A DNA stretch of 64,000 nucleotides. Source: a virus. The position numbers and the translations under genes were made by a program. Shown here in pieces: positions 1 to 64,000 of this stretch. The stretch is from IMG/VR virus record IMGVR_UViG_3300033153_002115, positions 34,469 to 98,468 of that record, one strand, 5' to 3'. The first letter of the stretch is position 1, and every line of letters begins with the position of its first letter. Below the pieces are notes generated by a model, which was not told the DNA's origin, did not search any database, and was given only the letters and a program-made list of their open reading frames with translations.

Positions 1-1
1 T

Positions 2-511
2 ACTGTTCGTAGTGTTTATGATATAGATAAACAAGATGTGTTGTTTGTATTCGAAAGTACCTCTATTGTTTATAATAAATATATTGGAGAGTTTACAAGA
101 ATAGAAGATACTCATAATTATATCCATATATTTGATAATAAAGTATTCTCTCTTGTTAATGATAATCTAAATGAACATTATACTGGAACTGATTATAATC
201 CAATGTATATCACTTATATGTTCGCTCCGATGCCTACCATGGATAAGGTGTTTCATAATATAGAATACCGTAAAATAGGGGATAATAACTTTAATTATAT
301 TAAAGCAGAAGATACTATTAATAGGACTGGAATTATTAACGATCCGGTTATAAGTAATAAATTTAATATAAACAGAATTCATATACCAAGGATAGATAAT
401 GAGATAGAACGTTTTAGAGATGTAAATATTTTATTAACTTTACAGTGTCCTCAAAGTGCAGATCTTATGTCTGTAGATGATATGGTATTAATGTATAATA
501 TAAAAGGGTAA
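2..511 (+). CDS. C-terminal part of a late structural protein (cut by left edge)
   Basis: The reading frame is open from base 2 with no stop and ends with TAA at 509-511, so the gene enters from outside the window. The GTG at 38 is only the first possible start codon inside the window and I do not regard it as the true start. The visible 169 residues are rich in aromatic and beta-forming residues, with no recognisable catalytic motif. The next gene starts 4 bases later, so they form one operon. In crAss-like phages the gene before the internal-protein and RNA-polymerase genes codes for a tail or muzzle protein. I propose that role from position only; the sequence itself did not let me recognise it. 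Confidence 0.55.
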   Translation, partial: TVRSVYDIDKQDVLFVFESTSIVYNKYIGEFTRIEDTHNYIHIFDNKVFSLVNDNLNEHYTGTDYNPMYITYMFAPMPTMDKVFHNIEYRKIGDNNFNYIKAEDTINRTGIINDPVISNKFNINRIHIPRIDNEIERFRDVNILLTLQCPQSADLMSVDDMVLMYNIKG

Positions 512-515
512 TACT

Positions 516-2012
516 ATGGCTAGATTAAAAAGAAAAAGTAAAGTTAATCCCTATTCTCTGGGAGGTATAGCAATGAGTGCCGGTGCTGGAGTCGCTGGAG
601 GAGCTGCCGGAGGTCCAGTAGGAATGATTGCAGGTGGAGCTATAGGTTTAGCTAAAGGGATATTCGGACATGTAGCTGAAGAAAAAGCTGCAGAAGTAGC
701 AGCAATACAAGAAAACTTAGCACAAGTAGCAGCAACACAAACTAAATTATCTAGTATGACAAGTAAAGGAGGTAAATTGCTTAATGCAGCAGGACAAGAG
801 ATAAACCCGTTTAATAAGAATGCCTATGGAGGTTTCAATAAAACCAGAGACCTTGAAGAGTATAATGTTGGAGGTTCCCATGAACAGAACCCTAACGGTG
901 GTATCCAAGTTGGTATAGGTGAGAATGGGAAGCCTAATACTGTAGAAGAAGGTGAAGCTGCTTTTGATGATTTTGTATATTCTAATAGGATACCTTACCA
1001 AAAAACAGACACTTTACCGGGATTTGTTAAAGGGGATACTGTTGCAGATGCAGCTAAATCTATCAAGAAAGCTTTTGCCAATAGAAATGATAAGTATTCT
1101 AAAGATACAGAAAAAGAACTGTATGGGCGTCTTGCTAAATGGCAAGAACAACGTAAACAAGAAATGGATATAGGACAAAAAGAGGATACTTTACAAGGAC
1201 AAAACCAATTTACTGGAGGGGGTTTTCCAGAAAGTGTATTTAACTTTGATAAAGATGCAATAGGAAATACAGCTTTTCCAGAAAATAAGTTCATCACACC
1301 TGAAGGCGTGCCAGGTATAAGAGAAAGTATGGCTGCGAATACAGCAGTAACTGAAGGAGTAACTGAAGAAGGTTCTACAAAAGATCAAACTTGGCTTGAA
1401 AGAAATAAGGATACATTACAAACCGGAGCTTTAATAGTAGGAGTAGGGTCTCAATTAGCAGGAGTGGCGTCTAATATAAGGGCGAAGAATAGACTTGAAA
1501 AATCACCGCCAGTTGTAGCAGAGACTTTAGACCCGAATCAAATAAGTCCTCATTTAGTCAATAAAGGAGAAATTCTGACTCAAATAGGTAGAGGACAACA
1601 ATCCGCTATTAATGCTTTAGGAGCCAGAGCTAGTGGAAACTTTGGGGCTTTTGCTGCAAATGTGGCTGGTATACAAGGTAAAACAGCCGAAGCTACTTCT
1701 ACAGCAATGCTACAAGCAGAACAGATGGATGCCGCAGAGTTAGCTAGAGTTGAAGAATCACGAGCAGGTATTAATCAGTTCAATGCGAAAATGCGAATGG
1801 CGGCAACAGAAGCTACTGCACAAGATACTGCTGCTTATGAAGGACAAAGAGGAAGATACGAAAGAGATACAGTAAGGAATATAGGCTCTCTTGGACAGAG
1901 TTTAATTAATTACGTAACAGGTACAAAATTTGCTGAGTACGAAGGAAAAGCCGCAGAAGCAGAAGCTTTAAGTGAAGACCCTTACAGATATTCAAAAAGA
2001 AGAAATAGTTAA
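516..2012 (+). CDS. Internal (cargo/ejection-type) virion protein with glycine-zipper N terminus
   Basis: 498 residues. A basic start (ARLKRKSK) is followed at about residues 15-50 by a Gly/Ala-rich hydrophobic stretch (GAGVAGGAAGGPVGM) that could insert into a membrane. Around residues 118-150 lies a Gly/Asn-rich stretch with HEQNPNGGI and TVEEGEAAFDD, a pattern I have seen repeatedly in structural proteins of Bacteroidota phages. The C-terminal third is Ala/Gln/Glu-rich and probably helical. Genes on both sides are 4 and 12 bases away. Position between a tail-type protein and the giant RNA polymerase gene matches the cargo or ejection proteins of crAss-like virions. That function is inferred; no enzyme motif is visible. 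Confidence 0.65.
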   Translation: MARLKRKSKVNPYSLGGIAMSAGAGVAGGAAGGPVGMIAGGAIGLAKGIFGHVAEEKAAEVAAIQENLAQVAATQTKLSSMTSKGGKLLNAAGQEINPFNKNAYGGFNKTRDLEEYNVGGSHEQNPNGGIQVGIGENGKPNTVEEGEAAFDDFVYSNRIPYQKTDTLPGFVKGDTVADAAKSIKKAFANRNDKYSKDTEKELYGRLAKWQEQRKQEMDIGQKEDTLQGQNQFTGGGFPESVFNFDKDAIGNTAFPENKFITPEGVPGIRESMAANTAVTEGVTEEGSTKDQTWLERNKDTLQTGALIVGVGSQLAGVASNIRAKNRLEKSPPVVAETLDPNQISPHLVNKGEILTQIGRGQQSAINALGARASGNFGAFAANVAGIQGKTAEATSTAMLQAEQMDAAELARVEESRAGINQFNAKMRMAATEATAQDTAAYEGQRGRYERDTVRNIGSLGQSLINYVTGTKFAEYEGKAAEAEALSEDPYRYSKRRNS

Positions 2013-2024
2013 TATTTAAAAGAT

Positions 2025-4121
2025 ATGGGAGTAGTAAATAGATTTACACAAGCGCAAGATCCATTAGTATTCAACCCTATAAGTGTTGAGCAGTTTGCTA
2101 TGGTTCCATTAGCTAAAGCTAAAGCTAAAGCTTCTGGTATACGTGCAGTTTCTAGTTTAGATATAGACTATGATGTTGATCAAAAAGACCAAGCCAGGAT
2201 AAAGAACAGTGTAGATGCTGTAGATGCGGGTAAGGATAAAGTCATAAACCGTATTATGTCTGAAGGGGTTACGGATAACATGATAACAGAATTTATGGGT
2301 TTAAAACAAACCTATAAAGCTGTTAAAAATGATGTTAAACTAGCAGAGACTAATAAAACCCGTATTGATAAGTGGAAAGCTCAAGTGATGCAGTTACATC
2401 AGAATGACCCTAAGTACATACAATATATTTATGATAAAGAATACGAAAATAAATGGACAGGGACTTTCAGGGAAGATGGTACTTCTAATCAATTTGAAGC
2501 GGAACTTGGGCCAAGATCATTTAGCATAGTGGATGATGCCGCACAGGCATTAAAAGGTATACCGATGACTATGAAAGATGATATTAAAGGTGGCGGTAAA
2601 TTTGTTATGGAACCTGACCCTAATAATCCGGACGGTCCAGGTTATATGACTTGGGTTACTACTGAAGGTAAAAAAGTATATGAGAACAACTCGAATGTCC
2701 TTTTAAGGATGAACGCCTATCTCAGAGAATATAGAAATACAGAAACTCAACGAGGAGCTTACGCCGGTTATAGAGGGATAAAAGATGAGTACATAGAGAA
2801 TGTATTTAATGATATGGCTCAGTCTATGTTTAGAAGCGAAGTTAGAGGAGGTGGAAGTAAAACACAAGTATTAAATAAAATAGAACCACCTGCAGAGTCT
2901 ATTGTTGAACCAGGATTGACTATAAAAACTAACATAGACCATAGTACAGAAGCTGTAGGGAAAGGACAAGAGTTGGATTATAATCCTGCAGTTCGGGCTG
3001 GAATTATGGGAATTAAGCCGGTAATTTCAACTATAGGTTCTGCTATAGAAGCTATACTGCACCCCGGGGAGTTTATGTTTAGTTTATTTACTACTGCGCC
3101 ATTAGAGAAACGTACAGAGCTTATAAGTGAAGGGTTAGAGAAAGCAGGTGAAGCGTTTAGTACAGATACAAAAGAAGTACAAAGAATTCAAAGTGTTGCA
3201 GGGCAGGTATATATAGACAAAGCTTTAAAGCAGTTAACATATGATAGGGAAAGAACTGGAAATACTTATGACTATAGAGAAGGTTTAAGTACAAAAGAGA
3301 ATACGCTTATGACTAAAATCGAGGCGTTTCAAATTAAAATAAACAATAAAAAATTTGACAATCCTCAAGAAGCTTATGCTGATTTTTATCTGGAAACTAT
3401 AATGCCTTATATTGATCAAGAAGTTAAACATAAAACCCAAGAATTTACTTACTCTACTCGTAAGAGTCTGGAGAATAAAGAGATGGGTTTCAAAAATGAC
3501 AATAAAGGAGAAGCTGCAGATAATGTAAAAGCCTTAACACAAAAATCTACTCATAAGATATTCTTTATGGGTAATAAAACTGTTATAGGAAACGGTAGTA
3601 CTGCTGGAGAAAACCTAATAAAAGGCTTGCGTAATTTCCAACCTACTAAAGTCGGGGCTTTAAAATCAGGGGAGTATTTTACTGAGGAGATAAGTGTAGG
3701 GGGAGCTCACCCGGGTATGTATCTAAATAGAAATGGGAAGTTTGTAGATGATATAGCTTATGGCACTATGTATGCTTTATATGAAAAGACAAGTGATGGT
3801 ACTAAAACAATAGGGAATTATATGGTAAGTCCTCCTGAACATGTACGTAAGAACCCAAAATATGTAAGGAATCAGAATACAATGAGAGCGATGGGTAATA
3901 TCGGAATAGAAGGAGTACCTGTACCTATGACATGGTATAGAGGAGGACAAGCGTATAGAGTTGATATGATAAAGTCTGGAATGCCTACAAACGCAGCTAA
4001 TACAGCTAACAATGAATATGGCGTAACAGGTGCTGGGGCTTTAACTTTTATATTACCTGAAACAGGGGATACATTCAAATTCGATCAATCAGATTTAGAT
4101 AATCTAGAAGTAATACGATAA
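2025..4121 (+). CDS. Late protein of unknown function, probably internal virion protein
   Basis: 698 residues, ATG start 12 bases after the previous stop and 4 bases before the next start. The sequence is charged and largely helical at both ends, with a short hydrophobic segment near residues 325-365 (IMGIKPVISTIGSAIEAIL). I see no catalytic motif and do not recognise the family. Tight coupling to the preceding cargo-type gene and the following giant genes suggests it is packaged in the virion or helps assemble it. This is inference from context only. Confidence 0.6.
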   Translation: MGVVNRFTQAQDPLVFNPISVEQFAMVPLAKAKAKASGIRAVSSLDIDYDVDQKDQARIKNSVDAVDAGKDKVINRIMSEGVTDNMITEFMGLKQTYKAVKNDVKLAETNKTRIDKWKAQVMQLHQNDPKYIQYIYDKEYENKWTGTFREDGTSNQFEAELGPRSFSIVDDAAQALKGIPMTMKDDIKGGGKFVMEPDPNNPDGPGYMTWVTTEGKKVYENNSNVLLRMNAYLREYRNTETQRGAYAGYRGIKDEYIENVFNDMAQSMFRSEVRGGGSKTQVLNKIEPPAESIVEPGLTIKTNIDHSTEAVGKGQELDYNPAVRAGIMGIKPVISTIGSAIEAILHPGEFMFSLFTTAPLEKRTELISEGLEKAGEAFSTDTKEVQRIQSVAGQVYIDKALKQLTYDRERTGNTYDYREGLSTKENTLMTKIEAFQIKINNKKFDNPQEAYADFYLETIMPYIDQEVKHKTQEFTYSTRKSLENKEMGFKNDNKGEAADNVKALTQKSTHKIFFMGNKTVIGNGSTAGENLIKGLRNFQPTKVGALKSGEYFTEEISVGGAHPGMYLNRNGKFVDDIAYGTMYALYEKTSDGTKTIGNYMVSPPEHVRKNPKYVRNQNTMRAMGNIGIEGVPVPMTWYRGGQAYRVDMIKSGMPTNAANTANNEYGVTGAGALTFILPETGDTFKFDQSDLDNLEVIR

Positions 4122-4125
4122 TAAT

Positions 4126-7100
4126 ATGCCACTATACGAAGATGGGGAAAAGATCAACTATAATAAAGATGATTATAACCCAGTAACTCAAAGAAATGAG
4201 CCTTTAAAGGCAGATCTACTTGCTGCTAAAGAAAAGGCCGCTACCAAAGTACCAGATTGGGTAGATAAAGGTACTATTGTTACAAGTGACTTAGACCCTA
4301 AGAAGAATGCTATTACATTAAGTGGTTATGGTAATCGAGGTATCGGTCCTGGTGATTTAGACGAGGACTATGATATGTATGGTGCCTTTGGTTCTTGGGA
4401 TGAGATAAAAGCTAATAGAATAGCATTACAATCAGATTGGGCGAAAGGAAGTCGTGCTGTTTTCGGCGGTTTAATGAAAGGTATAGGTACTGCGTTTAAA
4501 GACGTAGGGTTTATGTTAGATTGGAGAAGCTATGCCAAGGTTGGTGGTCTTATGAACATGGAAGAGACTGGAGCCATTAATGATATACTTAATAATGTCG
4601 GGGATTGGATACATGAATCTGTAGATGAATATGCTCCTATATACGAAAAGAACGATACTAAGTCTATTGTAGGACAACTTATGAAATGGGGTACTGTTAG
4701 TAGTATACTAGATAGTGCTGTTGGTTTTGCTTTACCTGGAGGTGTCGCATCTAAAGCCGGTACTTATGCTATGAAAGGTGTAGCTCTTAGTGGTAAACTT
4801 TTAAAATGGACTAATCGTCTAACAAATTTATCCAGAAGTGACGCTGTTGCTTTACGTTTGATGAGAGCAGAGAAAGCTTTTATAAATTTACAGAAAGCAG
4901 CCCCAAAAGCATCAAATATAATAAACACTGTAGGTCCTATGACTATGCAAGGTATAGGAGAAGGTATGTGGGAAGCTACTGATTCTTATAAAGAACATCT
5001 TGAATCAGTATCTGATTTAGTTTTAACAGGAGAGTTAAGTTTACAAGACGCAACTAATCAAGCTAATGATATAGCTGAAAACGTATTGCAACTAAACATG
5101 GCTAAAAGTTTCTTAAATCTACATATATTTAATAGTGTAGCTAGGAAATTTGGTAAAGGTCTTATAAGAAGTAAACCTACATTTGGAAAGAAGTTACAAA
5201 GTATGGTAAAGGAGATGCCTTTAGAAGCAATAGAAGAAGGCGGCCAAGAGATTTTCAAGAAAGAATCAGAATTTAGAGCTATGCGTGAGTACGAAAAAAC
5301 TCATAAAAATAGTCCTGTATTAGAAGAGTTACGAAAGAAAGGTAAGTATTCTGGTAATTTACCAAATGACTTCTTTGAAAGAATGGCTAATCTAACTAGC
5401 ACAAATCAAGTTTTATTAGCAGGTATTATAGGTGCTGTATCTGGGCCTATTCAACACGCACTTATGAGAGGTGTCGGCAGTAAAAAAAGATTTAAAGACC
5501 AAGTAGATGCGTATGAAAAGCAACAAGCTTTTATTAAAAAGCGTCAAGGGGTTTTGGACGACAGTGATGAGTTTAAAAAGTTTATTGAGCAGGTAAATAA
5601 AGATAATAAAAAAACAGGAGGAGCCACATTTAAAAAGGTAAAAGCAGAACAAGATCTAGCTAAGACTGTAGATAAAACAGCTCTAACAAATAAACTGATA
5701 GAGTTGGCTGATAATATGGATAACGACGATTTACGTGAGTTAGTGAAAAAGCAAGCTTATACAGCTCTTATACAAGAACACGTAGCTGCTGGTACTTATG
5801 AATATCTGGAAAAAGAAGCGGCTAAGTACTCTGGAACTAATCACCATATGAGTGAACTTGCAGGATATATGAAGCGCCTTAAACCTGTAATCAATAAGTC
5901 TAGGGGGTATTTAAATGAAGGTAATATATTTAATACAGCCATGGGTATAGAGTTAAGTAAAGACTTAAAGAAAGCATATACCGGGATGTTAGAGGAAATA
6001 CAGACAGATAAACTAGATAAGACTACAGAAACTCTTGAAGAGCATGACCATCAAATACAACTTATAAATACTATTAAAAAGATAGATGAAAATATACAGA
6101 CGGAACAGGAATACTTAAAGTCTATTACTTCTATGAAGCATCAACATCTATTATCAAGAGAGTTGATATATGATAATGAAAAGAAAAAAGCACTAGAGAG
6201 TCTTGTTAATGTAAAGACAAAGTCACAACTAAATAGAATAATAAGAGCATATCCAGAACTACGTGGGACTAAAGAATATACAAATCAAGTTAGAAATATA
6301 GAATCAGGTAAAGTTACAAAAGCACCTAAAAAGAAAATAACTGCAGCTACTAAGTCAGTAGAGCAACATGAGAAAGAAACTACACAAACTGTAGAAGAAA
6401 ACATACCTGGAACAAAAGAGGGTTTAACTCAACACGATGAAAACCAAGGACGAGTTATTAACGAAGAAGGTAAAAAGGTCAATAAAGCAGGAGTTCCTAT
6501 ATTAGCTATAGAAAATATAGAAGCTCATGTGACAGGAGCTGTTACAGATGTGTCAGATAAGATATCACCAGAAGAGGTAAATGATATTACAAAGATAGTG
6601 CATAGAAAATATGAAAGAGAAGCAGACACTTTTACAAGTCCAGAAGAACAGGTGACTTTTGTAGAAAACCTTGTGAATGATATAGTGCAAGGTTACGTAG
6701 AAGGAGAACGTACTGATATACAAGAAGAACAAGAAGAAGTAAATCAAGAGGTACAAAGACTTGAAAGACGTACTGAGTTATTTGGATCTACAGATACAAC
6801 ACAAAAACTTCCGGAAGAGTTGTTTGAAGAACATATAGCACATTTACAAGAAGTAAAAGTATTTAATGATGAAGTAGATAAGTTAAAGAAAAAAACTACG
6901 CTTACTGAAGAAGAAGATGCCTTTTTAATGCAGGTACCAGAAAATGCAGACGCTACTAGTAAAGAGTTAATCGCTGAAGTGAGAGCAATAGCTGAAGCAA
7001 TAGGTCATGAAAAACCTGATGGGTTTGTGAACTTTAAAGATTACGTGGAGTACCTTAAAGCTATTCTTGGGGAAGATTTTGTAAATGATAATTTCATAGA

Positions 7101-9471
7101 AGCTAAATTAGTGTACCGTACATTAACTGATCATAAGGGAGAACTTCCAGGTGTATACAATGATGTATCTGATAATGTAACAGATTATGGCCTTCCTGAA
7201 GATATGCCTACACCAGAAAAGAATGCTGTAGTATTTGGCTCGAAAAGTCCTGCAGGAACTACTTTTGAGGATGTAGTTGTTGAGATGTATAAAGCAGAAA
7301 AAACAGCAAAGAAATCCTACAATCGGGATCCTTCTGAATCTATAGCACATAAGTCTGAGAGTTCTCATATAGAAATAGATGCAGAAACTAAAGAAGCCTT
7401 CTTAGAAGAAGATACTAAAGCTGTAAAAGACTTAGCTGTATTTCTTAATCCTTATAAATATAACAGTAGGGAAGAAATAGCTTTTGAAATAGATCGTGAT
7501 TATAATTTAGGAGCTCAAGCTTCTTATATATTTAATGAAGATGGTAGTATAAAAGAAGATGGACCGGAATTTCAAGAATACGTTAGAGAAAATGGTTTTC
7601 CTGGGGATACTATTCCTGAAGATTTTGTTCCTATAAAGATAATAGGACCCGCAGGAGAAGATTTTAAGTGGGTGCATAAACCTGAATGGGCTGAAACATT
7701 AGCTGGGCAAGATACACAAGCTCAACGCGAAAAGATAAGAGCTAAACGTTTATCTATATTAAGTCAGATAAAGAAAAGTGAAAAGGGTCAGGCTGTAGGA
7801 AACTTAGAAGGTAAAATAATGTATTGGGATGATAAGAACAGTACTTATAGGGGATTCGTAATGAATGAGGTAAAGAGTCCAATACCTACTTCAGAAGCTA
7901 TCCGTGATAATATAAATATAGGTATTAAAAAGTCTGGTGGTTTAATAAACAGTAAAGTGAAAGAAAGTCAGATTATGAACTTAAACTATATTAAAAACTT
8001 ACCAACAGGTGTATCCTATGTATTATTACCTATAACTAAAGTTGATGGGGTTATGCAATACCATGCGGAACCTTTACGTACTACAAAGTTAAATGAAAAG
8101 TTAGGACGTACAGCACATGCTTTAATACAAGCTTATTTAACGCAAGATAAAAAAGGTGAATTAGCAAAAGAGTATAAAAATAAACGTAACTTAGATATAA
8201 CAACACCAACAGGTCTAGAGAAAGCTCTGGAAACCTTTATGTATGTGTATAAACCTAAAACAGATATAGAAGCTCACTCTCGTTATGCCAGAAATAAGCA
8301 TGGTGGTATAGGTTTATTATCTATAAATAAAGAAACAGGAGTTATATCCTTTGGTATTCAAGGACGTGAGTTAGTGGCTCCGGTAAGTGAAGAGGTTAGT
8401 GATGTTAGCGATAAAAATATAACCGGTTCACTTAAACTATTAGACGGATATTTTAAAACAGGTAAATTTATGTTTAACATAGATAAAACCAGAATGAACG
8501 GTAATAAAGCTTTTTATCATATAACTGTAGGTGAAGAAGGTAAAGTATCTACAACTACTGTTCTTTATAATGATTTAGTTAAAGATAATACAGAAACAAC
8601 TGTAGTGGGGCAACGTTTAGCAGATGGATCCTATACTTATACTCTTCAAAACATTGTTACGTTTTCTGTAAAAGATTCTAAAGAAGAGAGTTCGCGAATT
8701 TTAGAAGACGAAAATCCTATAGCAGCAGAGTGGGATGCTATTGAAAAGAAAGAAATAACTATAAAATACACTAATGGAAAGCCAGTACTAGATGGAACAG
8801 CTTTCAATGTATTCCAAAGAAAGATACATGAGAATATAGATAAAGACAGTGACTCTATATTGCAAATACTAAAAAGTGAAGGTATGATGGTATCTAAAAA
8901 TGAGGTACCTGTACTTAAATCTTATATTGCTATGCTTCGTAAGAATAAAATAGAACCTATGCGATTTGATGAGTTTGCTACTAATCGTGAAACTATAGAA
9001 AAAACTAGAAGTAAGAAACACAGTGAAGCATATAAAGAAAATTTAAAAAAAGCACAAGCAAAGTCGAAAGAAGATATAGAAAAAAGAAGTGTACAAAAAG
9101 TATTGACTGGTTTAGGAATAACAGATATAACTACAGAAATGACTGAGGATGAGATTGCAGAGACTACTGGTAGTGCAAAAGAAGCTAAAGTTATTAAAGA
9201 ATTGATAGATGCAAAAGATACTGTAGGTTTAAATAACAACATACCGCATATGCGTTTTTATAAAGAACGTAATCCTATAGCAGAAACAGCGTGGTATAAA
9301 GAATTATCTGAAGACGACAAGGAAGACGCATCTGAATTATATAAGTTAAATGAGAATACTAGCAATAAAATAGCTACTTTAGCAAAAGAAGGTTTAATAG
9401 AAGAGCAAGCAACAAACGCTTACTCTGAAGGTTTTACCACTATACAGGAACTACAGAAAAAATGTGAATAA
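4126..9471 (+). CDS. Giant late protein, probable internal/ejected virion protein next to the virion RNA polymerase
   Basis: 1781 residues, one uninterrupted frame, ending 2 bases before the next giant gene. Two hydrophobic regions are visible, near residues 185-230 (WGTVSSILDSAVGFALPGG) and from residue 426 (VLLAGIIGAVSGPIQHAL). Residues about 740-900 are highly charged and probably coiled coil. The rest is long alternating helical and beta sequence with no catalytic motif that I recognise. crAss-like phages carry two or three such giant proteins in a row that are packaged with the RNA polymerase and ejected into the host. I assign this gene to that group by size, order and strand. A structural role in the ejection conduit is equally possible. 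Confidence 0.65.
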   Translation: MPLYEDGEKINYNKDDYNPVTQRNEPLKADLLAAKEKAATKVPDWVDKGTIVTSDLDPKKNAITLSGYGNRGIGPGDLDEDYDMYGAFGSWDEIKANRIALQSDWAKGSRAVFGGLMKGIGTAFKDVGFMLDWRSYAKVGGLMNMEETGAINDILNNVGDWIHESVDEYAPIYEKNDTKSIVGQLMKWGTVSSILDSAVGFALPGGVASKAGTYAMKGVALSGKLLKWTNRLTNLSRSDAVALRLMRAEKAFINLQKAAPKASNIINTVGPMTMQGIGEGMWEATDSYKEHLESVSDLVLTGELSLQDATNQANDIAENVLQLNMAKSFLNLHIFNSVARKFGKGLIRSKPTFGKKLQSMVKEMPLEAIEEGGQEIFKKESEFRAMREYEKTHKNSPVLEELRKKGKYSGNLPNDFFERMANLTSTNQVLLAGIIGAVSGPIQHALMRGVGSKKRFKDQVDAYEKQQAFIKKRQGVLDDSDEFKKFIEQVNKDNKKTGGATFKKVKAEQDLAKTVDKTALTNKLIELADNMDNDDLRELVKKQAYTALIQEHVAAGTYEYLEKEAAKYSGTNHHMSELAGYMKRLKPVINKSRGYLNEGNIFNTAMGIELSKDLKKAYTGMLEEIQTDKLDKTTETLEEHDHQIQLINTIKKIDENIQTEQEYLKSITSMKHQHLLSRELIYDNEKKKALESLVNVKTKSQLNRIIRAYPELRGTKEYTNQVRNIESGKVTKAPKKKITAATKSVEQHEKETTQTVEENIPGTKEGLTQHDENQGRVINEEGKKVNKAGVPILAIENIEAHVTGAVTDVSDKISPEEVNDITKIVHRKYEREADTFTSPEEQVTFVENLVNDIVQGYVEGERTDIQEEQEEVNQEVQRLERRTELFGSTDTTQKLPEELFEEHIAHLQEVKVFNDEVDKLKKKTTLTEEEDAFLMQVPENADATSKELIAEVRAIAEAIGHEKPDGFVNFKDYVEYLKAILGEDFVNDNFIEAKLVYRTLTDHKGELPGVYNDVSDNVTDYGLPEDMPTPEKNAVVFGSKSPAGTTFEDVVVEMYKAEKTAKKSYNRDPSESIAHKSESSHIEIDAETKEAFLEEDTKAVKDLAVFLNPYKYNSREEIAFEIDRDYNLGAQASYIFNEDGSIKEDGPEFQEYVRENGFPGDTIPEDFVPIKIIGPAGEDFKWVHKPEWAETLAGQDTQAQREKIRAKRLSILSQIKKSEKGQAVGNLEGKIMYWDDKNSTYRGFVMNEVKSPIPTSEAIRDNINIGIKKSGGLINSKVKESQIMNLNYIKNLPTGVSYVLLPITKVDGVMQYHAEPLRTTKLNEKLGRTAHALIQAYLTQDKKGELAKEYKNKRNLDITTPTGLEKALETFMYVYKPKTDIEAHSRYARNKHGGIGLLSINKETGVISFGIQGRELVAPVSEEVSDVSDKNITGSLKLLDGYFKTGKFMFNIDKTRMNGNKAFYHITVGEEGKVSTTTVLYNDLVKDNTETTVVGQRLADGSYTYTLQNIVTFSVKDSKEESSRILEDENPIAAEWDAIEKKEITIKYTNGKPVLDGTAFNVFQRKIHENIDKDSDSILQILKSEGMMVSKNEVPVLKSYIAMLRKNKIEPMRFDEFATNRETIEKTRSKKHSEAYKENLKKAQAKSKEDIEKRSVQKVLTGLGITDITTEMTEDEIAETTGSAKEAKVIKELIDAKDTVGLNNNIPHMRFYKERNPIAETAWYKELSEDDKEDASELYKLNENTSNKIATLAKEGLIEEQATNAYSEGFTTIQELQKKCE

Positions 9472-9473
9472 TT

Positions 9474-12400
9474 ATGGCTGCTTGTAATACAGAAGAACAA
9501 TTGTTCTTAACTCAAGAATTATACAATAAGATTGTAGAGACTCACAGTGACCTACAAATAGAGGGTTTGACATTTGCAGAGCAAAGGGAAATCGTATCCT
9601 TTATATCCAATAAAATGTATAAGGAAGCTCAGGTTCCGGATCAAAAATATACATTAGCAGATGTAAAAGTATACATCCTCAAGACTATATCTGATATTGT
9701 AGATAAAAATAGCAGTAGTATTGCTGGGTTAACTGCTACCACAGAATCTGCGGAAGAGTTTAAAGATACAGTCAATGCCTATAAAAAAGTTAATAACACA
9801 CTAGGTAAAGTGACAGACACTAAAAACCTGGAGAAACTTATAGGGATAAGCAGAGTCTACTTATCTAATATACAAGGTATAACTGTTGTAGATGAAGGAG
9901 TACCTTTCATAGAAACTGCAGAAATAGATATATCTAAAGTATATTCTAACTACGGAGAAGTAGACGCAGAACGTACTACATTTAATGATAACTTCTCACT
10001 TCAGTTAGATTCTAAAGAGAAAATAGGCGGAAAACTTAGGTCATTTCTTACTTTCGTAAAGAGGAAAAGGTTTAGAAGAAGTGGTAAAGCTATAGATGTG
10101 ACAACATTCTTTGGTACTGAAGAGTATGTACCTTATCAAGAAGTATACAACGAGTTACATAGACTTTTAGAAGGCGTATATCCTACAGAGACGAAGTTAA
10201 TCGCAAGGCTTAAGGAGCAATATGAAGAAGCCAAAGCAACCAAAAACAATAGTCTTGCCTGGCTAGGCGATATGATTACCGGACTTGAAGCTGCAGATCA
10301 AACAACTAAACGTATGTTTGTTCGTGATATGGCTAAACACAAAGCTACAATGGAGTATGTGTATTTCGAAGGTTACACAAACTATGAAGGTGATTATAAA
10401 ACAAGACTTACTATAGCTAACGATAATTCAAGTACCGCCGGTAATAGGTTATTACGCTCATGGCAAACAGCACATATGAAATCTAGTGTAGTAGATGGTG
10501 GTGGGTTTTATGATATACAAAAAATCGTACCTCATATTAACAAGTTAGACGCACTTAAAAATAAAAGTACGTTTAGACCTACTGAAGCAAAGATTGCGAT
10601 ATCAAATGCACTGGAAGATGTAGGTATACTAATTCCAGAAACATTTTTAGACGCTATAATAGAAGGTAAGATTACACTATACGGAGGTAATAGAGAAATA
10701 TACGACACAGGATATGATATCACTGGAGCCATTGTGCGTGACTTAAAAACTATATCAGGAGAACAAGTACAAGTTGGAGATGATATAAAAACTAAAGCTG
10801 ACAATAAATGGATAAGTAGTTCATTCCTTAAATCTCTAGCTACTAATGCGGCTAAATTCAACAAAAATGAGTTTGGTAATGTATTTAGGGTAGCAGATAA
10901 ATTAGTGTATACATACACAGCTAATCACCATTTATATAATAAAGTAAGGGACTTAAAAGAAAATAAAAATTTACTGGATAGTTTAGGTAACACTTCTTTC
11001 TCTGAATACTCTTTATATAGAGATTTGTTAATAAAAGAAGAAAGTCCGTTTAAAGACTGGTTTGATATGACATATGTGTCATTAGCTACTATATTAAAGA
11101 AAACACAAAACGGCTATAGACGTTCTGATGGTTATACAACATTACCAGACGTAGATCTAGAAATTACTAAAATTGCACATGCATTCAGAAACTCTCATAA
11201 GTTTACAGAAACTTTTGGACAAGATGGAACCGGTAATAGTATAGACATAAAAGTAAGTAAAGGTACTAATATTCTACCTACTATATCAGATAAAACAAGA
11301 GTAGTTACTCTTAATGGTTATACATTTCATATAACCAATTATGATAGTTCTATACAAGAGAAAAACGATGCTCCAGATACAGCAATAGAAGATAAAGAAA
11401 ACCCGTTTTTTATATCTGCAGCCGGTATTAATTTGTATTATAATACAGTGGTTATGGCTGAGATTAGTAGGATAGCTGAATCTTCTAATCAAGAGTTTTT
11501 AGATAAACTAGATCTTAAAACAGAAGGTAAAGGGACTAGTTACAAAGGAGACTTATTTTATCTTACACCGTATCTTAATACCATGGCATTTAACGCTGCA
11601 GGTGCTGTAGTAAGCCCAGATACAGAAGGAGCAAAACTACTTATCGATATGATAGTTGATGGAGATAATATAGCCCTTTATCAAGAACATATCAAAGCAG
11701 CCGTACGTAAAGATCTTGAAACTAAAGCGCAAGATAGATATGATGAATGGGCCTCTTATGGTTTAATAAAGGGGGATCATTTGAAGCATATGAACGACGT
11801 AAGCTCTTATGAATCCGGTTTAGATGGAGGAGATGGTTCTCCTATATTTGCTATGGAAGCTGCTATGTCTATCACTTTTAGTGAAGAGATGAATAATGCT
11901 AATGCGTTCCAGTTAATACTGGGAGATCCAGCACAATACTTCAAAAAAGATGTAAAAGGTACATACGGTAATATAACCAAACGTTTAGCTTCAGTGGTGG
12001 CTCCTGGAGACGAAGCAGATTATTCAGACGAACCTACTTATTTACAAGTATTCATGAATGATATGGTTACTCCTTCTAAAGCTATTGATAGTATAATGCA
12101 AACACTAGATGGTGTAAAGTATAATACTTATTTATCCTGGGTAGATAAAGTAAATACATGGGAAAAAGAAAACCCCGCAGTAGAAGAGTACCCAGAAGAT
12201 ATAGAAAATCTTTTAGATAAAATAAACAACCTTAAATCTCTTGCTTATACTGAAATTGAGAGTACAGATGCACAGGAATACTTAACCTGGAAGACGCATT
12301 TAAAAGAGATGCTACGTTATGGAGAATTAACAGACGAAGAGCATAAAGAGATATATGATATAATAGATTCAGGAGAAGAACTTAAAGGGGATAAGTTAGA

Positions 12401-15400
12401 CAAAGTATTAGGGCCACGAAAACCTGTATATGCAAATACTGAGCTACAAGAAGTAGCTGGTGGTAGATATTTTTATAGAAATACTTATATCAAATCTTCT
12501 ACATTTCCTTTATTACCTCAGTTAGTTAAAAAACTACAAATAGAGAAGTTGGCTGATGCTATGGAAAAGCTAGAGGCTGATGAGAGTAAAATAGCTAAAC
12601 GTCCTATGAGTGTACGTGCCGCATATAAGACTGCGGCTAAAGTAGGTTTTCCTGAAAATGGTGCTGAGGTATTTAATTCCGATGGTACAGTTAAAGATGA
12701 TTTAGACTTACGTTCAAGTGCTAGAGAACTGCAATCAAGTGGCTTACGTATACAACAAGCAGTACCATATAAAAAGACAAAAAGAAATATAAAGAAAGGC
12801 TCACAGGAAGCAAAACTTTTATTTGCTAATATGTTAGCTAAACAATTCAAGTTTGAAGGTAAATCTATATCAGGTTTAGAATTACAAGAACTGTATACTG
12901 CTACTTATCATGAACTATACAAGTTAGGTTTTGAGCAGTTAAAAAAGGTATTACTTACAGACCCTACAGTTGAAGGGCCAAAAGCCGCGTTAGATTATAG
13001 TAAATTATCGGAACTGCTGCTTAGCGAATTAGATGCCAGAAAAGAAGAATCCAAACCGTTACGGGATGGTCTTCAGGTAAATGAAAAAATAGGTAAGTTT
13101 GATATGCCTCTATGGCAAAGTGAGTACGCTGATAAATATATGGCACTACTTAATTCTGTTATACAGAATAACGTATTACAACAGAAAGTGAGAGGAGATA
13201 GTTATGTGTTAGGTTCTGAAGAAGGGTTTATTGCCTGGGAAGAGGGAGGAAAAGAGAAAACTAAGAAAATAAAAGGTATTATCTATGCAGAAGGGTATGA
13301 TGAAACAGTAGGTTTATTACCGCAAAGAACGGATCCTAATACCGGAGAAGTACTTCCAGCTCAGATACTACTTCCTATGAAGTATGAAGATGACAAGGGT
13401 AATCTTATAGAGCCTTCTAAATTAGTAGATCCTGAAACAAACAGACTGGATCTAAGTAAACTACCTGCAGAACTTAGGGAGACATTTACATTTCGTATTC
13501 CTACACAACTACAGCAATCTATGGCTTATGCCGAAGTTGTAGGCTTTTTACCAACAGCAGTAGGTAATTTAGTTATAGCTCCTAAAGACTTTGTAGTTCA
13601 AATGGGTTCTGACTTTGATGTAGATAAACTATATGGGTACATGTTTAGCACTAAGTATGTAGATGGTAAATTAGAAAAAGTACCTTATGCTTCTTATGAA
13701 AAATATATTAAAGAGTTAATTAAATATGAGGCTTTAATAACTGAAACGAAAGATCGAAAAGAATTAAAAGAACATAAAAAACAGCTTAAAGGTTTAACTA
13801 AAGACTTTAAATCAGGATTACAAAACAGGATACTAGATATCCATAAAACAGTAATGCTTGATCCACAAACACAAAAGCAAATACTTAAACCATTAGAAGC
13901 AGATTCACGCGGTTTTAGTAAAACAGCAGAGTTTGTCGATAACGTAAATTCTAGTAGACAGGAAGGGATAGACTCTGTTATATCTCATCGTTATAATAAA
14001 AAGAAACTAAAGGAAGGTAATGCCGGTAATGATGCTATTGCTATATTCTCTTCTGATAGTATATTTAATGCTTTAGCTCAAGGGAAAGAACTAGTAGTAG
14101 GTGAGAAAGTACCAGGAGAACCTTGGAAAAACATTACTGTGGAATTCGGAAATAAGTACAGTATATCCAAAGGAGAAATAGGGTTAGATTATAGTTTAAA
14201 AAAGGGTAGTGAGAAAACTCCTGCAGATATGATATCTGCTACACAAACACTTGCTGTGGATAACGCTGTATTAGAAAGTATGGCTAAGATTAACATGACT
14301 ACAGAAACATCCGGAGTATATAGTTTACTTCATATGTTAGGGTTTGAAGATGATATTACAGCTAATTTTATGTCTCAACCTATACTATTTGACTATGTGC
14401 AGATGCTTAGAAATAGTAGAGGTATGTTTGCTAAGTTTGATCCAAACTCTGAAGATAAAATATTATCAGCTTTAATTAATAAGTACGATACTAAAAGACA
14501 ATATAAAAGTAAGGAACATGCAAAGTTAGCTGATTTTAAAAGTCAGGATGCTGAAGTACATTTACAGGATATGATCCAAAGAAGAGAAGCTTATGGGGAT
14601 AATTATGGGCTTGTACAACTTGCTATACTAGAGAAATATAGGGCATTAGAAGAAGACGCTTTAAAGTTAACTTCTCTTAAACGCTTATCTAACATAGACT
14701 CTAAAGGACTGAATAAAAATATTTATGTAACTAAAGAACAATTAACAACAGCTAATAAACTGGAAAAACACCCTGTAAAAAACGCTGACAAATTACTAGG
14801 TAAATACACAGGTACACACGGACGTCAACTAGCTGCACCTACAACATTAGCTGGATTTGATGTTATCTATGGGGTTAAATTTTCAGTGGATACTTTTGGA
14901 GAAGAGTTTATTGAAACATCAAATGACTTCGAATTCGGTAGTATAGTAAAAACAGTAGAACGGACTTTAGGCCGTGATTTATCCGATGCAGACTTATATG
15001 AATTACGTAATAACATAGTACATTATACTCATTCTATGTTAAAAGGTAAGGATACTGCACGATTACGTGACTTATTAATGCATAATATAGATGAAGGAAG
15101 TCTTTATGCTAACTTACTTAAACTGCAAAATACTAAGTTCGGTAGACTTAATCCTTTAATGAAAAGTATATCTATAGATAAGCAAGAAGGAGAACCTTTA
15201 ATAGTCAATTATGAACGTGTATCTGGTGATAAATCTAATGATACAGAAGTATACATGGGATTGGTTGATATGCTTAAACATAATGTAGCTTTAGAAAATG
15301 GAGTAATACCTTCTCAAGTAGCACAACAACTGATATATTATTCTTTATTAAAAGGAGGAAGAAAAGGAACTTCTTTTAAAAAGTTTATACCTGTGGATGT

Positions 15401-17645
15401 ATTAAAAGAGATACTAGATCCAAACGCAGCAAGTGACTTTGATAAAAGTACCTTTTTAATGCAGTATTACCAACATAATATTAATATGGTAAATGAGTAC
15501 CCTTATGGTTCTCTGGAAGCTGTAAATGGCGGCTTCGCATTGATGGAAGAAGAGGCACCCGCTGCGATAGTCACGCAAATTCCAGGAGAAGAAAAAGGAA
15601 TGTATGAGACTGTATTATTAGTAAGGAACGAAAAACTAAGTATTTACGAACCAGTAGAAATATATACAGGAGAAACATCTAGGTATAACGCGAATATACA
15701 AGTAGAAGTACCTAACCCTAATCCGGTTTATGAAGATGTAGAACAAAACTCAGGAACTTTACTTACAAGACTTGTAGATAATAAACCTAGTACTTTAGAG
15801 CATCTATATAATTTAATAGACACTGAAAACCTACCTACGTCTACAGCTATTTTGTTGGATAACCTTAAAAAAATACCTTCTAGTGGAGTTACTGTGAAGT
15901 ATGTAGACACTCCGCCAGATGCCGGAGGTTTACTAGAAGCAGATTATAATACAGCAACACGTACTCTTACTATTAATTTGTATGCGTTAAAACTAGAGAA
16001 TGCGAAAGATAGCGAAGCTGTAGTAGCTATATTACATGAACACATGCATGACCTTACATCTGGTGCTATACAAAATCATTTTGCTGCAGGTTCTGCCAGT
16101 AAAACTGTAGGGCAAGCTATAGATAATGTAGATACTTTCTTGCAAGAACAATTGACGGGAGTATTTGACAGTGATCAGGCTTTAGACTTCGAGAATTTTC
16201 TTTTAGCTCAGTATACAGCATTAGATGTTGACACTTTAAAAAGAATAAGAGAGGCCACAACTAATGAGCACATATATAATAATATAATTCCAGCAGCTAT
16301 AGCACATGTAGACGGTACAGAGGTATTAGATAAAGGGCAATTGGCAGCTATGAGTGATGCATTAGGTAATGTAACTAGAAACGGTAATTTTGATTATTAT
16401 TATGCTATGTCTAGTATATATGAATTTATGGCTGTAACTCCATCTAATTTAGAAGCTATACAAGATAAATTGGACGGTAAACGGTATAAGTCTTTAATAG
16501 TACAGTTCTTCGCCGATTTATTTAAAAGTTTAGGGGTAACAGAAGACATTAAAGGGTTATTAAATGACATCTATACTGTAGCTAATATTACGCCTACCTC
16601 ACTAGAACAAGAGACTGGTAATGAACGTTCTATATTACATGGAACAAATACATATGATTACAGTATAGATGAAGATGCTTTTAAATGTTGTGAAGGAAAG
16701 CTGACTACTTTGGAGAAAGAGCCATTATTATATAAAGAACTGACTCGTAATATGTACGAAAAGTACAGAAGTAAACCAGAAACAAGAGAGTGGTTTGACA
16801 TTAGCTTGGAAGATATAATGGCGAATATAGAAACTAGAGATAGTTTACCTGTACCTATGAGAGTTTATCCTGAACAAGGTGTATATGGTCTTGCTTTAAT
16901 AGAAAACGAGCTAGCTACTAATGGTAAATTACAACAACGTCATATAGATAGGTATATCGATGCGATAAACTTTTTAAAAGAGAGTATAGGTATAGACCAA
17001 AGCACTTCACAAAAAAAGGTGTCTAAAGAAGGTATAGGGGAAAAGGGAGATGAAAAAGTACAACCTAAAGTATCTTATTCGGATAATAGTAAGTTAAACA
17101 CGTATATGGCAAATATGTCTCAATACGCTACTAGCTCTAGAGGAACTAATAACTTATCAGTTAAATTAAAAGAAACTAAGGATTTAGGTAAACTTACAGA
17201 CCAGGCTACATTCAATAAACTAAAAGAAGCAGGTAAGACTTTAATTGAAAAATGTGGTGGAGTAATTCGTTCAGGAAAGAAATGGCAAATCGTAAATGGT
17301 AAGTCCACGTACAACGCTAAGAACGGATTATCTATAGCTAAAACACCTACTAGTACTAAACCCGGTAAATGGGCTGCTGTACAAGCTAAAAATGGTTATT
17401 CTCATGAATATGGTTCTGTAACCAGAGCGACCAGAAAATTAAGTAATAATAAGTGGTCTAAAGTGGTTAAATTAAAGGGGCCAAGTCATGCTCAAGGTGG
17501 GATAGATCTTACCATCAATAATGGTAAAGTATCATATTCTAAAGGAGGTACAATATTAAAGGCTGCACATGGTATGTTTATAGCTGCGGATGGACTTACT
17601 ATTCCACCTGATGAAAAACCTGCTAGATACTACAGGTTATCGTAA
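9474..17645 (+). CDS. Giant virion-packaged DNA-dependent RNA polymerase fused to an HExxH (zincin-like) domain
   Basis: 2723 residues. Residues 1380-1384 read DFDVD within MGSDFDVDKLYGYMF, preceded by FRIPTQLQQSMAYAEVVGFLP. This is the metal-binding DxDxD signature of the double-psi beta-barrel RNA polymerase of crAss-like phages (phi14:2 gp66 has it near residue 1361). The polymerase is known to be packaged and to transcribe early genes after ejection. Downstream, residues 2188-2192 are HEHMH in VVAILHEHMHDLTSG, an HExxH zinc-metallopeptidase motif; I infer a protease domain, possibly for processing. The C-terminal 240 residues contain GPSHAQGGIDL followed by repeated Gly/Lys beta-type sequence, perhaps a packaging or scaffold module. 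The gene starts 2 bases after the previous stop and its end overlaps the next frame. Confidence 0.85.
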   Translation: MAACNTEEQLFLTQELYNKIVETHSDLQIEGLTFAEQREIVSFISNKMYKEAQVPDQKYTLADVKVYILKTISDIVDKNSSSIAGLTATTESAEEFKDTVNAYKKVNNTLGKVTDTKNLEKLIGISRVYLSNIQGITVVDEGVPFIETAEIDISKVYSNYGEVDAERTTFNDNFSLQLDSKEKIGGKLRSFLTFVKRKRFRRSGKAIDVTTFFGTEEYVPYQEVYNELHRLLEGVYPTETKLIARLKEQYEEAKATKNNSLAWLGDMITGLEAADQTTKRMFVRDMAKHKATMEYVYFEGYTNYEGDYKTRLTIANDNSSTAGNRLLRSWQTAHMKSSVVDGGGFYDIQKIVPHINKLDALKNKSTFRPTEAKIAISNALEDVGILIPETFLDAIIEGKITLYGGNREIYDTGYDITGAIVRDLKTISGEQVQVGDDIKTKADNKWISSSFLKSLATNAAKFNKNEFGNVFRVADKLVYTYTANHHLYNKVRDLKENKNLLDSLGNTSFSEYSLYRDLLIKEESPFKDWFDMTYVSLATILKKTQNGYRRSDGYTTLPDVDLEITKIAHAFRNSHKFTETFGQDGTGNSIDIKVSKGTNILPTISDKTRVVTLNGYTFHITNYDSSIQEKNDAPDTAIEDKENPFFISAAGINLYYNTVVMAEISRIAESSNQEFLDKLDLKTEGKGTSYKGDLFYLTPYLNTMAFNAAGAVVSPDTEGAKLLIDMIVDGDNIALYQEHIKAAVRKDLETKAQDRYDEWASYGLIKGDHLKHMNDVSSYESGLDGGDGSPIFAMEAAMSITFSEEMNNANAFQLILGDPAQYFKKDVKGTYGNITKRLASVVAPGDEADYSDEPTYLQVFMNDMVTPSKAIDSIMQTLDGVKYNTYLSWVDKVNTWEKENPAVEEYPEDIENLLDKINNLKSLAYTEIESTDAQEYLTWKTHLKEMLRYGELTDEEHKEIYDIIDSGEELKGDKLDKVLGPRKPVYANTELQEVAGGRYFYRNTYIKSSTFPLLPQLVKKLQIEKLADAMEKLEADESKIAKRPMSVRAAYKTAAKVGFPENGAEVFNSDGTVKDDLDLRSSARELQSSGLRIQQAVPYKKTKRNIKKGSQEAKLLFANMLAKQFKFEGKSISGLELQELYTATYHELYKLGFEQLKKVLLTDPTVEGPKAALDYSKLSELLLSELDARKEESKPLRDGLQVNEKIGKFDMPLWQSEYADKYMALLNSVIQNNVLQQKVRGDSYVLGSEEGFIAWEEGGKEKTKKIKGIIYAEGYDETVGLLPQRTDPNTGEVLPAQILLPMKYEDDKGNLIEPSKLVDPETNRLDLSKLPAELRETFTFRIPTQLQQSMAYAEVVGFLPTAVGNLVIAPKDFVVQMGSDFDVDKLYGYMFSTKYVDGKLEKVPYASYEKYIKELIKYEALITETKDRKELKEHKKQLKGLTKDFKSGLQNRILDIHKTVMLDPQTQKQILKPLEADSRGFSKTAEFVDNVNSSRQEGIDSVISHRYNKKKLKEGNAGNDAIAIFSSDSIFNALAQGKELVVGEKVPGEPWKNITVEFGNKYSISKGEIGLDYSLKKGSEKTPADMISATQTLAVDNAVLESMAKINMTTETSGVYSLLHMLGFEDDITANFMSQPILFDYVQMLRNSRGMFAKFDPNSEDKILSALINKYDTKRQYKSKEHAKLADFKSQDAEVHLQDMIQRREAYGDNYGLVQLAILEKYRALEEDALKLTSLKRLSNIDSKGLNKNIYVTKEQLTTANKLEKHPVKNADKLLGKYTGTHGRQLAAPTTLAGFDVIYGVKFSVDTFGEEFIETSNDFEFGSIVKTVERTLGRDLSDADLYELRNNIVHYTHSMLKGKDTARLRDLLMHNIDEGSLYANLLKLQNTKFGRLNPLMKSISIDKQEGEPLIVNYERVSGDKSNDTEVYMGLVDMLKHNVALENGVIPSQVAQQLIYYSLLKGGRKGTSFKKFIPVDVLKEILDPNAASDFDKSTFLMQYYQHNINMVNEYPYGSLEAVNGGFALMEEEAPAAIVTQIPGEEKGMYETVLLVRNEKLSIYEPVEIYTGETSRYNANIQVEVPNPNPVYEDVEQNSGTLLTRLVDNKPSTLEHLYNLIDTENLPTSTAILLDNLKKIPSSGVTVKYVDTPPDAGGLLEADYNTATRTLTINLYALKLENAKDSEAVVAILHEHMHDLTSGAIQNHFAAGSASKTVGQAIDNVDTFLQEQLTGVFDSDQALDFENFLLAQYTALDVDTLKRIREATTNEHIYNNIIPAAIAHVDGTEVLDKGQLAAMSDALGNVTRNGNFDYYYAMSSIYEFMAVTPSNLEAIQDKLDGKRYKSLIVQFFADLFKSLGVTEDIKGLLNDIYTVANITPTSLEQETGNERSILHGTNTYDYSIDEDAFKCCEGKLTTLEKEPLLYKELTRNMYEKYRSKPETREWFDISLEDIMANIETRDSLPVPMRVYPEQGVYGLALIENELATNGKLQQRHIDRYIDAINFLKESIGIDQSTSQKKVSKEGIGEKGDEKVQPKVSYSDNSKLNTYMANMSQYATSSRGTNNLSVKLKETKDLGKLTDQATFNKLKEAGKTLIEKCGGVIRSGKKWQIVNGKSTYNAKNGLSIAKTPTSTKPGKWAAVQAKNGYSHEYGSVTRATRKLSNNKWSKVVKLKGPSHAQGGIDLTINNGKVSYSKGGTILKAAHGMFIAADGLTIPPDEKPARYYRLS

Positions 17646-18030
17646 TAGATCTGCGGAATTATTAGCTAAAAATAAAGACTTGAATTTTATACGTAGAATA
17701 AACGAAGGTAATGATTTAACCCTTGATTTTGTTGATAATGAAGGTAAACCGGCTAGTGGTACTCATTATATGGCTAACGATAAGTATGACGGGAAACAGT
17801 ACGTATACCCAACGATAGTGCAAAAACCGGGTAAAAAGGAATTAGAGCACCTAAAAGAAAAAGCTTTTGATTATGCTATCGAGACAGGAGAATATATAGA
17901 TGCTGGAGAAGACCCAGACTTTGCGCTATATTTTGCTAGTGCTGGGTATAAACAAAATTTTCCTGAAGATGTGTATAACGAAGCAGTACAAAACTATATA
18001 GATAACACAAACATCAAAAAGAAAGAATAA
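17590..18030 (+). CDS. Small conserved late domain protein (LNFIRRI...THYMA...YVYPTIV type), function unknown
   Basis: 146 residues from ATG 17590, or 139 from ATG 17611. Either start lies inside the last codons of the RNA polymerase gene in another frame. The core pattern LNFIRRINEGNDLTLDF, ASGTHYMAND and YVYPTIVQ is a compact domain that I recall from structural and lysozyme-like proteins of Bacteroidota phages; its activity is unknown to me. The conserved part begins near residue 22, so an upstream start inside the polymerase gene is required. A frameshift fusion to the polymerase is an alternative I cannot exclude. It ends 29 bases before the next gene, with a promoter in between. Confidence 0.65.
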   Translation: MDLLFHLMKNLLDTTGYRNRSAELLAKNKDLNFIRRINEGNDLTLDFVDNEGKPASGTHYMANDKYDGKQYVYPTIVQKPGKKELEHLKEKAFDYAIETGEYIDAGEDPDFALYFASAGYKQNFPEDVYNEAVQNYIDNTNIKKKE

Positions 18031-18035
18031 TTTTG

Positions 18036-18043
18036 TAACTTTG
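18036..18043 (+). promoter_or_regulatory. Bacteroidota-type -7 promoter box TAACTTTG
   Basis: TAACTTTG fits the TAnnTTTG element of Bacteroidota housekeeping promoters and lies 16 bases before the ATG at 18060. The extended 11-mer TAACTTTGTAT recurs exactly before the late gene at 63248. No clear upstream TTG element is visible. It would give the 18060 gene its own late transcript inside the + block. Confidence 0.5.
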
Positions 18044-18059
18044 TATAAAATATAATACT

Positions 18060-20153
18060 ATGAAAGTAAAAGCGGAAGGAAAAGAGTTTATACTACGTAA
18101 TGAAGTAGGTGATATGGCTATTATACCTAAAGCATTAGGTGGACGTATCCAACAATTACTTGATGTAGGAAATAACGAAGAGATAGATAATATCGTAAAT
18201 AGTTTACCTTCCTCTGAAGACTATGCTGAAGATGGTAGTTTATATATTGGTGGTAAGCCTACTGAAGAGAAACCTAAAGGATTCTTTGGTACTGTAGACG
18301 AAACTATAGCTAAATACGCTAAGAAACCAAAAAGGTTTACTGAAGAAGAGTATGCGGATAAAATAAAACAGTTAAATAAAGATGTTGAATATTATACTGG
18401 TGTAAGTGATGATTATAAAACTAGGTATGAAAAATCTGACAAGTATGATGATAAGTCTACTGAAAATTACTATAGAGGTAAAGTGTCCGATAGAAACATA
18501 CAGCTTCAGAAACTTAATAAAGACTACCCTGAATATAATAATGAGTACGCTTATGGTGGTACAATAGATCCTCCTACCAATGACCCAGTAACAGAAAAAG
18601 AAGTTATAGAACAAGGAAGGCAATTGGATCCTTATCAAACACAAGCTGCTCAAAAGTCGTTTGGTACGTCTTATGATTATGTTTCAGGTGCACTAGGGGA
18701 TGCGTCTTCTACATTAGAAGATAGAGATAGAGGGTATGGTTTTAATGCACAACGTGATAATACTTTTGCTAAAAGTTTTAATGCTTCCATTGCAAATAAG
18801 ACACCATATGTAGGTACAGGCGAAGAGACAATGTTTACTTTGAATCCTGGAAGAGATATGGTTGTAGATAAATCTAATCCTAATATAAACCCAAGTTTAA
18901 AACCTGGAGGTAGAGAATATAACGTAAGTGTAAATGCTTATAGAGAAAATCCTGGAGCATATAGTGATATAATAAATAGTACTGCTGGTTTAGATCAGTT
19001 CAATGAATACCTTGGTGTTAACCAAAAAGCTTATGGTGGGCCTATCAAAGCTGAGGCAGGTCTTAGCGTAAAGGGTGGGGGTAAAAAAAAAGTTCAGCAA
19101 CAAAATTTTGAAGCTTCTCAAAAACAACAGACGGGTTTATTTGAAAAAATGAAAAGTATGTTTAAAAGCGAACCTACTGAATTAAATGTACCTGAAGTTA
19201 GTAATGAACCTATGTCTGAAGAAGACATGATTCCATCTATAACAGAGTTTGGTAAAGAAGAAGTATCTATACCTAAATCTATTTATACTTCAAGAAAAAA
19301 GTTAGAGATTGAAGATAAAAAAGATATGGAAGTGTTTCTTGATTGGGATGAGAGAGCAGAAAGAGATGAAGAAGGAGACTATAAAAAAGATGATAAAGGG
19401 AACTATATAACTCCTTATGAGATGTCAGGAAAATATGGGATTCACCCTAAAATACAAGGGTGTATGGGTTCTGGTTGTCGTGTAAGAGATAGAGTACTTA
19501 ATGATTTACCGGGATATTATGAAGTAAGAAGTGGCTCTAAGTACGGTAATATAGAAAGTATTAGTACAGGACAAAAAGGTAAAACCAATAAAGATTTTTA
19601 TGGGCCAGATACTTGGGAAAGTCCGCAAGCTTTAAAGCATTTAGGTTTGGCTGATTATGTATTTGCAACAGGAAATAAAGTTACAGATTATGAAGACTCT
19701 AAAGCAGGTAGGTTAAAATTTAATAAAGAAGCTGGTAAATACAGAGAGGAATTTCTAAAAGATGAAGGTTGGAACAAAGTTTCTCCAGGTGATATACTTA
19801 CTCATGGTACAGCAGAAGGTGTAAAAGAAGGTTCTTATACTAATAGAGGGGATAAAACTACTATTAAATACAAAGATGGATCTACAGAAGAAATCGATGT
19901 AGATAATAGAGAAAGACATACTTCTAATGTATTAAGTTATGAAGAAAATGGAAATATGAATGTGTATAATTACGGAAATTATTATACTGTAGGTTATGCT
20001 AAAGGAGCTACACATACACCAGAAGAGTATTTTAAAGAAAAAGATGTTAATAGAGTTACAAGGATTAAAGCTACCGGAGATTGGTCTAAAAATAGGTTAG
20101 ATAGGATTGCAAAGCACAATAGAGCAATGCAACCTACCAAACCAAAAAATTAA
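18060..20153 (+). CDS. Late protein with possible NlpC/P60- or CHAP-like cysteine peptidase C-terminal half
   Basis: 697 residues. The first 65 residues (EFILRNEVGDMAIIPK ... DYAEDGS) match a short N-terminal module that I recall from Bacteroidota phage structural proteins. The middle is low-complexity and charged. From about residue 465, a Cys-rich start (GCMGSGCRV, Cys468 and Cys473) is followed by SPGDILTHG and by RHTSNVLSY (His620), then NVYNYGNYY. The order Cys, PGD, His resembles the NlpC/P60 and CHAP peptidoglycan hydrolases. I infer a cell-wall-degrading role during entry or lysis, with moderate doubt about which Cys is catalytic. The stop overlaps that of the convergent M23 gene. Confidence 0.55.
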   Translation: MKVKAEGKEFILRNEVGDMAIIPKALGGRIQQLLDVGNNEEIDNIVNSLPSSEDYAEDGSLYIGGKPTEEKPKGFFGTVDETIAKYAKKPKRFTEEEYADKIKQLNKDVEYYTGVSDDYKTRYEKSDKYDDKSTENYYRGKVSDRNIQLQKLNKDYPEYNNEYAYGGTIDPPTNDPVTEKEVIEQGRQLDPYQTQAAQKSFGTSYDYVSGALGDASSTLEDRDRGYGFNAQRDNTFAKSFNASIANKTPYVGTGEETMFTLNPGRDMVVDKSNPNINPSLKPGGREYNVSVNAYRENPGAYSDIINSTAGLDQFNEYLGVNQKAYGGPIKAEAGLSVKGGGKKKVQQQNFEASQKQQTGLFEKMKSMFKSEPTELNVPEVSNEPMSEEDMIPSITEFGKEEVSIPKSIYTSRKKLEIEDKKDMEVFLDWDERAERDEEGDYKKDDKGNYITPYEMSGKYGIHPKIQGCMGSGCRVRDRVLNDLPGYYEVRSGSKYGNIESISTGQKGKTNKDFYGPDTWESPQALKHLGLADYVFATGNKVTDYEDSKAGRLKFNKEAGKYREEFLKDEGWNKVSPGDILTHGTAEGVKEGSYTNRGDKTTIKYKDGSTEEIDVDNRERHTSNVLSYEENGNMNVYNYGNYYTVGYAKGATHTPEEYFKEKDVNRVTRIKATGDWSKNRLDRIAKHNRAMQPTKPKN

Positions 20154-20725
20154 TCGTATAGAGTCTCTGGAAGTTTACCGGCATAAGGGATAATAGTTAA
20201 AGGATCTATTTCACCTCTACATTCACCATAACCACCTAGTCCGTTTTTAAAACACAGGTTAAAAGTTATTTCAAAATGTAAGTGGGCTAAATGAGTCCCT
20301 TCTTTGCCTATTGTGGCGATTGGTTCCCCCTTTTCGACAAAATCCCCTTCTCTACTAAAAACTGTATCACAATGAAAATATATAGCCTTTATAATACCAG
20401 CATGATATTTATGTAATACTGAAAGATGACAAGTAGATTCTGCATAGTCTACTATTCCATGCCCTATGGAGTAGATAGTATCCCCTAAATCAGAGTCACC
20501 TCCAGGAAAACCACTTATATCCAAACCTAAGTGTTCATCTGTGTTTTGAAAACCTTGTGCTATATAATAGCCATGTCCTACAGAATCTCCACAAGGGAAT
20601 CTAAAGGTTTCATTGTATGGCAAACGGGAGCCTTTTTTCATATGAGGGAGTCTTGTTAATTGTAACTGACTAGCCGCATTTATAGTAAATAAGCTCAGCA
20701 TCGAGATAATTAATAATTGTTTCAT
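20150..20725 (-). CDS. M23 family metallo-endopeptidase with signal peptide (endolysin candidate)
   Basis: 191 residues. An N-terminal signal peptide (about residues 1-19, KQLLIISMLSLFTINAAS) predicts export. The zinc site is visible: HLGLD (His65, Asp69) and AHLHFE (His148, His150), the lysostaphin/M23 motifs. Known members cut peptidoglycan cross-bridges or stem peptides, so lysis or entry is the likely role. It is the only minus-strand protein gene in the first 25 kb. Its stop overlaps that of the convergent gene in a shared TTAA, while its start faces the 20790 gene across 64 bases. This looks like a compact late insertion (a moron-like cassette), although function in lysis is inferred. 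Confidence 0.85.
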   Translation of the reverse strand: MKQLLIISMLSLFTINAASQLQLTRLPHMKKGSRLPYNETFRFPCGDSVGHGYYIAQGFQNTDEHLGLDISGFPGGDSDLGDTIYSIGHGIVDYAESTCHLSVLHKYHAGIIKAIYFHCDTVFSREGDFVEKGEPIATIGKEGTHLAHLHFEITFNLCFKNGLGGYGECRGEIDPLTIIPYAGKLPETLYD

Positions 20726-20756
20726 TTACGTGAATTTTAAAAATTAGACATAATTC

Positions 20757-20770
20757 AGTACATTTGTACT
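20757..20770 (+). promoter_or_regulatory. Dyad promoter element with TACATTTG box
   Basis: AGTACATTTGTACT has perfect 6-base arms around TT and contains TACATTTG (20759-20766), which fits TAnnTTTG. It lies 20 bases before the ATG of the 20790 gene. The central 12-mer GTACATTTGTAC recurs in opposite orientation at 34180-34191, before a fibre gene. The palindrome could also bind a dimeric regulator. Confidence 0.5.
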
Positions 20771-20789
20771 AAACATTAATATAAATAAT

Positions 20790-23700
20790 ATGCAGTGTTT
20801 AAATATTAATCTACCGAGCATAAGAAAAAACCTAGATGACCTGACTAAATTGACAGGTGATAAAGAAGTAGCTTATGCAACCTTAGCTAGTAATAATGGT
20901 TATACAATGAAACAGACCATGACTGGTAAAGTTTCTTCTCTGTATAACGAATTGGAAGCTATTTCTAATATACCAGAAGAAGCAGAGATTCTAAAAATGA
21001 ATGTGCATTCTTCGGAATTCATAGAAAAATTTGGTGATTGGCGAAATTTAAAACAAGGTAGGTTGAACACAGACAACGAACCAAAGTTGTTTACCGAAAC
21101 CGGTAAATATTATTACATAGGTGAAAAGAATAAACGTATTTCGATTAAAGTAAATAAACCTGCATCTTTTAAAAAAGTAGCCCCACTTACAAGTGAAGAG
21201 ACAAATAATGCGTTAAAAAAGCAATACACTAAAGATACAGAAGGGCCAATAAAGAAAGGATCCTTTGTATCATTCAAAAGTAAAGACGGAGGTATTACTG
21301 ATGCCATGGTGTATAAAGTAAATCCTAATGGGTCATTCAATTTATTTAACACTACAACAGTTACCAAAGATCATATCGGTATTTTACAAAACAAAACCCC
21401 TAGACAACTTACTAAAAAGGGGGACTATCATACCATAGGTGGAGCTAAAGGTAAACCAGAAGTGTTAGTATTATACGCAAATAAAGACCGTAAAGAACCT
21501 CTAATACTTAATATAAAAGATAAGATTAGTGTTAATAAACAATCTTCTAACATACAACAAAACTATATAGACGCTGCTGTACAGTATGGTCTATCTAAGG
21601 AACCTACTATAAAACCTACTGAAACAGTAGAAACTAAACCGTTACATACAGATAAAGATAAAGTCTTCGTACATGCCGAAAATGTACAGGAAGTTGATGA
21701 AGTTAAAGCAGGCATAGATGAAGATATATCCAATGGTGTGAAAGTATTTATGGTGCTGCCTCCTCAATTCGCGAATCAACACGATATGGCTATATCAGCC
21801 TATCTAACTGATATGGATTGGGTATATAATGTAAATGAAGGTGTGGCTTATTTCGCTAAACCTAAAGCTAAAATACCTACAACAGAATCTCAAAAAGTTC
21901 CAGGCCCAACACAATCCTTTTCCAAAAGAACTCCAGGTACAATTACGGATTCAAAAGGAAACTTACATAAACTTGGTACGTTAGCTGCTAATATGATACA
22001 GTTTCTACAAGAGAAGAGACAAGATGCACTACCTTATTTGAGACAAGGAAAACAACTAGTAAGTAAAATTGAAAGAGCGTTATTAAAAGCTGTACCGGAT
22101 GCAACATTATTTATATATAATAAGATTCCAGAAGTGGTATTGGCTAATAGACAATTGAAAGAACGTATAGCTACAGATTCAAAAGATCCAAGGATACGTC
22201 AGGTTACAGGGTCAGATAACATAGACCTATACAATAGTTTAATGTATGATTTATATACAGAAACTGTACATAGAGCTATGCAATTAGATCGCAAAGTTCC
22301 AGGTAAAGGAGGCTCATTCAATCTACGTAGTGATCATATACAAGCTAAACTTAGAAACGATATTAGGAGTTTAGAGGAAAGGAAGCTTAACTTACAAAAT
22401 ACAGGAGCAGCGAATAAGGATATAGATGCTGTAACAACAGAAATTAACGACATCAATGCTATATTAGAACAAGATGTAGAAGAATACAACCTAAAGACTC
22501 TTAAAGATATAGCAAAAACTGACTTAGCAAAAGCCAGAAGAATACTTGCTAAAGAAAATATAAGTCCTGATGAGTTTGTACGTGCTAAAAACATACTGCA
22601 GAATTGGATAGACGTAGGGAATTTTGAGGATACAGATAAAAATATATTTCTGGACGAGTCTCAAGCAGTAAATCCGGAAATACAAAAAGACTTTAAAGAG
22701 ATAGCTAATGAAGCTGAATCAATCAAGGATACATCATTGAACAATAAAGGCAGGAACTTGATAACTAGTAAAATAAGTTCTACTTTAAACAAAGTATTCA
22801 ACTTTAATGACATAACTAAATTAAAGAATAAAGTAAACGGTTGGTTTAAAACAGTATTTTCTATAGCTAAAGTGGATAACCCGACTGTAGCTTACATAAT
22901 GAAAACTATAAACACTGCCGCTAAGAAAGCAGAAGTAAAAGCTATTACAGAAAGTAATCATTTAGCTGAGTTATATGAGACTTTGCGACAAAAAGGTTTT
23001 GATTTTGAGTTGTTTTGGCAAAAAGATAAAGATGGTACGGTTACCGGTAATCTGGTTAGTGAATACACTTCTGAATACCTAAAAAGACTACGTAACTTTA
23101 AAAGAGGTTACGGTAGACTTTCAGACTATAAAAATGATAATGTATTTATCGATGTAAGTAGATTAGCAGGAGCTTCAACTCTAGCTATAGAAAAATACGT
23201 AGAAGAGTTAACTCCGATTATAGGCAGAGATAAAGCTATATCTGCTGTAGCAGAAGCCGACATGCTCTTTAAACGGTATATGGAAATAAAAGACCATTAT
23301 TTAATGGCAGAGTTTGGTGTAGAGAATGAAGAGGAATTGGAAGCAGGTAGTGAAGAGGCGAGTAGGATGTTACAATGGAAAATACAAAATTCCCCTGCTA
23401 TACGTGCTGCTGCTATAGATAAAGCGAATACAGGTACTTTTAACGAGATTCAAGGGGCTGCTGCTGACAGATTCCTGGTAACTGTACCAAAAAAGTTCGA
23501 TGAAAATGGAAAACCTACTGAACTATACGACGATACATTTACGTCTATTACTGAAGACACAGACGCCGCTGCTTTCTATAAGAGAGCTTATGAAATAACT
23601 AAAAAAGCAAAAGAACATTTCAATACTAGCGGTATGACTGAGTATGCTTTAGGTGCTATACAGAATACCATACTAGAAGAATACCAAGAACACGGTATAA

Positions 23701-25538
23701 AAGAATTTACAAAGAAAACTTTATGGGATAATGCAGTAAACTATGCTGCAGGTAAAGATAATAAAAAAGAAATAACAGATCCAGTTACAGGTAAAACTGT
23801 AAAAGTACTGGATAAAGGAGTACAAACCTTAGAGTCTTTAATATCTAAGGAAATGAAAAACATACACGAAGTTAGGGAGTTAAATCCACAACAAATTAGA
23901 GAGTTATCTGCCGAAGATAGAGCTGAGATATACCGAGAAGCATCGGATATTGTAATGAAGAGTCATAGTGGTGATATATTTAAAGCCCTTAACTCATTAA
24001 ATCTTGCGGCTCTTTCTTATGGATATAAATCTGCTATTAAACCTGAAATAGATATGGCTCTCCACTACTTAGAGCAAATGGAAGCAGGTATATCGGATGA
24101 AGAGTTCAGTTTTGGTGATATAGATAGTAAAGATGTAGGCAATGTTAAAGACATGGTAGACTACTTTATCGACAGAGAATACTTCGATATAGGAAACCAG
24201 GATAAGTCGATGAAACTGCCGATTTCTGTCTATACATCGGATGAAAAGAGAAGAAGAAAGCAATTGTTAGAACAATTAGAAAGACTAGCTACAGATCAAA
24301 CTCTAAAAGGTAAAACTACAAAGAAACGTCTTGAAACAGAATTAAAAGAAATCGGGCGTAATGTAACAGTGAATTCTATCCTTAAGAGTTTAATGGATTT
24401 TATGAGAATATCTACAATGGGGTGGAATATACAGTCAGCTATTGCTAACTTTATGCAAGGTCAGATAGTAAATATAATACATGCCGCTGAAGGGAAATTG
24501 TTTACTTGGGAAACTTTAAAAGCAGCTTATTCTACAGTATTTACAGAAAAGTTCGATAATATTATAAAGAACTACGCTGTTCTTGGTGATATTATGTATG
24601 ATTTTGAACGTAAGAACCCATTCGAAAAGAAAAAAGGGGTTTTCGGTAAAATAAAAAGCGCTGTAATGCCTTACGCTGGTACAAAAATAGCCGAAAAATT
24701 GAATCAAGGTAACATAACTGTTGCTATGTTAATGCATATGCAAGTACAAGATAAAAATGGTAATGATATAAGCATTTGGGATGCTATAGATGATAAGGGG
24801 ACTTTATCAAAAGAATACACATTTAATGGACAGAAAGGAGACGCAGCTATAGCAGAAGTTATTATACCTATAAGAGATCAAATAAACTTAATTCATGGTG
24901 ACTATAATAACGCTAAATTACTTGGTAAAACTATTGTAGGTAAAGCAGCATCGATGTTTCATTTATGGTTTTTTGAACCATATCATGCGCATTTTGGAGC
25001 AAGAAAATATAATGCTATTTTAGGTAGAGAAACAAGAGGACGTGTATTATCGGCTATGGAATTAATCCCAAAATACGGATTAAGTTATAAAAAAATGCGA
25101 CAAGCTAGAGCAACCGAGAAAATAACTGAAGTTGATCTTAATAATATAAAAGTACTTTTTATGGAACTTAGTGCTATAGCTGTTACAGGGTTACTATCTC
25201 TATTAGCTAAAGCTACTTTATGTAATGATGAAGAAACCAAATGTGGTGGTGTAGGGACTACTTATCTAGTTAATACTCTTAATCGTATAGCAAGAGAAGT
25301 AAAAACATTTACAGATCCTACTGCATATTATGATCTTGTAACGAATCCTGTCGCTGTAGCTAGATACCTTAAAAGTATAGCTAGGATATTCCAGTATATG
25401 AGTGATGCGGCAGCAGGAGAGGATATGGATAATAAAGATGGGGATAATAAAATACTTATAACTTTAAGTAAAGAATTCCCTATATTAAGAAGATTAATTA
25501 TTGAACGTGATTTAATGGAAAATATTAGAAATTATTAA
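20790..25538 (+). CDS. Giant late internal virion protein, probable ejection protein
   Basis: 1582 residues. Residues 75-100 contain SSEFIEKFGDWRNLKQ; the EFxxxFGDW pattern is familiar from the start of large phage polyvalent and crAss-like internal proteins. Most of the chain is charged and helical, consistent with long coiled coils. Near residues 1453-1475 a hydrophobic segment (VLFMELSAIAVTGLLSLLA) could span a membrane, followed by a Cys-containing tail. It is the last gene of the + block here and ends 2 bases before the convergent tRNA array. By size and order it belongs to the group of proteins packaged with the virion RNA polymerase. No catalytic residues could be assigned. Confidence 0.65.
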   Translation: MQCLNINLPSIRKNLDDLTKLTGDKEVAYATLASNNGYTMKQTMTGKVSSLYNELEAISNIPEEAEILKMNVHSSEFIEKFGDWRNLKQGRLNTDNEPKLFTETGKYYYIGEKNKRISIKVNKPASFKKVAPLTSEETNNALKKQYTKDTEGPIKKGSFVSFKSKDGGITDAMVYKVNPNGSFNLFNTTTVTKDHIGILQNKTPRQLTKKGDYHTIGGAKGKPEVLVLYANKDRKEPLILNIKDKISVNKQSSNIQQNYIDAAVQYGLSKEPTIKPTETVETKPLHTDKDKVFVHAENVQEVDEVKAGIDEDISNGVKVFMVLPPQFANQHDMAISAYLTDMDWVYNVNEGVAYFAKPKAKIPTTESQKVPGPTQSFSKRTPGTITDSKGNLHKLGTLAANMIQFLQEKRQDALPYLRQGKQLVSKIERALLKAVPDATLFIYNKIPEVVLANRQLKERIATDSKDPRIRQVTGSDNIDLYNSLMYDLYTETVHRAMQLDRKVPGKGGSFNLRSDHIQAKLRNDIRSLEERKLNLQNTGAANKDIDAVTTEINDINAILEQDVEEYNLKTLKDIAKTDLAKARRILAKENISPDEFVRAKNILQNWIDVGNFEDTDKNIFLDESQAVNPEIQKDFKEIANEAESIKDTSLNNKGRNLITSKISSTLNKVFNFNDITKLKNKVNGWFKTVFSIAKVDNPTVAYIMKTINTAAKKAEVKAITESNHLAELYETLRQKGFDFELFWQKDKDGTVTGNLVSEYTSEYLKRLRNFKRGYGRLSDYKNDNVFIDVSRLAGASTLAIEKYVEELTPIIGRDKAISAVAEADMLFKRYMEIKDHYLMAEFGVENEEELEAGSEEASRMLQWKIQNSPAIRAAAIDKANTGTFNEIQGAAADRFLVTVPKKFDENGKPTELYDDTFTSITEDTDAAAFYKRAYEITKKAKEHFNTSGMTEYALGAIQNTILEEYQEHGIKEFTKKTLWDNAVNYAAGKDNKKEITDPVTGKTVKVLDKGVQTLESLISKEMKNIHEVRELNPQQIRELSAEDRAEIYREASDIVMKSHSGDIFKALNSLNLAALSYGYKSAIKPEIDMALHYLEQMEAGISDEEFSFGDIDSKDVGNVKDMVDYFIDREYFDIGNQDKSMKLPISVYTSDEKRRRKQLLEQLERLATDQTLKGKTTKKRLETELKEIGRNVTVNSILKSLMDFMRISTMGWNIQSAIANFMQGQIVNIIHAAEGKLFTWETLKAAYSTVFTEKFDNIIKNYAVLGDIMYDFERKNPFEKKKGVFGKIKSAVMPYAGTKIAEKLNQGNITVAMLMHMQVQDKNGNDISIWDAIDDKGTLSKEYTFNGQKGDAAIAEVIIPIRDQINLIHGDYNNAKLLGKTIVGKAASMFHLWFFEPYHAHFGARKYNAILGRETRGRVLSAMELIPKYGLSYKKMRQARATEKITEVDLNNIKVLFMELSAIAVTGLLSLLAKATLCNDEETKCGGVGTTYLVNTLNRIAREVKTFTDPTAYYDLVTNPVAVARYLKSIARIFQYMSDAAAGEDMDNKDGDNKILITLSKEFPILRRLIIERDLMENIRNY

Positions 25539-25540
25539 GA

Positions 25541-25625
25541 AGAGAGGATGGGATTCGAACCCACGGAGCTTTTACACCCTCTGATTTAGCAAACCAGTGC
25601 AATAGACCAACTCTGCCACCTCTCT
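25541..25625 (-). tRNA. tRNA-Ser(GCU)
   Basis: Cloverleaf on the minus strand with a 7-bp acceptor stem (AGAGAGG/CCTCTCT), anticodon loop TTGCTAA (anticodon GCT) and a long variable arm typical of serine. No encoded CCA. Last tRNA of the array, 2 bases from the end of the convergent 1582-residue gene. Confidence 0.88.
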
Positions 25626-25630
25626 TTATG

Positions 25631-25701
25631 AGATGCCGGTCAGGATCGAACTGACGAACGGAGCTTTGCAGGCAACTACCTTACCACTCGGTTACAGCAT
25701 C
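25631..25701 (-). tRNA. tRNA-Cys(GCA)
   Basis: Anticodon loop CTGCAAA gives GCA. Acceptor GATGCTG/CGGCATC and discriminator U fit cysteine. The anticodon stem has two internal mismatches (T-T, T-C), so folding is weaker than in its neighbours. Confidence 0.75.
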
Positions 25702-25704
25702 ATG

Positions 25705-25776
25705 CACAGGGAGTAGGATTCGAACCTACAAACTACGCTTTTGGAGAACGCTTGCCACACCTATAACTGCCCCTGT
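25705..25776 (-). tRNA. tRNA-Trp(CCA)
   Basis: Loop CTCCAAA gives anticodon CCA. Acceptor ACAGGGG/TCCCTGT with discriminator G fits tryptophan. It is the normal CCA form, not the UCA form that would read UGA. Confidence 0.87.
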
Positions 25777-25780
25777 ATTG

Positions 25781-25861
25781 TGCCTCACGAAGAATCGAAC
25801 TTCCTAGTCATTAGACACCAGATTTACAGTCTGGTCCTGATCCCACTCAGCAGACTCGGCA
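25781..25861 (-). tRNA. tRNA-Tyr(GUA)
   Basis: Loop CTGTAAA gives anticodon GTA, with a long variable arm as in bacterial tyrosine tRNAs. The acceptor stem has tandem G-A mismatches at pairs 5 and 6, which makes the exact ends uncertain by one base. Confidence 0.78.
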
Positions 25862-25865
25862 TTAG

Positions 25866-25951
25866 AGGAAAGTGTGGGATTCCAACCCACAAGACTTTGA
25901 CATCCTACTGGTTTTCAAGACCAGGCCCTCGTGCACCACGGACACTTTCCT
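25866..25951 (-). tRNA. tRNA-Ser(UGA)
   Basis: Loop CTTGAAA gives anticodon TGA for TCN codons; long variable arm. The T loop reads TTGGAAT instead of TTCGAAT, an unusual change at position 56 that normally pairs with the D loop. Confidence 0.82.
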
Positions 25952-25955
25952 TATG

Positions 25956-26028
25956 TGGAATCAGATAGACTCGAACTACCGTCTCAAGATCTTCAATCTC
26001 GTGCTATTGCCTCCTCAGCTATGATTCC
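25956..26028 (-). tRNA. tRNA-Phe(GAA)
   Basis: Loop TTGAAGA gives anticodon GAA on a good 5-bp stem. Acceptor GGAATCA/TGATTCC and discriminator A fit phenylalanine. Confidence 0.87.
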
Positions 26029-26033
26029 ATTAG

Positions 26034-26108
26034 TGCGGAAAGAGAGACTCGAACTCTCAGAACTCTGGAGCCTAAATCCAGCGACTTTACCTATTTGCCC
26101 ACTCCCGC
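26034..26108 (-). tRNA. tRNA-Leu(UAG)
   Basis: Loop TTTAGGC gives anticodon TAG for CTN codons on stem CTGGA/TCCAG. Acceptor GCGGGAG pairs with TTTCCGC, discriminator A. The variable arm is short for a leucine tRNA, so charging identity is slightly uncertain. Confidence 0.82.
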
Positions 26109-26114
26109 ATTTTG

Positions 26115-26201
26115 TGCACCTGGTGAGAGTCGAACTCACAAGACCATCACTGATCACTGGGGCTTAAACCCAGCGCGTTTCTCCAGTTTCGCCACAGACG
26201 C
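26115..26201 (-). tRNA. tRNA-Leu(UAA)
   Basis: Loop TTTAAGC gives anticodon TAA for TTA and TTG codons; stem CTGGG/CCCAG and a long variable arm typical of leucine; discriminator A. Confidence 0.88.
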
Positions 26202-26344
26202 ATATAAACCAGAAAGACCCTACTCGTTAAAGTAAGGTCTTAGTACTATATTGTATTATTTATATAGCTATCCTAATCCCTTACCGAAGTAAGCAGCGAC
26301 CAGAAACTAAATAAATAACATGTTGTTTTCATAAAATGTTATAT
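26202..26344. other. Non-coding spacer inside the tRNA array with two hairpins
   Basis: No gene. A 10-bp stem with one mismatch (AAGACCCTAC 26214-26223 against GTAAGGTCTT 26232-26241) lies just before tRNA-Leu(UAA) on the minus strand. A second hairpin, CTTAC-CGAA-GTAAG, lies at 26280-26293. The first resembles the AAGACC/GGTCTT stem at the other end of the array and may be a terminator or a processing site. A 19-codon minus-strand frame in the spacer is too short to support. Confidence 0.5.
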
Positions 26345-26369
26345 TAAAACCGGTTAAATTAATAACCGG
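26345..26369 (-). terminator. Rho-independent terminator in the tRNA array
   Basis: Minus strand: CCGGTT, 8-base loop, AACCGG, then TTTTAAT. It ends the candidate small RNA and precedes the leucine tRNAs. Confidence 0.6.
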
Positions 26370-26437
26370 CCTTTACAATTTAAAGTGTCAATCAGGTTTT
26401 GCACCCCTGTTTTACATGACAAACTCGTTGTTTTTGC
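26345..26437 (-). ncRNA. Candidate small RNA between two tRNA groups
   Basis: A minus-strand TATATTTG promoter box at 26443-26450 is followed about 90 bases later by a Rho-independent terminator (stem CCGGTT 26350-26355 / AACCGG 26364-26369, then TTTTAAT). Between them a nested stem is visible: TGTCA 26386-26390 with TGACA 26417-26421, and CAGG with CCTG inside. No tRNA or convincing ORF fits. I infer a short structured transcript of unknown role, perhaps a regulator of the tRNA array. Confidence 0.4.
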
Positions 26438-26442
26438 GGTAA

Positions 26443-26450
26443 CAAATATA
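26443..26450 (-). promoter_or_regulatory. TATATTTG promoter box (minus strand)
   Basis: The + strand CAAATATA is TATATTTG on the minus strand, matching TAnnTTTG. It sits between tRNA-Gln and the candidate small RNA, oriented to transcribe the small RNA and then the second tRNA group. Confidence 0.5.
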
Positions 26451-26480
26451 CACCTTATATATTATACAACCAAATAAAAG

Positions 26481-26553
26481 TTACCCCGGCTGGATTCGAA
26501 CCAGAATTACAAGGCTCAAAACCTTGTGTGCTTGCCGTTTACACTACAGGGCA
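26481..26553 (-). tRNA. tRNA-Gln(UUG)
   Basis: Loop TTTTGAG gives anticodon TTG on stem CAAGG/CCTTG. Acceptor TGCCCTG/CGGGGTA contains G-T pairs; discriminator A. Confidence 0.86.
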
Positions 26554-26558
26554 ATATG

Positions 26559-26631
26559 AGAAGGTGAAAGGAATCGAACCTTCAACCTCCGAATTCGTAG
26601 TCCGGGGCTCATCCATTTGAGCTACACCTCC
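26559..26631 (-). tRNA. tRNA-Arg(ACG)
   Basis: Loop CTACGAA gives anticodon ACG for CGN codons, needing A34-to-inosine editing by the host enzyme for full range. Acceptor GGAGGTG/CACCTTC. Confidence 0.86.
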
Positions 26632-26636
26632 ATTAG

Positions 26637-26709
26637 TGATGCCTCTGGGTTTCGAACCCAGGCTCTTCGCATTAAAAGTGCGAGGCTTTACCAACTAAGC
26701 TAAGACACC
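26637..26709 (-). tRNA. tRNA-Lys(UUU)
   Basis: Loop CTTTTAA gives anticodon TTT on stem TCGCA/TGCGA. Acceptor GGTGTCT/AGGCATC, discriminator A, canonical T arm. Confidence 0.88.
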
Positions 26710-26826
26710 TGATAAATAGAATATCTATACTCCTTTATCGGTGCGGCCAGTTCTCCGTACATCTCTACGACCTCCAAGCCTCTTGAATTAACACTATACA
26801 TAACATTTAATTTTAATTAATACTAG

Positions 26827-26901
26827 TACTGCCAACGAGGCTCGAACTCGCATCTTCCAGGATGAAAACCTGACGTCCTACTCCATTTAGACTACAGCAG
26901 C
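26827..26901 (-). tRNA. tRNA-Glu(UUC)
   Basis: Loop TTTTCAT gives anticodon TTC on stem TCAGG/CCTGG. Acceptor GCTGCTG/TGGCAGT, discriminator A. A 117-base spacer without a recognisable gene separates it from tRNA-Lys; that spacer holds a weak GATAAA/TTTATC stem. Confidence 0.86.
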
Positions 26902-26912
26902 ATATAATTTAG

Positions 26913-26984
26913 AACCCCTACCGAGAGTCGAACTCAGGACTTGGGTTTAGAAGACCCACGCTTTTCCAGTTAAGCTATAAGGGT
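26913..26984 (-). tRNA. tRNA-Arg(UCU)
   Basis: Loop CTTCTAA gives anticodon TCT for AGA/AGG, on stem TGGGT/ACCCA. Acceptor ACCCTTA/TAGGGGT. AGA is a frequent arginine codon in the phage genes. Confidence 0.86.
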
Positions 26985-26989
26985 ACCTG

Positions 26990-27063
26990 TAGGGATGGCA
27001 GGAATTGAACCGACGCTCTCCCGGATATCAGCCGGGCACTTTAACCAACTAAGCTACACCCCC
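26990..27063 (-). tRNA. tRNA-Ile(GAU)
   Basis: Loop CTGATAT gives anticodon GAT on stem CCCGG/CCGGG. Acceptor GGGGGTG/CATCCCT, discriminator A. It reads ATT and ATC but not ATA. Confidence 0.87.
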
Positions 27064-27068
27064 ATATG

Positions 27069-27144
27069 TTGACCTGGGCGGATTCGAACCGACGACTTCT
27101 TCCTTGTAAGGGAAGCACTCTGAACCAGACTGAGTTACAGATCA
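27069..27144 (-). tRNA. tRNA-Val(UAC)
   Basis: Loop CTTACAA gives anticodon TAC on stem CTTCC/GGAAG. Acceptor TGATCTG/CAGGTCA, discriminator A. Confidence 0.87.
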
Positions 27145-27149
27145 ATTTG

Positions 27150-27224
27150 CGGACTGGTAAAGATTCGAACTTTACATACTTTCTGATATTCATCAGATTT
27201 TCTTTCCCGTTAATTTACAGCCCA
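27150..27224 (-). tRNA. Atypical tRNA-like gene, anticodon unresolved
   Basis: The T arm (TAAAG-TTCGAAT-CTTTA) and an acceptor (GGGCTG/CAGTCC) are clear. The anticodon arm folds as TCTGA/TCAGA with a 6-base loop, TGAATA, instead of 7 bases, and the D stem is very weak. If T33 is the first T then GAA (Phe) would be the anticodon, but the loop lacks position 32. It may be a decaying tRNA or one with a special function. Confidence 0.55.
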
Positions 27225-27230
27225 ATATAG

Positions 27231-27306
27231 CGGTCCCGGAGGGTATCGAACCCTCGTTTTTCTAGCGTGACAGGCTAGATCCCCGGCCATTGGGGCTCAC
27301 GAAACC
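27231..27306 (-). tRNA. tRNA-Asp(GUC)
   Basis: Loop CTGTCAC gives anticodon GTC on stem CTAGC/GCTAG. Acceptor GGTTTCG/CGGGACC with discriminator G fits aspartate. Confidence 0.88.
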
Positions 27307-27310
27307 ATTG

Positions 27311-27384
27311 TGGGCAATGCTGGATTTGAACCAACGACCTTCTCCTTATGAGGGAGCTGCTCTACCTGACTAAGCTAAAAGCCC
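27311..27384 (-). tRNA. tRNA-Met(CAU) or tRNA-Ile2(CAU)
   Basis: Loop CTCATAA gives anticodon CAT. Acceptor GGGCTTT/ATTGCCC is paired at position 1-72, so it is not a classical initiator, with two T-T mismatches inside. It could be elongator Met or, if C34 becomes lysidine, an AUA-reading isoleucine tRNA. Confidence 0.82.
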
Positions 27385-27389
27385 AAAAG

Positions 27390-27464
27390 TTGCGGGAGTG
27401 AGAATCGAACTCACGTTAATCTTGCTTATGAGACAAGGCTGGAACCCCTCCAGACCACCCCGCA
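27390..27464 (-). tRNA. tRNA with CAU anticodon (second copy; Met, fMet or Ile2)
   Basis: Loop CTCATAA on stem CTTGT/GCAAG gives anticodon CAT. Acceptor TGCGGGG/TCCCGCA is fully paired with discriminator A. The D arm is unusually long and GC-rich (CTGGA...TCCAG). Its sequence differs strongly from the neighbouring CAU tRNA, so they probably have different identities. Confidence 0.82.
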
Positions 27465-27533
27465 ATATAAGATCAGGTGTCGCACCTAAAGACTTACTTA
27501 AATCCAGCTCGGAACTGCAATCTATTTATCTTA

Positions 27534-27566
27534 GCGATACAAGGGAATCGAACCCTTCACCTAATG
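27534..27566 (-). pseudogene. 3' half of a tRNA (remnant)
   Basis: A T arm (AAGGG-TTCGATT-CCCTT) and a 3' acceptor strand (GTATCGC) directly follow the end of tRNA-Thr on the minus strand. No matching 5' acceptor, D arm or anticodon arm exists upstream, because tRNA-Thr occupies that place. I read it as a truncated tRNA left by deletion or recombination. The 70 bases that follow it (27465-27533) hold only a small AGGTG-CGA-CACCT hairpin. Confidence 0.6.
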
Positions 27567-27639
27567 AGCCTCCGACAGGAATCGAACCTGTTATCCTCTG
27601 ATTACAAATCAGTAGCTTCGCCAGCAAAGCTTAAGAGGC
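27567..27639 (-). tRNA. tRNA-Thr(UGU)
   Basis: Loop TTTGTAA gives anticodon TGT. Acceptor GCCTCTT/CGGAGGC with a mismatch at pair 7; position 8 is A rather than the usual T. Canonical T arm. Confidence 0.83.
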
Positions 27640-27688
27640 ATAATTGGTCGGTGTTTTTATACAGGTACCAACCAAGAGCCTGTCTTCG

Positions 27689-27762
27689 AGCGAGTAGACG
27701 GGATCAAACCGACTCTAATCCTGGTTGGAAGCCAGGTGCACCATCATTTATGCGTTACTCGC
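27689..27762 (-). tRNA. tRNA-Gly(UCC)
   Basis: Loop CTTCCAA gives anticodon TCC on stem CCTGG/CCAGG. Acceptor GCGAGTA/TACTCGC, discriminator U fits glycine. T loop TTTGATC departs from TTC. Confidence 0.86.
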
Positions 27763-27767
27763 TTATG

Positions 27768-27839
27768 CGGAATGAGATGGATTCGAACCAACGTACATCT
27801 GCTTAACAGGCAGGCGCTAAGCCGCTTAGCTATCATTCC
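27768..27839 (-). tRNA. tRNA-Asn(GUU)
   Basis: Loop CTGTTAA gives anticodon GTT on stem CCTGC/GCAGA. Acceptor GGAATGA/TCATTCC with discriminator G fits asparagine. Confidence 0.88.
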
Positions 27840-27843
27840 TTAG

Positions 27844-27915
27844 TGGAGCCGAAGTGAATCGAACACTCGTAACTCTGCTTGCAAGGCAAAGCTTCTAACC
27901 AACAAGACCAACCCC
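27844..27915 (-). tRNA. tRNA-Ala(UGC)
   Basis: Loop CTTGCAA gives anticodon TGC. Acceptor GGGGTTG/CGGCTCC, discriminator A. The usual G3-U70 alanine identity pair is present (G3 against T70). Confidence 0.86.
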
Positions 27916-27920
27916 ATTGG

Positions 27921-27993
27921 GTGTATGATGAGACTCGAACTCACTTCAACTGGAACCACAATCCAGCCCCTCGGCCACTTCGGGATCATACAC
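27921..27993 (-). tRNA. tRNA-His(GUG)
   Basis: Loop TTGTGGT gives anticodon GTG on stem CTGGA/TCCAG. An extra G at the 5' end pairs with C73, the diagnostic G-1:C73 of histidine tRNAs. Confidence 0.9.
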
Positions 27994-27995
27994 AG

Positions 27996-28069
27996 TAGGG
28001 TGAGTCAGATTCGAACTGACGGACCGGTGATTCCAAATCACCGTAGTATAGCCTCTGCAATACCACCCT
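27996..28069 (-). tRNA. tRNA-Pro(UGG)
   Basis: Loop TTTGGAA gives anticodon TGG on stem GGTGA/TCACC. Acceptor AGGGTGG/TCACCCT, discriminator A. First tRNA of the array in the direction of transcription. Confidence 0.88.
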
Positions 28070-28075
28070 ATATAA

Positions 28076-28111
28076 AACAAAAAAGACCTTCCTGTTTAGT
28101 CGGAAAGTCTT
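28076..28111 (-). terminator. Rho-independent terminator before the tRNA array
   Basis: Minus strand: AAGACTTTCC, 9-base loop, GGAAGGTCTT (one mismatch) followed by a T-rich run (TTTTTTG). It lies between the TATATTTG box at 28224 and the first tRNA, so it can act as an attenuator of the array or end the short RNA upstream. Confidence 0.7.
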
Positions 28112-28218
28112 ACTTGTGTTATTTTATATTATACGATAATATCACATAGCAAGAGCCCTCCCACGAATTGTATCCGCCTTCGGCTGCTCGACTGTATGTA
28201 TATTATTCATTGTTCTCA
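28083..28218 (-). ncRNA. Candidate small RNA or leader upstream of the tRNA array
   Basis: A promoter box at 28224-28231 and the terminator at 28076-28111 bracket about 135 bases. The GC-rich centre contains GCC-GAA-GGC inside a wider GAGC/GCTC pairing. A 25-codon frame (28142-28219) starts right at the predicted 5' end, so translation would be nearly leaderless. I favour a structured leader or small RNA; a micropeptide is the alternative. Confidence 0.4.
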
Positions 28219-28223
28219 TGTTG

Positions 28224-28231
28224 CAAATATA
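28224..28231 (-). promoter_or_regulatory. TATATTTG promoter box (minus strand)
   Basis: The + strand CAAATATA gives TATATTTG on the minus strand, as at 26443, 34595 and 36589. It would start transcription leftward about 7 bases further on, toward the terminator and tRNA array. The rest of the spacer to the fibre gene (28232-28317) shows nothing. Confidence 0.5.
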
Positions 28232-28317
28232 TATAAAAGATTCGATTTTAAAGTCCTTTAGAATGAATTATTTTAAAATTTCTTACCTATGATACTGTTA
28301 GATTGATTCTCAAAGGG

Positions 28318-31020
28318 TTAGATATGCCCACCTGTAGACCATTTAGTATATAATGCCTGACTTGATGCTAATGAGAAATTTCCTGGTAAAGTAGTCGGCT
28401 GAATACTTAACCATAACTCATCTCCAAAATCACCATCTCTTCTTGCTATCATTTCTGACACATCTAATAACGCTTGGAAAGTAATCTTTTCATCTAACAC
28501 GGCAGCTTTACTTATAACTATACTATTTGAATTGGTTATAGGAGCACCAGGTTCTGAATAAGTAATAGGATCACCATCTTTTAACCATCCCCAACGTACA
28601 GTCCATTCATAAGTTCCTGTAGAATTTGCATGCCCACTCCACATTAATTTAATAGGACTTGAAGTATCAAGATCAAAAGGCAGAAATCCACTAACACCTA
28701 ATATATCACCTGTAGCTGTAAATTTGTTATTTGTTAATCCTGCTCCTATATCTTCACTTATATATAAAGTCTGACTCTGCATACTACCTTCAAAAGGTTT
28801 ACCAGAAGCTAAGTTCAAACCTAATTGTGCTTCAGGTCTAGCTGTACCAAAGAACTCTATCCAACCATCACCATTTACCTCAAGTCTGTTTGAATGCACT
28901 TTCCATTGTTCGAATACAGGAGCTGTAGTAATAGTTGCTGTAATTCTATATCGTATCCAATAATAATCTACACCTAATACAGGTGTTATAGGATCATTCT
29001 TGGCCCACCCATCATTTTGTAGTACACTATCATATCTAATTTGAGTAGAGCCTACAGCCTGGAAAATGTTTTTAGCTTTTGGGTAATACTTTCCACCAGA
29101 ATCTGCTTCCATTACATTAAGTTCAACCCAAACACTTCCATTCCAGTATTCTGTAACAATATTTCCTGTACCAAAAACTGCAGCTAAAGTAACTTTTGTT
29201 TTAATACCATAATGATGTAGAACATCTACAGTATCAGCACGCATACTTGCTATATATATAGCAGAATCGGCGTCTAAATTAGGGAACGTAAAAGTAGATC
29301 CACTAGCAGATTTAGCCGCAGCAGAAACATCCACAAAAGAAGCACCATCATAAGTATACACTACCATACCGGCAGTATAACTATCTCCTTCACCAAACAC
29401 ACTTTCTGCTGGTATCCCTGGACTTCCTACGTGTAACTCGCCAAGAATATTTAACCCTTCATCATCTTCACTTACATCCAGTATATAAACATAAAAACCA
29501 GCTCCAGGTATGACGTAGCTGTTATTGATCTCAGAAAATCCGTTACCTGTAACAAGAGAATTAGGATTTAACACATTAAAATTAAGCCCAGTACATTGGG
29601 TTATAGTTGTAGAAAATAGACTTACTTTTACATTAGTTCCTACATTGTCAACCCTAAACCCGTTGTTTTGACAGAACATTATACGTAAAGCATCAAATCT
29701 AACGTCGGTGTTATCCCCTGAAATAACCATAGCATCGTAAACATACCCTATAGAGGCAGTACCACCTAGAAGTAAAGCACCATCTAATACCTGTAATACA
29801 GTTGTAATAGTAGGACTTATTGTTATTAGATTATGAAGACTTACTTTTGTATTAGGGCCGGATATGATAATACCATTAGTTACAATTACAGTTGATCTGA
29901 ATGTTATATTATCTAAATCCGCATTTCCACTTTGAATGTTTATAGCATTTACAGTAGTTGTTAAAGCAGGGTTATTTACAGTTAAAGCTGATATTTCAAA
30001 AACAGCGCTTGCGTGATTTAAATAAAACCCATTAGCAGCATCTCTTAATACACAATTATTCACTGTAGTGACACCAGGACTTTCGTGTTTCAATATATAA
30101 GCAGTACCTGTATTACCACTGAACACTATACCAGTTATGTATGCAAATACACCGCCGGTAAACATATCATTAGTAGTAACTAAAGGTTTGAATACTATAG
30201 CTCTTCCACCAATAGCAGTGATATTAGTAAAGTCTTTTAGAGCAATAGGCCCTAAACTATTATCTATAATATATTCACCAGGAGCAACTTCTATACTATA
30301 CCTATTTGCAGAAGTGTTATCTGTAATAGAAGCTATAGCCAAAGCTATGTCTGTAAAGTCCCCTCCAGATTTAGCTACAGTAATAACATTACTTAAAGTA
30401 CCGCCTGCAGGGAAGGTTATAGATTGATCGATTATATAATCAACATTAAGTTCATCAAAATGCTTTAATGGGACTAATATCCAATAGATAAAAGCTGCTG
30501 GATTAGTTGCCAAAGTTCCTGATAGTGTATAGTTACCACTACTATCCAGAGTGTTAACAACAACACCAGTTGCAGCGTAATCCGGCTTACCATCCACAAT
30601 ATTGCTGACCACAGCATCTTCACCATTCGCCCACTGATCGAAGAGGATTGTACTACCCGTAGGTGGGCTGATTTGGCCGCTAGTGCTTGTACCATTGATT
30701 TGCTCATAATATAGTATTTTAATTTGTGTATCTTCTATAGCAGTCATTCTACCTTCCAATGACGTAACATCACCGGCATATCCACCCTTAAAAAAGTCCT
30801 TAGTAGCGACAAGTAGTTCTGCTAGATCAGTATAATAGGAATCATCTTCTTTCTGGAGATATACAATCTCTGTAGGACTCATAGTTGACTCATGAGTATC
30901 TGAAGACTCTATAGCTACTTTAAGTCCATTATCATAGATTCTAAGTATATATCTACCAGCAGGAAGAATATCATTACCTACATGAAATATATTATTAAGT
31001 GCTTCTTTATAGAAATACAT
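28318..31020 (-). CDS. Tail fibre / receptor-binding protein with beta-helix (pectate-lyase-like) region
   Basis: 900 residues. The first 75 residues (MYFYKEA...FHVGNDILPAGRYILRIY...LQKEDDSYYTDLAELL) closely match the start of the 222-residue protein at 33483-34151, so I infer a shared virion-attachment module. From about residue 215, VITVAKSGGDFTDIALAIASI and then VAPGEYII are typical of pectin-lyase-fold beta-helices, followed by many short repeating turns to about residue 500. The C-terminal 400 residues are beta-rich. Known phage proteins of this shape are fibres or tailspikes that bind or cut surface glycans. No catalytic residues are assigned. An AACTAAA leader box precedes the ATG. Confidence 0.75.
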   Translation of the reverse strand: MYFYKEALNNIFHVGNDILPAGRYILRIYDNGLKVAIESSDTHESTMSPTEIVYLQKEDDSYYTDLAELLVATKDFFKGGYAGDVTSLEGRMTAIEDTQIKILYYEQINGTSTSGQISPPTGSTILFDQWANGEDAVVSNIVDGKPDYAATGVVVNTLDSSGNYTLSGTLATNPAAFIYWILVPLKHFDELNVDYIIDQSITFPAGGTLSNVITVAKSGGDFTDIALAIASITDNTSANRYSIEVAPGEYIIDNSLGPIALKDFTNITAIGGRAIVFKPLVTTNDMFTGGVFAYITGIVFSGNTGTAYILKHESPGVTTVNNCVLRDAANGFYLNHASAVFEISALTVNNPALTTTVNAINIQSGNADLDNITFRSTVIVTNGIIISGPNTKVSLHNLITISPTITTVLQVLDGALLLGGTASIGYVYDAMVISGDNTDVRFDALRIMFCQNNGFRVDNVGTNVKVSLFSTTITQCTGLNFNVLNPNSLVTGNGFSEINNSYVIPGAGFYVYILDVSEDDEGLNILGELHVGSPGIPAESVFGEGDSYTAGMVVYTYDGASFVDVSAAAKSASGSTFTFPNLDADSAIYIASMRADTVDVLHHYGIKTKVTLAAVFGTGNIVTEYWNGSVWVELNVMEADSGGKYYPKAKNIFQAVGSTQIRYDSVLQNDGWAKNDPITPVLGVDYYWIRYRITATITTAPVFEQWKVHSNRLEVNGDGWIEFFGTARPEAQLGLNLASGKPFEGSMQSQTLYISEDIGAGLTNNKFTATGDILGVSGFLPFDLDTSSPIKLMWSGHANSTGTYEWTVRWGWLKDGDPITYSEPGAPITNSNSIVISKAAVLDEKITFQALLDVSEMIARRDGDFGDELWLSIQPTTLPGNFSLASSQALYTKWSTGGHI

Positions 31021-31076
31021 ATTGTATTATTTAGTTCTATTTGTACTGTATCTATGTGGCCTTATAACTAAAAATA

Positions 31077-32936
31077 TTATCCCCAAGCCCCCTCTAATTG
31101 TAAATTATTTAACTCATAGTTAGCTGCTGCACCCCAAACCTTGCCAAAAGCTATTCTTACTGTATCTGTGGAATTCAGAGGATAATTAGTACCAGATAAC
31201 TCCCGTAGTACTATCCAATTTTCTCCATCATCTACACTATATTTTATAATTACTGCCGGTGTAGCAATAATATGTTCTACTCTAAATTTATAAGAGTCAT
31301 CAACATCAACGCCTGAACTGATAAAAACATTTCCATTTTTACCAGTCCAATAGTCTAGAGATGCATTACTTTTTCCTATAAAATTTAAAAAATCACCTTT
31401 ACTACTAGGCAAAGAACTAAATTCAGGTGTCATTCCCAAAGAAGGTTCTCCGCTACCACCAGGTAAAAAAACTAAATAAAATTCAACAGCAAAATCTTGA
31501 TTGGCCTGGATTGATTGTTGTGTTTGTATTGTTGATGCTGTTAAACTGGAAGCACCTAATGCAACACTATTTCCATTTATAATCATATCTTCTATTGAAC
31601 CAGAAACGTATTCAAAAGAAGCGTTAATTAGTTCAGGAGCATCCTCATTATACAAGGCTGTAATTTCTTCTTGTGTTAGGACTCTGTTGTAGATACGGAT
31701 ATCATCCATACTACCATTATAATACCTTCCTGGATTCCCACTAGCATCATTATAACACCCAAAACGTAAAATAATACTTGATTGGAAATCTTGATTTACC
31801 TTTGAACTTATATCCACAGGAGTTCCTGCTACGGTGTTTTTATACACAACCATGTTTTCAGATCTGGTATAAGTAATTATATAATTCACCCATGTATCTT
31901 CAGTTTGTGTATTATCTGCTTGTAACGTATCAAAAAAACTAGATAGATATGTTGAAATAAATATTCCCCAACGATTTGCTCCAGCTCCAAATAAGGATTT
32001 TGAGATAACTCCTTTAAAAACCCCATCAACAATAGGAGTTTTAAGCCAGAAACTTATAGTTCTATCATCCAGGCCAAAATCGTATTTATCTCCTATCTCA
32101 ATAAAAGCGCTAGTCCCATTAAATGAATAAGCTGAATCTAAGTTTCCGTGTCTATCTTCTACTAATACTGCATCTGTTACTACCCCATCATTCCCTTCAC
32201 CACTCGTATCTAAGGCATTCCCGTCAAACAACCACTCTCCAATCAACCCATCTCTAGGTATCGGAGGTCTATCCTCATTGTACAAGGTTGTAATCTCTTC
32301 TTGTGTTAAAGCTCTGTTGTAGATACGAACATCATCTAAACTTCCAGTAACAAATTTCCCTTCTTCTTGAGACGCACCAAAATATAGATCTCTGGTATTT
32401 GTCATACTTGATGTGTTTTCAACAGGAATACCAGATTGTACACTATTAAAATACCATTCACCAAAACCAGATTCACGTTTAACAATACAATGAGTCCAAG
32501 TATCAACCGGTAAGCCTAAAGTAATACCTTTTATTTGATTCGCAACTCCACCAATTAGCATAGTAGACTCATACCCTGATAGAAACCCGATCTCATAATT
32601 TCGCCAGTAATCTTTCCCGAAATAATAATTATTTATCCCCCAACTTGCTTGTTTAATCCAAAAGCTAAAAGTAAAATCCCCAATACCTAAATCAAATACA
32701 GAGTCATTTAATATTTTTATAAAAGCAGTCGTGCCATTAAAATTATAAGCACTATCCAATTCCCCAAATCTATCGGCAACCAAAATAGCGTCATTTACTA
32801 TTCCATCATTTCCATTTCCACTTGTATCATCAGCATTCCCGTCAAACAACCATTCACCTATAAGTCCATCTCTGGGAATAGGTAAAGGTTCAGATCCAAC
32901 TTTAGGATTCAGAAGTCCAACAGGTAATGTAAACAT
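31077..32936 (-). CDS. Tail-associated adhesin with two LamG/concanavalin-like domains
   Basis: 619 residues. Two copies of a lectin-type domain start with RDGLIGEWLFDGNA (about residues 24 and 229), each followed by DTSGxGNDGxVxDAxLVxDR, SAYxFNGT and, at the end, DDIRIYNRxLTQEEIT. This is the LamG-like jelly-roll pattern of proteins that bind sugars. The last 190 residues form a separate beta-rich domain. The DNA of the two units is also similar (see the repeat entry). Position between the two fibre genes suggests binding of host capsule or other glycans. Enzymatic activity is not indicated. Confidence 0.8.
   Translation of the reverse strand: MFTLPVGLLNPKVGSEPLPIPRDGLIGEWLFDGNADDTSGNGNDGIVNDAILVADRFGELDSAYNFNGTTAFIKILNDSVFDLGIGDFTFSFWIKQASWGINNYYFGKDYWRNYEIGFLSGYESTMLIGGVANQIKGITLGLPVDTWTHCIVKRESGFGEWYFNSVQSGIPVENTSSMTNTRDLYFGASQEEGKFVTGSLDDVRIYNRALTQEEITTLYNEDRPPIPRDGLIGEWLFDGNALDTSGEGNDGVVTDAVLVEDRHGNLDSAYSFNGTSAFIEIGDKYDFGLDDRTISFWLKTPIVDGVFKGVISKSLFGAGANRWGIFISTYLSSFFDTLQADNTQTEDTWVNYIITYTRSENMVVYKNTVAGTPVDISSKVNQDFQSSIILRFGCYNDASGNPGRYYNGSMDDIRIYNRVLTQEEITALYNEDAPELINASFEYVSGSIEDMIINGNSVALGASSLTASTIQTQQSIQANQDFAVEFYLVFLPGGSGEPSLGMTPEFSSLPSSKGDFLNFIGKSNASLDYWTGKNGNVFISSGVDVDDSYKFRVEHIIATPAVIIKYSVDDGENWIVLRELSGTNYPLNSTDTVRIAFGKVWGAAANYELNNLQLEGAWG
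31641..32900. repeat. Two tandem LamG-coding units (period about 620-630 bases)
   Basis: Matching stretches occur at 31641 and 32271 (both starting ATCCTCATT) and at 32215 and 32833 (both starting GCATTCCCGTCAAACAACCA). Similarity is high at the unit borders and lower inside. It is an internal gene duplication. Confidence 0.75.
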
Positions 32937-32950
32937 AACAAGTTCAGGTT

Positions 32951-33472
32951 TTAAAGTTCACTTATTTTAGTCCAACCAGTAGCTATAAGTAATTCAGCAT
33001 CAGCAATAGTCAATATCTCTACTGTAGCGTGTATATCATTGATAAGTGCTATTTCACTACCTTTAAGATATTGAGATACATTTCCAGCAAAAGGGTTAGT
33101 GTAAAACATGATCTCAGTGTCATCATCCTTTCTCCAAATCTCTGCACCAGGAAGTATCCAATGCTTAAAAGCTTTAGGTACTTCTGTAGCACTACCATCC
33201 AAAGTCATCCTTTTAGGAAGACCTTCCGGAACTTCTGTATCAAGTAAAGACATAGGTGCATGAACAGCCATTAGATAAGCCTCTACTTCGCCCCCATTGG
33301 CTAGGATAGTGCCTACATCCGATATACTAAGATTAAAAATACCTTCCGCTGTAGCAAGTACGGCGTCAGTCTTTTTGTTTATATCACTTCTAATGATAGC
33401 TTCATCATAATACCAGCCATGAAGAGTTCCTCCATTCTGTACTTCTGCGATAGGTAAAATTATTTTTGTCAT
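32951..33472 (-). CDS. Fibre-cluster protein of unknown function
   Basis: 173 residues, beginning MTKIILPIAEVQNGGTLHGWYYDEAIIRSD. I do not recognise a domain. It is mixed alpha/beta, without signal peptide or membrane segment. It lies 14 bases after the 33483 gene and 14 bases before the LamG gene in the direction of transcription, so it is probably a tail or fibre accessory component or fibre chaperone. An AACTAATTAAAC box precedes the ATG. Confidence 0.6.
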   Translation of the reverse strand: MTKIILPIAEVQNGGTLHGWYYDEAIIRSDINKKTDAVLATAEGIFNLSISDVGTILANGGEVEAYLMAVHAPMSLLDTEVPEGLPKRMTLDGSATEVPKAFKHWILPGAEIWRKDDDTEIMFYTNPFAGNVSQYLKGSEIALINDIHATVEILTIADAELLIATGWTKISEL

Positions 33473-33482
33473 GATTATTTGT

Positions 33483-34151
33483 TTAATTAGTTGTTATTAA
33501 GTAGTCTTTTGCGCCACTAGGCCATACTGTTAATGTTACTATATTAGTATCTCCGTCTGCATCTTTAAGCGTTCCTCCACCAAGTAAAGTACCATAACTT
33601 GTACCTACAGTTATAGCAGGGGACGTTCCTACAGTTATAGGTAATCTAAATATATAAGTCCCTGCTTCTTCATTTTCAACTTCTATTGTAGTGTCAGCAG
33701 TAATAGGCATTTCTTGTACACCCCCATTATCCAGATCAAAAGTTTTAGTAGCACTAAATGCTTCTAATGAATCACCTGCATGAGCTTGGTTAGTAAACTT
33801 CTTATTTCCTGCAATAGTCTGGTCTTGGTCATCTATATGTCCTTGGGTTATACCACTGGCAGCCAGTCGCACATTAGCCAGAACATCATGATCTCCAGCA
33901 GCAGCTTCATTAGTAACCATACTAAAGAATTCTGCATTAAGGGATAATAATTCTGCAAGACTCACATAATAACTATCATCTTCTTTTTGTAGAGTAATAA
34001 TTTCAGCAGGTCCCATCGTTTGAGTATGGGTATCCGCAGATTCTATGGATACCACAGTCTCGAATTGATAGATGTGTAATATATAATTACCAGGAGGTAG
34101 TATATCACCGTTTATATGGAATAAGTTATTTGCGTCTTTATAGAAATACAT
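33483..34151 (-). CDS. Short fibre protein sharing the N-terminal module of the large fibre
   Basis: 222 residues. Residues 1-75 (MYFYKDANNLFHINGDILPPGNYILHIY...LQKEDDSYYVSLAELL) match the start of the 900-residue fibre. The remainder is different: QTIAGNKKFTNQAHAGDS is a pattern common in phage tail-fibre tips, followed by a small beta domain. I infer a second, shorter fibre or baseplate component that docks through the same module. It has its own promoter-like dyad at 34179-34192. Confidence 0.7.
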   Translation of the reverse strand: MYFYKDANNLFHINGDILPPGNYILHIYQFETVVSIESADTHTQTMGPAEIITLQKEDDSYYVSLAELLSLNAEFFSMVTNEAAAGDHDVLANVRLAASGITQGHIDDQDQTIAGNKKFTNQAHAGDSLEAFSATKTFDLDNGGVQEMPITADTTIEVENEEAGTYIFRLPITVGTSPAITVGTSYGTLLGGGTLKDADGDTNIVTLTVWPSGAKDYLITTN

Positions 34152-34178
34152 AATAAGCTATTATAGTATATCCTGCCG

Positions 34179-34192
34179 AGTACAAATGTACA
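34179..34192 (-). promoter_or_regulatory. Dyad promoter element with TACATTTG box (minus strand)
   Basis: AGTACAAATGTACA on the + strand contains TACATTTG on the minus strand, 32-39 bases before the ATG of the short fibre. Its 12-base core is the same palindrome as at 20758-20769. Confidence 0.5.
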
Positions 34193-34200
34193 AAATTTTA

Positions 34201-34572
34201 TTATACTTTTATCCGTGTAAATGAAAAAGTAGTAGTTTGATAGGTTATATATAGCCTATCTTCTATTATAGAATATGTGCATTTGTTATTAAATAACTCT
34301 AATAATTGAGGAACTGTAATAGTTACCTGTTTCCAGGTTATCACATTACCAATTACTTCATAACTACCTTCAAACATCGCTACAGCAGTATTACCGCTAA
34401 AAATAGACTCTTTAAAGTTAATTTCAATATCCGGGATAGATAAAGATTTCCAAGCACCAAGTAAACGGTTTACTGGTCGACCTGGAGGGTTGTATGGAAG
34501 GCCAGTTTTTTTCTCTTTACATTTAAATAGTTGTTTAACCCAAGCAATAAATTGTATGAATAAAGTTTTCAT
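34201..34572 (-). CDS. Small lipocalin-like protein
   Basis: 123 residues. An amphipathic or weakly hydrophobic start (MKTLFIQFIAWVKQLFKCKEKK) may anchor it to the membrane. The rest, LLGAWKSLSI, then FEGSYEVIGNVITWKQVTI, TYSIIEDRLYITY and FSFTRI, follows the pattern of small Bacteroidota lipocalin-like domains: G-x-W near the start and a series of beta strands. The role is unknown. It has its own promoter box and lies between fibre and regulator genes, which fits a moron-type accessory gene. I am moderately sure of the fold and unsure of any function. Confidence 0.5.
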   Translation of the reverse strand: MKTLFIQFIAWVKQLFKCKEKKTGLPYNPPGRPVNRLLGAWKSLSIPDIEINFKESIFSGNTAVAMFEGSYEVIGNVITWKQVTITVPQLLELFNNKCTYSIIEDRLYITYQTTTFSFTRIKV

Positions 34573-34594
34573 AGTGTGTGATTTACATTTATAA

Positions 34595-34602
34595 CAAATA
34601 TA
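34595..34602 (-). promoter_or_regulatory. TATATTTG promoter box (minus strand)
   Basis: The + strand CAAATATA is TATATTTG on the minus strand, 23 bases before the ATG of the lipocalin-like gene. It has the same sequence as the boxes at 26443, 28224 and 36589. Confidence 0.5.
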
Positions 34603-34657
34603 CGAAATAAAAAAGAAAGAACAATGTACTTGCTCTTTCTTCTATCTTTTCTGATTA

Positions 34658-34933
34658 CTACTGTTTAGGTGCTGGTTGAAATTCCGGATTACTAAGAATA
34701 CTATTAATAACCATTTGCACATCATTGATAGTAGCGTCAAGACCTTTATCCTGATACAACTTATTTAAACGTAGTAATACTGCTACATTAGGAAGACTTA
34801 AGTTGATTCCTGCAGTACGATATAGACTACCGATATGTGCAGCTTCTTCTACAGGAGATTTAGGCATTACCTGTTTAGCTTTACTGTTTGTCCCTAATTT
34901 TTTTACAGGGGGTTTTGTTGCTTTATCTGCCAT
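34658..34933 (-). CDS. Small protein of unknown function
   Basis: 91 residues: a basic Lys/Pro-rich first 25 residues followed by two helical segments (EEAAHIGSLYRTAG, LPNVAVLLRLNKLYQDKG) and a Pro/Gln-rich tail. It ends in TAG with TAA directly after it, which supports the normal use of TAG as a stop. No family recognised. Confidence 0.6.
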   Translation of the reverse strand: MADKATKPPVKKLGTNSKAKQVMPKSPVEEAAHIGSLYRTAGINLSLPNVAVLLRLNKLYQDKGLDATINDVQMVINSILSNPEFQPAPKQ

Positions 34934-34973
34934 CTTTTAAAAATTAAATTAATAAAGTATAAAAGTATGAAAA

Positions 34974-35717
34974 CTATTTGATTTCTACACTCTCTTCTGT
35001 ACTTTTTATAATAGCAAACTGTTTTAACTTCTTGATAATATAATTCAAACCCTTCTGTGTGACAATAGTTTGAGTAAATAACCTGTCTCCTTTTCTAGTA
35101 GACATAACAACTTCCCTCACTTCAAAGTAGTCACGATCAATGAAATTTCTATAAGGAATATTATCCGGCATCAAAATACTTTCAACACGTAAAAATTCAA
35201 ACAGTTTATTACGTCCGAAACCTTTTATACCAAGTATACCAGCTACTTTCTTCATATCGATAGTCTTATCTGTAGCCTGAACAGTTTTAGAGAATAAGAC
35301 GTGAGGTTCTGTTTCTTTTAATTTAACCTCAGTCAACGCTTTCTGTTCTACTGCTTCAGCTAAAGCCCTCAATGCACTTGGATAATCTTTAGGTATACTT
35401 TGATGTAATGTCGCTTCCATTTTATTAAAAGCTTCAATATACTCCAATTTAAATTTCATAGCCTCTCTACCTGTAAACCCCATAACTAACACAGTAAAAC
35501 CATCTCGTGTAAGTGTGTAGTATTTCTCTCTTGTATTCCCGACGGTTAACTGCTTGGTTTTCAGGCGTAACGCAAAATTGCGTTTCCAAAAATCCCTGTC
35601 AATCTCTAGACTTCGAATTGCTCTTAATACGTCAGAATGTCTCTTCTTAAATTTATCTGCTATTAATTGTGAACTTGTTAATGCTTCACCTTTATATTCT
35701 CTTACTAGTATTTCCAT
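34974..35717 (-). CDS. Rha-type phage regulatory protein with KilAC/ANT-like C terminus
   Basis: 247 residues from ATG 35717. Residues 1-105 (LTSSQLIADKFKKRHSDVLRAIRSL ... YTLTRDGFTVLVMGFTGREAMKFKLEYIEAFN) match the Rha domain of phage regulators. The second half (MKKVAGILGIKGFGRNKLFEFLR ... TIVTQKGLNYIIKKL) matches the KilAC-type antirepressor C terminus. Known relatives bind DNA and control phage development. The frame stays open upstream to 35822, but that part contains a terminator-like hairpin, and an AAACTAA leader box lies directly before 35717, so I chose the shorter start. Confidence 0.85.
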   Translation of the reverse strand: MEILVREYKGEALTSSQLIADKFKKRHSDVLRAIRSLEIDRDFWKRNFALRLKTKQLTVGNTREKYYTLTRDGFTVLVMGFTGREAMKFKLEYIEAFNKMEATLHQSIPKDYPSALRALAEAVEQKALTEVKLKETEPHVLFSKTVQATDKTIDMKKVAGILGIKGFGRNKLFEFLRVESILMPDNIPYRNFIDRDYFEVREVVMSTRKGDRLFTQTIVTQKGLNYIIKKLKQFAIIKSTEESVEIK

Positions 35718-35737
35718 TTGTTTATGTATTAGTTTAA

Positions 35738-35767
35738 ATAAAAATACCCGGGAATCGCACCCGGGTA
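35738..35767 (-). terminator. Terminator-like hairpin before the Rha gene
   Basis: TACCCGGG (35745-35752) pairs with CCCGGGTA (35760-35767), 8 bp around a 7-base loop, followed on the minus strand by a T-rich run. It ends the transglycosylase transcript or attenuates read-through into the Rha gene. Confidence 0.65.
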
Positions 35768-35846
35768 CCTGGAAATTTGTTTCAAGGTCATTGCCACCCA
35801 CAAATTCCTTCTTAATCATCATATCTAGACAATGTAATTAGATTTT

Positions 35847-36536
35847 TTAGAGACTACTTAATAGTAATATCTCTTTTGGAAGTCTTTTTAATGCTTGCTT
35901 TTTGACTTCTTTAACGGTAACTTTTCCATCCTTGTTTAAGTCTAAACCTCTATTCTGTTTAGCTATAAGAGACGCAGAAAGTTTACCATATTTTATTATT
36001 CTATGATCTTTCCATTCGTTAAGTACCGATATAGGGAAAAATGCATATAGATATAAATCTGTCATCTCATTAAGTTTCCCTTTAGCATGCCTGTAGAATT
36101 TATAAACATAATCTAGTTGTTGGACATCAGTCATATTTCGCAACTTGTATGTACTCGTTCCTAGACCTCGTGCTGTTCCAGGTAAAAACTGAATTAATCC
36201 GACAGCGCCTATACTATTTCTAGCCCTATGGTTTATCCCGGATTCATGTTTCATGATACCTACAAGCCAAGAGAAGTGTATCTCTAAACTGTCTGATATG
36301 TCTAACACTTTTTCTATAAAAGCAGCATGTTCAGTATCAGTTTTATCTCTTTTGTAACTATCTAAAATAACAAAAGCCGCACTATCTGCAGCATCTACTA
36401 TCTTTTGCCTTCTCAGGCACTCTTTTTCAATCTTTAATTCCTCTAATGTCTGTAAATTAATTTCTCTCTTCACATGCACTGGAGCGTATGTAGAAAGGTT
36501 AACCAGAAGGATTGAAATCAAATATAACCATCTCAT
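35847..36536 (-). CDS. Exported lytic transglycosylase (SLT) with calcium-binding-like tail
   Basis: 229 residues. A signal peptide (about residues 1-18, WLYLISILLVNLSTYA) predicts export. WLVGIMKHESG carries the catalytic Glu98, followed by RNSIGAVGLIQFLPGTARGLG, the conserved core of SLT-domain lysozyme-like enzymes that cut the glycan strand of peptidoglycan. The C-terminal segment LDLNKDGKVTVKEV has the DxNxDG layout of an EF-hand/dockerin loop. The gene has its own promoter box and a 5' hairpin. A role in lysis or entry is likely; the placement in the early/fibre strand rather than the late block is notable. Confidence 0.85.
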   Translation of the reverse strand: MRWLYLISILLVNLSTYAPVHVKREINLQTLEELKIEKECLRRQKIVDAADSAAFVILDSYKRDKTDTEHAAFIEKVLDISDSLEIHFSWLVGIMKHESGINHRARNSIGAVGLIQFLPGTARGLGTSTYKLRNMTDVQQLDYVYKFYRHAKGKLNEMTDLYLYAFFPISVLNEWKDHRIIKYGKLSASLIAKQNRGLDLNKDGKVTVKEVKKQALKRLPKEILLLSSL

Positions 36537-36557
36537 AATCTTAATTTAGTGTAACAT

Positions 36558-36576
36558 CCCCAGCTCAAGTCTGGGC
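36558..36576 (-). other. 5' leader hairpin of the transglycosylase gene
   Basis: CCCAG-7 bases-CTGGG lies between the TATATTTG box (36589-36596) and the ATG at 36536. It would form in the mRNA leader and could affect stability or translation. Confidence 0.45.
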
Positions 36577-36588
36577 ATAACTGTATTG

Positions 36589-36596
36589 CAAATATA
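36589..36596 (-). promoter_or_regulatory. TATATTTG promoter box (minus strand)
   Basis: Minus-strand TATATTTG preceded by TAG, 53 bases before the transglycosylase ATG. It is one of four identical octamers in front of minus-strand units. Confidence 0.5.
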
Positions 36597-36602
36597 CTAA
36601 AA

Positions 36603-37109
36603 TTACTCAATTCCATACTTTTCTTTTTGAGTATGCACTTTAATAGTTTCTAACATGTATTCCCTAGCTACTCTAGCTACTAATTTAGGATTAGTCTTAG
36701 CTCCGTCATGAGAAAGTAATGCTGCAGTGTAGTCTGTAAGTATTTTTAAAGTTATATCACTTGCAATTTTAAATTCAGTTAGAGCTATAGATTTATCGAA
36801 TTCATATAAATATCCTATTACTAATTTATCCCCAACACTTATGTGATTCTTTATAGTTTTGATCCCGTGCATTACTGTAGCATGATCCCTATCTACAGGC
36901 GCTCCTATCTTACTAAAACTTATAGTGAAAGGTTTATGATTATTGGCTAAATAAAAATACAATTGCCGGGTTAAAGCTACAATTTCTTTGTTTCTTGTGT
37001 AGGCTTTTAAAAAGTTTATCGGCACATTTGTAACTTTAGCTATAATTTCTAATACCTTACTGAGATATTGTATCTCAGGTTCTGATAAATCTTCTTCTTT
37101 AAACTTCAT
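36603..37109 (-). CDS. DnaA domain IV-like DNA-binding protein without ATPase domain
   Basis: 168 residues from ATG 37109, which follows an AAACTTAAAAAAG leader box; the frame is open further upstream inside the preceding gene. Residues 73-86 read DRDHATVMHGIKTI, very close to the DnaA domain IV signature (helix-turn-helix that binds DnaA boxes), preceded by the usual SxxEIVALTRQLYFYLA-type helix. There is no Walker motif. Stand-alone DnaA-IV-like proteins are known from Bacteroidota phages, where they may bind the phage origin or compete with host DnaA. Target unknown. Confidence 0.85.
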   Translation of the reverse strand: MKFKEEDLSEPEIQYLSKVLEIIAKVTNVPINFLKAYTRNKEIVALTRQLYFYLANNHKPFTISFSKIGAPVDRDHATVMHGIKTIKNHISVGDKLVIGYLYEFDKSIALTEFKIASDITLKILTDYTAALLSHDGAKTNPKLVARVAREYMLETIKVHTQKEKYGIE

Positions 37110-37524
37110 CTTTTTTAAGTTTATAAATAGTTTCCATATGTACCATTCTCGCATCTACAGCTTCTTCTAATTCATCTGTAGAAATAGCATTCTCTAAAGC
37201 CTCATAAGTGGCTTGGTTTATCCCAGAAAAGCAATCATCCCCAGTTAATACAACATAAGCACAACTAGCACATTCTTTTTTATGCCTTATTTTTATCTCT
37301 TGTCCAGATTCAGTATTGTCATTATGCTTTATCATAACAGCTTTACACAAAGTACACGTTCCTCTAGTACCAAATCCTGTTATATCTGATAATACTTCAT
37401 GTCCCCAGTTTTCATCTAAAGGATTCTCCTCATAGTTTTGAGCAATTTCGTCTAACCAGTCTACATCAATCTTTTTATATAAGACTATTAGATCTAAAAA
37501 TTCTTTTTCATTCTTCATCGTCAT
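37099..37524 (-). CDS. Small protein with a possible zinc ribbon
   Basis: 141 residues. Two Cys pairs, CTLC near residue 60 and CASC near residue 85, followed by DDC, suggest a treble-clef or ribbon zinc site. The remainder is acidic and helical. It overlaps the previous gene by 17 bases and the next one by 11, so it is translationally coupled in the early operon. No specific family recognised. Confidence 0.6.
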   Translation of the reverse strand: MTMKNEKEFLDLIVLYKKIDVDWLDEIAQNYEENPLDENWGHEVLSDITGFGTRGTCTLCKAVMIKHNDNTESGQEIKIRHKKECASCAYVVLTGDDCFSGINQATYEALENAISTDELEEAVDARMVHMETIYKLKKDEV

Positions 37525-37762
37525 CTATGTTTATAGGTACTTCCTTATAGGGAATACCTGAGTTTAATAACGTATTGCTTTCTTCCAATGCCCATTTAAA
37601 GGCTTCTATATTACCTTCTAAAATTAACAATGATTCGAACAATTTAGAAGTTTGATCTAAATCCCCTCCAAATTCTGTAGCATATTTCAGTTTTTTATCT
37701 TTTTCAAGTCTTTTTTCTCGAAACTCGTCAAGCTTCTTTCTTATTTCTTCTGGTGTCTTCAT
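37508..37762 (-). CDS. Small charged helical protein, unknown function
   Basis: 84 residues, Lys/Glu-rich, probably two long helices (IRKKLDEFREKRLEKDKKL; ILEGNIEAFKWALEES) and an acidic end DDDEE. It overlaps the zinc-ribbon gene. No family recognised. Confidence 0.55.
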   Translation of the reverse strand: MKTPEEIRKKLDEFREKRLEKDKKLKYATEFGGDLDQTSKLFESLLILEGNIEAFKWALEESNTLLNSGIPYKEVPINIDDDEE

Positions 37763-37778
37763 AATTTACATTTTTAAA

Positions 37779-37985
37779 TTAAAAAATACTTAATCCCATT
37801 TCTTCAAATAAGCCTGCCATCGCAGCTATTCCAGCTATAGGAATAAGCATAAATGCCCGAGCTGTACGTTTCTTTTTTCTGTACAACTTAGGTCTTTGAG
37901 CATAATAATGCCATTTTTCATGGTCAGTTATATAATAACCATCTATATTATGCTCTCCATACTTTTCATATAAATCCCAATTCAT
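37779..37985 (-). CDS. Small single-span membrane protein, unknown function
   Basis: 68 residues. A Tyr/His-rich N-terminal half is followed by a basic stop-transfer-like stretch (YRKKKRTAR) and one hydrophobic segment (AFMLIPIAGIAAMAGLF). Its start overlaps the stop of the preceding gene by 4 bases. Function unknown. Confidence 0.55.
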   Translation of the reverse strand: MNWDLYEKYGEHNIDGYYITDHEKWHYYAQRPKLYRKKKRTARAFMLIPIAGIAAMAGLFEEMGLSIF

Positions 37986-38773
37986 AATGATTTGATTGCT
38001 TCTGTTACTAAACGTACTTGTTTTAAGGTTATGTCTTTAATACAGCCTATTTCAATAGAACCATGTTTTACAGAAAGTGTATCATATTGCGCAAGTTGTA
38101 TTCCTATTTCACCTGTCTTGGCTATAGAATAAAACTGTTCTACTTTATCATACCAATCTAACCACTGTTTTGTAGTAACAAAATAGATATTAACTGTAAC
38201 CCCTGAATGTGTAACTATAGCTTTTCTATCACCTAACATTAACTTAGGTTCTTTTAGTTGCCAATTATTAACTCGTGGTAGTTTAGACATTGCACAAGTC
38301 CCACAAATTCCAGTATTATTTAAATCAGCGTATTCAAATACACAAGTTTTACAAGTCTTATCAATATCATAATCAGAACCTTTTTGTATAGGTATTTCAG
38401 CAGCTTTATGTAAAGCATCTTCTGCCCACTCTATATTTTTTTCAGCTTGTAATTCAGCAAAATACTGTTGAGCATTTTCTTTTGTTGAAAAGTATTTGTA
38501 TACAACAACTTTACCCGAACGAGTAGTACAAAGTTGATTATATAGAAAAGTACTTGAAGTAAACCACCAATACATATCTCCTACATAAATATCTACACCA
38601 TCTTCAGTAGTAAATACGTGTGGTGCAAAATAGTCAGAATATTGTTCTACAATACTACAACGTATAGGACTTCCTTTATCCCCTTCATAATAACTTATAG
38701 TTTCATATCTATCTTTAATTATATCTCCTTTTTCATAAGGTGGATAATCTTTAAGTAATTTATATTGTTTCAT
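37982..38773 (-). CDS. Early protein with Cys-pair cluster, unknown function
   Basis: 263 residues. CKTC (about residue 138) and ICGTC (about residue 154) could form a zinc site. The N-terminal half has a Trp/Tyr-rich part (MYWWFTSSTFLYNQL). It overlaps both neighbours by 4 bases, so it is part of a coupled operon. I have seen proteins with this start (YKLLKDYPPYEKGDII) in many Bacteroidota phages, without a known role. Confidence 0.6.
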   Translation of the reverse strand: MKQYKLLKDYPPYEKGDIIKDRYETISYYEGDKGSPIRCSIVEQYSDYFAPHVFTTEDGVDIYVGDMYWWFTSSTFLYNQLCTTRSGKVVVYKYFSTKENAQQYFAELQAEKNIEWAEDALHKAAEIPIQKGSDYDIDKTCKTCVFEYADLNNTGICGTCAMSKLPRVNNWQLKEPKLMLGDRKAIVTHSGVTVNIYFVTTKQWLDWYDKVEQFYSIAKTGEIGIQLAQYDTLSVKHGSIEIGCIKDITLKQVRLVTEAIKSL

Positions 38774-39024
38774 TCTTGTTCCTCCAAATTATTAGTTAAA
38801 ATATCATCAATAATACCTTGCAATTCTTCAAGGTCTACTTCCGGTTTTTCGATAACTTCTTCGTCTTCATCCAAACCTTCTACATACTTCTCAGTAGCTT
38901 CTTCGCAGTAACTCCCTTCACATTGAAAGTGTTGAGAGTTACTGCTACCTTCGATAATAAACATTTCGCAATATTTGCAGATATCATCCTGATGATCCTC
39001 TACCCATTGTTGGTCTTTTTCCAT
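38770..39024 (-). CDS. Small acidic Cys-containing protein
   Basis: 84 residues: an N-terminal Cys/His group (CKYCE, HFQCE, SYCEE) that could bind one zinc, then a very acidic tail. It ends within the start of the next gene and lies 6 bases after the ligase stop. No family recognised. Confidence 0.55.
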   Translation of the reverse strand: MEKDQQWVEDHQDDICKYCEMFIIEGSSNSQHFQCEGSYCEEATEKYVEGLDEDEEVIEKPEVDLEELQGIIDDILTNNLEEQE

Positions 39025-39030
39025 AATAAG

Positions 39031-40095
39031 TTATTTATCAAGTCTAAATCCAACACATACAGGAAAACGAGGTATTCCAGAATCCGTTTCTTCAAAGTAC
39101 CTAATCTCAGCAACCTGTCCGATATACTTATCTTTATTAGTTAGTATTTCCTCACGTTCTTTATGAGAACACTTAAGAGAGGCTTTAAACTGTCTATCAC
39201 TTGAAATACTACAAAGCAATACACCTTGTTCTGGTCTAGCTTCAGAAGGTAATATATCTATAATCACAGCAGGCATATCTTTAAAATCTTTATACTTTAA
39301 CAGATTAGAACTTCTACCATTTACTTTATAGCCTTCTTCTCCATAACGTATTATAGTGCCTTCATACCCTTGTTTAAGGAATTCTGAATGAAGATCCTGC
39401 ATATCCGCTTCCTCATACACACGCGTAGTACTTACTCTATGAATAAACTCAAAAGGATAAAGAGCAAAAGCTCCATCGATGGCTTTATTTCTCATCTTAA
39501 ATGAATCCTGAGATACCATATCATAAACATGATAGTGTACTTTTTCTGTGGCACCAGGTCTGTACTTTTTAATCAACTTCATATTTTCCTGAAATGAAAT
39601 ACCGTGGGCATATAACTCACCATCTGGTATAGCACCAAGAAAACCTCGAAGTATATTCAATTCCTCATTTAAATGCTTAACAGTTTCAATAACACTACCT
39701 GTTCTTGACAAGAAAGTATCATCTGCTACACCTATACTACGCATACCGTCTAATTTAGGTTGGGCATATACAGGAAGACCCCAATTTACCTTCTTACTTT
39801 CTTTTTTGTAATCCTTGGCCAACATAGGAAGAACCACTACTTCATTTTCGGCTTGTTCAATAGTATCGAAGTAACCCTGTTTGAGTTTCTCAGTTACTTT
39901 ACTTGCAGCCTCTAGTTCTGCCTGGTATCTCGGCGTAGTCTCGTTAGATCTACCGATATTCTTACCTTTACAGGTTTTTACATTAGTTACTTTCTTACCG
40001 TCAAGTAAACCAGAAACTTGAAATAAGTACTCACCTTCATTATAAATATCTAATGAACGTATTTTTCCCTTTGTATCTTTTTTATATATTTCCAT
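39031..40095 (-). CDS. ATP-dependent DNA ligase
   Basis: 354 residues from ATG 40095 (preceded by TTAACTTAAAAAAG). Motif I is AQPKLDGMRS with nucleotide-binding Lys114. Motif III is PDGELYAHG, motif IV YEGTIIRYG, motif V LLKYKDF. An OB-fold follows. The first 75 residues look like the WGR-type or phage-specific N-terminal extension seen in some phage ligases. It seals nicks during replication and repair. It is placed directly before the small Cys proteins and after dUTPase in the operon. Confidence 0.9.
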   Translation of the reverse strand: MEIYKKDTKGKIRSLDIYNEGEYLFQVSGLLDGKKVTNVKTCKGKNIGRSNETTPRYQAELEAASKVTEKLKQGYFDTIEQAENEVVVLPMLAKDYKKESKKVNWGLPVYAQPKLDGMRSIGVADDTFLSRTGSVIETVKHLNEELNILRGFLGAIPDGELYAHGISFQENMKLIKKYRPGATEKVHYHVYDMVSQDSFKMRNKAIDGAFALYPFEFIHRVSTTRVYEEADMQDLHSEFLKQGYEGTIIRYGEEGYKVNGRSSNLLKYKDFKDMPAVIIDILPSEARPEQGVLLCSISSDRQFKASLKCSHKEREEILTNKDKYIGQVAEIRYFEETDSGIPRFPVCVGFRLDK

Positions 40096-40164
40096 CTTTT
40101 TTAAGTTAAAAAGGGACAAGGTTGCAAACCTCATCCCCACATTATTAACAACATTACTAATAAA

Positions 40165-40779
40165 CTAATCACCAGTATGTCCTAGACCACCTCTGTTTTT
40201 ATGAGAAGGCAGTTCTTTGATATACTGTACATTTAATTCAGGCATCTTTTTGACTAACCTAAATTGTGCTATTCTAGTATACGCCGGTATTTTAGTATGA
40301 TATGTAGCATAAGCCAGAAAATGCCATTCTTCACCATAAGTATTATCCACAATACCTTTACTGTTAGCCATTAGGATTTGATATTTACGATAAGTACTAC
40401 TACGTGGAAGAATGTGAGCTTCATAACCTTCAGGTATATCTATTTTAACACCTAAAGGTATTTGTTTATACGCTCTGGTTCCTATAAATGTTTCTTCTCT
40501 ACATTTCAAATCGATCCAGTCACCGTGTTGTTCAGGTGTACATTCCGGATCCAAAAGAACAATATTTAGATCTAACATAAAAATCTCTATGACATTTTCT
40601 ACGTTATGGGCTGGTATATAGAACTCTGCTTTCTCCTTCCCGGTATACGGAGTATTATCGGATATCCTATACCCAAGATCATTAACATATTGATCAGCGA
40701 CTAGAGTTTTTCCTGCAAATTTAAACCACCAAGTGTTAGAAGGTTGTATTTTGTATAACGTTATTTTATATCTTTGCAT
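40165..40779 (-). CDS. dut: dUTPase (deoxyuridine triphosphatase)
   Basis: 204 residues from ATG 40779; an ATG at 40800 is possible but overlaps the previous gene. The trimeric dUTPase motifs are visible in order: DWIDLKC-like motif 1, HILPRSST (motif 2), GIVDNTYGEEW (motif 3), TRIAQF (motif 4) and the glycine-rich tail NRGGLGHTG (motif 5). It converts dUTP to dUMP, keeping uracil out of phage DNA and feeding dTMP synthesis. The gene ends with TAG. The N-terminal 80 residues are longer than in bacterial Dut. Confidence 0.9.
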   Translation of the reverse strand: MQRYKITLYKIQPSNTWWFKFAGKTLVADQYVNDLGYRISDNTPYTGKEKAEFYIPAHNVENVIEIFMLDLNIVLLDPECTPEQHGDWIDLKCREETFIGTRAYKQIPLGVKIDIPEGYEAHILPRSSTYRKYQILMANSKGIVDNTYGEEWHFLAYATYHTKIPAYTRIAQFRLVKKMPELNVQYIKELPSHKNRGGLGHTGD

Positions 40780-40786
40780 AATTTTA

Positions 40787-41314
40787 TTATATGTTTTCAA
40801 TAAAGTCTGAAGAATCCAACTTCTCGGTCAACTCTCCTTTATGTAAAGTTTCGAACAACTCATCATTATGTTTGTCGCTACCTCTGAGCGCATCAAACAT
40901 ATAATTACGTAATTCTTCATCTTTGTGTAAAGCGAATATTAACTTGGAAGTATACTTATGTCCATCAGAACCTACTGTATTAAAGAATAAACCAGACTTA
41001 GTAGATATTATCTGTTTTGCTTTAGAAGATATCTGACTATACTTCCCTTTTAAAATAAGAGAAATATCACTCAGAAACTCTTCTGGTACCGAATAAACAA
41101 GAAATAACAAGTCATTACTGACTATTTTATTAGTATGTATGGTATCAGAGTATATATCTTCTTTCACTTGCACAAACACAGACGTACCGGCATGGTTGAT
41201 TTTAGTGACGATGAAATTAGGTCCAAAGTCGTCTTTGCTTAAACCCACTAATGGCAAAGCATAGTAATTTAAAATGGAATCTCCATCTTGATAAGGCAAA
41301 AACCTACTTTTCAT
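40787..41314 (-). CDS. Early protein of unknown function
   Basis: 175 residues from ATG 41314, chosen because an AAAACTAAACG leader box lies directly before it; the frame is open to 41338. Contents: SRFLPYQDGD start, beta-rich middle, LKGKYSQISSKAKQII segment and a charged C terminus (GSDKHNDELFETL). Similar proteins occur near exonuclease and polymerase genes in other phages, but I cannot name a function. Confidence 0.6.
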   Translation of the reverse strand: MKSRFLPYQDGDSILNYYALPLVGLSKDDFGPNFIVTKINHAGTSVFVQVKEDIYSDTIHTNKIVSNDLLFLVYSVPEEFLSDISLILKGKYSQISSKAKQIISTKSGLFFNTVGSDGHKYTSKLIFALHKDEELRNYMFDALRGSDKHNDELFETLHKGELTEKLDSSDFIENI

Positions 41315-41331
41315 ACGTTTAGTTTTAGAAA

Positions 41332-42120
41332 TTACCAATCTTGCAGTCCAGTATGGTCAACTTGATCATACTCAAAACAATCTATTGTATTAAAAATATC
41401 TACTTCCTTTTTGTCAGTAAACTGTTTTAACTCATCGATGCTATGTAATAGTCTTATTAAGTGGTAATTTAAATAACAGTTGCGTATCCAATCAGGTAAT
41501 TTAGCTTTTTTATAAGCAGCTCTAAATGCTTTAAACACACTAACATGCTTATCCATATGTTTAGCTGCCCATACTTTACCTACACCAGGCACACCTTTAA
41601 TATTATCAGTACTATCGCCAGCAAGGACTTGACATTTAAATATATAATCCCCTTGATCGACTTTAACCTCTTTAAAGTTTTCACCTTTTAAGTTACAATG
41701 CCTACCAGGAATACAATTCAAGTCTTTATCATTATGAGCAAAAGTCATCTGATACTCAAGCATGTACTTGTAATAGTAAATAGATAAAGCGTCGTCACTT
41801 TCAATTACTTCTAGACCGGTTACACCTTTGTAACTATTGAACACTTCGTGAATATAAGGACGCCAATACTTGACATACTCAGGTGTAGGGGGTCTATGAG
41901 CTTTATACTCCGGATAAAATTCCTTTCTAAAATTAGTATGTCCTTCTTTTTGATAAAAACCGGCATAAGCTTCAGCTTCTGTCTTTGACACTATAGTATC
42001 GATGGTTTCTTTAACTTCATCTTGTACAATTATAGCAGCCATAACTCCTTCTTCATCTTTATGTCGATATGCAATAACATAAACAATACTATCTAAATCA
42101 ATAACTGTCAATCTTTTCAT
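41332..42120 (-). CDS. 5'-3' exonuclease / flap endonuclease
   Basis: 262 residues. The start MKRLTVIDLDSIVY carries the first metal-binding Asp, EYKAHRPPTPEY is the arch-region motif, VIESDDALSIYY gives the central acidic cluster, and AGDSTDNIKGVPGVGKVWAAKH is the helix-hairpin-helix with final Asp residues. This is the PIN/FEN family as in T5 or Pol I exonuclease domains. It removes RNA primers and flaps. The family A polymerase in this operon lacks such a domain, so this gene supplies it. The start overlaps the next nuclease gene by 4 bases. Confidence 0.9.
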   Translation of the reverse strand: MKRLTVIDLDSIVYVIAYRHKDEEGVMAAIIVQDEVKETIDTIVSKTEAEAYAGFYQKEGHTNFRKEFYPEYKAHRPPTPEYVKYWRPYIHEVFNSYKGVTGLEVIESDDALSIYYYKYMLEYQMTFAHNDKDLNCIPGRHCNLKGENFKEVKVDQGDYIFKCQVLAGDSTDNIKGVPGVGKVWAAKHMDKHVSVFKAFRAAYKKAKLPDWIRNCYLNYHLIRLLHSIDELKQFTDKKEVDIFNTIDCFEYDQVDHTGLQDW

Positions 42121-42644
42121 AAACCATTAGCATTTAAAAATGCATTTAATTTTACTTGCGCATCTTCGTTCAAAGAATCGAAGTACTTTAAGAATTCTTC
42201 GTAGACTTTCTCATGTAAACGTAATTTTACATAAAGTTGTTCAAAATCAGTAGCATTTAATATCACAAATTCACCTCTTTTCATAAACCGAGGTTTAACA
42301 TTAGGGGTTTTTTGTACTCTTTGAGTCTGTTTGTGATACACGATTGGTATCCCACCAAAAATTTCGACTGCTTCTTTCATTAAACCTAGTAGTTTAGGGT
42401 AAGAAGGAGCAGTAGTTTTATTTTTAGCTTGAATAGTTAGACCAAATTTTTCATATTCTTTAGGTTTAACTGTTGTGATATCAACCTTTTTAGCGTCCAT
42501 AGCCCTACTTAATTCTCTAGTAGAACCTAAAGTAGGAAAAAGAGGGGTCTCACGCCCCTCTTCGTCAACGTAATTAAAAGAATTATACCTTTTAACTATA
42601 TCTAATTCATAAGCATTACCTGCCGTACGATTTCTATTTGCCAT
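42117..42644 (-). CDS. Resolvase-like PD-(D/E)XK nuclease
   Basis: 175 residues. The N-terminal part (TAGNAYELDIVKRYN), then TLGSTRELSRAMDAKKVDITTV and LTIQAKNK, matches the layout Glu, Asp, (E/Q)xK of Holliday-junction-resolvase-like nucleases, with Gln in place of the usual Glu of the ExK triad. It overlaps the exonuclease gene by 4 bases and the rIIB-like gene by 11. Likely role: resolving replication and recombination intermediates before packaging. The exact substrate is inferred. Confidence 0.7.
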   Translation of the reverse strand: MANRNRTAGNAYELDIVKRYNSFNYVDEEGRETPLFPTLGSTRELSRAMDAKKVDITTVKPKEYEKFGLTIQAKNKTTAPSYPKLLGLMKEAVEIFGGIPIVYHKQTQRVQKTPNVKPRFMKRGEFVILNATDFEQLYVKLRLHEKVYEEFLKYFDSLNEDAQVKLNAFLNANGL

Positions 42645-43836
42645 CAGTAATATCTTTTAACAAACCGGCATTTACAGCTTCCTGCTCTTTTCTCTCTTTA
42701 AGAGCCTCAGCTTCCTCTTCTAACACCTTCTTGAATTGTGTAGCAATACGAGCATCACTTTCTTTAGCATACTCAGAGATAAAGTACATACCTTCTAATT
42801 CCCCTTCCATCATAGCACCGTTTATAAAGCAACGATCAGCTCTAAAAGCTTTACCATCACTCTGGAAACTAATAATGTCATAAGGATCAATGAAACAAGT
42901 CAATGTCTCAGTTTCAGAGTTACTATACCCTTCGATATAAGCTTGTCCACCAAAATAAAGACCACCACCACCAAAGGTGTTTTCGTGATTACGTTTAGCA
43001 CCTACCGGTAATACATGTTCTTTACCAATTTTATACTTATAACCTAGCTCATCTCCACACATAAAGTTATCTCCATCTTTACAAATAGAAGGTGTGAAAG
43101 TAATCTCTTCAAGATAAATAGGTGCTCCAGGGGTTTTAATTACCTCACCAGTAACCTCATTAATTACTTGAGTACCAGGAAAAGCGTCAACCTGCCTTTT
43201 GATTTCATTACCATCCTTATCTTTAGTAAGTTCCCAGATTAACTTTACCACATCAACTACCTTATAAGTAGCCAAGATACCAAAACTGGTAATAGCGATA
43301 TCGTTATAAGTACTGGAAGCTACTGCCTGTTCTTCAGTAAAACCTTGCTCTTCCACGAAATGCCTCTTATGTTCCTGATTCACATACATAGCAGTAAGGT
43401 AATTGGCGAATAGACGACAGTTCTCTTCATTACCCATGTGTCTCGCTAAGAAACGTCTCCAAGCCAATAATATAGGCATGTAATCTGCTTTCTCGTCATA
43501 AGACTCAACGATACGTTCTGCAAGTGTCTCTGGTAACGGGATACGGGAAACTTTCTCAGATTTTTTACCTTTGTTAATTACAAGGTGATATTGTCCGGTA
43601 ACAGGCTTATATTTAAGATACCCATTAACCGAAGCGACTTCTTCTTTGTGATCCACCTGGATTATCTCACGAGCATTATCCAATACCTCGTTATATGTGG
43701 CAGTATCTTTGCACTTATCAAGTCTACCAGACAGAACCCCTAAAGATTCAAATTTAGCCTGATCAAACAAGATATTGAAAGGTTTACCTTGGATAGCACC
43801 GGTAATCCGGTCATTCTTTCTGTTTACTAAAATCAT
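42634..43836 (-). CDS. rIIB-like protein
   Basis: 400 residues. VNGYLKYKPV, ILLAWRRFLARHMG and the C-terminal block HVLPVGAKRNHENTFGGGGLYFGGQAYIEGYSN (cited here in part), then CFIDPYDIISFQ and FRADRCFINGAM, follow the pattern of phage rIIB-like proteins (a Cys/His region, G-L-x-F, then P-x-D-I-x-S). The next gene upstream is a GHKL ATPase of rIIA type, and the two are usually adjacent. In T4 the pair helps the phage multiply in hosts carrying certain resident elements. The molecular role here is unknown. Confidence 0.6.
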   Translation of the reverse strand: MILVNRKNDRITGAIQGKPFNILFDQAKFESLGVLSGRLDKCKDTATYNEVLDNAREIIQVDHKEEVASVNGYLKYKPVTGQYHLVINKGKKSEKVSRIPLPETLAERIVESYDEKADYMPILLAWRRFLARHMGNEENCRLFANYLTAMYVNQEHKRHFVEEQGFTEEQAVASSTYNDIAITSFGILATYKVVDVVKLIWELTKDKDGNEIKRQVDAFPGTQVINEVTGEVIKTPGAPIYLEEITFTPSICKDGDNFMCGDELGYKYKIGKEHVLPVGAKRNHENTFGGGGLYFGGQAYIEGYSNSETETLTCFIDPYDIISFQSDGKAFRADRCFINGAMMEGELEGMYFISEYAKESDARIATQFKKVLEEEAEALKERKEQEAVNAGLLKDITDGK

Positions 43837-43866
43837 GTTATTAAATTTAAAATGAATAAATAATAC

Positions 43867-46728
43867 TTATAAAGATACTAATTTTTTGTCAATCTGCGCA
43901 TCAAGAAGATCGTATAGTCCGTTTTTATCATAATGAGTGTCATGTTCATATACTATATATCTTAACAATACTAACTCCATAATTTCCCGGTATTTAAGTA
44001 AGTCACGGTCCAAATTATCAATAAAAGTTTTGTCAAATACATTGATATCTACCTCATTAAACTTCTGTACTATAGTCTTTTGTTTATCCTGTAAACCTTC
44101 TACAGGTAAATCCTGTATCTCGGATAAAGAATATAAACTATCAATTAATTCTGCTACTCCTGTACTATCTACATTTAACACTTTTTCAAAATTGTGTTTA
44201 ATGTTTACAATAGGATCTGTAGAGTCGTCATACTTAGGTACAGGAAAAGACTGCAATAATGTATTTGCAGCTATTATATTTTCCGTGTTCTCTTCACCAA
44301 TAACTTTTTCTAAACGGAGAACAAAAGTTCTGGAATCTAAAGCACGATTTACAGGGTTCAAAGTAATTAACTTATGTAAATATAACCCTGTAATGAAGTT
44401 ATTTACTGTTTCTCCGAACTTAATGGTTAATTTCCCATCACTTACACTCTGTTCTTGTTTTACATATGTCTTTACGTCCATACTTCCTGGTATTTCTTTA
44501 AAAAATTTAATATTATCTTTTGCAATTTGTATAAAAGAAACATCACCTTCTAAAGCAGATTCTAAGTCTCCAGTATCACCTCTTTTTCTATCTACATTTA
44601 ACAGACGCATGTAAGCAACAGCTAACAATAATAACCTGTCTTCTGTAGAAGCGTATACTACAGTTCCTTTTACATCACCAAGTTCTATTGTTTTCATATC
44701 ATGTAAATTGAAATTTACTTGACTTGCTTCATAAGAACTTATAGTAGTTAAAACGTTATTGTTTATTCGTTTATAAACAGACAAAGTTCTATAAGGAAGT
44801 ATCTGCTTTTCTTTCTTTAACTTAGCCAGATCTCTCTTCTTAGTTTCATGTACAGACTCTGTAGCTACCATTACTTTCCCTTCAACTTTATTTTTCTTCT
44901 GTTCAGCAGTTTGCCTTACTACAGGGTCATCTACAAGATGTATCTCTTTTATAAAAGCTTTAACATCTTCAGGATCTATTTTTCCTATATCCTGTATAGC
45001 GTATTTCTTTACTATCGCTGCAAAAAGTTCAAAGTATAGACCTTTCTTACTGAAGTGTTCTAAATACCTACGATACTTAGCAAGGTTAGCTTTATCTTTT
45101 TTTATTAAACCCTTAGTAGTAGTTTTACGTAAATACTCATCAATGTCTACAGGCGTTTCAGTAAAGTCCTTAAAAGTCATAAACTGATACATATCCTGAT
45201 CTTGTGCACACAATTTACGTTGAATATACAAAGCCGTACTTGCACGAAAAGGGTATGTATTATCCTCATGTCGAATAAAGAATAGCTTATTAAAATTCAA
45301 ACTAGTATGATCACGTAATTCAGCAGTAGTTATCGCGTAAGTACTTGCACCAATCGCATTAGTTTTAAATGCATAGAACATTTCTAACATATTATATACA
45401 GATACTTTTGGTACGACACCTCTAGATGATACTTTTTTAAGAGTAGCTGCATCTAAATAGTCTTTAGGGTCTATATCAACATTCATATGTACAGCTCCAC
45501 CAAAACTACGTAATTGCTTAATTAACTCAGAATCATCATCACCACTAACTTGGTATTTAGTTGCAGATAAATAACGCTCTACAGGATTTTCAATAGAAGC
45601 TAATTTAGATTCCAAAGCTTTACCCGCCTCTTCACTGGCCGCTGTAATAGCATTTTGAACAAAATTACGCGTCTTATCGGTCCATTTAACAGCTTCTCTA
45701 TTTGCTGCTACATCAATATCATTAGCATTACCTTTTACAGCTATGCTACCATACTTTTTATTCATACCCAATTCCGGAAAGTCAATAGTCCCATAGTTCA
45801 CATTGTTAATGAGAATATGAGGGACAGTAAAGTAACTATTCCTGGATACTATAAATAAATCTGTCTCATGTAATATTGTAGCTTTAAAAGAAGGTTCATA
45901 TGATACACCATCTTCGATTATCTCAAAAGTAAGGTGATTGCCAAAATACATAAGCTGCTTCTTAACAGCATCAACGAATCTATCTTTATTATGTGACTTT
46001 ACATTAAATGAAAGACGAACACTATTACTGGTACTAGAATTTTCCCAATATATAGGTTCTTTAACTTCAACACGTTGCGCTTCATCATTATCATCAATAA
46101 TTTCTTTATAGCCTACAATGTACTCGGTTTTAGCCGCATCCTTTTCAGGGATAATACACTTATAATACTTGTCATAGATCATGAACTTAGTATAATACCC
46201 ATTGTACCATGTTTCTAACACATAATACTCGATGTTAGTCGCTAATGAGCTTTTACTACCTAGTCCATATTTACCAAGCATATCTTTAGATAATCTCTTA
46301 GAAGAATACCCGGGACGCATGTAACCTTTAAGTCTTTCACCCCCTAAACCTACACCAAAGTCACGAAAAGCGATAGTATCTTTACCATCTTCTTCATTAA
46401 CTGTATAAATAATGTTTACTTTATTATTACCTTGATCTAAATACTCAGGGTCATAATAAGATTCATCAAATATACTGGCTTTAGTTTCGATACGAGTGTC
46501 CACTACAAAGTGGTCTTCAATTTCTGCTTCTTTATTTAGTATAGATAAAGCTATTTTCTTTTCCTTGATGGAATCATACGCATTAGAGAAATTCTCTCTA
46601 ACAGACGACTCAAAAGGAAAGCTGTAAATATCTTTTTGTACTACATCCAGAATCATAGAAATCGAATCTCTATCAAGTTCTTTAATTAAACCTTGATTTT
46701 CTACAAGTTCTTTGTCTAATACTGCCAT
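43867..46728 (-). CDS. rIIA-like GHKL-family ATPase
   Basis: 953 residues. The Bergerat fold signature is visible: N box SVRENFSNAYDS (Glu45, Asn49), G1 box RDFGVGL (123-128), and G2-like GKYGLGSKS (152-160). The rest is a long helical and beta region without a kinase domain. This matches phage rIIA-like proteins, which share the ATPase of gyrase, Hsp90 and MutL. It lies 30 bases upstream of the rIIB-like gene. Role in other phages: membrane-associated exclusion escape in T4; in this phage inferred only. Confidence 0.8.
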   Translation of the reverse strand: MAVLDKELVENQGLIKELDRDSISMILDVVQKDIYSFPFESSVRENFSNAYDSIKEKKIALSILNKEAEIEDHFVVDTRIETKASIFDESYYDPEYLDQGNNKVNIIYTVNEEDGKDTIAFRDFGVGLGGERLKGYMRPGYSSKRLSKDMLGKYGLGSKSSLATNIEYYVLETWYNGYYTKFMIYDKYYKCIIPEKDAAKTEYIVGYKEIIDDNDEAQRVEVKEPIYWENSSTSNSVRLSFNVKSHNKDRFVDAVKKQLMYFGNHLTFEIIEDGVSYEPSFKATILHETDLFIVSRNSYFTVPHILINNVNYGTIDFPELGMNKKYGSIAVKGNANDIDVAANREAVKWTDKTRNFVQNAITAASEEAGKALESKLASIENPVERYLSATKYQVSGDDDSELIKQLRSFGGAVHMNVDIDPKDYLDAATLKKVSSRGVVPKVSVYNMLEMFYAFKTNAIGASTYAITTAELRDHTSLNFNKLFFIRHEDNTYPFRASTALYIQRKLCAQDQDMYQFMTFKDFTETPVDIDEYLRKTTTKGLIKKDKANLAKYRRYLEHFSKKGLYFELFAAIVKKYAIQDIGKIDPEDVKAFIKEIHLVDDPVVRQTAEQKKNKVEGKVMVATESVHETKKRDLAKLKKEKQILPYRTLSVYKRINNNVLTTISSYEASQVNFNLHDMKTIELGDVKGTVVYASTEDRLLLLAVAYMRLLNVDRKRGDTGDLESALEGDVSFIQIAKDNIKFFKEIPGSMDVKTYVKQEQSVSDGKLTIKFGETVNNFITGLYLHKLITLNPVNRALDSRTFVLRLEKVIGEENTENIIAANTLLQSFPVPKYDDSTDPIVNIKHNFEKVLNVDSTGVAELIDSLYSLSEIQDLPVEGLQDKQKTIVQKFNEVDINVFDKTFIDNLDRDLLKYREIMELVLLRYIVYEHDTHYDKNGLYDLLDAQIDKKLVSL

Positions 46729-46729
46729 A

Positions 46730-46966
46730 TTATATCATTTTTAACAGTTCAAGTTGTTTTTGTGCTTCTACACATCTATTATGGTATGTAGACTTAGATA
46801 TCATAGATGTTTGGATATTTCCGCCTTGCATTATACTTACATCATTTATAGATATAGCATAGTTCATTTTAGCTTCTTTTGCATCACCAGCGACTGTATA
46901 TCCAACTATAAATCCACGATCATTAGGGCCACCATCCATATATTCTTTAATTTCAAATATGTTCAT
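46730..46966 (-). CDS. Small protein of unknown function
   Basis: 78 residues, no membrane segment: beta-rich (FIVGYTVAG, AISINDVSIMQGG) with a C-terminal helix (CVEAQKQLELLKMI). Its start overlaps the end of the primase gene by 14 bases, and it ends 2 bases before the rIIA-like ATG, so it is translated as part of the operon. Confidence 0.55.
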   Translation of the reverse strand: MNIFEIKEYMDGGPNDRGFIVGYTVAGDAKEAKMNYAISINDVSIMQGGNIQTSMISKSTYHNRCVEAQKQLELLKMI

Positions 46967-47951
46967 TTATTAATGTTTTAATTTCATTTAATACTTTCTG
47001 TTTATCTGTGCTATTCTTATACCGGTCAGTAGGATCCTTATCCTTAACCTGGTAATAGATTGGCACTAAAAAAGGGTATTCTTCAAGGTATGCTTTCTGA
47101 GCTTTCTGGCCGGCGACATCATTGTCAAGCCAAATATATAATGTCTCAAATTTATCTAACAACTTGAGCATCATAAACCTCTTGATAATAGTAGATTCAC
47201 TTTTACCTGCTACAGCGTCCCAACCGAAGTGTTCACGGAAAAACATAATCTCTTTAGTACTCTTGGTTATTATACAAAACTTGTGTTTATATTCTAATTG
47301 TAAATAACCTTCAACATAACTAAGAGGGTAATTGTTCCGAAATCGGTCTTTGCGTTCTGCTTCAGGCATGTAAAGTTTATACTTATCATAAATTCGATAA
47401 GCAATGCTTAAACCTCGTGGATAATATACCGAAGTAGCGCCGCCATCATAAAAATAATGAACGGCAGTTACTTCAGTAACATGGTATTTAAGTAAAATAG
47501 TTAAGGATATACCGTATTGATTCCAGAAATCTTTATAATTGGTGGAATTTATTACACGGGAAACTACCCTAATATCTTTTACTTTAGCCTTAACCTTATA
47601 ATTATTAATTCTTGGTGCTTTGGTTGTAGGTGCTACATAAGTACTTTCACTATGTAAGCCTAAATCAAAGTCAGAGTTAATACGGTCAAGCACATCATCC
47701 ATCTTTGTATACTCGAATAATAACTTTACAAAACTAAAAACATTCCCTGTTACACTTAAGCCATGATCTTTAAAGAAAATGACATTCTTATACTTGAATA
47801 AAGCGAACGAAGGTACTGAATCATCTATCCTAAGAGGGGAGTTATAAGCTCTACCTACCTCCAATTCTCGACCAATATAGAAAGAGTAGATACTATAATC
47901 ATCTACTCTCTCTAAAATTGCTTCTTCAGTAACTAGGTCCTCAAGAAGCAT
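46953..47951 (-). CDS. DnaG-type DNA primase
   Basis: 332 residues. SPLRIDDSVPSFALFKY followed by GNVFSFVKLL is the DnaG/CHC2-type N-terminal pattern, but without its zinc-binding Cys residues. The TOPRIM part follows: FCIITKSTKEIMFFREHFGW, AVAGKS, and YIWLDNDVAGQKA with the DxD metal site. It makes RNA primers for the phage fork, presumably with the DnaB-type helicase encoded 3 kb upstream in transcription. It is shorter than bacterial DnaG and has no obvious helicase-binding domain. Confidence 0.85.
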   Translation of the reverse strand: MLLEDLVTEEAILERVDDYSIYSFYIGRELEVGRAYNSPLRIDDSVPSFALFKYKNVIFFKDHGLSVTGNVFSFVKLLFEYTKMDDVLDRINSDFDLGLHSESTYVAPTTKAPRINNYKVKAKVKDIRVVSRVINSTNYKDFWNQYGISLTILLKYHVTEVTAVHYFYDGGATSVYYPRGLSIAYRIYDKYKLYMPEAERKDRFRNNYPLSYVEGYLQLEYKHKFCIITKSTKEIMFFREHFGWDAVAGKSESTIIKRFMMLKLLDKFETLYIWLDNDVAGQKAQKAYLEEYPFLVPIYYQVKDKDPTDRYKNSTDKQKVLNEIKTLINEHI

Positions 47952-47954
47952 AAC

Positions 47955-48704
47955 TTAATCAAATGGAAGTGAATTATCTGTCGATTCTTCCTTAATTACA
48001 GTGGTAGGAAGTGCATCCTCACCATTACCAGCAAATGCGTCATTCCCTGGTGTAGCAGCTTTAACTGCATCCGTAGTTGTTGGAATAGCATTGTCATAAC
48101 CTTTAGAGATCTCATAAGAAGTGAATTTCACTTTAACAGGATCTTTACCGGTTGACATTAACTCAATCCAATTGTCATACTCTGGTTTATAAGTTAATCT
48201 TGGGAATGCTTTGTCTTTACTCTGACGTAGCATCTTGATACGAAACTCTTCTTTGTCCCATAATTCTTCTTCCTTAATCAACTTAATAGCACCATTAGCC
48301 AGGTTAGCAAACATTTTACTAACAATACTCTCTTGAACCATCAAAGTACTTTCGTTATCTTTGGTGATACCAGTATCTTCATAGATTATAGAAGGCGGAA
48401 ATTTATCCTGCAATTCAGCTTTAGTAAAGTATAATGCAAAATGCATATACACTTTCTTATACTCAGCTCTAAGATCCCGGGCTACTTCAATAGAAGTACG
48501 GGGAGCTTTAGTTTTATAGTCTACCACTTTTGGTGGAAACAATAATATAAAACTTTCCTCTTGTTCGGCATCTTCCGCGTTCATCAGTTCAAGAGCAGAA
48601 GTTATAGCTACACCTTTAATGTAATTTAACTCCAAACCGCCTTTATCACTGACTTTACTGTTAGGGCCTAGTTTCCAATTTTCGTTCAATCCAATTTCTA
48701 ACAT
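47955..48704 (-). CDS. Probable single-stranded DNA-binding or replication accessory protein
   Basis: 249 residues. The main clue is the C terminus: a low-complexity linker of about 40 residues ending in DNSLPFD, very like the acidic tip (DxxLPF) by which SSB proteins recruit partners. The body (VVDYKTKAPRTSIEVARDLRAEY, EELWDKEEFRIKMLRQSK) has no recognised OB-fold motif by eye. It sits between the primase and a homing-endonuclease-like gene. SSB is my preferred reading; another replisome-binding protein is possible. Confidence 0.5.
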   Translation of the reverse strand: MLEIGLNENWKLGPNSKVSDKGGLELNYIKGVAITSALELMNAEDAEQEESFILLFPPKVVDYKTKAPRTSIEVARDLRAEYKKVYMHFALYFTKAELQDKFPPSIIYEDTGITKDNESTLMVQESIVSKMFANLANGAIKLIKEEELWDKEEFRIKMLRQSKDKAFPRLTYKPEYDNWIELMSTGKDPVKVKFTSYEISKGYDNAIPTTTDAVKAATPGNDAFAGNGEDALPTTVIKEESTDNSLPFD

Positions 48705-48733
48705 AATTTATTGATTTTCAATGATTTACACTA

Positions 48734-49246
48734 TTAATATTTATATTTCCAAACAAATCCACCTGCACTGTACCTTTTGTTGTTACATACTCTACTTATA
48801 GATTGATTAGGTATGCCTGTTTCTCTTTGTACTTGCATTGTAGAATGGTACTCTTTAATAAAGTTACCTTCTTTATCAAACTGTATTACAGTCTTAGACC
48901 TTTTATTATTAACTCCATTTTTTCTATCTGCCCAAGCTCTAATTATATTCTCACCCCAGGTGACTAAATGTAAATTACCAAAAGAATAACCTTTATAGTC
49001 ATCTATTCTATCTGTAGAGGGTCTTAATTCAGACAAAAACCCTGAGTCAACCCAATCGGAGTATAGTTTATCAAATTTAGAGTGAGTTAATACCCAATAA
49101 ATAAGATCATCTCTTGTATAAGGTAACACATAACCCTTTTCAGTAGCTCTTTGTTTTTGCCCACTATAAATATGAGTTACAAGCCCTACTCTTTTGTAGC
49201 CATAATGTAACTCATCAGAAGTCGGATCTTTATTTTTATTTAACAT
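48734..49246 (-). CDS. HNH-type homing-endonuclease-like protein with NUMOD1 repeat
   Basis: 170 residues. SELRPSTDRIDDYKGYSFGNLHLVTWGENI fits an HNH-like nuclease core of free-standing phage endonucleases (quoted in overlap, His at HLV, Asp and Asn conserved). The C-terminal part, VIQFDKEGNFIKEYHST, VQRETGIPNQSISRVCNN and AGGFVWKY, is a standard NUMOD1 DNA-binding module. Such genes are mobile and insert between replication genes. No intron is evident nearby: the neighbouring genes look intact. Confidence 0.75.
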   Translation of the reverse strand: MLNKNKDPTSDELHYGYKRVGLVTHIYSGQKQRATEKGYVLPYTRDDLIYWVLTHSKFDKLYSDWVDSGFLSELRPSTDRIDDYKGYSFGNLHLVTWGENIIRAWADRKNGVNNKRSKTVIQFDKEGNFIKEYHSTMQVQRETGIPNQSISRVCNNKRYSAGGFVWKYKY

Positions 49247-49271
49247 ATTCGAATATATTAATGATTATTAA

Positions 49272-49523
49272 TTACACTTCTAAAAGAACACCTTCTTCTA
49301 AAATACGAACCCTCTTTATCCCATCTTGTTCTGAAGGTTTTATATTAAATAAAGTAGGGTAACTTTGTTCTTCATTTTTCCCTAAAACTATAAGAGATTT
49401 TTTATGTCTCATTACAATAATATTTTGCATCTCAGGTTCATTCCAACTAACAATGACAGCTATATCTCCATCTTTCATTTTTGATATAGATACTCCGTAT
49501 GTCTGTTCTGCCGCTAATTTCAT
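49272..49523 (-). CDS. Small beta-rich protein of unknown function
   Basis: 83 residues: GVSISKMKDGDIAVIVSWN, IIVMRHKKSLIVLGK and KRVRILEEGVLLEV suggest a small beta-barrel. Its start overlaps the stop of the ATPase gene by 4 bases. No family recognised. Confidence 0.55.
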   Translation of the reverse strand: MKLAAEQTYGVSISKMKDGDIAVIVSWNEPEMQNIIVMRHKKSLIVLGKNEEQSYPTLFNIKPSEQDGIKRVRILEEGVLLEV

Positions 49524-50314
49524 TTCTTCTTCTTTTTAGATAAACTAGGAAATATCTTATCCCAGTAAGTATGTACGATTTTATTCTCGTCACTCTCTGA
49601 GATTAATATAGATCCGGATAAGTAAGCATATCGACTACCTGCGGCAGCACTTCCGCCTGCTTCAAATACAAGATAACCTTTATTGGCTGTCCTTTTGAAG
49701 TGAGCGATAGCATCTACTTTAGTAGAATATATAGACTTTACTTTACCGGTCAAATTAAGATCGATAGTTTCAACAACATCACCAGATTTAGACTCAATAT
49801 ACTTGTCCTTAATGTGGGCTAAGAATATGATAGTTTTACCTGTGTTTATTGCTTCATTGTACCATTTAGACATCACTTCACGTGAATACCTGTAACCATA
49901 ACCTTCCCCCATCTCATGAATAGACTGCCAGTTAGGATTTAAATGATTGACTTTGAGGTTATCTACGACATTCCATCGTTTACCTTGCGGCTTATTCATA
50001 AACCGGTAAGTTCCGACTAGTTCACTCCATTCATCCCACTTAGTGATAGTATCAATAACAATAATATCGATAGTTTTATCTGATTTAAGCTGTGCTAATA
50101 AAGGGGTGATGTCATTAGGGTTATTTACCTCCAGATACCGAGCTTTCAATGCTGCGGCGCCATTAGTCTCATGTTCAATAATCAAAGAGTTAAGTAACTG
50201 AGCAACAATGCTCGTCTTACCCATCTTCGGGGCCGAATAAATAATTAAACTCTTCGGCTCAGTGCTTACCGGGGCAACCGGCGCTCCTGGAATTACAAAT
50301 GTTTTCTCTGCCAT
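49520..50314 (-). CDS. RecA-like ATPase (Sak4/AAA_24 type recombinase)
   Basis: 264 residues. Walker A is SAPKMGKTS (residues 27-35), Walker B IDIIVIDTITKWDEW near residue 90, followed by HEMGEGYGYRYSREVMSKWYNE and IIFLAHIKDKYIE. These are typical of the phage Sak4-type single-strand-annealing/RecA-like ATPases. The C terminus is basic (LSKKKKK). It likely works with the SSB-like protein in recombination-dependent replication and repair. Confidence 0.8.
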   Translation of the reverse strand: MAEKTFVIPGAPVAPVSTEPKSLIIYSAPKMGKTSIVAQLLNSLIIEHETNGAAALKARYLEVNNPNDITPLLAQLKSDKTIDIIVIDTITKWDEWSELVGTYRFMNKPQGKRWNVVDNLKVNHLNPNWQSIHEMGEGYGYRYSREVMSKWYNEAINTGKTIIFLAHIKDKYIESKSGDVVETIDLNLTGKVKSIYSTKVDAIAHFKRTANKGYLVFEAGGSAAAGSRYAYLSGSILISESDENKIVHTYWDKIFPSLSKKKKK

Positions 50315-50316
50315 AG

Positions 50317-50517
50317 TTATATAGATTTGCGTACTACAATATCGACCAGTTCTTTATGGAACAGGTGATGCATACTAGCTGGAATTCTAGTTATAGGTAA
50401 TTGAGCTTTAAAGTCCAGCGCTTTTAAAATCTCTTTAATATCTTCGATAGTTTGAATACTATCGATATTAAATATTCTACCTTTTACTATTTCTGTGTCT
50501 CCTGATACTACTTCCAT
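50317..50517 (-). CDS. Small protein between recombinase and helicase
   Basis: 66 residues, starting MEVVSGDTEIVKGRIFNID, with helical segments; no motif recognised. It lies 2 bases from each neighbour, so it is co-translated with the recombinase and helicase. Confidence 0.55.
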   Translation of the reverse strand: MEVVSGDTEIVKGRIFNIDSIQTIEDIKEILKALDFKAQLPITRIPASMHHLFHKELVDIVVRKSI

Positions 50518-50519
50518 AA

Positions 50520-51749
50520 TTATTTTCCTTGTGTTATTTCCTGGTATACTGCTTGTAATCCCGATACGTCTTCCGGAACAGGCATCGCTTCAAAATACAT
50601 CGATTCTCCTGTAAACCTTAAAACTTGAGACACACCATCTATACCATTTGAATTCTTTAAAATATGAATACTACGAGCTCTCTTCTGCCCGATAGGTGTT
50701 ACCATAGCATCTCTGATGTTATATCCTTTATAGTTACCGCTTGCATCCCAGGATTTATACCTTCCCGGGTCAAACAGACTAAGGACAAGATCAGCGCTTT
50801 CAGTTAAATTACCGGTATCTTTAAAATCCTCCAGTACAGGATCCAGATCCCCTTGATTATACTTTAATCTATCGATACCAGAGATAGCTCTATTAAACTG
50901 AGATATAGGCATCGGACTAAACAAGTAATTATCCCTTGCATCACTTAACACCTGATCTAACTCATCCAATGTAGCTTTCTTACCACCAGGAACACTACGA
51001 ACTTTGCCAATATGATCTATGATGATAAACACAATGGTTGGTTTTGGGGTCAGGTAGATCTTGTCGTTCTGATATAAAACATGAGTATTACCTGCATATT
51101 CAATCTCAGTATACAACCTCTTACCATATTTAGTCTGTATAAAGTTATTAGGATCAAAACTACCTACTCTCTTATCAAATCTAAATATATCCGTATCATC
51201 TGCATGATAGAAAGCACCAAGCTTCTTGGCCAACTTATCTATATCCAATCTAATAGTCTCGATTGATCTAGGGCCTTCTCTAAGATCTATATAATCCAAC
51301 ACGTCTTCTAACCAAGGTCCATATCCAGTTCTTAAATGGTCTAATTGCTCAAGTTGCATAGTATTTAACCGATTGGAGATGGTATCTGAAGATATACGTG
51401 TTTTATTCTCATTATACATTTTCCATGATATCCATTTAGCGTACTTAACTTTCTTTTTTCTCTCCATGGAGTAGTAAAGTACTTCGAAATGAATATCTTT
51501 TGGTTTATTCTGTATAATGTGCAGCATATTATGGTCTAAGTAAGAAGTCTTACCTACACCGGTGATAGAGCCTATCAAAGTATACTGTCCGGGATAGAAA
51601 TTAAAGTAATTGGATAACCTGTCAATAGGGTTTAATATAAAAGGGGCTAAACCAGTAATACTACGCTCGACAGGGTCAAATAATTCCCTTTCTATCTCTG
51701 ATTGTAGAACCGGCTTGCTCTTCGTTGTCATAAACTTCCTCCCAAACAT
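50520..51749 (-). CDS. DnaB-type replicative helicase
   Basis: 409 residues (or 403 from the next ATG). Walker A is GSITGVGKTSY (Lys67), Walker B TIVFIIIDHIGKV, followed by LDELDQVLSDARD and PISQFNRAISG, which fit motifs H3 and H4 of the RecA-like C-terminal half of DnaB. The N-terminal DnaB domain is largely missing. It unwinds DNA ahead of the phage polymerase. The start lies 74 bases inside the preceding gene in another frame, an unusually long overlap, but no other ATG precedes the Walker motif. Confidence 0.85.
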   Translation of the reverse strand: MFGRKFMTTKSKPVLQSEIERELFDPVERSITGLAPFILNPIDRLSNYFNFYPGQYTLIGSITGVGKTSYLDHNMLHIIQNKPKDIHFEVLYYSMERKKKVKYAKWISWKMYNENKTRISSDTISNRLNTMQLEQLDHLRTGYGPWLEDVLDYIDLREGPRSIETIRLDIDKLAKKLGAFYHADDTDIFRFDKRVGSFDPNNFIQTKYGKRLYTEIEYAGNTHVLYQNDKIYLTPKPTIVFIIIDHIGKVRSVPGGKKATLDELDQVLSDARDNYLFSPMPISQFNRAISGIDRLKYNQGDLDPVLEDFKDTGNLTESADLVLSLFDPGRYKSWDASGNYKGYNIRDAMVTPIGQKRARSIHILKNSNGIDGVSQVLRFTGESMYFEAMPVPEDVSGLQAVYQEITQGK

Positions 51750-52146
51750 TAGTTATTAAATAATTAGCAAAACCTGGAACAATTGTACCAGACTTATAGA
51801 ACTCTTTGGTCTTCTGAATAAACCTATTAAAGTCTATTTCTCGGCTGTCTAAGATAGCTTTCAACACACGTACTGACTCTTTAGTGGTAGTTCTAATAAT
51901 ATAAGGCTTACCACTGGAATTCATATAGGTTAAGGGTAAGTCACACAATGCCATTACCTTTTTATAAGTAATAGCTCCGCTTAAACCTACGAACTTCTCA
52001 GGAAAATTATCACATCTCTCAGATTTTTTAGTCTTCAGATGTTTTGTCAGTATAGTATTGATTATATATTTGCCACCTTTAACAGGGACTATAAGGTTAT
52101 TATCTTCTAACAATCTTATAATCTCACTTTTGGTAAAGTTACTCAC
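51676..52146 (-). CDS. Protein overlapping the helicase start, possible helicase partner
   Basis: 156 residues. N-terminal helix-turn-helix-like part (KSEIIRLLEDNNLIVP), then RTTTKESVRVLKAILDSREIDFNRFIQKTKEFYKSGTIVPGFANYL (cited in part), and an acidic end. The 74-base overlap with the helicase gene indicates coupled expression. A helicase-loading role is a guess from position. Confidence 0.55.
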   Translation of the reverse strand: MSNFTKSEIIRLLEDNNLIVPVKGGKYIINTILTKHLKTKKSERCDNFPEKFVGLSGAITYKKVMALCDLPLTYMNSSGKPYIIRTTTKESVRVLKAILDSREIDFNRFIQKTKEFYKSGTIVPGFANYLITNVWEEVYDNEEQAGSTIRDRKGII

Positions 52147-52150
52147 AAAG

Positions 52151-53437
52151 CTAAGTAATTTTACCGATATTTAGACCACAAAAGTCAACTAATTCTTGTT
52201 CTATATTCGTCAAATTTAGAGACGAAAACATCTCTCTTGCCCATGTAACTGCCCTCGTAGGCTTAATAACATTCTCTTTAATCTCAACTATAGTACCATC
52301 ACTATTTTCTTTCTTCTTTGTTACTTCAGCAAGGTAATAAGGTAATAAAATATAGTTAACACCTTTGTCTTCCTGGTCAAGTCTCAACATACGGCCATTT
52401 CTCTGTGTAGCCGCAGTTACGTTGTTCTTGAAACTCTCATAAATAGAGTAATTTAAGCCCACCATATTAGCGCCACGATTGATCTTAGAACATACAGCCA
52501 TCTCTCTAATCTTGCCTTTATTAAAGTCATCGAATACCTTATCATTTACGGATTTTTTATTTTTACCATGATAGGTATGCTTTGACATTTTATCAGCTTG
52601 TGTTGTACGCTCAGAGAAAATTATAACCTTATTCTTAGGATCAGCTAGTATATCTGCCTTTAACCTGTGCACTATGTCTGCACTGGAGGCAAGGTTGAAT
52701 AAGAATTCAGCCCTCTTCCGTGGAATATTAGTAGACAACATATACTCACAAGAACTAATAGCTTTTTCATCGTCATTCCTTTCAGCTTCAGCAAGTTTAG
52801 CACGATATTTACGTTCTTGTTTCATAAAGTACTCATACATACCATTCTCAGACTGTTTAAAAGTTTTAGACTCTTCACCGCGTTTATATGTAATAGGTAT
52901 GTCTTTAATTTTATTCAGACAATACTGTACAAATATTAACTTGGTTTTATTAACAATCTTTTTATCTTGTAACTCACTCGTATCGATATGAACTAATAAG
53001 GGAAGATATTGCTTAAAGGCTTCATATTTATGAGTCGGTACGAAACCGGTCATAGCAAATGTGTCGACGTCGGCATATTCTTTAAAGAACTTACCATACT
53101 GTTCTGTCATAGCAAAATCCACCTCGTCCGCAATCACCAGGTAATCGTCTAGGGGTTTATCTTTCTTCTTCCACTTGTAAACTAACTGATAGGTAACAAA
53201 TTCTGTCTTATCAATATAATCTTCAAGTCCCCATTTTCTCATCTCTGCAGGCATAGTTATATCCCTACCCAAAGTACTCTCAGAAAGGAATAAAACCTTC
53301 TTAGGCTGTAGTTTTTGTATTACTAACATAACAGCCCGTGTTTTACCTCCTCCTGTACCGATCACAACTAAGGCTTTACGCTTTTTAAGAGCACAGAAAG
53401 CATTGGCTGTATCTTGTTGCATTTCATCTCTACTCAT
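52151..53437 (-). CDS. SF2 DNA helicase (DEAD-like)
   Basis: 428 residues. Motif I is IGTGGGKTRA (27-33), motif II IADEVD (108-111), motif III-like FAMTGF, and motif VI ATQRNGRMLRLD near residue 350. These are the hallmarks of SF2 helicases of the T4 UvsW or RecG-like phage type. It probably remodels forks or branched intermediates. It ends 4 bases before the next gene, and its start overlaps the basic 123-residue gene by 8 bases. Confidence 0.85.
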   Translation of the reverse strand: MSRDEMQQDTANAFCALKKRKALVVIGTGGGKTRAVMLVIQKLQPKKVLFLSESTLGRDITMPAEMRKWGLEDYIDKTEFVTYQLVYKWKKKDKPLDDYLVIADEVDFAMTEQYGKFFKEYADVDTFAMTGFVPTHKYEAFKQYLPLLVHIDTSELQDKKIVNKTKLIFVQYCLNKIKDIPITYKRGEESKTFKQSENGMYEYFMKQERKYRAKLAEAERNDDEKAISSCEYMLSTNIPRKRAEFLFNLASSADIVHRLKADILADPKNKVIIFSERTTQADKMSKHTYHGKNKKSVNDKVFDDFNKGKIREMAVCSKINRGANMVGLNYSIYESFKNNVTAATQRNGRMLRLDQEDKGVNYILLPYYLAEVTKKKENSDGTIVEIKENVIKPTRAVTWAREMFSSLNLTNIEQELVDFCGLNIGKIT

Positions 53438-53801
53438 ATTGTTTAAATTTATATGTTACTTTAACTTTTTTAGTCTGCACTAATCTAAGGTTATAATTCA
53501 TCATAACAAAGATTTTATTATACTTTCTTATTGCAGACCTACGATTATGTGCTTGATGGTAGATAGCATGAGGATTGTGTTCAGCTTTCGCAGTCATTCT
53601 AGCTTTCTTTTGCATAGTTATAGCTACCTCTCTTACCATCTCTACTTCTTTCAATATACCTTTCTTGGTATCGAATTCCCACAACTTTAGACCATTACGT
53701 AACTTGATAGAGCCTTTATATTTAAACTCTTGCTTTTCCTTACGTTTCATTTCGATCTCTTGTCGAATCTGTTTCGGATCTTGATTATGTATATCTAACA
53801 T
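53430..53801 (-). CDS. Small basic protein, possibly nucleic-acid binding
   Basis: 123 residues, very Lys/Arg-rich (EIEMKRKEKQEFKYKGSI, QKKARMTAKAEHNPHAIYHQ, RRSAIRKYNKIF). It overlaps both neighbours by a few bases. The charge suggests RNA or DNA binding, but no domain is recognised. Confidence 0.55.
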   Translation of the reverse strand: MLDIHNQDPKQIRQEIEMKRKEKQEFKYKGSIKLRNGLKLWEFDTKKGILKEVEMVREVAITMQKKARMTAKAEHNPHAIYHQAHNRRSAIRKYNKIFVMMNYNLRLVQTKKVKVTYKFKQYE

Positions 53802-54019
53802 GAATAAAAGTCTTCAGCGTTAGCTACATCTTCGATCTTATCTACCTCACTTTCTTCCAGTATCTGTTCAATATCAGCATCAAGTTCAAACCCTTTATCT
53901 AACAAAGTAATAGCATTATGTAACTGTAGTTTAGCTATATTAGCTGCTACTAATCCTATTCTTTTGATGTTATCAATATTTGCTTCTGCATTTTGCAATG
54001 CTTCTAAAATTGTCGTCAT
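53795..54019 (-). CDS. Small acidic helical protein
   Basis: 74 residues with helix-forming repeats (LEALQNAEANIDNIKRIG) and an acidic end (EESEVDKIEDVANAEDF). An AAACTTAGATAA leader box precedes the ATG. Function unknown. Confidence 0.55.
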   Translation of the reverse strand: MTTILEALQNAEANIDNIKRIGLVAANIAKLQLHNAITLLDKGFELDADIEQILEESEVDKIEDVANAEDFYSC

Positions 54020-54038
54020 TTATCTAAGTTTTAAATTA

Positions 54039-54311
54039 TTAATTCACATCTTTAAACATAACTGTATTGAATTCCATATTAGGGAATTCTTTAAATTCTA
54101 CTGTAGAAGAACTTCTGCCCACATAGATTTCATGTACTGTTAATTGTGTTCCTATTTTAAATGGCGTATGTTTGTGTTGTATATCGTATCCATTTTTACC
54201 TGTATATTCTACTATACGTCCTTCTGGGGTTTTAAGTCTATCTTTATAATTATGGTGTAACATATACATATCGTAACCATCTTTAATACTCATTGTTTTT
54301 TCAAATCCCAT
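54039..54311 (-). CDS. Small beta-rich protein of unknown function
   Basis: 90 residues, mainly beta (GRIVEYTGKNGYDIQHKH, STVEFKEFPNMEFNTVMF). A TAACTTAAATTAAAT leader precedes the ATG. No family recognised. Confidence 0.55.
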   Translation of the reverse strand: MGFEKTMSIKDGYDMYMLHHNYKDRLKTPEGRIVEYTGKNGYDIQHKHTPFKIGTQLTVHEIYVGRSSSTVEFKEFPNMEFNTVMFKDVN

Positions 54312-54328
54312 GTATAATTTAATTTAAG

Positions 54329-54613
54329 TTATAAATACCACGCATTATCTATTGCAGCTCTTCCACAAATAGAACAAGCTACACTCATACTTACCAAGTC
54401 AATACCTTTCTCACTTAGAAAGTACAACTTATCTTCATCGCACATCTGTAAGTTCAGCTTTTCTTGTTTTGCTTTGGTAAATAAAGTACCACTAAATCCA
54501 TCTGAAAATCCATATATAGTAGCTTTCTCATCACATTCGTGATCAGTAGTTTCACCACCACACATTATTCCGGACATGTTATCTATTATAATTGTTCTAC
54601 ATCCTTGTCTCAT
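54329..54613 (-). CDS. Small Cys-rich (zinc-binding?) protein
   Basis: 94 residues from ATG 54613, which follows AAACTTAATTATATC and avoids overlap with the polymerase gene; the frame is open to 54649. Cys/His groups (MCGG, HECDE, MCDED, CSICG) suggest a zinc finger. It lies 13 bases after the polymerase stop. Function unknown. Confidence 0.55.
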   Translation of the reverse strand: MRQGCRTIIIDNMSGIMCGGETTDHECDEKATIYGFSDGFSGTLFTKAKQEKLNLQMCDEDKLYFLSEKGIDLVSMSVACSICGRAAIDNAWYL

Positions 54614-54626
54614 GATATAATTAAGT

Positions 54627-56831
54627 TTAATGAATCCAATAGTCTCCAATTACAGGTATATCTGCTTTTAAGATATCCTGTCTAAGTGCTAGCTTACCAG
54701 CTAGTTCCATATAATACTGAAGTTTAACTTTATAATACTCTGCTAAATCTCCAGCACCTTCCATAATTACTTCATCATATGGAGTTAATACAATCCATGC
54801 GTGGTGTCCCATATGTTTTATATGACGTCGTAGTAAAACTGTACAAACCTTTAGAATAGCCGCACCTAAACCTTGAATTGTGAAATTCCCTGCTTTACGT
54901 ATAATACTATTCTTATCATAATGTATCTCTCTAGGATTTACAAACCTACAAGTACCAAAAGCAGATTCTGGTGTATATGCGTGACTTAATGCAAACCTAC
55001 CTACCTTACTAAAATAAGGCTTAACGCCAGGTGAAGCATCATAGAATGCATCGATAAGATCTTGTGCTTGGTCTTCAGTTATCTTTAACCTAAACGCAGC
55101 ACCAAACTTACTCAAACCATATATTATACCAAAAGATATCTGTTTACTATTAGATCTAAGGTGTTTATGTTTCTTACATTTGCACTTATCCTTAGTCTTT
55201 TGATATTCACAATCTATCTCTGTACCTTGTTCCCACTCGTTTCCAAATATACGTTCAGAATTAACAGAATGTAAATCATGTCCTGCTTTAATAGCATCTA
55301 GCCAAGTTTTCTCTTTGGTCATAATAGCAGTAATGACAAGCTCTTCACTCTTATAGTCAGACATTATAAACTTATTACCTTCTTCTGCTTCGAAACAAGC
55401 ACGATAGTCTTTATCGTTTACAATGTTTAATACATTAGGGTTAGAACTTGATATACGTCCAGTATTAAGTACAGGGTTTATATTAGTTCTTACTCTACCA
55501 TCAGCTTCTACATGTTCAAGATAATTCAAACCAAACTTGGTAACTTTACCTATCGCTCCTTGATACTCTTCCAAATACACACTAAGAAGCCTATGTTTAT
55601 AAGCTATCTCTTCCATGTGATCTTTATCAGTACTTGTTAGGCCCGGAGATATCCATCGGAACACTTCCATTCTTTGTACATGTGAACCCCAATTGATTCT
55701 TACACTATCTTTAGGTATAAGTAACTCTCTTTCAACCATTTCATCACGAAAATGCTTAACAAACTGATTAGTAACATCACTTGTTCTACCTAATAGTATC
55801 AACTTAATAAACGTAAACTTACTGTTCGTAATAGTTGTTATGTACGGTTCAGCTTTCTTACTGTTAGGTGTCACACCTTCAGGCCAATCTGTATCATGTT
55901 TACATAAATATTTACGTAGTTCTACCTGGGAAGTATTTTCTAAGTCCGGGAATACTATCTGAAGCAAGTTAAGCTTATTTGCAGCAGAAGAGTACAACTT
56001 ATCTTTAGGTGTATCTTTATCGAATATATACCCTGCAGCTACACTTAACACATAAAAGTCTTCGAACAATATCCTATCGAGATGTTTGACAGCAGCAGTT
56101 ACTAAAGGTAAAGATTTATAATATAATGCTTTCCATTTCTCTACATTAAGTTTAATACCGTAATACTCCATATCAGCAAGAACCTTAATAAACTCATGGT
56201 TCCACCAATTAGCTTTCTTCAAGCCTCTGGTCTTATTCTTAGTAATAAGTTTTTTAAACTTAGTGTCATGCTCTTCGATCTCATCTTCCTGCAATTCTCG
56301 CACTTTAGCAAGAAATAGAACGTCATACACAGCATATTTAACCTGTGCATCAGTTATACTAATATTATCAACAAAGCTGGTTTGTAGTTCCTTGGGCATA
56401 TCTATATCTAAATACTTCTTAACTATAGAAGCCAAATCAGCTCGCCAGTTATTATGCCCCATACCTAACAGTTTCTCTGTCAAATAAGTATCATAAAAAT
56501 GATTGAAATCTACGCCATACTTCTTCCACATTTTGTATTCAAACTTGGCATTCTGTACCAAGAACTTACCATATGTCATCAAAGCGCATAATTTAGCAAG
56601 CTCTGTAGCGTTAAGTTCTTTAACAAATATAACCCAACATACGTCACCTGCATAATAAGTAGCTACTAACATTTCCCTATCTAAGATAGTTTCAGTCATA
56701 TTAGTTTCTAAATCATGAGCTACCCAGTCTTCACTTAGAAACCAGTCTTCAAACAGAGTAAAGTCATGTGTAACATTAGGTAGATACTCTTGTAATTTAC
56801 CACCTGTTTTACTTAATATTTTAAGTTTCAT
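54627..56831 (-). CDS. Family A DNA polymerase with 3'-5' exonuclease domain
   Basis: 734 residues. Exonuclease motif I is AHDLET (Asp40, Glu42). Polymerase motif A is SDYKSEELV (Asp about 492), motif B RSNSKQISFGIIYGLS (about 555-570), and motif C LTPYDEVIME (about 685), where the usual His of HDE is replaced by Tyr. A Cys/His/Lys-rich insert (CEYQKTKDKCKCKKHKH) lies just before motif B. There is no 5'-3' exonuclease domain; the separate FEN-type gene fills that role. A TTAACTTAAAT leader precedes the ATG and a hairpin terminator separates it from the gene upstream. Confidence 0.92.
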   Translation of the reverse strand: MKLKILSKTGGKLQEYLPNVTHDFTLFEDWFLSEDWVAHDLETNMTETILDREMLVATYYAGDVCWVIFVKELNATELAKLCALMTYGKFLVQNAKFEYKMWKKYGVDFNHFYDTYLTEKLLGMGHNNWRADLASIVKKYLDIDMPKELQTSFVDNISITDAQVKYAVYDVLFLAKVRELQEDEIEEHDTKFKKLITKNKTRGLKKANWWNHEFIKVLADMEYYGIKLNVEKWKALYYKSLPLVTAAVKHLDRILFEDFYVLSVAAGYIFDKDTPKDKLYSSAANKLNLLQIVFPDLENTSQVELRKYLCKHDTDWPEGVTPNSKKAEPYITTITNSKFTFIKLILLGRTSDVTNQFVKHFRDEMVERELLIPKDSVRINWGSHVQRMEVFRWISPGLTSTDKDHMEEIAYKHRLLSVYLEEYQGAIGKVTKFGLNYLEHVEADGRVRTNINPVLNTGRISSSNPNVLNIVNDKDYRACFEAEEGNKFIMSDYKSEELVITAIMTKEKTWLDAIKAGHDLHSVNSERIFGNEWEQGTEIDCEYQKTKDKCKCKKHKHLRSNSKQISFGIIYGLSKFGAAFRLKITEDQAQDLIDAFYDASPGVKPYFSKVGRFALSHAYTPESAFGTCRFVNPREIHYDKNSIIRKAGNFTIQGLGAAILKVCTVLLRRHIKHMGHHAWIVLTPYDEVIMEGAGDLAEYYKVKLQYYMELAGKLALRQDILKADIPVIGDYWIH

Positions 56832-56856
56832 ATCCTGTTAGATTTAAGTTAAAAGA

Positions 56857-56879
56857 ACTATACTACTACGTAGTATAGT
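56857..56879 (-). terminator. Hairpin (partial terminator) upstream of the DNA polymerase gene
   Basis: ACTATACTAC and GTAGTATAGT form a perfect 10-bp stem with a 3-base loop, followed on the minus strand by TCTTTTAA. It follows the 217-residue gene and would reduce read-through into the polymerase gene. Confidence 0.6.
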
Positions 56880-56902
56880 CCTCGGGTTAATAAATAGACA
56901 AA

Positions 56903-57556
56903 TTACATACCTTTTCTGATATCGTCATCATCCTCTACTTTCTTCATGCTTGCACCGCTTTCTTCAGAAGTTTCTTCAAACTCAATTTCTTTTTGAGAAT
57001 CTACTGGTGCCATAACAGCAAAATCAGAAGTCGGAGAAATAGGCGACATAGTCACGTCTTCTCTTCGGATATAATCAGGCTTACCCTTGTCAACACCACG
57101 TTGAACAATTTTAGGCATGTGCATGATCTTAATATCCATACTTACATCCTCAATCTTAAAGTCTACATAAGTAGTCTCATCCCAATTGATGTTCCACAAT
57201 TCCTTAGCTTTCTCTAAGAAATAATTCTTAATGTAAGTACTTGTACCTTCAGTCTTTACATCAGCTTTAGCAGCTTTACCGAAAGGGTTGATGTGTAAAA
57301 AACAAACAGCAGGCTTATCCTGTGGATACACTGGCCAATCTGTACTAAATACAAAATCCAACCATTTTCGATCAGCAACTTCATCTTCACCACTTACTTT
57401 TGTAAGTAAACCGGCAAATTGCTCAGTAAATACAATACTACCATTCCTAAGAACTCTAAAATGCCCATCAATAGGGATAGTTCCTACACCTGAAGGTGTT
57501 TTTACTGTTTTTACAGGTTCTGCTACTTCAATGTCATTAATAAAATCAAAATTCAT
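56903..57556 (-). CDS. Abundant early protein, candidate ssDNA-binding protein
   Basis: 217 residues. Beta-rich core (FRVLRNGSIVFTEQFAG, PAVCFLHINPFGK, TTYVDFKIEDVSMDIKIM) and a very acidic C-terminal tail (EIEFEETSEESG, VEDDDDIRKGM). The layout (beta core plus acidic tail, next to the polymerase, with its own terminator) resembles phage ssDNA-binding proteins such as T7 gp2.5, but I see no diagnostic motif. It competes with the 249-residue protein at 47955 for the SSB role. Confidence 0.45.
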   Translation of the reverse strand: MNFDFINDIEVAEPVKTVKTPSGVGTIPIDGHFRVLRNGSIVFTEQFAGLLTKVSGEDEVADRKWLDFVFSTDWPVYPQDKPAVCFLHINPFGKAAKADVKTEGTSTYIKNYFLEKAKELWNINWDETTYVDFKIEDVSMDIKIMHMPKIVQRGVDKGKPDYIRREDVTMSPISPTSDFAVMAPVDSQKEIEFEETSEESGASMKKVEDDDDIRKGM

Positions 57557-57609
57557 AAAAATAAATTTAAAGTGTTAATAAAATGTTAAAAAAAAAGAAA
57601 AAAGAAAGG

Positions 57610-57822
57610 CTAAACTACACCTTCCCTTTTTTGTTGCACTATGAACCGAGCAATCGGATTTGTTATAAACTTGGTTTTCAAGTATAACACTCGATGTCCG
57701 GTACTACATAGTATAGTTGCTTGAACTGCTTCCTTTGGGATGAATACTCCGCTATTTATCTTGATGTTGCCATCGTAAGTAGCAGTATACTCATCCTCAT
57801 GAAGCTTAATATAACTTCGCAT
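57610..57822 (-). CDS. Small protein of unknown function
   Basis: 70 residues, mixed beta (EYTATYDGNIKINSGVFIP, HRVLYLKTKFI) and basic C terminus. Its start overlaps the previous gene by 17 bases. Between its stop and the next ATG lie A/T homopolymer runs (about 57590-57605). Confidence 0.5.
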   Translation of the reverse strand: MRSYIKLHEDEYTATYDGNIKINSGVFIPKEAVQATILCSTGHRVLYLKTKFITNPIARFIVQQKREGVV

Positions 57823-57994
57823 GTTCCTCCTTCTTTAGTTCGTTGTCTACTATTTTCGTATGATTTTGAGTATTAATGTTTAATATGGCCTTAATTGCCA
57901 TGTACTCACCATAGGAAACCGACTGAACTAAGTTTTCTAACTTTCCTTCCTCATTTACATAGGAAATATCTACTATACAACCAGGCTCATTCAT
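57806..57994 (-). CDS. Small protein of unknown function
   Basis: 62 residues, with VDISYVNEEGKLENLVQS and YGEYMAIKAILNIN; no motif. It overlaps the following gene by 17 bases and the preceding exported protein by 8. Confidence 0.5.
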   Translation of the reverse strand: MNEPGCIVDISYVNEEGKLENLVQSVSYGEYMAIKAILNINTQNHTKIVDNELKKEEHAKLY

Positions 57995-58394
57995 CTACAA
58001 CATCATTTAAGTGGACGTAATAATATGGCGTATCGCCATCATCGTACCACATCTCTATGATAGAATGGTATGCTTTACTATTGTCAGCTTTGATATAAAA
58101 ATACCACCAGTCACCTTTCTCTGATTTAGTTCTATCCTTATCTTCATCAAGCCACTTAATCATATCTCTATCGGATACACCTCTTTTATGGATATACATC
58201 TCATTACACATTCCATTTTTGAAGTAAAACCAGATAGTATCATCACTATACTTTACTTTAATCATCGACGAATCTGTTTCCACAATCGCCTGTTCATAAG
58301 TGTCATGGGTTGTTTTATAATACTTACCCAGTTGTGCATCACATTGCACTATGCCCATGATAAACACGAACATAAATAATAATACATTTTTCAT
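57987..58394 (-). CDS. Exported protein with signal peptide, unknown function
   Basis: 135 residues. A clear signal peptide (about residues 1-20, MKNVLLFMFVFIMGIVQCDA) ends at a likely cleavage site before QLGKYYKTT. The mature part is Asp/Tyr-rich with beta segments (MIKVKYSDDTIWFYF, GDWWYFYIKADNS, TPYYYVHLND). It would act in the periplasm or at the cell surface, for example to block superinfection, but this is only a suggestion from location. An ATTAAAACAAATG leader precedes the gene. Confidence 0.6.
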   Translation of the reverse strand: MKNVLLFMFVFIMGIVQCDAQLGKYYKTTHDTYEQAIVETDSSMIKVKYSDDTIWFYFKNGMCNEMYIHKRGVSDRDMIKWLDEDKDRTKSEKGDWWYFYIKADNSKAYHSIIEMWYDDGDTPYYYVHLNDVVDE

Positions 58395-58418
58395 TTCATT
58401 TGTTTTAATTATTAATAC

Positions 58419-58649
58419 TTAAACTGTCTCATCTGCACCTTCGGCAGCCTCTTGTCTAATATAATCAGGAACACCCCCCAATATAAGACTAGAATCAATA
58501 CCACTTTCTAACTTGAGTAAGTTTTCTACAACCTTCTCAAGTCTACTTTTCGGTATCATCACATTGTGGTTTAATGCTAAGTTATTTAACACAACCAATA
58601 CTCGACGAAGCGTTTCAGCCTCACCATCTTTAAAATGTTCTATACTCAT
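58419..58649 (-). CDS. Small helical protein of unknown function
   Basis: 76 residues: helices EAETLRRVLVVLNNLAL and KSRLEKVVENLLKLES, then an acidic end. It lies 3 bases after the next gene upstream. No family recognised. Confidence 0.5.
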   Translation of the reverse strand: MSIEHFKDGEAETLRRVLVVLNNLALNHNVMIPKSRLEKVVENLLKLESGIDSSLILGGVPDYIRQEAAEGADETV

Positions 58650-58652
58650 AGC

Positions 58653-58889
58653 TTATTTTATATGTTTAGCGAACCATTCTCTTACCATTAACTTAGCTTC
58701 TGCATCATTATAAGGTTGATCAGAAATAGACAGCATGTAGTGATCTTCTATAGCTTCTTGACATAACCTAACCATAGCCATTAAAGCTTCAGTTATTTCT
58801 TCCGCTATTACCATAGGTTGTTCACTGTCTGCTACTCTAGTTGCCCAGTATAAAGGAACAAATACTTCTTTTTGTATCTCTATACTCAT
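58653..58889 (-). CDS. Small helical protein of unknown function
   Basis: 78 residues: VFVPLYWATRVADSEQPM, ITEALMAMVRLCQEAIED and a C-terminal KLMVREWFAKHIK helix. Its ATG overlaps the TGA of the small membrane protein by one base, so they are translationally coupled. Confidence 0.55.
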   Translation of the reverse strand: MSIEIQKEVFVPLYWATRVADSEQPMVIAEEITEALMAMVRLCQEAIEDHYMLSISDQPYNDAEAKLMVREWFAKHIK

Positions 58890-59056
58890 CAGTCTCTCTT
58901 TAAATGTAAAATAACAATCATATAAGCAAGTGCAGCTCCTGCAATCATAGTTGCTGCAAAATCCTCTATCGGATCGTTCTCTAAATTATAGACACGATAA
59001 GCCGTTGTCAACATAAATATTAACATAGCTATTCCTAACTTTACTAGTGTTTTCAT
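58889..59056 (-). CDS. Small two-span membrane protein (holin-like candidate)
   Basis: 55 residues. Two hydrophobic segments are visible: VKLGIAMLIFMLTTAYRVY (about 5-23) and AATMIAGAALAYMIVILHL (about 34-52), separated by an acidic turn (NLENDPIEDF) and ending LKRD. Size and topology are those of small phage holins or other membrane modulators. The ATG follows a TAACTAAAACAAAT leader, and the stop overlaps the next start (TGATG). A holin role is inferred; its position far from the M23 enzyme argues for caution. Confidence 0.6.
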   Translation of the reverse strand: MKTLVKLGIAMLIFMLTTAYRVYNLENDPIEDFAATMIAGAALAYMIVILHLKRD

Positions 59057-59092
59057 ATATTTATTTGTTTTAGTTACAATTTAAAATAAAGG

Positions 59093-59173
59093 CTTGATAC
59101 ATTGAGGTTTCGCTGCTCGATCCTGAGAAGGATTTTTAACGCTTAGCCGCATGCGAGTTCATATCAATACAAG
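59093..59173. ncRNA. Structured non-coding element between small early genes
   Basis: CTTG (59093-59096) and ATTGA (59101-59105) can pair with CAAG (59170-59173) and TCAAT (59164-59168), closing over an inner ATCCT-GAGA-AGGAT hairpin (59120-59133) and a CGCATGCG palindrome. No ORF. It may be an RNA element; the strand is unclear. Confidence 0.3.
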
Positions 59174-59208
59174 GACGTCTCAGTTACTATCCCTTACCTT
59201 TACTATTT

Positions 59209-59412
59209 TTACTCTTCTTCGTCTCCAAAATGCTCCGTCCATTCTTCTGGTGTTATACCGGACATAATGAATTCTCTATCTTCTCCACTAAGATTAGGCA
59301 TTGCTCTTTGAATAGCAACGCCTTCTTCCCATGAGCGTAATTGCTCTGGAGTAACTGGTATCTCTCTTGTATGAGTGATATGAGTTATGTTTGACATTTT
59401 TGTTATTAACAT
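59209..59412 (-). CDS. Small conserved Bacteroidota-phage protein (IQRAMPNLSGEDREFIMSGITPEEW type)
   Basis: 67 residues. The second half follows a short motif frequent in Bacteroidota and their phages: IQRAMPNL, EDREFIMSGITPEEW. Its function is unknown to me. The ATG at 59412 sits at the same distance from a TTTTAAATTGTAATC leader as the start of the 55-residue gene at 59056, which has an almost identical leader, so I kept it rather than the second Met. Confidence 0.6.
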   Translation of the reverse strand: MLITKMSNITHITHTREIPVTPEQLRSWEEGVAIQRAMPNLSGEDREFIMSGITPEEWTEHFGDEEE

Positions 59413-59440
59413 TATATAGTTGTTTTGATTACAATTTAAA

Positions 59441-59516
59441 ACCTCACTGTCCCCGGCTAACGGGTATGTTCCAACCTTGCTAACTTTTTATACGTTGGAC
59501 TCATGTACAGTGAGGT
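59441..59516. ncRNA. Three-way-junction RNA-like element
   Basis: A perfect 10-bp closing stem (ACCTCACTGT 59441-59450 / ACAGTGAGGT 59507-59516) encloses two hairpins: CCCG-GCTAA-CGGG (59452-59464) and CCAAC/GTTGG (59471-59475 / 59494-59498). The layout resembles small regulatory RNAs or riboswitch-like elements, but I match it to no known class. It lies just upstream (on the minus strand) of the 67-residue gene's leader. Confidence 0.45.
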
Positions 59517-59731
59517 AAGACATTAGATTACTCCTTCCCTTTCGTACGTGTTTTCTTCTACAAAAGTAAAAGAATGTTACGAAAACCCTACAGAGTATAT
59601 TAAGGTACTTAACCTCCCTTTCATGCCTCTAATGTCAATAAAGCACCCTAGTCGAATATTTATCTGCCAGTTGTCAGTATTTCTACGTGATGGCATCTAA
59701 GGCAAGCTTCATATAATTTAATTAATACTAA
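59517..59731. other. Non-coding spacer with several hairpins
   Basis: No convincing gene. Pairings include TTTCGTA/TACGAAA (about 59540-59587), TTAAG-GTA-CTTAA (about 59602) and GCCA/TGGC (about 59668-59694). Together with the elements on either side it forms a hairpin-rich run between small genes. Confidence 0.4.
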
Positions 59732-59914
59732 TTATAACCATAACAAACCTGCCTTCATAACATCAGACAGTTTATTTGGTAAAAATACAGAATCTTTACG
59801 TATTATCGAAGGCATTTCCACACCTGCAGCATTAGCTCTGCCTAACTGCTGTCTTGTCCTGAAATTGGTCGAACTGACCTTTTCAGACTTAATCATTTTA
59901 ATTCTATTTCTCAT
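59732..59914 (-). CDS. Small basic protein of unknown function
   Basis: 60 residues, Arg/Lys-rich N-terminal half (MRNRIKMIKSEK, RTRQQLGRANA) and hydrophobic end. The ATG follows a GTAACTAAAACATAG leader, which is the main support for a real gene. No family recognised. Confidence 0.5.
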   Translation of the reverse strand: MRNRIKMIKSEKVSSTNFRTRQQLGRANAAGVEMPSIIRKDSVFLPNKLSDVMKAGLLWL

Positions 59915-59997
59915 TGTACTATGTTTTAGTTACCTGCTTTCGCAACGCTTTGGACTTAAAACTCTATTTATACTCATCCAAATGAGTCGATTAAAAA

Positions 59998-60017
59998 CCC
60001 TGCCCCGTAGGGCAAGG
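59998..60017 (-). terminator. Rho-independent terminator with UACG tetraloop
   Basis: Minus strand: CCTTGCCC-TACG-GGGCAGGG (8 bp, one G-T pair) followed by TTTTT. It closes the transcript of the small genes at 60036-61362. A weaker hairpin (ACTCAT-CCAA-ATGAGT) follows about 15 bases later. Confidence 0.75.
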
Positions 60018-60035
60018 CTAACCAAAACAAACACT

Positions 60036-60347
60036 TTAATATAAACTATTTAATAGTTGTTCAATACCATCTGCATCTTTTACAGCAATCAGGTGATTGA
60101 ACTTCTTTTGAATGTATTCTTTATCTTCTCTACCCACATTAGGTAGAGCTATTAAACTTTGTTGACTGAACTTTCTCTTCAGCCAATCAGGTGCAGTATC
60201 CCAATCACCACCGGCAAATCCTTTAAAGTTTGATTTAGGCTCTTGTTTAATATAACCTTGTTTGTTCTTAAGATAGAAATGAGTTTCATCAAATCTATAC
60301 ATACTGAACATACCTGGCCTATCTTTTAAATGTATTTTAATGTCCAT
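60036..60347 (-). CDS. Small early protein of unknown function
   Basis: 103 residues: MDIKIHLKDRPGMFSMYRF, then HFYLKNKQGYIKQEPKSNF and two C-terminal helices. It overlaps the preceding gene by 11 bases; a TTAACTAAACC leader lies before the ATG. Confidence 0.55.
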   Translation of the reverse strand: MDIKIHLKDRPGMFSMYRFDETHFYLKNKQGYIKQEPKSNFKGFAGGDWDTAPDWLKRKFSQQSLIALPNVGREDKEYIQKKFNHLIAVKDADGIEQLLNSLY

Positions 60348-60735
60348 CAGGTTTAGTTAATTTTTTAACTTTTAAAGAACCAAAGATTTGTTCAGTAAGA
60401 GTAACTTTTGCCATCAATTCTACTCCCTTTTTATACTCTGAATAAACTCTTTCTAGGTTTTTAAACTCTTCTTTAGCCTCTTTTTTAGTAGCAGCAAATA
60501 TGACATCTTCATACACTAAATAACCTGATACTTTTCTTATCTCTGTAAATAGAAACCTAGGCGTATTATATCTATACATTCTACTTATAATTTGTGTTAC
60601 TCTAGTAGCACTTAAGTTATATTTAACCTTTAGTTTTACTTTAGATATACCTGCTTTGTAATCTTTATACATAGCTTCATTTCTTTTTATGATAGCTAGA
60701 CCTTTTTCCGTTTTATAGTATTCTTCACTTGTCAT
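60337..60735 (-). CDS. Small early protein with helix-turn-helix-like segment
   Basis: 132 residues, Lys-rich. KDYKAGISKVKLKVKYNLSATRVTQIISRMYRY has the look of a helix-turn-helix (cited in part: LKVKYNLSATRVTQIISR). A DNA-binding or regulatory role is possible. A TAACTAAAGCAAAT leader precedes the ATG. Confidence 0.5.
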   Translation of the reverse strand: MTSEEYYKTEKGLAIIKRNEAMYKDYKAGISKVKLKVKYNLSATRVTQIISRMYRYNTPRFLFTEIRKVSGYLVYEDVIFAATKKEAKEEFKNLERVYSEYKKGVELMAKVTLTEQIFGSLKVKKLTKPDGH

Positions 60736-60750
60736 GATTATTTGCTTTAG

Positions 60751-60975
60751 TTATAAACTATGTTCTTCTAATACTGTCTTCTTACCGCAGTGTTTTATTT
60801 GGTAATTGTATCTGTTCTTAACACTATGTAAATGCTTTTTACATAAACATTTCACAGTAATTACGTCTCTATTTAAATGAGAAGCAAACGTAGTTATAGT
60901 TAGTTCATCAGTCGCATCGTTAGTACAACTATACTTATTACCAAACTGGTCTTGTATCTTAGCTTTACATTTCAT
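60751..60975 (-). CDS. Small Cys-rich protein
   Basis: 74 residues with MKCKAK, YSCTND, VKCLCKKH and HCGKK, likely one zinc site. A TTAACTAAATAAC leader precedes the ATG. Function unknown. Confidence 0.5.
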   Translation of the reverse strand: MKCKAKIQDQFGNKYSCTNDATDELTITTFASHLNRDVITVKCLCKKHLHSVKNRYNYQIKHCGKKTVLEEHSL

Positions 60976-60987
60976 TGTGCTTGTTAT

Positions 60988-61362
60988 TTAGTTAAATTCT
61001 ATTCCATGAGTTACCAGAAATGCATGTAACTCTTCAGATAAACTTTCCATATCATCTGTCCATTTCTCAAAGGGGACATCTGAAATACCTAAGTAAGCTA
61101 CAAAGTAATAGCCTTTGCTTTTATAATGCACTTGGTTATGTTTATCGAAACCTTTAAATGGCTTACAATACACAACCTTTATATTATTGTGACCAAAGTT
61201 GTCAGTTATACTAACAAACTGTTCAATAATATCCTTTGTAATTCTATCCCACTTGTTATCTGTATTAAACAGTCTATCATTAATACTGTTCCCGTCTAAA
61301 AACAGGGACATAGTATTCTCATTATAATCAGGGATATGTTTAAGAGACTTAAATTTCTTCAT
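60988..61362 (-). CDS. Early protein of unknown function
   Basis: 124 residues from ATG 61362 (leader TTAACTATAACTTAC); the frame is open upstream only through a weak TTG. KKFKSLKHIPDYNENTMSL, KVVYCKPFKGFDKHNQVHY and a C-terminal helix are visible. No family recognised. Confidence 0.55.
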   Translation of the reverse strand: MKKFKSLKHIPDYNENTMSLFLDGNSINDRLFNTDNKWDRITKDIIEQFVSITDNFGHNNIKVVYCKPFKGFDKHNQVHYKSKGYYFVAYLGISDVPFEKWTDDMESLSEELHAFLVTHGIEFN

Positions 61363-61389
61363 GTGCTTGTAAGTTATAGTTAAATTATG

Positions 61390-61397
61390 TATATTTG
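61390..61397 (+). promoter_or_regulatory. TATATTTG box pointing into the non-coding region (+ strand)
   Basis: TATATTTG on the + strand, the same octamer as the minus-strand boxes. It points away from the small early genes into 61.4-62.2 kb, where no normal gene lies. Confidence 0.35.
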
Positions 61398-61416
61398 CAT
61401 ATAATTCCGCATACAA

Positions 61417-61604
61417 TTAGGGGGAAATGGGTCAAAGTTTAAAATCATCCCTATCCCCTATAAATAGAGCCAACCATCACAACATCCTCATACTTACTAA
61501 TAAAGAGTTAATAAATAATCCATAACGGATAGTGTAAATATGGAAAATAAAGTATAACTTTGTCCATACGCAGTAACGAATGTACTCATGCGTCCTCGAT
61601 CAGT
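61417..61604. other. Non-coding region upstream of the GC-richer island
   Basis: AT-rich, no ORF. It contains the + strand box at 61555. Nothing else recognised. Confidence 0.5.
61555..61562 (+). promoter_or_regulatory. TAACTTTG box (+ strand)
   Basis: The same octamer as before the late genes at 18060 and 63248. Here it faces the GC-richer non-coding island, suggesting a non-coding or antisense + strand transcript. Confidence 0.4.
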
Positions 61605-61606
61605 AA

Positions 61607-62002
61607 CCAGTCTCACTCAACAAGAAAAGACTTAACAAGACATACACCCGTCTTCTCAAGGACTTGAAACTCACCCTTCTAGACGACATAACCTAAAAGC
61701 GGTTCGTCTTCGAAAAAGAAGGAAATCAAGGGTTTAAACGGTTTGCAGTGCAAAACTTTCCACTCAACCGTGTCGTCCTCAACAAGTTAGACACAGTCGC
61801 ACTGTTCACACTGTCCAGCCTAACCAACACGGTGCTGGTCGAACTGGTCGACAAGAGAAAGACTGGTCCTTCACGAATTGCCGTCGTCCGGCGCCCCACC
61901 TCTGCCCTGTTCTCAAATCGTATTTATACGCCTTATATATTATACACTCAATTCTGCGCTAAGGTCACGGAACTTGAAATTGCGCTAAGGCTATGGACTT
62001 GA
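61607..62002 (+). pseudogene. GC3-rich reading-frame remnant, possibly a decayed foreign gene
   Basis: In one + strand frame the third codon positions are mostly C or G, unlike any other gene in the window. The frame is interrupted by TAA at 61694-61696. It is open from there to the TGA at 62000-62002, with an ATG at 61748 (84 residues, NRVVLNKLDTVALFTLSS, VLVELVDKRKTGPS). No family is recognised. It may be a fragment acquired from a GC-richer genome, or a chance frame in a structured RNA or origin region. Confidence 0.35.
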
Positions 62003-62027
62003 AACCACGTTCGCGCTAAGGCTGTGG
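61918..62027. repeat. Three iteron-like repeats next to an AT-rich stretch (origin candidate)
   Basis: GCGCTAAGGTCACGG (61956-61970), GCGCTAAGGCTATGG (61982-61996) and GCGCTAAGGCTGTGG (62013-62027) share GCGCTAAGGYYRYGG, spaced 26 and 31 bases. Directly to the left, 61918-61952 is almost pure A/T and includes TTATACACT, one mismatch from the DnaA box TTATNCACA. Iterons beside an unwinding-prone AT stretch are typical of replication origins. The function is inferred. Confidence 0.45.
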
Positions 62028-62149
62028 CCCAAATAGCTCCCCTGAAGGGCTTGCTCTTCCGTCGTCTGTTCGAGTTCTTCCGTATGGTGCTAGTGCGTTA
62101 GCTCCTGGCCGATAGGACAGGTAGGATAAGCCGTCCGCAGGACATCTAG

Positions 62150-62198
62150 AAAAAAAGAAAGCACCGCAAGGTCTTGCGACGATGCGGTTTTGCTTTCT
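62150..62198 (-). terminator. Strong Rho-independent terminator after the 62218-62682 gene
   Basis: Minus strand: AGAAAGCA pairs with TGCTTTCT (62191-62198 / 62156-62163) around an inner CCGCA/TGCGG stem, followed by a run of seven T. An alternative inner hairpin CGCAAG/CTTGCG (62165-62178) competes. It isolates the 154-residue gene from everything downstream. Confidence 0.8.
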
Positions 62199-62217
62199 AC
62201 TTGATGAACGGTGAAAC

Positions 62218-62682
62218 TCATACCATTTTGGCCGCTTCCTTCTCGTCAATCTTTGCAGGCTTGTCCGTAGACTTTAGCTTGCTTATGCCACTTTGTGCGA
62301 ACACTACCGATTGCGTAGTAACTGGGTCACTCATTAGACGACAGTTAATTACGTTTTGAACTTGTGCAGATACTGCATCGTTGTCCAATACGATTGTCCA
62401 CTTCTCGAAGTCAATGCTGTCTTCTTTAGGTGTGAACTTACGCTTATTATAAGTTGCTTCCACACCTGCCTCATGAAGGGTAGCACCCTCATAAAGAAAT
62501 TTGCTACCAACAAGTAAATCAGCGTCAGCAAGATATAGATCCTGCTTTAACATTTTCTTTACTTTGTTTAATATGAAGCTAGACGGTGCGCCATATACAG
62601 GTATTGATTCGTCTGTGAAAGACAGGATGATACGTGCGAAATCCTTTGTGAAACTAGCCCTTGCAATTGTCAATTCTTCCAT
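62218..62682 (-). CDS. First minus-strand early protein, unknown function, probably highly expressed
   Basis: 154 residues: MEELTIARASFTKDFARIIL, then VKKMLKQDLYLADADLLVG, YNKRKFTPKEDS and an acidic/Lys end. No family recognised. Its codons are clearly less AT-rich than those of the other minus-strand genes. It is the first gene left of the divergent control region and has its own strong terminator. This suggests a separate, strongly expressed early gene, perhaps for host takeover. That is inference from placement. Confidence 0.65.
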   Translation of the reverse strand: MEELTIARASFTKDFARIILSFTDESIPVYGAPSSFILNKVKKMLKQDLYLADADLLVGSKFLYEGATLHEAGVEATYNKRKFTPKEDSIDFEKWTIVLDNDAVSAQVQNVINCRLMSDPVTTQSVVFAQSGISKLKSTDKPAKIDEKEAAKMV

Positions 62683-63180
62683 GATATTGTCATTTATTGA
62701 AATGTGCCTACTCTACGTCGGGTTTTCGGCTTCGCCCGTAATGTCTTGTAATCAGTAAAATGATGGTAGTCACTTCTACGAGTTTTATCTGCACTGTGTT
62801 AGTGTTTTACATCAGATAAGAGACAGCGCCATCGCTTGTTAATATAATACTAAGCAGAGTTACTGTGAAACGTAGGTGGATAGTAACCACGGTGTTTCTA
62901 GTCTCATCCCTATCTTGTAGGTCGACAGCAGTCCAGTTAGCATTATATTAACAAGGCACACATGGTGATTGGTGCGAATCTCTACCGTGGTATGTCGTGC
63001 TTAGCACTGTAATTGCTCCATATGACCGGTACGGTTGGTTAGACCGATCATATGCCGTCAAGCTCATGGCTTGATGTCCAAAATCAGATCCTATCCTGCA
63101 AAGCAGGGGGTACACCGGATCCTTCAACACCCAACGGGGTCAATCGTAGGGATAGAATCACTCCCTTAACATACACAAAA
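62683..63180. ncRNA. Hairpin-dense non-coding control region between early and late blocks
   Basis: About 500 bases without a gene. Perfect stems: TTATCTG/CAGATAA (62785-62819), a 14-bp inverted repeat (62835-62848 / 62942-62955) with GAAAC/GTTTC and GTGG/CCAC inside, CATATGA+CGGT / ACCG+TCATATG (63019-63054), TCAAGC/GCTTGA (63058-63074), GATCC+CCTGC / GCAGG+GGATC (63087-63121). GC content is higher than in neighbouring genes. It could be one or two structured RNAs, an origin, or both. Confidence 0.5.
62835..62955. repeat. 14-bp perfect inverted repeat enclosing 93 bases
   Basis: CTTGTTAATATAAT (62835-62848) is the exact reverse complement of 62942-62955. Inside is a nested stem GAAAC/GTTTC (62867-62871 / 62894-62898) with GTGG/CCAC. 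It may be an RNA closing stem or a DNA cruciform site. Confidence 0.75.
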
Positions 63181-63212
63181 AATATATAATTTTTTTTTCT
63201 AACCTTTTTCAC

Positions 63213-63220
63213 TAACTTTG
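63213..63220 (+). promoter_or_regulatory. TAACTTTG promoter box before the late gene at 63248
   Basis: TAACTTTG, extended to TAACTTTGTAT as at 18036, lies 27 bases before the ATG. It follows a T-rich stretch and is the best candidate for a late + strand promoter. Confidence 0.55.
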
Positions 63221-63247
63221 TATCATCCACATATACACACCCACACT

Positions 63248-64000
63248 ATGAACCCAATAGGTAAGATTAAACCCGGCGGCTTAACTGGTAAAGAGATTAT
63301 TGAAGTTACAGGTAAAAAAGGAATAAAGTATCTTGCAGAAGTACAAGATGTAGCTGATACTGGAGGAAAAGGGAACGCTACAGTTTCTAAAGGTAGTGTA
63401 TTTACTCCCGCAATAACTTTTGATGTAGATGAAAAGTATTTTAGTAGATACATGCAAGCAGGGGCTTTAACAATTAGTTTAGGTTCTAATACAAATGGGC
63501 AGGGTTCTATAGTTTATTGTCCAATAATAACAGACGGCAGTGCAATTAATTTTCCTGCAAATTGGAAAGAGATTAAAAATGAGTACGTAAATGATATTGC
63601 TGTTTATGGAATTTCGGTATTTTTTGACGGAACAGTATATCAATATTGGATATACTATGTCGGTGTTTATGACGTAAATAGTCCTACCCTTGATTCGGTT
63701 AATATAACGGATGGGACAATTAATGAAGTAAATTTAGGCTTTTCCGAGGCTGTGGTTATTACTACAGATGGATGGTCAATATCGACAGATGGAGCAGCCC
63801 TGAGCATATTAAGTGTTACAGGTTCAGGAACTTCTATCCCTAGATTTGTTTTGAGTCGAGAGGTATTATATTCGGAAATTTTATCATTAGCCTATAATAG
63901 CACAATAGGAGAAACAAAGGATTTAAATGATAACGACTTAGCAACAATAGTAAGTCAACCTATTGATAATGATATTACAGGGATAGAGGAGATTACAGTA
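63248..64000 (+). CDS. Late protein with Ig-like (SwmB-type) domain, cut by right edge
   Basis: ATG at 63248; 251 codons are open to the end of the window, so the gene continues outside. Residues 1-150 are beta-rich (FTPAITFDVDEKYF, AVYGISVFFDGTVYQYWIYY). From about residue 150, SPTLDSVNITDGTINEVNL, GFSEAV and LSLAYNSTIGETKDLNDNDLATI (cited in part) follow the SwmB/bacterial Ig-like repeat found in adhesins and phage decoration proteins. I infer a virion surface or fibre protein that starts the late block. Confidence 0.65.
   Translation, partial: MNPIGKIKPGGLTGKEIIEVTGKKGIKYLAEVQDVADTGGKGNATVSKGSVFTPAITFDVDEKYFSRYMQAGALTISLGSNTNGQGSIVYCPIITDGSAINFPANWKEIKNEYVNDIAVYGISVFFDGTVYQYWIYYVGVYDVNSPTLDSVNITDGTINEVNLGFSEAVVITTDGWSISTDGAALSILSVTGSGTSIPRFVLSREVLYSEILSLAYNSTIGETKDLNDNDLATIVSQPIDNDITGIEEITV

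Follow-up and report, generated by a model that had tools for sequence, protein, structure and literature searches.

The DNA analysed here (the window, 64,000 nucleotides in length) comprises bases 34469-98468 of a virus record of 98,468 bases. The two ends of the record have 114 identical bases in common, an overlap that gives a circular map of about 98.35 kb. The genome carries genes for terminase, portal, family A DNA polymerase, helicases, and ligase, and its major capsid protein is of the Crassvirus type (PF23898, 438.8 bits), which places the phage in Crassvirales. The stretch at 62683-63180 is situated between a minus-strand block of replication genes and a plus-strand block of virion genes, which are labelled early and late, respectively, by analogy with other crAss-like phages. 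A cluster of 22 tRNA genes (25539-28069, minus strand), covering most amino acids, is located at the cumulative GC-skew maximum. The features in and around the stretch, in window coordinates, are as follows.

62149-62197, minus strand: intrinsic terminator 3' of the 154-aa gene, with the stem GAAAGCA...UGCUUUC followed by a U run, recognized from the sequence and by a terminator scan
62218-62682, minus strand: early gene encoding 154 aa, with its ATG 22 nt past the end of the DUF805b model
62705-62739, minus strand: DUF805b RNA (RF02914, clan CL00115), a short H-type pseudoknot with the stem CGGG/CCCG, a loop GCC that pairs with a downstream GGC, and then a AGAGUAGGCA tail
62835-62955, minus strand: domain of 121 nt whose ends pair as a 19-nt inverted repeat, with arms at 62835-62853 and 62937-62955
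62956-63180, minus strand: rest of the putative leader, with hairpins at 63019-63054 and 63087-63121 that are at chance level
63213-63220, plus strand: TAACTTTG, a candidate late-block promoter box by position
63248-64000, plus strand: first late-block gene, starting with the ATG at 63248 and still open where the contig ends; beyond it, the genome runs on through the 114-bp terminal repeat

The longest open frame in the stretch does not exceed that of shuffled sequence under the standard code, with TAG read as Q, or with TGA read as W, so hidden coding under recoded stops is ruled out. The GC content is 43.8%, compared with 34.8% for the window. The first-pass annotation had described a gene-free, GC-richer stretch between the early and late blocks, and this description holds. 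Upstream of the late block, TAACTTTG matches TAnnTTTG, the consensus of the Bacteroidota -7 box; motifs of this type occur in the window at chance level (88 counted, 82 expected), and the box is a candidate by its position. No clear early promoter was found upstream on the minus strand.

Between 62600 and 63300, DUF805b was the only Rfam family matched, both at the gathering score and at E-values up to 5; the stem at 62705-62739 thus belongs to a known family (cmscan, 38.2 bits against a gathering score of 35.6, E = 3e-7), and the rest of the stretch has no family match. All pairs of the model are kept in the window copy, including the stem CGGG/CCCG around the GGAAgCCGAAAA loop. The third pair of the pseudoknot nCC/GGn' is G-C in this copy; the pseudoknot is a reading from covariation and is absent from the Rfam consensus line as displayed. 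AGAGUAGG ends 24 nt upstream of the ATG at 62682, and the model ends 22 nt upstream of it. In score, in the stem and pseudoknot pairs, in the GAAAA and AGAGUAGG blocks, and in the position 20-24 nt before an ATG, the window copy is a typical member of the family, but it ends a long structured stretch heading a phage early block, whereas many of the phage copies examined appear to lie between closely spaced genes. Riboswitches of the preQ1-I type, which are about 35 nt long and form an H-type pseudoknot just before the start codon, are comparable in size and architecture. However, their conserved bases differ from those of the DUF805b copy, which is not a member of that type and offers no evidence of a ligand.

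A relaxed DUF805b pattern gave at least 120 matches in IMG/VR, 82 of which were examined. The pattern fixed CCGAAAA and AGAGTAGG and left the covarying positions free; hence, these two blocks are not independent evidence. In 63 of the 82 matches, an ATG opening a frame of at least 40 codons is located 14-40 nt after AGAGTAGG, most often at 20-24 nt (40/63 copies), and that of the window is at 24 nt. Despite base changes, 60-61 of the 63 copies preserve each of the first three stem pairs (shuffling would give 26.6-43.7). The third pair of the pseudoknot, formed by the base before CC and the base after GG, is Watson-Crick in 58 copies and G-T in four more (37.8 expected). All counts are of sequences rather than of independent events. 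The covariation of this third pair supports the pseudoknot. No promoter box was found at a fixed distance upstream of the motif among the phage copies examined, which points naturally to a motif that acts as RNA, close to the start of translation. The Bacteroidota, which are the hosts of these phages, largely lack Shine-Dalgarno sites.

The 154-aa protein has no Pfam or PHROG match. Searches with peptide patterns in IMG/VR, by tblastn in INPHARED, and among the relatives gave no homologues beyond the weak ones in the relatives G002 and G004, and a single-sequence AlphaFold prediction was unsuccessful (pLDDT 34). Because the terminator-like hairpin follows this gene, the leader and the gene could together be transcribed as a single short unit.

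The arms of the 121-nt domain are paired at 18 of 19 positions (95%) and constitute the strongest inverted repeat in the 64 kb. With a match scored +1 and a mismatch -2, the repeat scores 16 and the next best place in the window 13; among 200 dinucleotide-shuffled versions of the region, a single one reaches 14 and the remaining 199 do not exceed 11. The first-pass annotation had noted an inverted repeat of 14 bp; the longest one measures 19 nt. The domain folds with z = -6.0 on the minus strand and -3.5 on the plus strand (-4.8 with flanks), all folding energies here being compared with those of dinucleotide shuffles. Homologues of the stretch were not found by blastn in INPHARED, in 19 relatives, or in a comparison with the nearest relative, and an exact 21-mer from it has no other occurrence in IMG/VR. 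A covariance model of the domain, run over 813 kb of related phages and further records, finds only the domain itself, its plus-strand match in the window being the domain's own palindrome. A MITE-like origin was rejected, as the repeat is single-copy and shows no flanking duplication by eye.

The folding of the stretch favours the minus, early strand. As a whole, the stretch gives z = -0.9 on the plus strand, with 20 of 100 shuffles folding as well, and z = -2.5 on the minus strand, with 1 of 100 (z = -2.4 when the stretch is delimited slightly differently). With the gene-proximal end left out (62750-63180), the values are -4.0 for the minus strand and -1.6 for the plus strand. This bias is mostly due to the 121-nt domain. 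The segment 63010-63165, which holds the helices at 63019-63054 and 63087-63121, folds at z = -1.05 (32 of 200 shuffles as good), and the two helices, which had been taken for genuine RNA stems, are thus not beyond chance. The dense, nested hairpins reported earlier do exist, but only those at 62705-62739 and 62835-62955 stand out, and the others are at chance level. Likewise, the large structured phage RNA that had been envisaged is supported as a DUF805b pseudoknot before a start codon together with a strand-biased 121-nt domain, rather than as a single RNA of ~500 nt, since the folding of roughly one third of the stretch is at chance level. Large ornate RNAs such as GOLLD, ROOL, and OLE are likewise large and structured, and some are found in phages; however, neither these nor HEARO gave a match at the gathering score in the window or at E-values up to 5 in 62600-63300.

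In a scan of the whole window, the best piece of the stretch ranks 17th of 320 minus-strand windows, so the stretch is not the most structured place even within the window. A region of the early block at 59400-60040 folds at z = -5.7 and contains a Pistol ribozyme (59928-59987, minus strand, 42 bits). A second gene-free, GC-rich stretch at 61420-62150 has three spaced GCGCTAAGG repeats near 61957-62022 and folds no better than shuffles.

A search with the capsid protein gave 51 related contigs, none closer than 73%, and no match in GTDB genomes. In the relative with the 73% identical capsid protein (G002), the same divergent place contains a non-coding stretch (z = -4.3 on the early strand), then a DUF805b copy that scores just under the cut-off (35.1 bits), and then a gene of 161 aa with weak similarity to the 154-aa gene (BLASTP E = 0.003). 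In G004 (69% capsid identity), a gene weakly similar to the 154-aa gene is also present (E = 0.014), no DUF805b match was found, and the upstream stretch is repeat-rich and shows no early-strand folding (z = -0.55). The non-coding stretches of both relatives contain repeat arrays, namely direct repeats in G004 (L111:3628-4298) and TTATTCTcccAGAATAA palindromes in G002 (L076:1540-1830), which are possible iterons.

We lean towards reading the stretch as the control region heading the early block, namely a structured early leader that ends in a DUF805b translation-control knot and possibly overlaps the replication origin. Minus-strand transcription across the whole stretch would produce the leader, with the 121-nt inverted-repeat domain coming first, then the DUF805b pseudoknot, whose end is 22 nt upstream of the AUG, and then the 154-aa gene and the terminator. 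The pseudoknot would control or assist translation initiation in an mRNA that has no Shine-Dalgarno site, and the large hairpin would be an RNA part of the leader that may act in stability, processing, or regulation. This reading is supported by the DUF805b match above the cut-off, the covariation in the phage copies, the absence of a fixed promoter box, the minus-strand folding bias, and the same order of elements in G002. Against it stand the lack of a homologue of the domain, the lack of a clear early promoter, G004 with neither DUF805b nor early-strand folding, and the weak similarity of the proteins.

By position, packaging or origin roles for the stretch are possible. It could be mainly a replication origin, in which the large inverted repeat works at the DNA level, bound by an initiator or extruded as a cruciform, and the DUF805b part alone is RNA, a reading that we regard as rather unlikely. 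The stretch sits at the switch between the divergent blocks and has the best inverted repeat in the 64 kb, and the cumulative GC-skew minimum is located at window position 63255. However, this minimum is confounded with gene strand, which the skew tracks, and in G004 the skew switches with the genes, 3 kb from the corresponding stretch. In G002, the skew minimum (22340) lies about 90 bp past the non-coding stretch, within the first early gene, and that stretch has repeated TTATTCTcccAGAATAA palindromes recognized by eye. In the zeta crAss-like phage Lera, the origin predicted by Ori-Finder heads the forward block (PMC12386605); the stretch is likewise at the head of a gene block, but the window shows no origin feature beyond position and skew. 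Furthermore, there are no iterons and no convincing direct repeats in 62400-63500, and the better folding of the 121-nt domain as minus- than as plus-strand RNA argues against the origin reading.

The 121-nt domain might instead be part of a separate non-coding RNA, not of the leader, and one of several that head crAss-like early blocks. In all seven crAss-like genomes having the relevant region, non-coding sequence makes up 20-47% of the first 12 kb of the early block and 2-8% of the rest, as estimated from crude gene calls. Compared with coding controls, the non-coding pieces are better folded (p = 1e-7); they also fold better as early-strand RNA than as the opposite strand, a small but consistent difference (paired p = 6e-4, 103 pieces); both p-values are generous because pieces within one genome are not independent. 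The most extreme piece is a 741-nt non-coding stretch of G002 (L076:2740-3480), which reaches z = -7 to -11.5 when folded as early-strand RNA, has a terminator-like hairpin at its end, and has no match in Rfam, GOLLD, ROOL, and OLE included; it is a strong candidate for a large, previously undescribed phage RNA. In the window, however, the terminator scan found no terminator between the 121-nt domain and DUF805b, and the domain matches no Rfam family. We consider a separate RNA at this locus improbable.

Other candidate RNAs were noted. In the corresponding zone of the cultured phage crAss001, unannotated tRNA-like sequences with insertions of about 53-70 nt (L242:46202-46596, crAss001 96202-96596) are located beside and just downstream of a gene for a TROVE-domain (Ro-like) protein, and similar unannotated sequences are present at G018:68081-68226. 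The interrupted sequences in crAss001 suggest Y-type RNAs or tRNA introns. No tRNA-like RNA, with or without an insertion, is present in 58800-63300, and a TROVE/Ro protein able to bind Y-type RNA is absent from this phage and 12 relatives. In addition, the minus strand of the window carries at 59440-59530 an RNA of ~75 nt that recurs in a distant crAss-like phage (L008:2755-2825), with the common sequence TTAGCAAG...AACATACC.GTTAGCC. Its closing stem is CCTCACTGT/ACAGTGAGG in one and ATCTACTAT/ATAGTAGAT in the other, and its hairpin CCCG/CGGG versus CCTG/CAGG, which are compensatory changes; it has no Rfam match, and the pattern search gave no other IMG/VR contig.

It is very improbable that the hairpins other than DUF805b are chance pairing in a GC-richer spacer, since the score of the 19-nt inverted repeat is reached by none of the 200 shuffles and nowhere else in the window, even though the plus-strand folding, the segment 63010-63165, and the rank of 17 among 320 windows would fit such pairing.

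With DUF805b, the locus adds one more copy to an RNA motif already catalogued, but the phage relatives of this copy make a clean case, by covariation, for a pseudoknot placed at a fixed distance from the start codon. The covariation together with this fixed distance suggests, on the basis of sequence, that DUF805b has a translation-control role in phages. The RNA-rich early zone is a more interesting object than the stretch itself. No mention of non-coding RNA in this zone was found in the crAss literature searched, which is weak evidence of novelty. We tentatively suggest, as possible rather than probable, that the Crassvirales share an RNA-rich zone heading the early block, with several large structured early-strand RNAs outside the Rfam families, and that the 121-nt domain may be one of these and would be expressed early.
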